Shown here: positions 1-33,956 of the stretch, piece by piece | How positions within the stretch are numbered: position 1 is the stretch's first letter | How the letters are laid out: the number at the start of each line of letters is the position of its first letter | NCBI GenBank assembly: GCA_021106765.1 | Contig: JAIOTO010000106.1 | Coordinates: forward strand, 1-33,956 | Length of the DNA stretch: 33,956 nucleotides | Direction: 5' to 3' | Source: Methanosarcinaceae archaeon | GTDB taxonomy: Archaea > Halobacteriota > Methanosarcinia > Methanosarcinales > Methanosarcinaceae | Position numbers and translations under genes: made by a program | The notes under the pieces: generated by a model | Seen by the model: only the letters and a program-made list of their open reading frames with translations | Told to the model about the DNA's origin: nothing | The model's database searches: none

Positions 1-228
1 AGACCATCAAGGACTCCGGTATGTGTATGACAGGCTCAGGAACAGATGTCAGATATATTCTATCTCAATATTTTGTAGGAATTTCGTGCATTCAGACAAC
101 AGGAACTCATAAGGACAAATAGACATGGTCCTGCATATGTGTCCAACGATCTTGCAATATATTGCCCTTATATGACATTATATAATATACATTGTCCGTT
201 TTGAGATAATAATGTGCAAATAACGGAA

Positions 229-240
229 ACATATATAACT
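229..240 (+). promoter_or_regulatory. TATA box of the coenzyme M operon, leaderless spacing
   Basis: The motif ACATATATAACT is centred about 27 nt before the ATG at 261. Archaeal transcription usually starts 22-27 nt downstream of the TATA box, so the mRNA probably begins at or next to the start codon. No Shine-Dalgarno-like sequence lies between them, which agrees with a leaderless transcript. A second AT-rich block (TTATATAATATA, about 177-190) could be an alternative promoter. I recognise no gene in bases 1-228. Confidence 0.55.
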
Positions 241-260
241 CGCTTCCACAACTTCGAACT

Positions 261-1513
261 ATGCAAAAATACGCCCTCAGATGTGTTGAATGTGGGACCA
301 TCCAGGACACATATTCTACACACTGTGATTCGCATGATTCACTATTACGTACTGAATATCTTGAGAAAAAGCTCATACCACGGAACCTTCCGGGTATATG
401 GAAATATTCTGAATGGCTACCTGTGGATGGTGTGATACCTGAGGGTTCGGCCCATTCTGTGACATATCAGAGTGAAGGCCTTGGAAAGGAGTTAGGGCTT
501 GAGAACCTCTACATCAGTTTCAATGGTTATTGGCCGGAGCGAGAAGCCTGGATGAAGACATGCAGTTTCAAGGATCTGGAATCCTTTCCCACGATGCAAC
601 GCCTTCTCCAGCACAATGATCCACGTGTGATGGTCGTTGCTTCGGCAGGCAATACAGCCCGTGCTTTTGCCCATGTTGCATCCATCACCGGGCAGCCCCT
701 CTTGCTTATTGTACCCAAGATGAGCAAACATCGGTTGTGGATCCCGGGAGACGATACGTCATCAATATGTACTGTAGGGGTGGGGGGAGATTACTATTCA
801 GCTATCGAACTGGCCTCCAGGATATCATGCAGGAATGACTTCATCACAGAAGGAGGAGCGAGGAATGTGGCTCGTCGGGATGGAATGGGAACAGTCATGT
901 TGGATGCAACTCTCACCACCAGACGCCTGCCACAGCACTATTTCCAGGCAGTAGGAAGCGGTACTGGTGGGGTCGCCGTATGGGAGGCAGCAATGAGGCT
1001 TGTGGATGACGGGCGGTTCGGGAACCAACTGCCACGTTTGCACCTTGCACAGAACCTACCCTGTGCACCCCTATACGCAATGCAGTCTGGAGCCGATATC
1101 GACAGTTCCTGTCCAAAAGGAATGTGGGATGATGTGTTGTTCAACCGGCAGCCACCCTACAATGTTAGGGGCGGGGTCAAGGACGCATTGGATAACACCA
1201 ATGGCCTGCTCTACGGCATCACCAACAAGGAAGCAGAAGAAGCAAAAGAGTTGTTCGAGGTAACAGAAGGTATTGACATTCTTAATGCCCCGTCGGTCGC
1301 CATCGCTGCCCTGATAAAAGCAGTACATACACAGAGCATCGACCCGCATGACCATATACTGCTTAACATCACGGGTGGAGGGAAGGAACGACTGGAACAG
1401 GAGTACGCGACCAAAGAACTCGATTTTGACCTGACAGTATCCCCTACCAACCCAGAAGTTGAAAATGAGATTATAGACATGATTACGGAAAAACTAGGGG
1501 CGAGGGACGGACA

Positions 1514-1517
<4 letters not shown>
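261..1517 (+). CDS. Cysteate synthase (PLP-dependent, threonine synthase-like)
   Basis: This 418-aa protein of the threonine-synthase fold is recognised as cysteate synthase, which makes L-cysteate from O-phosphoserine and sulfite, the first committed step of coenzyme M synthesis in Methanosarcinales. The N-terminus has a small zinc-ribbon-like segment (CVEC at residues 8-11, Cys22). K104 in SFKDLE is the expected Schiff-base lysine, N131 in ASAGNTA the expected PLP-ring contact, and GSGTGG at 232-237 the phosphate loop. A true threonine synthase is the main alternative. The same operon contains comD and comE, which act two steps later (after transamination of cysteate), and this strongly favours cysteate synthase. 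The ATG at 261 has no ribosome site but sits at leaderless distance from a TATA box. The stop overlaps the next gene by ATGA. Confidence 0.88.
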
Positions 1518-2274
<757 letters not shown>

Positions 2275-2278
<4 letters not shown>

Positions 2279-2973
2279 AACTTGCTGTCACCGCAGGGAC
2301 GCCGGGCTCAGGGAAGACATCGATCCTCCTCCACACCATAAAAGCATTGAAGAGACGGGGCAATAACCCGGCCGTTGTCAAGGTGGACTGCCTATGGACA
2401 GACGATGATACACGCTTTGGCAGACTAGGGGTCCCAGTCAAAGTGGGACTCTCAAAGGACATGTGCCCAGACCATTTCACCATATACAATACGGACGACA
2501 TGATCGAGTGGGCAAAGGGTGAGGGTGCCGATGTGCTGATCAACGAGACTGCTGGCCTATGCCTTAGATGTGCACCCTATCCGGACAACTGCCTTGCCAT
2601 ATGTGTGATCGACGTGACGACAGGACCGAACACTCCCCTGAAGGTGGGACCCCTGCTCACCACAGCTGATATCGTTGTGACTACAAAAGGTGATATCGTA
2701 TCACAGGCTGAGCGCGAGGTGTTCCGGGAACGGGTTCTGGAGGTCAACCCCGACTGCATGATCATCGAGGCAAACGGCCTCACTGGTAAAGGTGCCATTG
2801 AACTTGCAGAACTTATAGAGATGAGTGAAGAAACGAGCGAGGACATGATGTTGCGTCACACCCCACCCCTGGCCATCTGCACTCTCTGCACCGGCGAGAT
2901 GCACGTCTCACGCAAATACCACATGGGAGTCCTCCGCCACCTGGACGGTTTTACCGAGTATAGGGGTGAATGA
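2275..2973 (+). CDS. HypB/UreG/CobW-like P-loop GTPase, cysteine-rich
   Basis: This 232-aa SIMIBI-type NTPase has the P-loop GTPGSGKT (8-15), a switch-like segment ETAGLC (91-96) and TKGD (137-140) in the place of the guanine-specificity NKxD motif. Its family (HypB, UreG, CobW) usually delivers metal ions or loads cofactors. Cysteines are unusually frequent: C39, C64, C96, C99, C106, C110, C161, C202 and C205. A C-terminal CTLC is followed by several histidines (H210, H216, H222), so a bound metal or Fe-S cluster is plausible. No hydrogenase or urease gene is present, which argues against HypB or UreG themselves. GGAGG precedes the ATG, which overlaps the ABC ATPase stop. The client protein is unknown; the Fe-S protein 3 nt downstream is the obvious partner. 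Confidence 0.75.
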
Positions 2974-2976
2974 ACG

Positions 2977-3615
2977 GTGGCCGATATAGTAGAGTTGTTA
3001 CCCGGGTACAACTGTGGTAAATGTGGATATCCCCAGTGCAGGGACTTTGCATCACACATCAAGGATGCCACCGATCTCATGAACTGCCCCTACCTCACAC
3101 ATCAGCGGTTCCATGAGCAACTGAAAATACTCAGGCAAATGTTGCAGGACGAAAAGGAGCCCACTGAACTGCCTGTCATTCAGGGTGTGATCGATGGACT
3201 CGCCGCAGAATTCGCGTTGGGACCTCTGGTAGGAGAGAAGTCCTGCCGAGAAGATGTACATTCCTTTGACAGCACCCTTGATATCAAGAAAGGAGATGTG
3301 ATCAGATATCGTCCCCTGGGATGCCCCATAACTCATTTCGCAGAGGTGATCGAAATGTCCCACGGAATCGCCACCGTCCATATTATAGGACCAAGACAGA
3401 GAATGGAGGACAGGGACTTTTCGTACAAGGATGCAGGCATCTGCATGATACTGGCCTTTGAAGGTAGGATCATGCGAGGCAATGTCCCAAAGGTCGGGCA
3501 GACAGTACGGTTCCTTCCCGAACACTGCATGATGCAGAAGATACATTCCGGTGTCGTGGTGGGCGTTGAAGGAAAGAACATTCGTATTGAGATAATAGAC
3601 CTGAAGGTGTGGTGA
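2977..3615 (+). CDS. Small Fe-S protein with a CxxCx4Cx15C N-terminal domain
   Basis: This 212-aa protein begins with C13, C16, C21 and C37, the PF04060-type four-cysteine domain found at the N-terminus of the CODH/ACS corrinoid-protein large subunit and of corrinoid-protein activators. It ligates one [4Fe-4S] cluster. The remaining ~170 residues are beta-rich, include RYRPLGCPITHFAEVIEM, and match no enzyme that I recognise. GTG is the likely start, with GGGGTGA placed 7 nt upstream. It lies 3 nt after the GTPase and 4 nt before comD, inside the operon. An electron donor to, or scaffold for, a metal-dependent step of CoM synthesis is a reasonable guess. No corrinoid-protein gene is nearby, so a role in corrinoid activation is less supported. 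Confidence 0.7.
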   Translation: MADIVELLPGYNCGKCGYPQCRDFASHIKDATDLMNCPYLTHQRFHEQLKILRQMLQDEKEPTELPVIQGVIDGLAAEFALGPLVGEKSCREDVHSFDSTLDIKKGDVIRYRPLGCPITHFAEVIEMSHGIATVHIIGPRQRMEDRDFSYKDAGICMILAFEGRIMRGNVPKVGQTVRFLPEHCMMQKIHSGVVVGVEGKNIRIEIIDLKVW

Positions 3616-3619
3616 CATA

Positions 3620-4117
3620 ATGGATCCTGCAACATCAGTATTTAATGGGCTCAAGAAAAGCGGTATCGATCTTATTACGACCGTACCCTGTGCCAATCTA
3701 AAAGAGGTTATCCTCATGCTCGAGGATGATCCTGATATCAAACACGTGCCGGTTACCCGTGAGGAAGAAGGCGTCGGCATCTGTGCAGGTGCATGGATGG
3801 GAGGGGGGAAAACAGCCATGCTCATGCAGAACTCAGGCCTTGGGAACTCGATCAATGCCCTGGCATCCCTCAACCAGTTGTACGGCATCCCGCTGCTGAT
3901 GATCATGAACCACCTCGGTGTTGAGGGTGAACCTATATGTGCCCAGGTGCCCATGGGCGAACTGACAACCCGTCTACTGGATGCCCTTGTGATACCATAC
4001 CTGATACCCGACGACCATGATGCTGAGCAAACCATTCACAGGGCATGGAACCTGGCCACCGCAGAAAATAAACCCGTGGCCGTGCTGCTTGATATCCCGT
4101 TCTGGGAGGGAGCATGA
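3620..4117 (+). CDS. comD: Sulfopyruvate decarboxylase, alpha subunit
   Basis: This 165-aa protein matches ComD, the pyrimidine-binding half of the thiamine-diphosphate enzyme that decarboxylates sulfopyruvate to sulfoacetaldehyde in coenzyme M synthesis. The TREEEGVGICAGA segment (about 47-59) carries the conserved glutamate that activates the thiamine ring, and QNSGLGNSINAL follows. The size is that of the separate alpha subunit; in some methanogens the two subunits are fused. The ATG follows a GGTGAC site, and the stop overlaps comE by ATGA, as expected for a stoichiometric heteromer. Confidence 0.92.
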   Translation: MDPATSVFNGLKKSGIDLITTVPCANLKEVILMLEDDPDIKHVPVTREEEGVGICAGAWMGGGKTAMLMQNSGLGNSINALASLNQLYGIPLLMIMNHLGVEGEPICAQVPMGELTTRLLDALVIPYLIPDDHDAEQTIHRAWNLATAENKPVAVLLDIPFWEGA

Positions 4118-4677
4118 AACGTATTGCCGTGATACGGGAAGCAGCATCAACTGCACGGGATATAGGTGCCCTTGTTGTGGGAAACATTGGATTCCCTTCC
4201 CGGGAACTTCATGCTGTGGATGATCGACCAGACAATTTCTACATGCTGGGTTCCATGGGCCTCGCTTCGTCCATTGGACTGGGAATTGCCCTGGCACAGC
4301 CTGAACGACGGGTGATCGCCCTGGACGGGGATGGCTCCGTGCTCATGAACATGGGGAGCCTTGCGACCATCGCCAACCAGCAACCTGAGAACTACCTGCT
4401 TGTTATCATTGACAATGGCAGCTATGGATCAACCGGCGACCAGCCCACAGCCACCTCTCAGAAAACTGACCTGGCCAGGGTAGCAAAGGGAGCCGGGGTC
4501 CAGAACGTTCATATGATCGATACCCTGACAGATGTCCATCGCCTGATGGAACAGGTGAGCAGTGGTGTCATCGTAATCAAGGTAGAGCCTGGTAATGCAG
4601 ATGTCCCTGTGATCCACCTCTGCCCGGCAGACATAATGGAACGATTCATGGCACAATGCGCTCGACCATTTCCGTAA
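4114..4677 (+). CDS. comE: Sulfopyruvate decarboxylase, beta subunit
   Basis: This 187-aa protein is the pyrophosphate-binding half of sulfopyruvate decarboxylase. It has the thiamine-diphosphate/Mg motif: GDG at 72-74 followed by the asparagine of IIDNGSYGS near 101. GSMGLASSIGLGIALAQP precedes it, as in acetolactate-synthase relatives. With ComD it forms the active sites at the subunit interface and releases sulfoacetaldehyde, the last well-established CoM precursor. It is the last gene of the operon. Its final 32 bp lie under the convergent marker-16 gene, so both 3' ends are fixed by mutually overlapping coding sequence. Confidence 0.92.
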   Translation: MKRIAVIREAASTARDIGALVVGNIGFPSRELHAVDDRPDNFYMLGSMGLASSIGLGIALAQPERRVIALDGDGSVLMNMGSLATIANQQPENYLLVIIDNGSYGSTGDQPTATSQKTDLARVAKGAGVQNVHMIDTLTDVHRLMEQVSSGVIVIKVEPGNADVPVIHLCPADIMERFMAQCARPFP

Positions 4678-5929
4678 GTCTGAAAGTACCATCCAGTATG
4701 GACCGTTTCAGTATCTGAGAAAGCTCGATCGCCCTCTTGCGATCCGATTGCCGCAGGATGACAGGCACATCGATATCCGTTCCATTGTACTCGAAATGGA
4801 GGGCACCGAGTTCTGCAGCGAACACATCCACGGGGCAAAGTGTTGTGCATAACCCACAGTTGAAACACTTAACCCTGTCTAGCACCACTGCCCCATTGTC
4901 AACATGGATCGCATCTGTGGGGCAACTCTCCTGCGGCAGGCAATGGTCACACCCGATACATCGGGATGGCTCAACAACCACTTCCAGATCCACACCGCTC
5001 CAGCCATCCCCATATGTGGCCATGCCTATGCGTTCTCGCTGGTCCACATCCATGACCGGAAGGGGTACCTTGCTATCGAGCTGCTTGATCGCATCCAGCA
5101 CCCCTTTCTCAATCACCGGGATGGGGACAGCCCATGAGACCACACATTCCGGACCCGCTGATGTGGTGAACCCACCCATGTATTCCGGTATCATTGAATG
5201 CATATCTGCAACTGCTATCAGATTAGGTTTCTCGACACTGCTGCGGGTCCCATCACCGATGATGAAACCCTGTGCCCCATTGAACAGTATGCGCGTCCCT
5301 ATACCAATGGTCCTCAACTGCGGATCGTTCTTAACAGGATTGAGCTGACCACAACCCGAAAAGGTCGCTCCACTCATATCCGGACCAAACTCTACCGCGT
5401 GGAATATCGTGGATACCGAGTTTGACGAACAGTTCACGAACGCCGAGTAGTTCTTGAATGTATTCCGCGTCCCGAAGAGTTTTGCATAGGTGATGTCATC
5501 CAGAGTGGTCGTGGTGCTGAACGTTGTGCCAGCGTCAGTAACAACCCTGACAGATACAGGTTTGCGCTCGACCAGGTCCCGGAACAGGTGACCTGCACCA
5601 TATTCCGGATCGTCGATACCATGTGTCGTACCAAAGACCATCATGTCAAGGATCCCAAGCCGCTCGTTGGGACAGGGGCCCACGTGGGCAGGTACCTCAT
5701 TAAGAAATACCTGATCTGCTCTTATGAAACTGAAAGGTGCATCCACCGGGAACGAGAGAACGGCATAGGTGCCGCTCATGACAGCACGGGTAGCGGTGGT
5801 CACCACATCCACATCCTCGAGGATAATGTCATCACCATTCTCTACAAGCTCGCCCACTTCCTGCGCAGTCAATACGATAGCTTTTCCTTTGATAATTCGT
5901 TCATTGATATCTTCGATCGAGCGTACCAT
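4646..5929 (-). CDS. Methanogenesis marker 16 metalloprotein (DUF39 + two-cluster ferredoxin)
   Basis: This protein (427 aa from the preferred start) has an N-terminal DUF39/COG1900 domain (about 1-310) and a C-terminal ferredoxin domain. The DUF39 family includes the archaeal enzyme that puts sulfide on aspartate semialdehyde to give homocysteine, an aldehyde-to-thiol conversion. Coenzyme M synthesis needs the analogous step on sulfoacetaldehyde, and this gene sits tail to tail with comE, so it is a strong candidate (inference). Conserved-looking cysteines occur in GPCPNERLG and SGCGQLNPVKND. The first cluster motif is unusual (CxxCxxCx5C); the second is a standard CxxCxxCx3C. The start at 5929 has GAGGGGATC 4-5 nt upstream; an ATG at 5953 would place that site inside the coding sequence. 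Confidence 0.85.
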   Translation of the reverse strand: MVRSIEDINERIIKGKAIVLTAQEVGELVENGDDIILEDVDVVTTATRAVMSGTYAVLSFPVDAPFSFIRADQVFLNEVPAHVGPCPNERLGILDMMVFGTTHGIDDPEYGAGHLFRDLVERKPVSVRVVTDAGTTFSTTTTLDDITYAKLFGTRNTFKNYSAFVNCSSNSVSTIFHAVEFGPDMSGATFSGCGQLNPVKNDPQLRTIGIGTRILFNGAQGFIIGDGTRSSVEKPNLIAVADMHSMIPEYMGGFTTSAGPECVVSWAVPIPVIEKGVLDAIKQLDSKVPLPVMDVDQRERIGMATYGDGWSGVDLEVVVEPSRCIGCDHCLPQESCPTDAIHVDNGAVVLDRVKCFNCGLCTTLCPVDVFAAELGALHFEYNGTDIDVPVILRQSDRKRAIELSQILKRSILDGTFRLTEMVERIVP

Positions 5930-5964
5930 ATATGATCCCCTCAACGGATTCAATTATAGAGATA

Positions 5965-7962
5965 TTATTCTTCGTCACCGAAAAGATGCCTGACAGCCCT
6001 CACTGCATCCGGTGTCCCGATCAACACAGCCACATCACCCGCCAGTAATCGCACACTTCCAGCTGGATTGGGCAATGTCTCTGAATCTCGACGTATGGCC
6101 AGTACTGTTACTTCATGTGTATTCCTTAGGTCAAGTTCAGCCAGTGTCTTGTTAACTACGGGCGAATATAGCAACACTCTGAAAGAGCTGATGTCTTCAT
6201 TGAGCAGATCGAACTGCATTCTTTCAACATCCATAGGCTCATGAGATAGGGTCCTGAACATCTCATAACCATCAGAACGGACCTCTGCGGTGAACATCTC
6301 GATCTGTTCTTCGGGCACAAAATAACGTCTCATAAGCCGTACGAAGATCTCTATAGTTGTCTCGAACTCCTCGGGGATCACGTCATCCGCACCCACATCA
6401 TATAACGGTTCCATTTCCTGCAGATACCGCGTCCGTGTGATGATGTGAACATGAGAATTGAGCTGTCGGGTAGCCCACGTGATCCTTCGTGATGCTACCG
6501 GATCAGATATCCCAATGACCATGACACGGGCATTGTCTATATCAGCATGTTCGAGCACCGATTCCTGTGTAGCATCCCCATAATAGATATTTTCTCCCTT
6601 TGATCGTTCTTCTCTGACAGTCTCTGGGTTCGTATCGATGATAATATAGGGGATACCTGCAGTAGTGGCGGCCTTTGCTACAGTCTTTCCGTTGAAACCA
6701 AAACCAACGATGATCAGATGATCTTCAAGTTGATGTTTCTGGTCGGTTACCTTTTCGATCGGGCGTGGATGAAGCCCACATTTGATTTGCTGAGGAAGGG
6801 GAATACGCATTACCATATCTGCCACTTTTGGTGCTGATGAGATAACAAATGGTGTTAAAGCCATGGTGAGGATCGATACGGTAAGGAAAAGCTGATATAC
6901 GTTATCGTCAAGCAGGCCATAGTCCACGCCGAATCTGGATAGGATAAATGAGAACTCTCCTACCTGGGCAAGGGAGAGTCCTACAAGAATACTGGTGCGC
7001 AGAGGATATCCGAGTATATATGGTACAAGACCAGCTATTATTGATTTCATTAACAGGACACCAAGAGCAATGGATACAAAAAGCACCGGTTGCTGGAGAA
7101 AGTACCCGACGTCCAGTAACATGCCTATGGACACAAAGAAGAAACTCATGAAAATATCCCTGAAAGGAACTATGTTACCAAGTGCCTGATGACTGTATTC
7201 GGATTCTGAGACGATCAAGCCTGCGAGGAATGCTCCTAATGCAAGGGACAGGCCCATAGAGTAGGTAATCCAGGCAACTGACAGACAGATCACAATAATG
7301 CTCAACAGGAACATCTCCTGATTACGGGTCTTTGTTACCTGGTACAGAAGATATGGAACGATCCATTTGGCACTTATGATCACAAGTAAGATACCACCTA
7401 TCCCTTTAGCAATTATGGCTATCACAGAAATATCGGCCCCGCCATTCACACCGGCCAGTATGGGTGTAACCAATATCATGGGCACTACAATAACATCTTG
7501 GAACAAAAGTATTGATAGTATTGTCCTCCCATGCGGTGAATGGATCGATGCACGTTGCTGGAGAAGTTTTAGCACAATAGCAGTACTGCTCAGGGATATT
7601 AGGAAACCAATGAAAATAGACTCGTTAATTCCATATCCTGCCCATGTCGCCAGGAAATAAGTTACCAATGCGGTCAACGATACCTGAAGGAACCCCCCCA
7701 GAAGGACAGCCTTTCTCATATTCCAGAGGTCTTTTAAGGACATCTCGGCCCCGATGGCAAAGAGCAGTAAGACGATACCGATCTCGGCGAGTAGTTCGAC
7801 CTCATGCAATGCGCTGATCAATCCGAATCCGTGTGGACCAACAAGCATTCCTGTCAACAGGAATCCCATAATGAGTGGTAAACGAGCCTTGTGACAGATA
7901 TAGATGATAAAGATCGATAGACCTAATATGATCGTAATATCATTCAATATCGTAGTGTCCAT
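5965..7962 (-). CDS. CPA2-family cation:proton antiporter with RCK (TrkA-N/TrkA-C) domains
   Basis: This 665-aa protein has about 12 hydrophobic segments in residues 1-380, with LLLFAIGAEM near 65 and LFQDVIVVP near 154-162, both typical of KefB/KefC-type exchangers. It continues into a cytosolic TrkA-N (RCK) domain with a nucleotide-binding GFGFNG (420-425) and an acidic strand end in IIDTNP. A TrkA-C domain occupies about 590-658. It probably exchanges K+ or Na+ for H+ across the membrane under control of NAD(H) or another ligand of the RCK domain. The ion is not decided by sequence. The ATG follows AGGAGC. It starts 2 kb from the marker-16 gene and is separated from it by 35 bp in the same direction, so some readthrough is possible. 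Confidence 0.85.
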   Translation of the reverse strand: MDTTILNDITIILGLSIFIIYICHKARLPLIMGFLLTGMLVGPHGFGLISALHEVELLAEIGIVLLLFAIGAEMSLKDLWNMRKAVLLGGFLQVSLTALVTYFLATWAGYGINESIFIGFLISLSSTAIVLKLLQQRASIHSPHGRTILSILLFQDVIVVPMILVTPILAGVNGGADISVIAIIAKGIGGILLVIISAKWIVPYLLYQVTKTRNQEMFLLSIIVICLSVAWITYSMGLSLALGAFLAGLIVSESEYSHQALGNIVPFRDIFMSFFFVSIGMLLDVGYFLQQPVLFVSIALGVLLMKSIIAGLVPYILGYPLRTSILVGLSLAQVGEFSFILSRFGVDYGLLDDNVYQLFLTVSILTMALTPFVISSAPKVADMVMRIPLPQQIKCGLHPRPIEKVTDQKHQLEDHLIIVGFGFNGKTVAKAATTAGIPYIIIDTNPETVREERSKGENIYYGDATQESVLEHADIDNARVMVIGISDPVASRRITWATRQLNSHVHIITRTRYLQEMEPLYDVGADDVIPEEFETTIEIFVRLMRRYFVPEEQIEMFTAEVRSDGYEMFRTLSHEPMDVERMQFDLLNEDISSFRVLLYSPVVNKTLAELDLRNTHEVTVLAIRRDSETLPNPAGSVRLLAGDVAVLIGTPDAVRAVRHLFGDEE

Positions 7963-8118
7963 GGACTGAAAGCTCCTGTTATGATACTGATCGGAAGTGA
8001 ACTGGCATACAGATCATATACTAATTACATTTCATAATAGATTATAACCAATACTACTTAAAAACTAACAACGATCTTCCATATAAATGGCATTCTCTAA
8101 AAGTAACAGGAATGTGAC

Positions 8119-8175
8119 AAAAAAAGGTGATCATACACTTCCAGTACAACGCTGAGATCCCTTTGTACTGGAGGT
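8119..8175 (-). terminator. Inverted repeat plus T-run after the 380-aa gene
   Basis: A perfect 10-bp inverted repeat, TCCAGTACAA (8140-8149) with TTGTACTGGA (8163-8172), extends to 13 bp with one G-U pair. On the minus strand it is followed about 11 nt later by seven T residues (8119-8125). It begins 5 nt past the stop of the unknown gene at 8180. This fits a minus-strand terminator, although archaea mainly rely on the T-run rather than the hairpin. Confidence 0.55.
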
Positions 8176-8179
8176 ACTA

Positions 8180-9322
8180 TCACTTTCCTTCTACACCAAG
8201 GATACCCGCAAGTTCGAGCCCCTCACTGCCGATCTCGGAGAGCTGGTCGAATACCTCGGTCTTTGTGACATATTTCTCGGTCCTTGTCCCATCCTCTTCC
8301 TCTATCTTGATCGTGATCTCGCCCTTCGCATACCCTCGCTCACCACATTCCCGAATGATATCGGCATACTGTTCAGCGATCAGTTTCAGGCAGTCAAATA
8401 TCTCTGTACTCTTGATAGCGTTCTTGCCATCGAACTGTATCGTAGTTAGTTTCTGGGATGCTATATGGTTCTGCATATAAGATATCAGTGAATCCACCAG
8501 GGCGACGATCTCGTCGATCTTGACCGATTTCAAAAGGGTAGAATCAGCTGTTATCTCCTTGTCATCATAGTATACTCTGTATACATCATCATCATCCCGG
8601 ATTATCCTGAACCGGTAAACACCTCTTCTACTCTCGAACACTGCCTCAACATGTGAATGACCATCGTAATCGAATGAGACCAGTATGAGATCCGATACAT
8701 CCTCCATCTTCACCTTATCCTCTTTGTGGATCAGACCTGAACGGGTCCATGTTGGAAGGAAGAGATTTCCAGAGGCCTCTCGGACTGTCAGCACGTCCTT
8801 ATCGAAGGTCAGTTTCGACTGATATTCCATGGTAGCCAGGGATGCGGTCAACATTCCCTGTAGGATACCACTTTCCAGCCGGGCAGAATATTTTTTATCG
8901 GTCCCATACACTCCCCCTTCGAACAACTGATCGAGTATGTTCAAGACCTGACTCTCCACATTATCTAAATCCTTCTCTATGCCTTCCCTGCTTTTTTCGA
9001 TCTCGGAGTTGATGTGCTTAATTCCACTGGAAGCATTTGTGTTGCATGTATCGATCACAGCATTTCTGTAATCAAGAACTTCCTGTATATCAGTATCTTT
9101 TGTAATGCGTTCGACATAGTTCAAAACGTCCTTATGAGAACGCTCCAGTTCAGTGAGCCCACTTTTGAGAGAACTGGTAAGCTTCTGCCATTCATCATTC
9201 TTCTCGATTGTAGAGTTCTCTATTGGAAGAATATCTCTGGATGCACGGACGAAGGTTTGCAGATCGTCAACGATGTCCCTCTGGAGAGGTAATTTAGTTG
9301 AATCTTGGAATATATACTTCAT
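8180..9322 (-). CDS. Hypothetical 380-aa protein with a coiled-coil N-terminal half
   Basis: I do not recognise a family. Residues about 45-150 are rich in Glu, Lys, Leu and Ile in heptad-like spacing and look like long helices or a coiled coil. Residues about 170-265 look beta-rich (HSHVEAVFESRRGVYRFRII) with a run of aspartates (DDDD). Residues 265-345 look helical again, ending in a short strand-rich tail. There is no signal peptide, membrane segment or cysteine cluster, so it should be soluble and cytoplasmic. GGGGAT precedes the ATG at the right distance, and the frame is open with normal codon use, which supports a real gene. It lies 98 bp after tyrS in the same direction; co-transcription is possible but gives no functional clue. 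Confidence 0.75.
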   Translation of the reverse strand: MKYIFQDSTKLPLQRDIVDDLQTFVRASRDILPIENSTIEKNDEWQKLTSSLKSGLTELERSHKDVLNYVERITKDTDIQEVLDYRNAVIDTCNTNASSGIKHINSEIEKSREGIEKDLDNVESQVLNILDQLFEGGVYGTDKKYSARLESGILQGMLTASLATMEYQSKLTFDKDVLTVREASGNLFLPTWTRSGLIHKEDKVKMEDVSDLILVSFDYDGHSHVEAVFESRRGVYRFRIIRDDDDVYRVYYDDKEITADSTLLKSVKIDEIVALVDSLISYMQNHIASQKLTTIQFDGKNAIKSTEIFDCLKLIAEQYADIIRECGERGYAKGEITIKIEEEDGTRTEKYVTKTEVFDQLSEIGSEGLELAGILGVEGK

Positions 9323-9420
9323 TTTATCCCCAACTTTATCAATTAATCATATTATATAATCAATGAGAGTACAAACATTATATAAGTTGCGACCTTATCG
9401 CAAATGTGTTGAGGTCTGCA

Positions 9421-10374
9421 TTAAAGCAGAACCTCTCTTACAGGCTCCAGTATGTAGTTCAGGTACTTTGCAGCTCCATTTTTCAGGTCCATCGGATGAA
9501 GGGTCTCATCCGCAAATACCTGCTCCAATTCCTGATAATCCTTACATGAAAGATTGCCTCCAAATTTATCGGGTCGCTCAAACACGACTTCATCATAACG
9601 TGGGAATATATGATATTCGAACAACTCCATAACGGGATTGTTCTCGACAACTCCGACGGGACAGAAGGCTTTCTTTAGTTTTTTCTGGATGGAACTTGTA
9701 TCATCATCCACAGAAATGTAGTTATTCCTTGAGGAGGACATCTTCTCCCCATCCAATCCGAGCAGGATCGGGGTGTGGATGCAGAGGGGAGTTTTGTAAC
9801 CGATACCAGACAGGCCTTCACGGGCGAGCATGTGGATTTTTCTCTGATCAATTCCACCCACCGCCGCATCAACATCAAGCATAGCGATGTCAACCGCCTG
9901 CATGATAGGATATACCATCTGTGATACCTTGGGATCTTCCATCTTCCGCCCAACCTCATCCATACTCCTCTTTGCCCTTTTTAAGGAAATGGATTGTGTG
10001 AGTTTGAGGACATTGAGCATATAATCGGGTTCGAGCTGGAAATCCGAACCATATACAAACTTCGTCTTCTCAGCATCCAGACCCAGCGCAATGAAACATC
10101 TTTTATTGTAATCAGCCACCTTGCGGACCTCTTCGAGAGACCCTTTCTGATTCAAATATGCATGGACATCGGCCAGCAGTACCGTGATCTCGAACCCAGC
10201 CTCCTGGAGGTCCAGAAGTTTATTCACGGTAAGCACATGCCCCAGGTGGATCTTTCCACTGGGTTCATACCCGGCATATGCAGAAGGGATCTTCTCTGAT
10301 TCAATTAACTCCATCAGCTGTTTTTCGGTCACGATCTCCTGTACATTCCTCATTATAAGATCAATTTGTTCCAT
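9421..10374 (-). CDS. tyrS: Tyrosyl-tRNA synthetase, archaeal type
   Basis: This 317-aa class I aminoacyl-tRNA synthetase charges tRNA-Tyr. The HIGH-like motif is in PSGKIHLGHV (about 39-48) and the KMSKS-like motif is GEKMSSS (about 214). The lines LLADVHAYLNQKGSLEE and PIMQAVDIAMLDVDAAVGG match the archaeal/eukaryotic TyrRS of Methanocaldococcus closely. Length is within a few residues of that family (306-320), and there is no C-terminal S4 domain, as expected for archaea. GGTGAAGAC precedes the ATG. It has its own likely promoter at 10431-10438, upstream in the gap after thg1. Confidence 0.96.
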   Translation of the reverse strand: MEQIDLIMRNVQEIVTEKQLMELIESEKIPSAYAGYEPSGKIHLGHVLTVNKLLDLQEAGFEITVLLADVHAYLNQKGSLEEVRKVADYNKRCFIALGLDAEKTKFVYGSDFQLEPDYMLNVLKLTQSISLKRAKRSMDEVGRKMEDPKVSQMVYPIMQAVDIAMLDVDAAVGGIDQRKIHMLAREGLSGIGYKTPLCIHTPILLGLDGEKMSSSRNNYISVDDDTSSIQKKLKKAFCPVGVVENNPVMELFEYHIFPRYDEVVFERPDKFGGNLSCKDYQELEQVFADETLHPMDLKNGAAKYLNYILEPVREVLL

Positions 10375-10430
10375 GTCTTCACCAGTTCTTAAACCATCTT
10401 TCGTTTGTCTTCTCTAAATAAGCTCAAAAG

Positions 10431-10438
10431 ATATAAAC
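10431..10438 (-). promoter_or_regulatory. Likely TATA box for tyrS
   Basis: On the minus strand this reads TTTATAT inside ACGTTTATATCTTTT, about 60 nt upstream of the tyrS ATG. It would start transcription near 10407 and give a leader of roughly 30 nt that contains the GGTGA ribosome site. The call is based on motif and position only. Confidence 0.4.
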
Positions 10439-10497
10439 GTTCATTGTGTCGATCAGTTCGTTTGCATGATATTAGTGCCGGTGCTTGTACCATTCAT

Positions 10498-11229
10498 TCA
10501 ATCCGGATCAGTATGTTCTTTCAGGAAATCATTCCCTTCATCTGTATTGAACATCGGGAGTTCCCAATCCTGCACCACTCGTCTTCGTGTGGTAGATGTC
10601 TTCTCTTTCAACACAGGATTAAAACCATCTAACTGGTATTCTTCCCTGTACACAGCTATTCCACGGCGCTGCCACGTTGGGACCTTTGCGAGATTGATCC
10701 CTCTTTTAAAAAGCAGTTCATGGACGTCACTTGCGTTCTTGCCTTTCAGAGCTAAAGCCGCATCCTGCTCACTTAAACCCTCGCTGCGCAGTGTATAATA
10801 TCCGTATGAACTGATACAGTTCCTCCATGCCTCGCGCTGGCGCCAGACCATGTACTTGCGGATCTGTTCATGATCAACAGGTATGATCCTCGAGTCGAAA
10901 GATATGGGTTCGTCCAGTTTCATTAACAATGTAAAGGCACTACTGAAAAAACTCGGGATGATGGAGTCAAGTTTTTCAACACGTTGATCGAACGGAGGGG
11001 CAAGAAAAAGGAGATTAACCTCGTCCGATAATGTATAGGCAAAGGTAGGATCCATGCCACCTTTATTGAAGAACAGTCTGACTGCTTCTGCCATCGCGGA
11101 TGCAAAACCCATGTCATAGGGTTTTTCACACCCCATTTTCTCGAGGGTGTGCTTGAAGCACCTCCCATCAATGCGTATGATCACAGGCGGTGCACAGCGC
11201 AGACCCGCATAGATCTCTCGCGTTTTCAT
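10498..11229 (-). CDS. thg1: tRNA-His guanylyltransferase family protein (Thg1, 3'-5' polymerase)
   Basis: This 243-aa protein is a Thg1-family enzyme, which adds nucleotides in the 3'-5' direction to the 5' end of tRNA (G-1 of tRNA-His in eukaryotes, templated addition or repair in archaea). The metal-binding aspartates are in RIDGRCF (D21) and LSDEVN (D69). The NCISSYGYYTL segment (137-147) replaces the eukaryotic HINNLYN motif. Established knowledge: Thg1 of some Methanosarcina species has an in-frame TAG read as pyrrolysine near residue 142. Here the region is read through by ordinary codons (SSYGYY) and the gene has no internal TAG, although the genome encodes pylT. It follows the PRC-barrel gene by 12 bp. 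Confidence 0.92.
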   Translation of the reverse strand: MKTREIYAGLRCAPPVIIRIDGRCFKHTLEKMGCEKPYDMGFASAMAEAVRLFFNKGGMDPTFAYTLSDEVNLLFLAPPFDQRVEKLDSIIPSFFSSAFTLLMKLDEPISFDSRIIPVDHEQIRKYMVWRQREAWRNCISSYGYYTLRSEGLSEQDAALALKGKNASDVHELLFKRGINLAKVPTWQRRGIAVYREEYQLDGFNPVLKEKTSTTRRRVVQDWELPMFNTDEGNDFLKEHTDPD

Positions 11230-11241
11230 AACAACGAATGA

Positions 11242-11505
11242 TCAATCTTCCTCTTTCTCAGGCTTTTTGAACTTGCTCACGACATCCCTTATGAGCACAA
11301 TGTCACCGGTGGTCATAACCCACCTGTAAGGGATGATCACGCCTCTGCTAGTAACATCGAACAATTTGCGGTTGATATCCGAGACAGCGATCCCGCTAAC
11401 CTCGCCTTCGTTCACATCTACCACGAGGTCCGCTACCTTTCCGACATAAGTTCCGGTATTCGTGTATACATTCAATCCAAATAATGACGTTATATCTGCG
11501 CGCAT
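11242..11505 (-). CDS. PRC-barrel domain protein
   Basis: This 87-aa protein is a single PRC-barrel (beta-barrel) domain, seen in the alternating strands FGLNVYTNTGTYVGKVADLV and GVIIPYRWVMTTGDIVLI, with a charged Lys/Glu tail. Small PRC-barrel proteins are common in euryarchaea. Some in haloarchaea were recently tied to FtsZ-based cell division as SepF partners, and others to RNA processing. Which applies here cannot be told from sequence. It is upstream of thg1 in a likely two-gene unit (12-bp gap). Confidence 0.85.
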   Translation of the reverse strand: MRADITSLFGLNVYTNTGTYVGKVADLVVDVNEGEVSGIAVSDINRKLFDVTSRGVIIPYRWVMTTGDIVLIRDVVSKFKKPEKEED

Positions 11506-12043
11506 GGGTACTCCTGCTATATTTACTTGATATGATAAAGTATGCTGATTCTATATATACAATACGTCACTTTAAACAATATATAGCTTATGTTCAGTTA
11601 AATCTCTAACATATATTGAGCTTATAGGGAAAAAAAGAAAGTTCAGTATCGCACTCAGTAGTCTTCAGGCACAATAATTGTGTATTTATCCAGATATTTC
11701 AATGATATAAATATCATATTTTTCTCTCAATAAGCAACTCAATCTTATCTGAATGAAAAGATCCTGACTCTCCTTGAACCCATGAGATGCTTTACGCACA
11801 GTGGTATTCGAATGATTTAGAACGTCAGACATGTTCGGGATATTACTACAATAATCCTATGCATATCAACTTATGAGGTTGATTGCTACATCTCAGAATA
11901 ACCCCTTCTACATAAAGGATTTACCTCAGGGACATAAAAAGAAGTGCTATCTCCAAAGATATCGATCATACTATCACAGCCTTTACTTGATCATCACATC
12001 AAAGGCTGTTATGTCAGGTGCAATAACGATCAGTCTCTTTACA
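11506..12043. other. 538-bp gene-free stretch with a possible small HTH-like ORF remnant
   Basis: No gene of normal size is supported here. The right part holds the start region of a plus-strand frame (11873-12406) that runs antisense through the kinase gene, and I reject it. On the minus strand, 11686-11832 is a 48-codon frame from an ATG, MSDVLNHSNTTVRKASHGF then a charged end, that faintly resembles the helix-turn-helix of a transcription factor. It has no good ribosome site and an in-frame stop close upstream, so it may be a gene remnant or chance. The left end (11520-11590) is AT-rich with TATA-like sequence that could drive the PRC-barrel gene. Confidence 0.4.
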
Positions 12044-14101
12044 TTATTCTTCCTTTTCCATGTGCTTAATGGGAATGGTAAATGTGAATCTGCTACCTAC
12101 CCCAAGCTCACTCTCCACCCATATCTCGCCGCCATGCAGTTCCACGAATTTCTTGACAATAGAAAGACCCAGTCCAGTACCCTGATATTCACGGGAGATA
12201 GACGAATCTGCCTGAGTGAATGGATCAAATACCCTACTCTGATCGTCTTTAGATATACCGATGCCAGTATCGGTAACAGATATCTGTATCACATTCCCGG
12301 TATGCTCTGCTTTAAGAGATACAGTCCCCCCGTCATGGGTGAACTTGATAGCATTGCTGACAAGATTATAGAGGATCTGTTTGAACTTCACCGGATCTGC
12401 ATATAATGTTATATCCTGTGGTTCGAAGATGGTATTAATAGATATGTTCTTCATCGTTGCCAGATGTGAGACCATATTTCGTATATTGGTTATACTATCC
12501 GGAACATCGATGGTTTCTTTGGACAATTCCATCCTGCCCGCATCCACTTTAGAAAGGTCCAGTATTTCGCTTATCAGGACAAGCAGATGTGTTCCACTGG
12601 TAGAGATATTGTTGACATACTTCCTTTGTTTTTCGTTCAGGGTCCCGAACGTCTCATCGAGTAGTACATCTGAAAAACCGATGACGGCATTGAGAGGCGT
12701 CCTCAGTTCATGGCTCATGACGGCAAGGAACTCAGATTTTGTGCGGTTCGCTTCCTCGGCAGCGATCTTTGATGCAAGCATTGTATCTTCTGCCTGCTTA
12801 CGTTCGGTGATGTCTGTTAATGCCCCGACGATGCCAATCGTCTTCCCATTTTTCACAACCGGCGCTTCCCGAACTTCTACCATCACCTTTTTCCCGTTCT
12901 TATGAACCAACTCCAATTCATAAGGTGGCTGGACTTTCCCACTTTCTATTGCATCAACAGTTCTCTGAAAGCCCATTTCGTTAATTGGATCGTCCGAAGC
13001 AAGATCTGTCCATTTGTTCATTGCTTCCTCCGGGGAATATCCAAGTAGATCTTCTACTTGTGAACTGAGGTATGTTATAATGTGGTTGGATGTATGTGAA
13101 TAGAATGTATTTGTACTGTTCTCAAAGATGTTACGAAGTTTTTCTTCGCTCTTGCGTAGTTCTTTTGTGCGCTCATCCACAAGTTCTTCAAGAAGATCGT
13201 GCTGATCCTTAAGCTCCCTTTCGGCCTTCTTCCGTATCTCCACTTCGTTACGGAGATTGTCAAACGATTGATCCAGTTTTTCTGTCATATTGTTGAATGA
13301 TAATACGAGTTCGTTCAATTCCTCAATGTTATGTTCCTGTACCTTTGAATTCAGATCACCTTCAGCTATGCGTTTCACATCTTTAGTTAATAACACTATA
13401 GGTGCTGTCAGTTTTCGACCGACTAATGATCCTGTCACAATTGCCAGCGGGATAGTTATAAAGAACATGGAGATGGAAAGCCATAGAAAATCCTTTTCCT
13501 GCTCATTTACCTTATCTGCTCGTATGTCTATCCCGATAACTCCTGCCCTCTGGCCGTTTGAGGTGTAGAATGGTGCATAAGCCGTAAGCCATGTTCCCCA
13601 TTTGTCTGTGTAGAAATCTTTTTCCACAACAGGATGATCCAGCGTGGCAAATCTTTCTTCGAGCATTGGACTGGCATCATCATAGATATCCCCCAGGTGG
13701 GCGATCTCATCGGGATCTGTCTCGGCATCCACCAGAAATATGATGCGTCCTTCATTATCCAGACGCATAGTGTAAACATAGTATATATCTGTCCCAGCAT
13801 CTCGTATTTGCTGAAGAGTACTTCTAAGTTCCAGATAGTTAGGATTCCCTTCGTTTTTCGGGTCAGTGAGATCGTTATGTGCATCGCCATCGATTTGCAG
13901 TGATGCGATAGCCACGGAATCAAGAAGACGGTCACGGGTATTTTCTCGCGTCTGATCGCAGAAATTAAAATACAATGCTGAAGTGACTATTATGGATGTG
14001 AGAAGCAAAAGGATAATAAAAACAATGCTGAGTTGAGTCTGTAATCTGTATGTTCTACTCTTTTTTTCACCATTTGATTTCGTTCCAATATTAGTTTTCA
14101 T
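12044..14101 (-). CDS. Membrane-bound PAS sensor histidine kinase
   Basis: This is a sensor kinase of about 685 aa. Transmembrane helix 1 is about 24-48, an extracellular Cache-like sensor about 50-203, transmembrane helix 2 about 206-229, HAMP about 229-282, coiled coil about 285-322, PAS about 323-438 and HisKA about 455-525 with the phospho-acceptor in MSHELRTP (His464). The HATPase domain is about 565-680, with the N-box NLVSNAIKF and the G-boxes DTGIGI and GTGLGLSI. No receiver domain is attached and no response regulator gene is nearby, so its partner is encoded elsewhere. The start is the ATG at 14101, with GGTGA 7 nt upstream; a TTG three bases earlier is less likely. The ligand is unknown. 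Confidence 0.93.
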
Positions 14102-14239
14102 CAATTGGTCACCTTAACAGTGTTGTTAACAGATCCTTATACAGACGAAGATCCTGCATGAATACTATAACTCATATTATTATATTGTAAAATTACTGCA
14201 AACATAGTTAATAAGTTTATGCATCCACCCCTAAACCCC

Positions 14240-15088
14240 TCACAGTTCTATATCCACCTCATACACATATTCCACATTCTCCTTATGTACCTTCCAGAAC
14301 ACCTCTTCTCCGTACACATCCAGCAGTTTCAATGTCCTCCGCGGTATCGTTTTGGGTCCCAACACTGCCCCTGGCCTTTGCGGATCATCGATATAGTCCG
14401 TTTCCATCATGAATCGGCTGCCCTGTTCCAGTGCCTCCTCGATGGCCCCCTTGCCTGCCAGCACACCGGGAAAGATGCCAAGTTCCTCACATACATCTAT
14501 CAGGGGTGGAGCATAGTGTTTGACCACCCGATGAAGTTCAATGCCACTGCGCTGACCCCGCTTTGTGATATCTCTGAGTTCCGGTTCACCCACATCCTCC
14601 GTGTGTAACTGGATGGCACAGTCAGCATCATGTGCAAGGGAGAAGGCATATTCCATCACCTCATTGGATGCAGCCCAGATCTCATCTGATACCGGATAAT
14701 GCGGTCGGCCGCTCTTTATACCCACCGCAACACCTTCTGTCACATAACTGGATGCAAGTTCCAGACCCCCTTTCATGATCTCCACTGCCTTGTTTATCTC
14801 CATGCGGTCACACAGTTTTGTGATCTCGGCAGGATGGACCCCCAGTACCGCAAAAGCGCCCACACCCATCTGGTTGATCTGGCGTACAAGATCTACTGTT
14901 TCATCGAACACGATCCGATAATCATCTGGCCGTGAGACATGGACACCAATCGTCCAGCTGGGTTTGGATACAAGGATAATGTGGGTACCGCCAGCATTCT
15001 GGAATTCCTTTACAGCTTGTAACCCCTTGCCTCTGGGGTCAATATGCATGTGTTCATCCGTAATAGGAATTGAAGCAGACATGTTCAT
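14240..15088 (-). CDS. TatD-like metal-dependent hydrolase (archaeal COG1831 type)
   Basis: This 282-aa amidohydrolase-fold protein has the metal site of the TatD relatives: HMH (H13, H15) near the N-terminus, a histidine in LGVHPAEI, a histidine in QLHTED, and the aspartate in METDYID. All expected ligands are present, so it should be active as a metallohydrolase. TatD proteins of bacteria and eukaryotes are nucleases, but the archaeal branch is uncharacterised and its substrate is not known to me. It lies 83 bp after the KaiC-like gene on the same strand, beyond a strong terminator, so it is probably transcribed separately. Confidence 0.82.
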   Translation of the reverse strand: MNMSASIPITDEHMHIDPRGKGLQAVKEFQNAGGTHIILVSKPSWTIGVHVSRPDDYRIVFDETVDLVRQINQMGVGAFAVLGVHPAEITKLCDRMEINKAVEIMKGGLELASSYVTEGVAVGIKSGRPHYPVSDEIWAASNEVMEYAFSLAHDADCAIQLHTEDVGEPELRDITKRGQRSGIELHRVVKHYAPPLIDVCEELGIFPGVLAGKGAIEEALEQGSRFMMETDYIDDPQRPGAVLGPKTIPRRTLKLLDVYGEEVFWKVHKENVEYVYEVDIEL

Positions 15089-15110
15089 CAGTTACAAATG
15101 ATAATGTACA

Positions 15111-15142
15111 AAAAAGGATGTGGGGCGGCATGTGCCCCACAT
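15111..15142 (-). terminator. Hairpin plus T6 terminator of the KaiC-like gene
   Basis: ATGTGGGGC (15118-15126) and GCCCCACAT (15134-15142) form a perfect 9-bp stem with a 7-nt loop. On the minus strand the stem is followed at once by CC and six T residues (15116-15111). It sits 30 nt past the stop of the KaiC-like gene. This has the form of a bacterial-type intrinsic terminator and should also work through the T-run in archaea. Confidence 0.75.
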
Positions 15143-15171
15143 TATCTATTATTCATCATCTATTATTGATA

Positions 15172-15900
15172 TTATTCAAGATATGGCGACTGCGCGAGCA
15201 CAGACATCCCCTTATCAGAGATACTCAGGACACGCACCTCATTGATGGTTCCAGACCCCCTCATCTTCATCACATAGACCGAGCGCTGAAGATTGTTACC
15301 TGTGATCACACGATCCAGCTTGATGACCGAATCGGCACCATACTCTACCATCTCATCCAGCCCGAAGATCTTTCCCACAGTAATTACTGATGTCACATCA
15401 AACTTCCTGAGTACACCGAAAACATCGTCGATCAGTGTCCGAAGCTTGTAATTAGATTCGATGGCCAGGAACAGTGCCTCGATAGAATCTATGAAAACAC
15501 GCTCTGGCTTCTCCTTTTCGATCTTACTCTGGATCAATTTCTTGAAACTCTTTATCAATTCGGATGGTGCGATCTCCACACTCTTCTGGAGTCGCAGGCT
15601 TGGGTCGGTGATGTCAACAAAGACCAGATTTCCCTGCTCAACAAGTTCTTCAAAGTCCCATCCAAAAGATGTCCTCATTTCCTTAATGATGGATTTGGAT
15701 TCCTCAGACGTTATGATACACATCGTCTTCTTTCCATCCTTTGCACCCTCATATAGAAACTGTGATCCCAATATTGTTTTACCGGTACCGGACCCTCCAG
15801 ATACTACATTCACTGTTCCCTTGAAGAAACCACCGTGCAGCATTTCGTCCAATCCATCTATTCCCGATTTGATCCTTTCTGGTTTTTCTGTATCTGCCAT
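15172..15900 (-). CDS. Single-domain KaiC-like ATPase (RecA superfamily)
   Basis: This 242-aa protein has one KaiC/RadA-type domain. Walker A is GGSGTGKT (35-42), the catalytic-glutamate region SEES is near 65-68, and Walker B RVFIDSIEAL is at 134-143. Full cyanobacterial KaiC has two such domains; single-domain archaeal relatives have no clock function and mostly unknown roles in signalling or regulation of motility and gas vesicles. No second domain, kaiB or kaiA is present. It starts with ATG preceded by GGGTG. It is monocistronic between a hairpin terminator and a 206-bp gap. Confidence 0.85.
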   Translation of the reverse strand: MADTEKPERIKSGIDGLDEMLHGGFFKGTVNVVSGGSGTGKTILGSQFLYEGAKDGKKTMCIITSEESKSIIKEMRTSFGWDFEELVEQGNLVFVDITDPSLRLQKSVEIAPSELIKSFKKLIQSKIEKEKPERVFIDSIEALFLAIESNYKLRTLIDDVFGVLRKFDVTSVITVGKIFGLDEMVEYGADSVIKLDRVITGNNLQRSVYVMKMRGSGTINEVRVLSISDKGMSVLAQSPYLE

Positions 15901-15990
15901 AGTAAAACACCCGATGATGATAATCTTATATTCAACAAGTAAATACTATCATCTTAAATGATCTTATTCGCCTGGTACGCAGTCAATACA

Positions 15991-16033
15991 CAAAAGCCGT
16001 TCATGACCATGAACCTGCTTCAAACAGCTTTTG
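15991..16033. repeat. Nested inverted repeat between the KaiC-like gene and the cob operon
   Basis: CAAAAGC (15991-15997) pairs with GCTTTTG (16027-16033). Inside, GTTCATG (15999-16005) pairs with CATGAAC (16008-16014) across 2 nt. It lies upstream of the KaiC-like gene and downstream of the cob operon. No T-run adjoins it in either direction, although a TTTTTT tract lies about 40 nt upstream on the minus strand (16070-16075). It may be an operator, part of a leader, or nothing. Confidence 0.45.
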
Positions 16034-16106
16034 GAACTACCTCTATAATAAATAGGAGATTTCTGCTATAAAAAATCATGTATCTCTTTTAACCAATATT
16101 GACAGT

Positions 16107-16478
16107 TCATCCTTCATCAACATCAAAGTCGAGTTCCCTGACGACTTCAAGAAGGACCTCACTGAACAACAGTTTTTCGATGATACGTGATACATATGCC
16201 CTATGCTGATGCTTTTCCATATCCTCATTGATACGAAGGTCGGAATCTACCTGTATTCTCATGAGGGATAGACGGAAAGCTTCCGGATCGGAAAGTTCCA
16301 TAGAATTGAATTGATCCAGCAGATATGGAAGAATATATGGATCATCGATCACCTCACACAAAAGGAGATACTCATGGGCAACACCATTGATATCGGTCCC
16401 CATTTCCTTATCACCAATAACCAAACTCAACGTATCCCGGGAATATAACTTCTCATTTATCCTGATTTTTTCATCCAT
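16107..16478 (-). CDS. Unknown 123-aa protein at the end of the cob operon
   Basis: I do not recognise this acidic, mostly helical 123-aa protein. It has no cysteine motif, membrane segment or nucleotide-binding loop; one cysteine lies in YLLLCEVIDD. The ATG at 16478 has AGGAG 9 nt upstream, which overlaps the end of cobY. The TTG at 16487 would leave no space for that site. It starts 2 nt after the cobY stop and must be translated from the same mRNA, so a link to cobamide assembly is possible but unproven. Confidence 0.65.
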   Translation of the reverse strand: MDEKIRINEKLYSRDTLSLVIGDKEMGTDINGVAHEYLLLCEVIDDPYILPYLLDQFNSMELSDPEAFRLSLMRIQVDSDLRINEDMEKHQHRAYVSRIIEKLLFSEVLLEVVRELDFDVDEG

Positions 16479-16480
16479 TC

Positions 16481-17113
16481 TCAGCAACTCCTGTGATCAG
16501 ATCCCTGGCGTTTTAGCAGCAATTCCTTGCAGTGCTTCAGATCCTTTGCAGTGTTCACGTTCAGAGCTACCTCTGGCACAGTGAGTAGATAGTTGTGATA
16601 ATCCTGTTCCTCGTTGATGTCCTCTGCATCCAGGATATTGATCCCTGCAGGTACGATGAGCTCCCCTTCCCAATTAAAGACGGTATCGGGTCTCATGCCG
16701 ATCTCCTTACATAGGGATATAGGGACAAAGACTGACATCGAAGGTTTCCCGCAATTATCGTATGCCATGATTATAGAATCGATCAATTCGTGGGTGATGA
16801 GTGGTAGATCAGACATGATCACCATCACCGGACCTTTGATACCTGCCGATTCCACTGCATATACCATATCTCCTACATAATTATCTCCAGCAGTGTTGAT
16901 CGTTGGAACCCGTCCATCATAGCACCGATCTATGACATCCTCTGTATTGGGTGTGGAAGGCGAGACTGTGACATATATCTTATCGATATGATCTGCCTTT
17001 TCAAGTGCGTCGATCACATAGCAGATCAGGGGTTTGTTAAGCAGTTCTACACAGGGTTTTTCTCCCATCCCAAGTCTCAGGCCCTGGCCTCCGGCCATTA
17101 TAACAGCGTCCAT
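16481..17113 (-). CDS. cobY: GTP:adenosylcobinamide-phosphate guanylyltransferase
   Basis: This 210-aa nucleotidyltransferase activates adenosylcobinamide phosphate with GTP to give AdoCbi-GDP, the archaeal non-orthologous replacement of bacterial CobU. The N-terminal MAGGQGLRLG (6-15) is the NTP-binding loop, followed by KPLICYVIDAL and the metal-binding region VMSDLPLI (about 97-104). Similar loops occur in MobA and sugar-nucleotide transferases. Placement directly after cobS (16-bp overlap) in an operon with cobZ, cbiB and cobD decides for CobY. Confidence 0.93.
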   Translation of the reverse strand: MDAVIMAGGQGLRLGMGEKPCVELLNKPLICYVIDALEKADHIDKIYVTVSPSTPNTEDVIDRCYDGRVPTINTAGDNYVGDMVYAVESAGIKGPVMVIMSDLPLITHELIDSIIMAYDNCGKPSMSVFVPISLCKEIGMRPDTVFNWEGELIVPAGINILDAEDINEEQDYHNYLLTVPEVALNVNTAKDLKHCKELLLKRQGSDHRSC

Positions 17114-17925
17114 GCAAGACCCCCATATCCGGATTTTATTACGCCCAGTACCAGAGTGATCGTAATCAATGATACGATCCGTGCGATCTCGTTCGCAGTG
17201 CCGATACCATCCCCATTGACACCACCGAAATGACGGTTGGAAACGTTCATGACCGCCAATGCTGAGATTATGGCTGCCACAAAGGCGATGAGTCCAACGA
17301 TGCCGAATGCCAGCACACAGGCAATGGTTCCCATAACAAGACCGATCGCATATTTGGACATGGTCGTGCTATTCATCAACATCGATCCGAGACCTTCATG
17401 TATCGGTTTTCCGAATGCTGCAATAGTGAGCATTGCCTGTTTGGCACCGACCTCTGCCACAAACAGAGACAACACAAGGATGCCTGCAGGTGATGTAAAT
17501 GCATCTGAACCGGGTAACAATGCTGATCCCTGCAGTGCGGTGATCGACGCGTACAGGGCAAGTAATACGATCACACAGTATGCCACGCCTCCGATACCAA
17601 GGGACATGTCCTTGAGCGCCTTGATCTTCTTTTCCAGAGAACCATGTGCTGTAGCCCCGTCACCGAAATCCGACACACCATCCAAATGGTTCAATCCTGT
17701 CAGGTAATACAAGAATGCAATGATGAGGACTGCACTGATCGACTGGGGAAATATAGTCTCCGATATGTAGGCAAATAGGCCAATGAGGATTCCCAGCACA
17801 ATACCTGTGAACGTAAATAGATAACTTCTCTTCACAAGTTCATCGAGACCCTCCATAGTGATCCCAACAGGTATTGTTGAAAGGAAGCCAAATCCCGTTC
17901 GTACAGCCAGTAGGAATGCACTCAT
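17098..17925 (-). CDS. cobS: Adenosylcobinamide-GDP ribazoletransferase (cobalamin-5'-phosphate synthase)
   Basis: This 275-aa integral membrane protein joins AdoCbi-GDP with alpha-ribazole phosphate, the last joining step of cobamide assembly. The GLNHLDGVSDFGDG segment (about 78-91) is the family signature with acidic metal ligands, and several hydrophobic helices fill the rest. A second conserved part, HFGGVNGDGIGTANEI, is near the C-terminus. The start codon overlaps the cobZ stop by ATGA, and its end overlaps cobY. Confidence 0.95.
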   Translation of the reverse strand: MSAFLLAVRTGFGFLSTIPVGITMEGLDELVKRSYLFTFTGIVLGILIGLFAYISETIFPQSISAVLIIAFLYYLTGLNHLDGVSDFGDGATAHGSLEKKIKALKDMSLGIGGVAYCVIVLLALYASITALQGSALLPGSDAFTSPAGILVLSLFVAEVGAKQAMLTIAAFGKPIHEGLGSMLMNSTTMSKYAIGLVMGTIACVLAFGIVGLIAFVAAIISALAVMNVSNRHFGGVNGDGIGTANEIARIVSLITITLVLGVIKSGYGGLAWTLL

Positions 17926-18548
17926 CCTGCTATCACATCACTTATATTGTTTGCATGATCATCTTTTATCTTGTCTTCCGGCTCACACTTCTTTTCGTTA
18001 CCAGCATCTTTGACAAGGGCTGCATCCGCCATACCTCGCGTATACATGTTGGCGGAAACACCGGCTACCAGACCGCCGATAACATCGTCCATGAACGGTC
18101 CCAGTTCGGACAGTATACCAGGTTTTTGCTTATCGAACCTGACGAACTCGAACATACCCTTATCACCACTGATGTACTTGGAAATGCTCATCCCCATAAC
18201 CTCATCAGCTATGATGAAGGTAAGGTCTTTTTCATAAGAGCTCTTGCTGATGTTGGGAAGCTTGCCAGCTTTGCCATCCCTCTCAAGCAATATGCCCGAA
18301 TATATGAGCAGGCAAAGGTTTGGATCAGATAAGGCTATGTCCAACTCTCTTTTGAACCTGTTCTCGCCTTTCTCTCTCGTTTCGATGCCAGGATGTGGAG
18401 TAAAGAGACCCATGGCCGTGTCTACGAGCATGTCCACGGTTATGCCTTCCTGTTCAAGTATGTCCAGTATGTCATAGGTAGGCTCTCCTTCCAATTCTCC
18501 TGGCTGTCCTTTTTTCAGGTCCTGAGATTCTATATCTGACAATTTCAT
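17922..18548 (-). CDS. cobZ: Alpha-ribazole phosphate phosphatase, archaeal type (PgpA-like)
   Basis: This 208-aa protein matches CobZ, which in Methanosarcina mazei replaces bacterial CobC as alpha-ribazole-5'-phosphate phosphatase. The C-terminal two thirds resemble phosphatidylglycerophosphatase A (RFDKQKPGILSELGPFMDD). Its position between cbiB and cobS agrees with the M. mazei order. The ATG at 18548 has GAGTGA 5 nt upstream; the GTG at 18557 overlaps that site and is less likely. Confidence 0.9.
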   Translation of the reverse strand: MKLSDIESQDLKKGQPGELEGEPTYDILDILEQEGITVDMLVDTAMGLFTPHPGIETREKGENRFKRELDIALSDPNLCLLIYSGILLERDGKAGKLPNISKSSYEKDLTFIIADEVMGMSISKYISGDKGMFEFVRFDKQKPGILSELGPFMDDVIGGLVAGVSANMYTRGMADAALVKDAGNEKKCEPEDKIKDDHANNISDVIAG

Positions 18549-18586
18549 GATGTTCACTCAATTGAATTGATCTTAAGAATATCTGG

Positions 18587-19567
18587 TTAACTTCCAATAA
18601 TATAAATGATCAATGAGGATACTATCACTGATAGTAAGGATGCAATTGCTATGATACGGCACACCTTAATTATATCTGCCGCCATAGGAGCACTGTAATT
18701 ATCACCGATCACATAAGTGCCCGGTTTTTCCAGCCTCACCTCTAAAGCACCTGAGACCGCTGCCATCGGGAATCCGGAGTTCGGTGACGAAGGCCTTGCA
18801 CAATCCCCTTTCGCACACCTGAAGGCACCTGTGGGGCTCAGACCGCTCGTATCTTCGAACAGTTTCAGCAATGAAGAGGCAGCCATAATAAATATTACCG
18901 ATACACGTGCAGGGATCCAGTTCAGCACATCATCCAGTTTTGCTGAGAAGAAACCAATGTCGATATGCTTCTCGTCCATATACCCTACCATTGAATCCAG
19001 GGTACTCACAGCTTTGAACGCATAGGCGGCCATCAGGCCAAATGGTCCCGCGATCGAATAAAAGAAGAGCGGCGTGAGGATCGAATCCACGTAGTTCTCA
19101 GAGACTGTCTCGATCACCGATGAAGATACCTGTTCCTCGTTCAGACTGGACGTATCCCTGCTTACATACATGGAAAGCCGTTTGCGGGCTTCGACAATAT
19201 CTCCCCGATCAAGTTGTTCGTAAACTTCACTTCCTGCATGGAGAAGTCGACGTATCGCAAATGTTGATTTTAATAGATAGGCTTCGAGCAGAAGGCCCAC
19301 AAACCCGGGCACGATAGAGCTTGCCGATATCATCAGCACGATCCCCGCAACGAGACCGGTAAATGTGATGCATGTCATCCCGAGGAATACGCCATATAGT
19401 TTCCTATGGGAGTCCGGAGCGATCCGTTTCAGGAAGGTTATCAGGTCACCTATCCATACCACAGGATGTAATTTCGTGGGTGGCTCCCCTATTAACAGGT
19501 CAAAGGCCACCGCAAGGAACAACACATATAACAGGTGTGCTGTACCCGGAAGGGGAAAATCGATCAT
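18587..19567 (-). CDS. cbiB: Adenosylcobinamide-phosphate synthase, membrane protein
   Basis: This protein (326 aa from the preferred start) joins adenosylcobyric acid with (R)-1-aminopropan-2-ol phosphate, the product of CobD. The family-typical AFDLLIGEPPTKLHPVVWIG follows the first helix, and SENYVDSILTPLFF and DVLNWIPARVS follow later; several membrane helices are visible. The start at 19567 overlaps the cobD stop by ATGA, the coupling seen throughout this operon. A longer frame from 19594 would overlap cobD by 31 nt. Substrate and product link it directly to both cobD genes upstream. Confidence 0.93.
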   Translation of the reverse strand: MIDFPLPGTAHLLYVLFLAVAFDLLIGEPPTKLHPVVWIGDLITFLKRIAPDSHRKLYGVFLGMTCITFTGLVAGIVLMISASSIVPGFVGLLLEAYLLKSTFAIRRLLHAGSEVYEQLDRGDIVEARKRLSMYVSRDTSSLNEEQVSSSVIETVSENYVDSILTPLFFYSIAGPFGLMAAYAFKAVSTLDSMVGYMDEKHIDIGFFSAKLDDVLNWIPARVSVIFIMAASSLLKLFEDTSGLSPTGAFRCAKGDCARPSSPNSGFPMAAVSGALEVRLEKPGTYVIGDNYSAPMAADIIKVCRIIAIASLLSVIVSSLIIYIIGS

Positions 19568-21054
19568 AGAAGGGGTTTCACCACCCGGTTCCATGCCTTT
19601 GTTAATCTATCATCCATGCTGCCATTGCCGATGAGTTCATCAAGGATAGCCTGAACATTCTCCGGACGATGTACCAGGGTACAATCCTCACAGCTCCATA
19701 CCTTTCCACCGCTTGATCGCTCAACCCACTTGCCGCCGGTGTGCTCGTCCTTGCATGGATAGAATGGACAGAAACAGAACGTACAGTCCTGATCAGGGAA
19801 ATGACAGGGATAATAGGGACATCCGGTGTTGCCGCCCAGGGGTTTGCCCTTTCGTTTCTCTATCATATGGTTGAGTTTTTTCATGGCTGTATCTTTTGCA
19901 TCCCCTACAACAGCAACCCCTATGGCTTTTGTGAGACGATCGGTCTCAGCTCTTGAACGGACGGCCACTCGTATGAAATCATTTCCAAGACCCTGGAACG
20001 AACTGCAATCCCTGATAAGAATACCCTGGGACGCGAGCCGTTTGCTAAGATCTACTGAATCAATACTGGATTCGCTCATATCAACAAGAACATAATTAAC
20101 ACTGCTTGATAATGGTCGGAACTTGCGTACTTTCGAGAGTTTTTCTATCAAATACTCCCGTTCCTCTTTGATCAGTGCCCTGGACTTCACCAGATATGAA
20201 CTGTTGCATCCCTCTTCCATATTCAAAAGAGCGGTACCGATCATTTCCGGTATTGATCCCAGGTTCCAGGGGAGTCTTGCGGTATTCAACGACGTGGCCA
20301 TGTCTTTTGGTGCAACACCGAACCCAAGGCGCACGCCGGGTATGGCAAAATTCTTGGTCAGGGAACGCATCACGAACACATGATCATTCAATGTTGCCAG
20401 ATCCACAATGCTCTGGTCAGGATCTGCCAGCTCGATGAATGCCTCGTCGACGAATAACAGGGTCTGGTGTGCTGTACATCGGCTTGCAAGCGTCACCATA
20501 TTGTCACGCTCGATCAATCTGCCAGTAGGATTATTTGGATTACACACGAATAGGATCTTTGCCCGATCCAGCAACTCATCTGACACCTCGAAGAGCTCAT
20601 CATGATCGAGGTACTGTATGTCTGCACCGACCATCCGGCACTGCTGTTCATATTCTGCGAAGGTGGGTTGTGGGATCAGCACCACATCATCTTCTTCCAG
20701 CATACATTCGGCTACCAGTCGTATGATCTCACAGGAACCATTCCCGGGAATAATATTGATATGATCCACGCCCTGTCCAAGAAAACGGGCAGCTGCGTGT
20801 TTGAACTCAAGATAACGATTGTCCGGGTATTGACCGAATTGTCCAGTAGCCTTCGTAAAGATAGCATCCAGGGATAATCCTGTGGAAGGATGGTCGAACG
20901 GACTACCCATAGGGTTCAGGCTTGCGCTGAGGTCAAGTATGTCAGATTCGGCAATATCACAGCTTTGCGCAGTCTCACGTATCAGACCTCCGTGAACAGG
21001 TTTTGGTAGGGCTATGATACGCGCTTTTAAAGGTAATTTGTTCTCTTCTGGCAC
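19564..21054 (-). CDS. cobD: L-threonine-O-3-phosphate decarboxylase with Cys-rich C-terminal domain, copy 1
   Basis: This 496-aa protein has an N-terminal PLP aminotransferase-fold decarboxylase (about 15-390) and a cysteine-rich C-terminal domain (about 400-496). The PLP lysine is K234 in SLTKNFAIPG. CNPNNPTG (171-178) and DEAF (203-206) are the usual cofactor contacts. The tail has CPYYPC, QDCTFCFCPFYPC and WSCEDC. Established knowledge: the M. mazei homologue MM2060 is bifunctional, with both L-threonine kinase and L-threonine phosphate decarboxylase activity, and the C-terminal extension is absent from Salmonella CobD. The product feeds CbiB. The start appears to be GTG, with no clear ribosome site. 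It is the first gene of the coupled cob operon. Confidence 0.93.
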   Translation of the reverse strand: MPEENKLPLKARIIALPKPVHGGLIRETAQSCDIAESDILDLSASLNPMGSPFDHPSTGLSLDAIFTKATGQFGQYPDNRYLEFKHAAARFLGQGVDHINIIPGNGSCEIIRLVAECMLEEDDVVLIPQPTFAEYEQQCRMVGADIQYLDHDELFEVSDELLDRAKILFVCNPNNPTGRLIERDNMVTLASRCTAHQTLLFVDEAFIELADPDQSIVDLATLNDHVFVMRSLTKNFAIPGVRLGFGVAPKDMATSLNTARLPWNLGSIPEMIGTALLNMEEGCNSSYLVKSRALIKEEREYLIEKLSKVRKFRPLSSSVNYVLVDMSESSIDSVDLSKRLASQGILIRDCSSFQGLGNDFIRVAVRSRAETDRLTKAIGVAVVGDAKDTAMKKLNHMIEKRKGKPLGGNTGCPYYPCHFPDQDCTFCFCPFYPCKDEHTGGKWVERSSGGKVWSCEDCTLVHRPENVQAILDELIGNGSMDDRLTKAWNRVVKPLL

Positions 21055-21250
21055 ATTGATCGATTAGTGTAATGAATATATGGTATATTAAATTATTCAA
21101 ATTAACTTTCTTGACATTCCAGTAATTTTGTTGATATGACTATGCTTGTAACGAGTTCAAGTGGCTATGTAGTAAAGTTATTTTGTCCTGCGATGTTGTC
21201 ATACGAACACTATCTCTAAGTAGTTTCACTGTTCCCGAAATGAACGGCTA

Positions 21251-22837
21251 TTATAATCTGGGAACGATCACCTGTTTCCATGCCTTGGCCAGATTGTCTT
21301 TGGTGGTCCCCTCTTCCATCAATATGTCGAGGACCTGATGCACAACATCCGGATGATGGATTATGGTACATCCCTCGCAGCTCCATACCTTTCCACCGGT
21401 GGTGCTATCGATCCACCGACCACCTGTGACCTCATCCTCGCATGGATAGAACGGACAGAAACAGAATGTGCAGTCCTGTCCTCGAAAATGGCAGGGATAA
21501 TACTCACAGGTATTCCTGCTGGAGGGTGCGCCGGAGGCTGCATTCTCAATAGTCTGCTTCAACTTTTCCTCTGCATATTCTTTCCCGGATTCGGTGAGGA
21601 CCTTGCCGATCATTGTTACCAAACGATCGGTTTCCTGACGTGGCCGGACTGCCACCCTTATATATTCCTTATCATGAGTATTCTGTAGACCTGTTGCAGA
21701 GCAATAACCATGTGTTCGGGTCGCTATATCAGTATGCTCTTCATTATGGTTATAGAAGGAACTGCAGTCCCTCACAAGGACAGCATGGGATGCCAGCCGC
21801 TGAGTGAGTTCCTCTGAATCCATCAGCAAGCCACTTACATCCACCAGTACAAAATTAACACTGCTGGACATTGGTTCAAAGCCATAAATGTCGGAAAGGC
21901 GTTCTATAAGATACTCCCTTTCCTTCCGTATAAATTCCCTGGACTCGATCAGATACGGACTATTGCATCCTCCTTCCATATCCAGCAGGGCACAGCCCAC
22001 TACATCGGGCAGCGAGCCCAAGTTCCAGGATAAGCGTGCCGTATTGAGTGTATTTGCCATTGCTACAGATGTTATTCCGAATCCCATCCGTATGCCTGGT
22101 AGGGCGAAATCCTTTGTCAGAGATCGAAGTACAAATACATGATCATTGGACGCTGCCACGTCTGCAATGCTCTGTTCCGGGTCTGCCAGCTCGATAAATG
22201 CCTCATCGACAAAAAGCAATGTATCGCTGGCGGTGCATCGCTCAGCGAGTTCTATCAATTTACTGCGAGGGATTAGCTCACCAGTGGGATTGTTCGGATT
22301 ACACACGAACAAGATCTTTGCCTCTGCCAGCAGGTCCGTCGGTATATTAAACAGGTATTCCAGCGGATGATATCTGATAACGGCTCCTGCAATACGACTC
22401 TGCTGCTCATATTCGGCGAACGTGGGCTGAGGTATGAGGACCATGTCCCCTTCCTCAAGAACACATTCTGCCACCAATCGTATGATCTCGCAGGATCCAT
22501 TACCTACTACAATATGCTGTGCATCCACACCCTTTTTCAAAAAATTGGCTGCTGATCGTCGAAAATCCATGTAACGATTATCCGGATAGTGTCCAATGGT
22601 CTCCAGAGATCGCTGCATCAGGTTATCCATGTCAAGGCCGTAATTTTGATCAACATAATGACCATTCTCCCAATTACCAAAGGGGTTACCCATAGGGTTC
22701 AGATTAGCACTGAGATCAAGTATTTCTGATTCAGGGATGTCGTACATCTGTGATGTCTTACGAATAAGGCCACCATGTGTGGATGGTTCAAGGGCCAATA
22801 TATTCTTTTTGAGGGGGAGCATGATCGTATGGTCCAT
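21251..22837 (-). CDS. cobD: L-threonine-O-3-phosphate decarboxylase with Cys-rich C-terminal domain, copy 2
   Basis: This 528-aa paralogue of the neighbouring CobD carries the same two domains. The decarboxylase keeps the PLP lysine in SLTKDFALPG, CNPNNPTG and DEAF, and the C-terminal domain keeps all visible cysteines (CEYYPC, QDCTFCFCPFYPC, WSCEGC). It is longer because of two insertions: about 12 residues near 57-68 (GHYVDQNYGLDM) and about 25 residues near 369-393 (HTDIATRTHGY and following). Both copies look intact, so neither is a pseudogene. It ends 196 bp before copy 1 and is divergent from pylT. Possible roles include a dosage copy, a split of kinase and decarboxylase work, or a different amino alcohol for another cobamide. 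Confidence 0.9.
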   Translation of the reverse strand: MDHTIMLPLKKNILALEPSTHGGLIRKTSQMYDIPESEILDLSANLNPMGNPFGNWENGHYVDQNYGLDMDNLMQRSLETIGHYPDNRYMDFRRSAANFLKKGVDAQHIVVGNGSCEIIRLVAECVLEEGDMVLIPQPTFAEYEQQSRIAGAVIRYHPLEYLFNIPTDLLAEAKILFVCNPNNPTGELIPRSKLIELAERCTASDTLLFVDEAFIELADPEQSIADVAASNDHVFVLRSLTKDFALPGIRMGFGITSVAMANTLNTARLSWNLGSLPDVVGCALLDMEGGCNSPYLIESREFIRKEREYLIERLSDIYGFEPMSSSVNFVLVDVSGLLMDSEELTQRLASHAVLVRDCSSFYNHNEEHTDIATRTHGYCSATGLQNTHDKEYIRVAVRPRQETDRLVTMIGKVLTESGKEYAEEKLKQTIENAASGAPSSRNTCEYYPCHFRGQDCTFCFCPFYPCEDEVTGGRWIDSTTGGKVWSCEGCTIIHHPDVVHQVLDILMEEGTTKDNLAKAWKQVIVPRL

Positions 22838-23010
22838 TTTTTTTACAACTGATATCTAATGAAGAAAAGCTATTTTAACTTATCTAAACTCAGATTTAGT
22901 TTGAATACATTTCATCACTCACTTTGGAAAAAATATGTTATTTTTGTATTAATATGGAAAAGCAATATTCTCTTGCCTAAATATGATTCTGGATGGGTAT
23001 AGACACACCC

Positions 23011-23041
23011 ATAATCTTAAATACATGCTAATATTTAATAT
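23011..23041 (+). promoter_or_regulatory. AT-rich promoter candidate for pylT
   Basis: Two TATA-like elements, TTAAATAC (23017-23024) and ATATTTAATATC (23030-23041), lie 80-100 nt before pylT. Use of either would give a 5' leader of 50-75 nt to be removed by RNase P. A weaker TACATATG (23082-23089) is at a distance that would start transcription close to the mature 5' end. The sequence does not decide among them. Confidence 0.35.
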
Positions 23042-23119
23042 CTGGAATTGTATGACATATACCTGCAGTACATCCAATTGTTACATATGCAGATGCATGC
23101 ACATCCATTCCACAAATGT

Positions 23120-23188
23120 GGAAATCTGATCATGTAGATCGAATGGACTCTAAATCCATTCAGCCGGGTTAGATTCCCGGGGTTTCCG
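23120..23188 (+). tRNA. pylT: tRNA-Pyl, CUA anticodon
   Basis: This 69-nt gene (CCA not encoded) gives the unusual pyrrolysine tRNA that reads UAG. The anticodon CTA is at 23150-23152. The anticodon stem has six perfect pairs (AATGGA with TCCATT) instead of five, the variable loop is only CAG, the D-loop is very short, and a single base separates acceptor and D stems. The acceptor stem GGAAATC/GGTTTCC pairs with one U-G. The discriminator is G, as in other Pyl tRNAs. It differs from the Methanosarcina gene, as I recall it, by only a few substitutions. It leads the pyl cluster. Confidence 0.97.
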
Positions 23189-23255
23189 TATGTATTACAG
23201 TAATGGTGTATCAAAGACGGTCTGGATCAAACCAACGTTGATGGACTTAATATGA

Positions 23256-24602
<1,347 letters not shown>

Positions 24603-24612
24603 GGTGAGAATC

Positions 24613-25665
24613 TTGTTTAAAAATATGGATCAGGACGAACTTGATAATTTTGCAGAAAAGATCGTGAACGGATCTGAACTATCTGATGATAACATACTTG
24701 ACCTGCTCTCCATCAAAGATAAAGTGGAACTTGACAAGCTTTTCTACGTCGCAAGGGCTGTTCGGGACCATTACTTCGGCAATAAGGTGTTCCTATACAG
24801 TTTCGTCTATTTCTCAACATATTGCAAGAACAACTGCTCTTTCTGCTACTACAATTGTGGCCATGACATCCCACGTTATCGCCTGAGTCTTGAGGATATC
24901 GAGCGACTCTGCGATGGACTGAAAGGAGAGGGCTTCCACATGATCGATCTGACAATGGGGGAAGATCCCTATTTCTATGATGATCCCAATAAACTGGTAG
25001 AGATTGTCAGGACGGTCAAGGATCGGGTGGGATTACCAATAATGGTGTCTCCGGGCGTCATGGATAAAGATACTTTTAGGAAACTGCATAAGAACGGTGC
25101 TGATTTTCTGGCACTGTACCAGGAGACCTACGATCGGGAACTATATGGTAAACTCAGGAGAGGACAATCCTTCGAGGAACGTATCAATGCCAGGAAGTCC
25201 GCAAAGGATATCGGGTACTGTATCGAGGACGGGATACTCACACGTGTTGAGCCAGATATGAGATCCACACTAACGTCACTCCGGGGGCTGGAAACATCTG
25301 ATCCGGATATGGTGCGTGTGATGACCTTTGTGCCTCAGGACGGGACGCCCTACGAGGGCAGCGAACCAGGATCCAGCGATCAGGAACTGATGATCATTTC
25401 TATCCTTAGAATAATGTTCCCGGACCGCCTGATACCTGCATCCCTGGATCTTGAGGGTATCGACGGCATGGTCCATCGTCTCAATGCAGGTGCCAATGTG
25501 GTCACCTCGATCATCTCATCGGACTCGGTCCTTGAGGGTGTTGTCAACTACGACCGGGACATGGATGAAAGGGACAGGGATATTAAAAGTGTTGTAAAAC
25601 GGCTTGAAAGCATGGGAATGGTTCCAGCGGATCAATCTGATTTCAACAAGGTACTGGGTATGTAG
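24613..25665 (+). CDS. pylB: Methylornithine synthase, radical SAM (PylB), amber-terminated
   Basis: This 350-aa radical SAM enzyme rearranges L-lysine to (3R)-3-methyl-D-ornithine, the first step of pyrrolysine synthesis. The [4Fe-4S]/SAM motif is CKNNCSFC (C71, C75, C78). The TTG at 24613 has AGGTGA 5 nt upstream and gives the same length and alignment as Methanosarcina PylB; a GTG at 24604 and an ATG at 24625 fit worse. The stop codon is TAG, one base before the pylC start. It is the only TAG stop among the genes with a visible stop in this window. Readthrough by tRNA-Pyl would add pyrrolysine and 42 residues before a TGA at 25792. Confidence 0.95.
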   Translation: MFKNMDQDELDNFAEKIVNGSELSDDNILDLLSIKDKVELDKLFYVARAVRDHYFGNKVFLYSFVYFSTYCKNNCSFCYYNCGHDIPRYRLSLEDIERLCDGLKGEGFHMIDLTMGEDPYFYDDPNKLVEIVRTVKDRVGLPIMVSPGVMDKDTFRKLHKNGADFLALYQETYDRELYGKLRRGQSFEERINARKSAKDIGYCIEDGILTRVEPDMRSTLTSLRGLETSDPDMVRVMTFVPQDGTPYEGSEPGSSDQELMIISILRIMFPDRLIPASLDLEGIDGMVHRLNAGANVVTSIISSDSVLEGVVNYDRDMDERDRDIKSVVKRLESMGMVPADQSDFNKVLGM

Positions 25666-25666
25666 A

Positions 25667-26767
25667 ATGAGTTCGATATGTCTGATAGGGGGCAAGCTAC
25701 AGGGGTTCGAAGTGACCTATCTTGCCAGGAAGGCCGGGATGGAAGTTGTTCTGGTCGACAGAAAAAAGAGACCGCTGATACGCAATGTTGTTGATCGTTT
25801 CTACTGTTTTGATATCATACAGGATCCTGAACGTTTGATCGAGATCTCAAGGGATGTCGATGCCATCATACCGGTAAATGAGAACCTTGCCACTCTGGAC
25901 TTTATCAGACGGATCACACCTCACCTGGATTGTCCTGTCCTTTTTGATCATGATGCATACCATGTGAGCATGGATAAGTTACGGTCCCGACGGTATTTTG
26001 CATCCATTGGCATACCGATCCCCGCCGGCAAACCCACTGCACCCCCGTATTTTGTCAAACCCCCCTGTGAAAGCAGCAGTGTGGGTGCTCGGATCATCCA
26101 CACAGATGAAGAGCTATCAGGTCTTGATCCCGGCATGGTGATAGAGGAATATGTGTCGGGAGACGTGGTGTCCCTTGAGGTTGTGGGGGATGGGGAACAC
26201 TTTGCAGTGGGAAAAGAGACGAAGGTGCATATTGATGACACCTACGATTGCCACATGATCACACCCATTCCTCATGACCAAACGTTTAGACGTATCGCCT
26301 ATGAACTTGCGGTCAACCTTTCCCTGAAAGGTATCATGGATGTTGAGGCTATTGCGTCACCAGAAGGGCTCAGGGTCATAGAGATCGATGCACGATTCCC
26401 CAGCCAGACACCTACGGTGGTGTATCATTCATCGGGTATCAACCTGCTAAAGCTTCTGATGCAGGCATTCACAGACGGGGTCAGTGAGATCGACATGGCA
26501 CCTGAGCAGAACTACTGCATTTTTGAGCATCTTTTAGCAGTCGGCGAAGAACTGACCCCTGTTGGTGAACATGTGCTATCGCAGGGCGATGATTACACCG
26601 AACTCCACATCGGGCAAGGATTGGAACTATTCGTGTGCAGGGGGGATCGAACTGTTTATACTCTCATCTGTTGGGGCGGCGATCAGATGATGGTGGAAGC
26701 CAGAAGGGAAGAGGGAATTACATTGATCAGGGAACATTATAGGAAAATGGAAGGAGGTATCAAATAA
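25667..26767 (+). CDS. pylC: 3-methylornithine--L-lysine ligase (PylC, ATP-grasp)
   Basis: This 366-aa ATP-grasp ligase joins 3-methylornithine to the epsilon-amino group of lysine, the second step of pyrrolysine synthesis. The ATP-grasp parts are visible in PYFVKPPCESSSVGAR (lysine and flexible loop), VIEEYVSGDVVS, and the metal-binding VIEIDARFPSQTPT near the active site. An N-terminal Rossmann-like domain begins LIGGKLQGFEVTYLAR. The ATG at 25667 follows the pylB TAG by one base; a longer in-frame start at 25604 lies inside pylB and is rejected on family length. Confidence 0.95.
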   Translation: MSSICLIGGKLQGFEVTYLARKAGMEVVLVDRKKRPLIRNVVDRFYCFDIIQDPERLIEISRDVDAIIPVNENLATLDFIRRITPHLDCPVLFDHDAYHVSMDKLRSRRYFASIGIPIPAGKPTAPPYFVKPPCESSSVGARIIHTDEELSGLDPGMVIEEYVSGDVVSLEVVGDGEHFAVGKETKVHIDDTYDCHMITPIPHDQTFRRIAYELAVNLSLKGIMDVEAIASPEGLRVIEIDARFPSQTPTVVYHSSGINLLKLLMQAFTDGVSEIDMAPEQNYCIFEHLLAVGEELTPVGEHVLSQGDDYTELHIGQGLELFVCRGDRTVYTLICWGGDQMMVEARREEGITLIREHYRKMEGGIK

Positions 26768-27546
26768 TGGCACTGTTAACACCGGATGATCTGGAAGACA
26801 TATTGAAGAAACTTGAACATAACGACAATATTATCAAAGATGCAACGGGCATGGATATCAAACAGATATGTGAAACGGTATACGGAACGAAACTGGGTTG
26901 CGAGAAGATCGGCATCATCCCCATCACGGCTGGCAATGGTATCATTGGTAATTTTTCATCATCCCTGCTTGCCATTGCCGATTATTTCGGACTGGATGGC
27001 TTCATCACCGAACATACTGATGTGACGGGATATTATCAGGCCACCTCCGGCGATGCGGACATCCTGATGATGGCAGATGACCATATGTTCATAGCACACA
27101 ATCTTAGGAACGGGAAGATTGCCACCAATCATATATGCACCGGTGTGATCTATGCTGAGATCGCCTCACGCTATCGGCATGCAGATACGAAGGATGTGCT
27201 TGTGATAGGACTTGGGCGGGTCGGGTACGGTGGGGCTGAGCATCTTGTGAAAAAGGGATTCAATGTGTTTGCCTATGATCCTAACGCCGAGTTCCTCGAA
27301 AAGGCAGAGAAGGAACTGGGAATAATACCTCTTGATCTGGATCATCCTCAGAAATTCTCGATGGTCTTTGAGGCCACCCCCAATAGCAATACCATTTCGG
27401 AAGGTATGGTGGCGGAACGATGTCTGGTCTCTACACCGGGGATACCCTGTGGATTGCCAGATGATATCGGGAAAAGGGACAACGTCGATCTGGTAATGGA
27501 ACCTCTTGTAATAGGTGTCGCAGCTATGCTACATGCTGTGCTCTGA
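26767..27546 (+). CDS. pylD: Pyrrolysine-forming dehydrogenase (PylD)
   Basis: This 259-aa NAD-dependent dehydrogenase oxidises the lysine-methylornithine conjugate, which then cyclises to pyrrolysine. The C-terminal Rossmann domain is marked by VIGLGRVGYGGAEHL. The N-terminal part with IPITAGNGIIGNFSSS and DDHMFIAHN matches the substrate-binding region of the family. The start overlaps the pylC stop by one base (TAATG), with GGAGG placed upstream. It closes the pyl biosynthetic set; mtbA follows after 187 bp under its own promoter. Confidence 0.95.
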   Translation: MALLTPDDLEDILKKLEHNDNIIKDATGMDIKQICETVYGTKLGCEKIGIIPITAGNGIIGNFSSSLLAIADYFGLDGFITEHTDVTGYYQATSGDADILMMADDHMFIAHNLRNGKIATNHICTGVIYAEIASRYRHADTKDVLVIGLGRVGYGGAEHLVKKGFNVFAYDPNAEFLEKAEKELGIIPLDLDHPQKFSMVFEATPNSNTISEGMVAERCLVSTPGIPCGLPDDIGKRDNVDLVMEPLVIGVAAMLHAVL

Positions 27547-27642
27547 GTTACTGGTAGTGTTTTTGATCGGAGGTGATTTCGGATACATGCAAGACTGTAG
27601 GTATGGTTATGTGTTTTCATCGCCCCGGATATTCTGGCAATA

Positions 27643-27658
27643 CGAAAAGATATTTATA
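27643..27658 (+). promoter_or_regulatory. BRE/TATA promoter of mtbA
   Basis: CGAAAAG followed by ATATTTATA (27650-27658) is a good BRE plus TATA box. Transcription would start near 27680, giving a leader of about 50 nt that ends with the strong ribosome site AAAGGAG (27717-27723), 10 nt before the ATG. This suggests that mtbA is expressed separately from, and probably more strongly than, the pyl genes. Confidence 0.65.
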
Positions 27659-27733
27659 GGCTAAATGCATAGCCGTACTACCTTAGTAGCTATCAGGATT
27701 AATGACTATTAAATTTAAAGGAGTTACGTTTTA

Positions 27734-28762
27734 ATGGCTGAATATACACCCAAAGAAAGATTAGCACGCGCATTGACCGGTAAAGAAGTTGACAGGATGC
27801 CAGCTGTCTGTGTCACACAGACCGGAACTGTCGAACAAATGGACGAATGTGGAGCAGCATGGCCAGAAGCCCATGCAGATGCAGAGAAGATGGCAACCCT
27901 TGCAGAAGCAGGGCACACCATGATAGGTTTTGAGGCTGTACGTGTCCCATTCGACATCACTGCTGAAGCAGAGTTCTTTGGCTGTGGCATCAAACCAAGT
28001 ACCAGAGTACAGCAGCCATCCGTCATTAGTCATGTGATCAATGAAGTTGGTGACATTGCAAAGTTCGAGGGATATGACCTGAGCGAAGGCAGGATCAATG
28101 AAGTCTGCAAGGCGATCAAGATCCTGGCAGACAAGTACGGAGATGAATTGCCTATTATAGGTAGCATGATCGGTCCATTCTCCCTTGCACAGCACCTCAC
28201 CGGTGATTCCTGGTTCATGACCATCATGACAGACGAGGAGTTCGGTATGAAGGTCATGGAGTTCACAACCGCATTCAACATTGCATACGCCAAGAAACAG
28301 ATCGAGAACGGCGCAGACACAATGGCTGTTATTGATCCAACTGCAAGCTACCAGCTTATAGGTGCTGATTTCTACGAAAAGTTCGTTACTCCATTCCACA
28401 CACAATTCATGGATGCAATGCACGAGCTGAACGTACCTGTCGCACTCCACATCTGTGGAGATACCACCGGTGGTCTCAGCCTGATGGAAAAATGTGGTGT
28501 TGACGCAATCAGTGTTGACCAGAATGTAGACGCTGCAGCTGCAGTGAGCAAAGTGGACAAGGCTATCATCATCGGAAACCTTGATCCTGTAAGCATGCTC
28601 TGGAACCAGGGCGAAGTAAATGTCGAGGCCATCAAGGAAGAGTCCAAGAAGGTCATGGAAGCAGGCGTTGGTCTGCTCGCACCAGGTTGCGGAATTGTCA
28701 GCAATACACCTACGGTGAACCTGCAGACAATGATCGAAGAAGCAAAGAAGTGGACTTACTAA
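27734..28762 (+). CDS. mtbA: Methylamine-type methylcobamide:coenzyme M methyltransferase
   Basis: This 342-aa uroporphyrinogen-decarboxylase-fold protein moves the methyl group from methylated mono-, di- or trimethylamine corrinoid proteins to coenzyme M, making methyl-CoM for methanogenesis. Zinc ligands are H239 and C241 in LHICGD and C319 in APGCG. Sequence such as [20 protein letters not shown] and [12 protein letters not shown] matches MtbA rather than methanol-specific MtaA. The ribosome site AAAGGAG is strong. Codon use looks highly biased, as expected for an abundant catabolic enzyme, and this also creates a long stop-free antisense frame. It links the pyl cluster to its purpose: the methylamine methyltransferases that feed MtbA contain pyrrolysine. 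Confidence 0.93.
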
Positions 28763-28798
28763 GTCCATTTCCTTTTCTTTTTCCTTTTACTTTTTTTG
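28751..28798 (+). terminator. Hairpin and oligo-T terminator of mtbA
   Basis: TGGACTT/ACT/AAGTCCA (28751-28767) is a perfect 7-bp hairpin that contains the mtbA stop codon. It is followed by a 30-nt pyrimidine tract with several T4-T7 runs ending near 28798. Multiple T-tracts are the typical archaeal termination signal, so a strong stop for a highly expressed gene is likely. Confidence 0.8.
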
Positions 28799-28929
28799 TG
28801 TTGCCTATCGTCTTAATATCCGGATAGATATATCTAAACCTGGATCGATTCCTCTCAATTCATATTCTGGCATTTCTGTGATTCAGAAGCCATCTCCTTA
28901 TATCGTGAATATGGGTCGCCATTACCGGA

Positions 28930-29727
28930 TCAGAGTAACAATACAAGAACGCTCAGTAACCCCAGGGCAATACAGAAGTTCGAGAAATCCATTCGTTCCG
29001 CCACTTTCAGGAACATGTCTATCGTCAACAGCCCGAACAAAAAGGCAAATAACAGTGCCACTACTGCATATCTGTCCACTGTGATCAGCCCCATCAATCC
29101 GATCCCGATCTCGGCCACCAGTATCGTGGGTATGCTCATGAGGAAGCTCAGTCTGATGGCCTTGGAAGACTCATATTTGCGTAGGAGAAGGGCAGACACC
29201 GTGATTCCGGAGCGACTGATCCCGGGAAGGGCTGCAAAGCCCTGTGCCACTCCTACAATGACAGAATCGGATATTTCCGGAAGATTTTTTCTAGCGGATC
29301 CTTTTGCCACGACTTTCTGAAGGATGCCGGTGGCAATGAGCAGGACCCCGATTAACGCTGTTGCCAGTGCACCAGAGAAATCCGTGAAACCGGTTGCGAA
29401 TTTCATTAAGGGGAGGCCCACAATACCGGTCAATAGTGTGGATATGATAAGGAACGTGATGGTCGCATCATGTGATGACCCGGATGAGAAACTCCGCACA
29501 TAGTCAGGAAGATCTCTGAGAATATCCATCACATCTTGCCGTAGGTAGATCACTGCAGAGAGCAGGGTGCCAATATGCAACCATATGGCAAGTGGAATTG
29601 CTTCTGAAAGTGTCATACCAAAGACGTTCACCATCACAAGTGAGGTCATCCCTTCACTGCTAATGGGAAGCCATTCGGCAATGCCCTGGACGGTACCAAG
29701 GATGATCGCTTCTACGAGTGTTAACAT
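28930..29727 (-). CDS. uppP: Undecaprenyl-diphosphatase-like membrane phosphatase (UppP/BacA)
   Basis: This 265-aa membrane protein has both BacA motifs: the glutamate/serine motif in EWLPISSEGM near the N-terminus and LPGISRSGIT around residue 165. About seven hydrophobic helices are visible. In bacteria it dephosphorylates undecaprenyl diphosphate; in archaea the likely substrate is a polyprenyl or dolichyl diphosphate that carries glycans. The start at 29727 (MLTLVEA) matches the family N-terminus and lies 27 nt from a TATA box on this strand, so the mRNA is probably leaderless. The longer frame from 29787 would run through that TATA box. It has no evident link to its neighbours. Confidence 0.88.
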   Translation of the reverse strand: MLTLVEAIILGTVQGIAEWLPISSEGMTSLVMVNVFGMTLSEAIPLAIWLHIGTLLSAVIYLRQDVMDILRDLPDYVRSFSSGSSHDATITFLIISTLLTGIVGLPLMKFATGFTDFSGALATALIGVLLIATGILQKVVAKGSARKNLPEISDSVIVGVAQGFAALPGISRSGITVSALLLRKYESSKAIRLSFLMSIPTILVAEIGIGLMGLITVDRYAVVALLFAFLFGLLTIDMFLKVAERMDFSNFCIALGLLSVLVLLL

Positions 29728-29749
29728 ACATAATACATATTTGCTCCCA

Positions 29750-29758
29750 TATATATAA
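29750..29758 (-). promoter_or_regulatory. TATA box of uppP, leaderless spacing
   Basis: On the minus strand this reads TTATATATA, centred about 27 nt before the preferred uppP ATG at 29727. No ribosome site lies between them. This supports both the shorter start and a leaderless transcript. Confidence 0.5.
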
Positions 29759-29833
29759 TGGATGAAGTGATGCAATATTAATGGCAAAAGTATCCGTATG
29801 TATGTGTATATGTCAATGGTACTAACAGAAACG

Positions 29834-29841
29834 TTTATATA
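29834..29841 (+). promoter_or_regulatory. TATA box of the NifX/MinD cluster
   Basis: TTTATATA within ACGTTTATATATTTT is a strong archaeal TATA box. It would start transcription near 29865, about 20 nt before the ATG at 29887, leaving room for the AAAGGTGA ribosome site at 29873-29880. It is divergent from the uppP promoter. Confidence 0.6.
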
Positions 29842-29886
29842 TTTTCTCCCACATGTGCATAATATCCGTCAAAAAGGTGAAAATAG

Positions 29887-30306
29887 ATGAAGATATGCGT
29901 AACTTCGAATGGAAAAACAATGGATGCTTCTATGGATCCACGTTTTGGACGATGTCAGTACTTTGTGATCGCCGATCCGGACACAATGACCTCAGAGGGG
30001 TTTGAGAACTCTGCCGCGTCAGCGTCCGGGGGAGCTGGGATCCAGGCAGCTCAGAGTATTGTGGGCCGTAACATTGATGTCCTTATTACAGGTAATATCG
30101 GACCCAATGCTCATCAGGTACTATCCGCTGCCAATATCAGGATAGCCACTGGTGCCAGTGGCACGATTGCTGATGCTATCAAGCAATATATGGATGGGAA
30201 ACTGACCCTTGCTGATGTTCCCACTGCTGCTGCACATGCAGGAATGGGGCAGGGACAGGGACAGGGTCGTGGAATGGGCAAAGGTCGCGGAAGAGGACAG
30301 CAGTAA
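29887..30306 (+). CDS. NifX/NafY-family protein with Gly/Gln/Arg tail
   Basis: This 139-aa protein has one dinitrogenase iron-molybdenum cofactor-binding domain (about 1-110), seen in DPRFGRCQYFVIAD, the segment GGAGIQAAQSI, DVLITGNIGPNAHQVL and the repeated family ending GTIADAIKQYMDGKL. The family binds metal clusters: FeMo-co in NifX/NafY and a Mo-Cu-S cluster in the Desulfovibrio orange protein. No nitrogenase gene is present. Residues about 118-139 are almost only Gly, Gln, Met, Arg and Lys in short repeats, a low-complexity tail. Ribosome site AAAGGTGA. With the MinD-type ATPases downstream, an ORP-like role is more likely than nitrogen fixation. Confidence 0.85.
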   Translation: MKICVTSNGKTMDASMDPRFGRCQYFVIADPDTMTSEGFENSAASASGGAGIQAAQSIVGRNIDVLITGNIGPNAHQVLSAANIRIATGASGTIADAIKQYMDGKLTLADVPTAAAHAGMGQGQGQGRGMGKGRGRGQQ

Positions 30307-30352
30307 CAGACAATGATATATGGGAATAAACACGACAATAGCGAGTGATATT

Positions 30353-30727
30353 ATGAAAGTATGCGTACCATCAATGGAAAAGGGAGGTCTGGACGATGCC
30401 GTAGGACAGCATTTCGGCATGGTCACGACATATACAGTATTGGACACTGAAACAAAGGACGTAATTGTTGTCGAGAACACCAGCGAGCACCGTGGAGGAG
30501 TTGGAATGCCACCGGAACTGCTTTCAAAAGCGGGTGTGGACATCATGCTCTGTGGCGGGCTTGGTGGAAAAGCTGTAACGATGTTCGAGAACTATGGAAT
30601 AGAGGTCTTTATAGGTGCACAGGGGACCGTGCAGGATGCTATCAATGCATGGGAAGCTGGCAAATTGTCCATGGCTACAAATGAGAATGCCTGCAATGAA
30701 CATCGCCAACACGGGCACCAACACTAA
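30353..30727 (+). CDS. NifX/NafY-family protein with His-rich tail
   Basis: This 124-aa second family member starts at the ATG at 30353, with GAGTGAT just upstream, and aligns from MKVCVPSMEKGGLDDAVGQH. An in-frame start at 30320 adds 11 residues that do not fit the family. The domain is intact through GAQGTVQDAINAWEAGKL. The C-terminus, NEHRQHGHQH, is histidine-rich and could bind metal, in contrast to the Gly/Gln tail of its neighbour. The two genes are 46 bp apart and presumably form a pair with different partners or metals. Confidence 0.82.
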   Translation: MKVCVPSMEKGGLDDAVGQHFGMVTTYTVLDTETKDVIVVENTSEHRGGVGMPPELLSKAGVDIMLCGGLGGKAVTMFENYGIEVFIGAQGTVQDAINAWEAGKLSMATNENACNEHRQHGHQH

Positions 30728-30790
30728 ATCTTGAAGGATGAAGGCAGGATCTACATACGTAAGGAGAGTACTGCTTTCCAATCCATGCCC

Positions 30791-30809
30791 TCTTCTTATT
30801 TTTTTTTAG
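30791..30809 (+). terminator. Oligo-T terminator after the second NifX-like gene
   Basis: TCTTCTTATTTTTTTTT ends about 80 nt past the stop of the second NifX-like gene. The run of nine T residues is enough for archaeal termination, though no hairpin is evident. If used, it divides the cluster into two transcripts. The next TATA-like sequence (TAGATATGATAAGATA) overlaps its end. Confidence 0.5.
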
Positions 30810-30858
30810 ATATGATAAGATATTATGGTTGTACAGGAGAAGTTAGAGGTCGGATGGT

Positions 30859-31179
30859 TTGCGATCAAAACCTCCCATGCACCTTGGGGAAATAACATAT
30901 TACATCTTTATCGAGCTGGAGGATGGCACAATTCTAAATTGGAATGTCGATGAGAACCCTGCTGCAGATCTGGATCGGAAAAAGAGTGTGAGAATTGCAG
31001 AGTTCCCGGAAAGTCGAAGCATCGGCCTTGTACCCGTCAGGGATATTGGAAAGGGTTCATTTCATAAACGTCATGATAGTTTTGTGAAACTGCTCAATAT
31101 GCCGGACGATGTGGACGATGTTGGAACACTGAACGACATGGTTTCGGAACTGAGTGTGAGAACCTTATCCACAGAATAA
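30859..31179 (+). CDS. Unknown 106-aa protein in the NifX/MinD cluster
   Basis: I do not recognise this family. The protein is small, mixed alpha/beta and charged, with no cysteine motif or membrane segment; EITYYIFIELEDGTILNWNV looks like paired strands. The likely start is the TTG at 30859, with AGAGGT 8 nt upstream. An in-frame ATG at 30877 has no ribosome site, and an ATG at 30854 is out of frame. It ends 27 nt before the first MinD-type gene in the same direction. Cysteine absence argues against an Fe-S protein. Confidence 0.6.
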   Translation: MRSKPPMHLGEITYYIFIELEDGTILNWNVDENPAADLDRKKSVRIAEFPESRSIGLVPVRDIGKGSFHKRHDSFVKLLNMPDDVDDVGTLNDMVSELSVRTLSTE

Positions 31180-31206
31180 TAAAGACATACAATGGAGATA
31201 ACAATA

Positions 31207-32055
31207 ATGAAGATCGCGATCGCAAGCGGAAAAGGTGGGACCGGCAAGACCACACTGGCCATAAATCTGGCTTTATCTTTGGAAAAGGTCCAGTTGCTGG
31301 ACTGTGATGTAGAGGAGCCAAACTGCAACCTGTTCATGAAATACGACCTCGAAGAGATAGAGGATGTGAAATTGAAGGTACCTTTCATCGATACTGCTAA
31401 ATGTGATCTGTGTGGCAAATGTTCTGATTTCTGCCGGTTCAATGCGCTTGCAACCCTGCCTGAGCGGATGATGATATTTGATGCTCTCTGCCATGGATGC
31501 GGAGGATGTGCCCTGGTCTGCCCGCTCGATGCCATAACTGAAAATGAACGTAGTATTGGTATTATCGAACGTTCACAGCCAGGGATATCTACCGTCGAAC
31601 TGTATCATGGGCTTCTGAACATCGGGGAGCCAATGGCCTCACCTCTTATTGAGGCGCTCAAAGAGTATATACACAGCAATGGTACAACCATCATAGATGC
31701 TCCACCAGGCACGGCGTGCCCTGTCATCACCACTCTTGACGATGCGGACTACTGTATCCTTGTCACTGAACCCACTCCTTTCGGACTCAATGACCTTAAG
31801 CTAGCCGTGGAGGTGGTGAGAAAGATGGATATCCCTTATGGCGTGGTGATCAATCGCAGTGATATGGGAGATGATCGGGTAAGGCAGTATTGTATCTCAG
31901 AGGGTATCCCCCTGCTGCTGGAAATACCATTTGTCCGACAGATCGCAGAGACATATTCAAATGGCATTCCTTTTGTTGAGGAGATGCCGGAATGGAAGGA
32001 GAGGTTCGTACAAATGTTCGAGACGATCCGGGAATACACAGAGGTGATCGAATGA
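31207..32055 (+). CDS. MinD/Mrp-superfamily ATPase with inserted ferredoxin, copy 1
   Basis: This 282-aa P-loop ATPase starts IASGKGGTGKTT, a deviant Walker A with the signature lysine, typical of MinD/NBP35 dimers. A ferredoxin-like insert at about 60-115 has two [4Fe-4S] motifs: CDLCGKCSDFC and CHGCGGCALVCP. The remaining MinD parts follow (IIDAPPGTACPV, VTEPTPFGLNDL). Members with this architecture (COG1149) occur next to NifX-like proteins in anaerobes; in Desulfovibrio the homologues form the orange-protein complex. The ATG at 31207 has GGAGATA upstream; the ATG at 31192 would overlap that site. Confidence 0.88.
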   Translation: MKIAIASGKGGTGKTTLAINLALSLEKVQLLDCDVEEPNCNLFMKYDLEEIEDVKLKVPFIDTAKCDLCGKCSDFCRFNALATLPERMMIFDALCHGCGGCALVCPLDAITENERSIGIIERSQPGISTVELYHGLLNIGEPMASPLIEALKEYIHSNGTTIIDAPPGTACPVITTLDDADYCILVTEPTPFGLNDLKLAVEVVRKMDIPYGVVINRSDMGDDRVRQYCISEGIPLLLEIPFVRQIAETYSNGIPFVEEMPEWKERFVQMFETIREYTEVIE

Positions 32056-32927
32056 AACAACTTACAGTGATCAGTGGGAAGGGTGGCACCGGAAAGACTA
32101 CCATTGCAGCAGCTTTTGCGTCATTGGCTCACAATGCAGTGATCGCTGATTGTGATGTGGATGCAGCTGATATGCATCTGATCCTTGATCCGGATGTGCA
32201 GGAAACGGTCGACTTCTATGGTCTGGATGTCGCAGTGATAGATCCCGATCAGTGTACCAAATGTGGTGTGTGTCGGGAACATTGCCGTTTTGATGCTATC
32301 ACTCCGGATATCACGATCGAAGCTCACCGATGTGAGGGATGTGGGGTATGTGAATACGTTTGCCCGGTGGATGCCATCACAATGGAAAACCGACGGTCTG
32401 GATGGATGTATCGTTCACTCACACGGTTTGGACCCATGGTCCATGCCAAACTTGGGATCGGGGAGGAGGCTAGCGGCAAACTTGTTGCTGTGGTCCGGGA
32501 ATCTGCACGGAAGATGGCAGAGGAACAGGAACGTGACCTGGTGATCATTGACGGCCCACCCGGGACCGGGTGTTCGGTGATCGCCGCCATCACTGGTGTG
32601 GACATGGTGCTGATAATAACCGAACCGAGTCTCTCAGGCATCCATGATCTCGAGCGGGTAGTGGATGTTGCTTATCATTTTAATATACCTGCCACGGTGT
32701 GTATCAACAAATATGATATCAATGACGAGAACACACGTCTCATTGAGGAATACTGCGATGATCTGGAAATACCGGTCGTTGGCAGACTGCCCTTTGATAA
32801 TACGCCCACACAGGCGATGATCAATGAGATGACTGTGTGTGAATATTCAGACAGCGAATTCTCCCGGGGAGTGACTCGGATATGGGAAAAAGTACTGGAC
32901 GAGCTTTTGCAGGTCGATGATCAGTGA
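32052..32927 (+). CDS. MinD/Mrp-superfamily ATPase with inserted ferredoxin, copy 2
   Basis: This 291-aa second ATPase has the same architecture: VISGKGGTGKTT near the N-terminus, a ferredoxin insert with CTKCGVCREHC and CEGCGVCEYVCP, then IIDGPPGTGCSV and ITEPSLSGIHDL. Its start overlaps copy 1 by ATGA, and GAGGTGATC lies at the right distance, so the two are translationally coupled and probably form a heterodimer. A longer in-frame start at 31992 lies inside copy 1 and is rejected. Likely roles are nucleotide-driven handling of a metal cluster on the NifX-like proteins, or spatial positioning as for other MinD proteins. Confidence 0.88.
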   Translation: MKQLTVISGKGGTGKTTIAAAFASLAHNAVIADCDVDAADMHLILDPDVQETVDFYGLDVAVIDPDQCTKCGVCREHCRFDAITPDITIEAHRCEGCGVCEYVCPVDAITMENRRSGWMYRSLTRFGPMVHAKLGIGEEASGKLVAVVRESARKMAEEQERDLVIIDGPPGTGCSVIAAITGVDMVLIITEPSLSGIHDLERVVDVAYHFNIPATVCINKYDINDENTRLIEEYCDDLEIPVVGRLPFDNTPTQAMINEMTVCEYSDSEFSRGVTRIWEKVLDELLQVDDQ

Positions 32928-32958
32928 GGACTATTGCCATCAAGTGAGGATAGCAAAT

Positions 32959-33531
32959 ATGAAATGTACAGATTGTAACAATAGAGAATGTATCACTGGT
33001 AAGGATTGCACGGACATAGCGGATGAACTGGAATACACAGGCAAAGATCTTGTCTCCATGAAGGCATCTGCTGCTATTGAAGCTAGGTACTATATGAAAA
33101 AGACGCGGTTGGAAGAGATCATCCTCTATGCAAAGGAAATGGGATACCATAAACTGGGAATCGCTTTTTGCATCGGGCTTGCAAAGGAAGCAGAGACGGT
33201 TGCCCGCATACTGGGGCAGGATTTCGATGTCCATTCGGTATGCTGTAAGGTATGTGGTGTCGACAAGGAGGACTATGAACTCGAAAAGATCCATACTGAG
33301 CAGTTCGAAGCTACATGCAATCCTCTGGGTCAGGCTCGGGTATTGAATGACTGTGATACGGACCTGAATCTCATTGTTGGATTGTGTATCGGTCATGACA
33401 CTCTGTTCACAAAGCATTCCCGAGCACCGGTGACTACCTTTATCGTCAAGGATCGGGTCCTTGCACACAATCCGGCAGGTGCCATCTACTCCCGTTATTA
33501 CCTGAAAAAAAGATTTGGACTCGAGGAATGA
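32959..33531 (+). CDS. DUF1847 family cysteine-rich protein
   Basis: This 190-aa protein starts CTDCNNRECITGKDC, an N-terminal cysteine cluster likely to bind zinc or an Fe-S cluster. It continues with LGIAFCIGLAKEAETVA, VCCKVCGVDKED and NLIVGLCIGHDTLF, typical of the DUF1847 metal-binding family. Function is unknown. The ATG at 32959 has GTGAGGAT upstream and starts directly before the first cysteine motif; the frame from 32917 has no such site. It lies 31 bp after the second MinD-type ATPase and 1 bp before the next gene, so all belong to one operon. Confidence 0.82.
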   Translation: MKCTDCNNRECITGKDCTDIADELEYTGKDLVSMKASAAIEARYYMKKTRLEEIILYAKEMGYHKLGIAFCIGLAKEAETVARILGQDFDVHSVCCKVCGVDKEDYELEKIHTEQFEATCNPLGQARVLNDCDTDLNLIVGLCIGHDTLFTKHSRAPVTTFIVKDRVLAHNPAGAIYSRYYLKKRFGLEE

Positions 33532-33532
33532 T

Positions 33533-33956
33533 ATGGAACTTACCGTGGTCTATGACAATAAGGCTGATCCAGACCTGATCAGCGGTTGGGGATTTTCCTG
33601 TTATATCAAGTTCGGACAGCATCACATACTGTTCGACACTGGCTGGAACGGATGTGCCCTGCTGGAGAACCTGGACAGCCTTGGCATCGATATCCGGACG
33701 ATCGATACACTGGTATTGTCCCACCAGCATTGGGATCATATCGGAGGAATGTCGCATGTGCTCAATGCCTGTCCGGGTATGGATGTTTATGTGCCGACGT
33801 CCTTCTCGACAAACCTGAAAAAAGAGATCGCGAAGGTCGCCACACTACATGAGATCCGGCAGGCACAGTCGATCTTCCAGGGAGTGTACACCACTGGCGA
33901 GCTTGGAAGCGACATCAAGGAACAGTCCCTGGTACTGGGGGGTGACAGGGGTGTAT
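33533..33956 (+). CDS. Metallo-beta-lactamase-fold hydrolase, cut by the window end
   Basis: The frame is open from the ATG at 33533 (GAGGAATGAT just upstream) to the end of the window, giving 141 residues without a stop. SHQHWDHIGG (63-72) is the HxHxDH metal site (H64, H66, D68, H69), and ILFDTGWNG precedes it. Archaeal relatives include COG1237 proteins related to dihydropteroate-type ribofuranosylaminobenzene phosphate synthases. The specific reaction cannot be told without the C-terminal part. It starts one base after the DUF1847 stop and is part of the same operon. Confidence 0.85.
   Translation, partial: MELTVVYDNKADPDLISGWGFSCYIKFGQHHILFDTGWNGCALLENLDSLGIDIRTIDTLVLSHQHWDHIGGMSHVLNACPGMDVYVPTSFSTNLKKEIAKVATLHEIRQAQSIFQGVYTTGELGSDIKEQSLVLGGDRGV

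Follow-up and report, generated by a model that had tools for sequence, protein, structure and literature searches.

Methanogenesis marker 16 beside comE in a Methanosarcinaceae archaeon: a very probable coenzyme M synthase, and lineages that make sulfoacetaldehyde without it

The window, as the whole 33,956-nucleotide stretch of Methanosarcinaceae DNA analysed here is called, carries a plus-strand operon of coenzyme M (CoM) genes in the order cs, ABC-type ATPase, HypB/CobW-like GTPase, Fe-S protein, comD and comE, which is met from the opposite strand by a gene for methanogenesis marker 16 (MMP16).

261-1517, plus strand: cysteate synthase, cs (TIGR03844, 571.8 bits)
1514-2278, plus strand: ABC-type ATPase, found with CoM genes (PF00005; conserved neighbour)
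2275-2973, plus strand: HypB/CobW-like GTPase, found with CoM genes (PF02492; conserved neighbour)
2977-3615, plus strand: Fe-S protein, found with CoM genes (PF04060)
3620-4117, plus strand: comD, sulfopyruvate decarboxylase alpha (TIGR03845, 214 bits)
4114-4677, plus strand: comE, sulfopyruvate decarboxylase beta (TIGR03846, 239.8 bits)
4646-5929, minus strand: MMP16, very probably ComF, the coenzyme M synthase, 427 aa (TIGR03287, HcyBio, ribosome-binding site, AF2 model)
5965-7962, minus strand: KefC-like CPA2 antiporter (KefC model 323 bits, the best match, and TIGR00932 213 bits, both under the curated cut-off)

The cs, comD and comE genes adjoining MMP16 all score above their profile cut-offs, as expected of a genome that makes sulfoacetaldehyde. 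The ATPase, GTPase and Fe-S protein are among the neighbours of CoM genes and MMP16 described in the M. acetivorans study (Chadwick et al., 2025; PMC12068725), and the Fe-S protein is probably the one called 'COG2000' there; it was present in 33 of 65 genomes, every one of which has a ComE match (one weak). The MMP16 frame can be read from a TTG (4646-5953, 435 aa) or from an ATG (4646-5929, 427 aa). Because GAGGGG precedes the ATG at 5929 at Shine-Dalgarno distance, the ATG is the likelier start and the TTG at 5953 less likely, and the start given in the preliminary description stands. Upstream on the same strand, 35 nt before this ATG, lies the KefC-like antiporter, so that MMP16 is probably co-transcribed with it and not with the CoM operon; such an antiporter adjoins MMP16 also at loci L055, L057, L123-125, L133-135 and L137. 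Elsewhere in the window are the pyrrolysine genes pylS and pylB (23274-25665), and readthrough of TAG is possible in this genome. Two adjacent same-strand genes (19564-21054 and 21251-22837) encode CobD-like threonine-phosphate decarboxylases. Both are long, at 496 and 528 aa, and carry additional C-terminal parts; the second scores under the TIGR01140 cut-off.

The 3' ends of MMP16 and comE share 32 bp (4646-4677), just as the preliminary description had it. Both genes were present in 118 fetched loci, some of them redundant, of which 106 are convergent and 12 codirectional; in 52 of the 106, from Methanosarcinaceae and Methanothrix, the two genes overlap by 32-50 bp. These numbers argue that the convergence is not a product of chance. 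The convergent layout prevails in Methanosarcinaceae and Methanothrix, while in other lineages MMP16 is codirectional and lies beside or upstream of cs-comDE.

The window protein matches the TIGR03287 (methan_mark_16) profile over its full length (1-391 of 391) with 512.7 bits against a cut-off of 363.95, and the Pfam family HcyBio (formerly DUF39; COG1900) with 334.5 bits. Its ferredoxin is inserted within the HcyBio domain, which spans residues 25-426, with Fer4 at about 325-377 (435-aa numbering). The AF2 model is confident (mean pLDDT 94, pTM 0.92), and the model predicted for L-ASST, the aspartate-semialdehyde sulfurtransferase, is too poor for residue geometry (pLDDT 74). A search of the PDB for a relative of the HcyBio domain returned ferredoxins only, and an approach to the mechanism by homology to a solved fold was dropped for that reason. 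In the phylogeny against aspartate-semialdehyde sulfurtransferases that had been suggested as a check, MMP16 forms one clade, set apart from L-ASST by a long branch (100/100). Within it, the window protein groups with the Methanococcoides, Methanolobus, Methanohalophilus and Methanothrix types, as named from matching records, and the Methanosarcina type is the sister group; identity to such Methanosarcina-type homologues is about half (52% to that at L004). In several Methanosarcina (L073-L077), a second and distant MMP16 is encoded away from cs-comDE, in an ATPase-GTPase-FeS-MMP16 gene cluster; cluster I of this copy reads CxHHPxCx5C, with His as the second ligand.

Coenzyme M is essential to all biological methane formation, and the last step of its synthesis was the last in the archaeal pathway to lack an assigned enzyme; an assignment has since been published, unlike a mechanism. 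The synthase assignment was thus already known, having been reported in 2019 for MJ1681 and in 2025 for M. acetivorans ComF. MJ1681 forms CoM in E. coli (White, 2019, Biochemistry 58:1958, as cited in PMC12068725 and PMC12713407), and MMP16 is described as the primary CoM synthase, ComF, of M. acetivorans, where deletion of MA3299 causes a CoM-dependent growth defect, CoM auxotrophy in the absence of sulfide and, at 0.4 mM sulfide, a CoM-starvation transcriptome, with complementation also reported (Chadwick et al., 2025; PMC12068725). Judged from its orthologues and neighbours, the window gene is very probably ComF (methanogenesis marker 16, COG1900d), converting sulfoacetaldehyde from the neighbouring cs and ComDE to coenzyme M; the role proposed in the preliminary description is upheld by the published function of these orthologues and by co-occurrence with ComE.

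This co-occurrence was assessed in 392 genomes of the phylum that are at least 90% complete, in a cross-table compiled by hand from profile search outputs (MMP16 above cut-off, ComE at E < 1e-45). MMP16 was found in 178 genomes and ComE in 203: both in 173, MMP16 alone in 5, ComE alone in 30 and neither in 184. The association has a Fisher p of 2e-71, which is naive in that shared ancestry is not taken into account. MMP16 adjoins cs/comDE in most lineages, in either orientation. Presence of the family in species without ComE had been named in advance as counting against the role, and a few such cases exist, namely G191 and two Methanomethylicia with MMP16 in which ComE was not found, but 173 of the 178 genomes with MMP16 also have ComE. 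G191, assembled in 3 contigs and 99% complete, is a genuine exception; among the other genomes with MMP16 alone, the gene lies at or near a contig edge in G255 and G298, and G014 and G379 are fragmented assemblies.

The residues on which the mechanism may depend were compared between 24 L-ASST sequences and a non-redundant set of 144 MMP16 sequences drawn from Halobacteriota, Thermoplasmatota and Methanomethylicia. Cys86, Ser191 and Cys193 of the window protein correspond to Cys95, Cys200 and Cys202 of M. acetivorans, the Cys86/Cys95 numbering having been checked on L004.

5774-5776, minus strand: Ser52, aligned with the essential Cys54 of L-ASST
5663-5680, minus strand: GPCPNE loop with Cys86, absent from L-ASST in the alignment with 24 sequences
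5351-5359, minus strand: Ser191-Gly-Cys193, from the alignment
4922-4960, minus strand: cluster I ligands C324-x2-C327-x2-C330-x5-C336, from the alignment of 144 homologues
4835-4867, minus strand: cluster II ligands C355-x2-C358-x2-C361-x3-C365, invariant in 144 homologues

The cluster-I motif of the window protein, CIGCDHCLPQESCP, has the irregular spacing CxxCxxCx5C that had been described, together with the suggestion that it marks a special cluster. The spacing is retained in nearly all 144 homologues, with C327 replaced by His in six and by Leu in one, so that it is a trait of the whole MMP16 family, and its reading as a special-cluster signature was abandoned.

Outside the ferredoxin, all 144 MMP16 sequences have a serine (Ser52) where all 24 L-ASST sequences have their essential cysteine. 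Cys86 is kept in 140 of the 144 and is Ala in four; position 193 is Cys in 141 and Ser in three; and position 191 is Ser in 102 and Cys in 38. Joint loss of Cys86 and Cys193 was not seen in any of the 144. Cys86 had been considered as an invariant catalytic cysteine, being invariant within 60 sequences, until the four Ala residues appeared with the addition of Thermoplasmatota and Methanomethylicia. Some of these Ala86 sequences may be paralogues, that at L241 being a second copy and that at L246 coming from an unusually large genome. Every non-ferredoxin cysteine is replaced somewhere among the 144 sequences and none is invariant, in agreement with mutants of M. acetivorans MMP16 in which Cys200 and Cys202 proved dispensable (PMC12068725). 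Since the L-ASST cysteine is an invariant Ser in MMP16 and the other cysteines vary, MMP16, unlike L-ASST, seems to require no single HcyBio cysteine strictly. As read from the alignment, the invariance of Ser52, the absence of Cys54 and the lack of an invariant cysteine outside the ferredoxin are new here. The preliminary description's claim of the same chemistry as L-ASST therefore holds overall, but not for the same catalytic cysteine. Among arginines, R393 is invariant in MMP16 and Ser or Pro in L-ASST, and R229 is nearly invariant and Gln in L-ASST, making both candidates for holding the sulfonate.

In the mechanism proposed here, the aldehyde would be held by MMP16-specific arginines (candidate residues R229, R393 and R397), and sulfide, probably passed on by the COG2122 protein, would add to it, forming first a thiohemiacetal and from this a thioaldehyde, which two electrons from the built-in 2x[4Fe-4S] ferredoxin would reduce to the thiol. 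That no HcyBio cysteine is strictly conserved speaks against a persulfide, and a route without one is tentatively suggested for MMP16. The second cluster-I ligand is variable, and the cluster-I iron is a possible sulfide site. Equally tentative is the fuller proposal of persulfide-free aldehyde sulfuration with sulfide from COG2122, possibly at the cluster-I iron, together with a third CoM synthase in ANME-2d-like archaea. If the persulfide-free reading is true, the mechanism of MMP16 differs from that of L-ASST. With the residue map and the COG2122 link, the mechanism lends itself to testing with few mutants.

Somewhat doubtful is an L-ASST-like mechanism with a cysteine persulfide, for which Cys86 of the GPCPNE loop and Cys193 would have to be interchangeable. 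The two residues are each kept in all but a few sequences and never lost together, a persulfide has been reported on a conserved cysteine of MA1821 (PMC5764234), and PMC12068725, where Cys200 and Cys202 were mutated, reports no mutant of Cys95. However, natural replacements exist at both Cys86 and Cys193, and Ser stands throughout MMP16 at the Cys54 position. In addition, the loop that carries Cys95 is described as distal and remote from the core cysteines (PMC12068725), so that mutual replacement with a core cysteine is hardly possible.

The proposed sulfide donor for the persulfide-free route is known as a partner of L-ASST in sulfur assimilation. COG2122 is genetically required together with L-ASST in Desulfovibrio, and the COG2122 protein MA1715 is needed for growth of M. 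acetivorans at low sulfide (PMC5764234; PMC12068725); in the accessible sections of PMC12068725, L-ASST is the only partner given for MA1715. In the genome of the window, contig C64 carries a separate COG1900a cluster of L-ASST, a small ferredoxin-type protein and COG2122, which adjoins L-ASST; this L-ASST (L001 1060-2562, G000:C64) has Ser at the position of the non-essential Cys131 of other L-ASST. The COG2122 family was recognised through its match to 2o34, which we take to be a UPF0280/COG2122 protein. Three Thermoplasmatota methanogen genomes (G415, G499 and G502; loci L259, L262 and L263) have an MMP16-cs-comDE-COG2122 cluster with COG2122 last, preceded in two of them by the ATPase and GTPase, and COG2122 is the direct neighbour of MMP16 in seven of the nine Methanomethylicia MMP16 loci (L247, L249-L254, L256 and L260). 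This shared operon and this adjacency suggest that COG2122 acts for both MMP16 and L-ASST, a link that is new here. The protein was found in 58 of 68 genomes; among the 68 it was missing from each of the four f3 genomes, from G320, from two haloarchaea-like genomes, from two Methanomethylicia without MMP16 and from one fragmented f2 genome. At L260, an ABC transporter of the sulfonate type, with an SsuA-like binding protein and a permease (5641-8273), lies beside COG2122-MMP16, and ComE was not detected in that Methanomethylicia genome.

As for the product, it is improbable that MMP16 mainly makes another thiol, such as CoB mercaptoheptanoate or homocysteine, with CoM as a side activity. A double deletion of MMP16 and L-ASST was unobtainable even with CoM and methionine, and a shared role of the two in CoB synthesis has been suggested (PMC12068725); the distant second copy in some Methanosarcina and the few genomes with MMP16 and no ComE point the same way. 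Nevertheless, CoM alone rescues growth of the MMP16 mutant (PMC12068725), and MMP16 clusters and co-occurs with cs/comDE.

Assigning the step to MMP16 leaves the lineages with ComE and no MMP16. Of the 30 genomes with ComE alone, nine are from family f8, which appears Archaeoglobi-like by gene content and in which mcrA was not found in the three genomes tested. A further 18 lie outside f8, in f2 (5), f3 (4), f15 g56/g52 (7) and f13 (G018 and G033), and they argue that the last step of CoM synthesis has other solutions. An mcrA match was present in 14 genomes of the f2, f3, f15 and f13 groups, including G352, whose ComE match is weak. The ComE-only f2, f15 and f13 genomes have one L-ASST-like HcyBio protein each. 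The f3 McrA matches PDB chains 9qqt and 9qr1 almost throughout (1224 and 1190 bits); these are presumably ANME-2d (Methanoperedens) enzymes. We infer that f3 is ANME-2d-like and that f2 is another ANME-2 group. The four ANME-2d-like genomes (95-99% complete; G267, G273, G294 and G334, loci L035, L036, L037 and L040) have mcrA, cs and comDE, and neither an HcyBio/COG1900 protein nor COG2122 was found in them, leaving a gap at the last step of both CoM and homocysteine synthesis. Lineages that make sulfoacetaldehyde without MMP16, above all the ANME-2d-like methane oxidisers, thus probably complete CoM synthesis in at least one further way, and their listing is, with the residue map and the COG2122 link, what is added here to published work.

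Two replacement candidates were set aside. In f2 (L033, L034, L038, L039 and L234; ComDE and L-ASST, no MMP16), comDE is followed by a gene pair encoding a 396-aa GGR-like flavoprotein and a 209-aa radical-SAM protein; the pair is conserved within f2 and has no chemical link to the step. The ATPase-GTPase-FeS trio, which adjoins this pair at L038 and L234, is no strict replacement, being present in all seven f15 genomes tested with ComE and no MMP16, in some f2 and in no f3. It is very unlikely that the last step is mostly an uncatalysed reaction of sulfide with sulfoacetaldehyde that MMP16 assists at low sulfide only: high sulfide lets the MMP16 mutant grow, L-ASST or uncatalysed chemistry partly substituting (PMC12068725), and the ANME-2d-like genomes have cs and comDE with no COG1900 protein, but the auxotrophy and starvation transcriptome of the mutant (PMC12068725) speak against it.

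Among characterised systems, MA3299 and MJ1681 belong to the same family as the window protein, TIGR03287, with HcyBio and an inserted ferredoxin, and in Methanosarcina MMP16 is likewise convergent beside comE. The window protein differs from M. acetivorans ComF in having Ser191 as the equivalent of Cys200 and in falling into the Methanococcoides/Methanolobus/Methanothrix group of the tree, and the window differs from the Methanosarcina system in its split comD and comE. With L-ASST (MA1821-MA1822, COG1900a and NIL/ferredoxin), MMP16 shares the HcyBio domain, aldehyde-to-thiol chemistry, a need for ferredoxin electrons and a genetic link to COG2122. However, a serine of MMP16 stands in the place of Cys54 of L-ASST, and MMP16 has a built-in ferredoxin and no CBS domain that could be found, whereas L-ASST has CBS domains and carries NIL/ferredoxin on a separate subunit.
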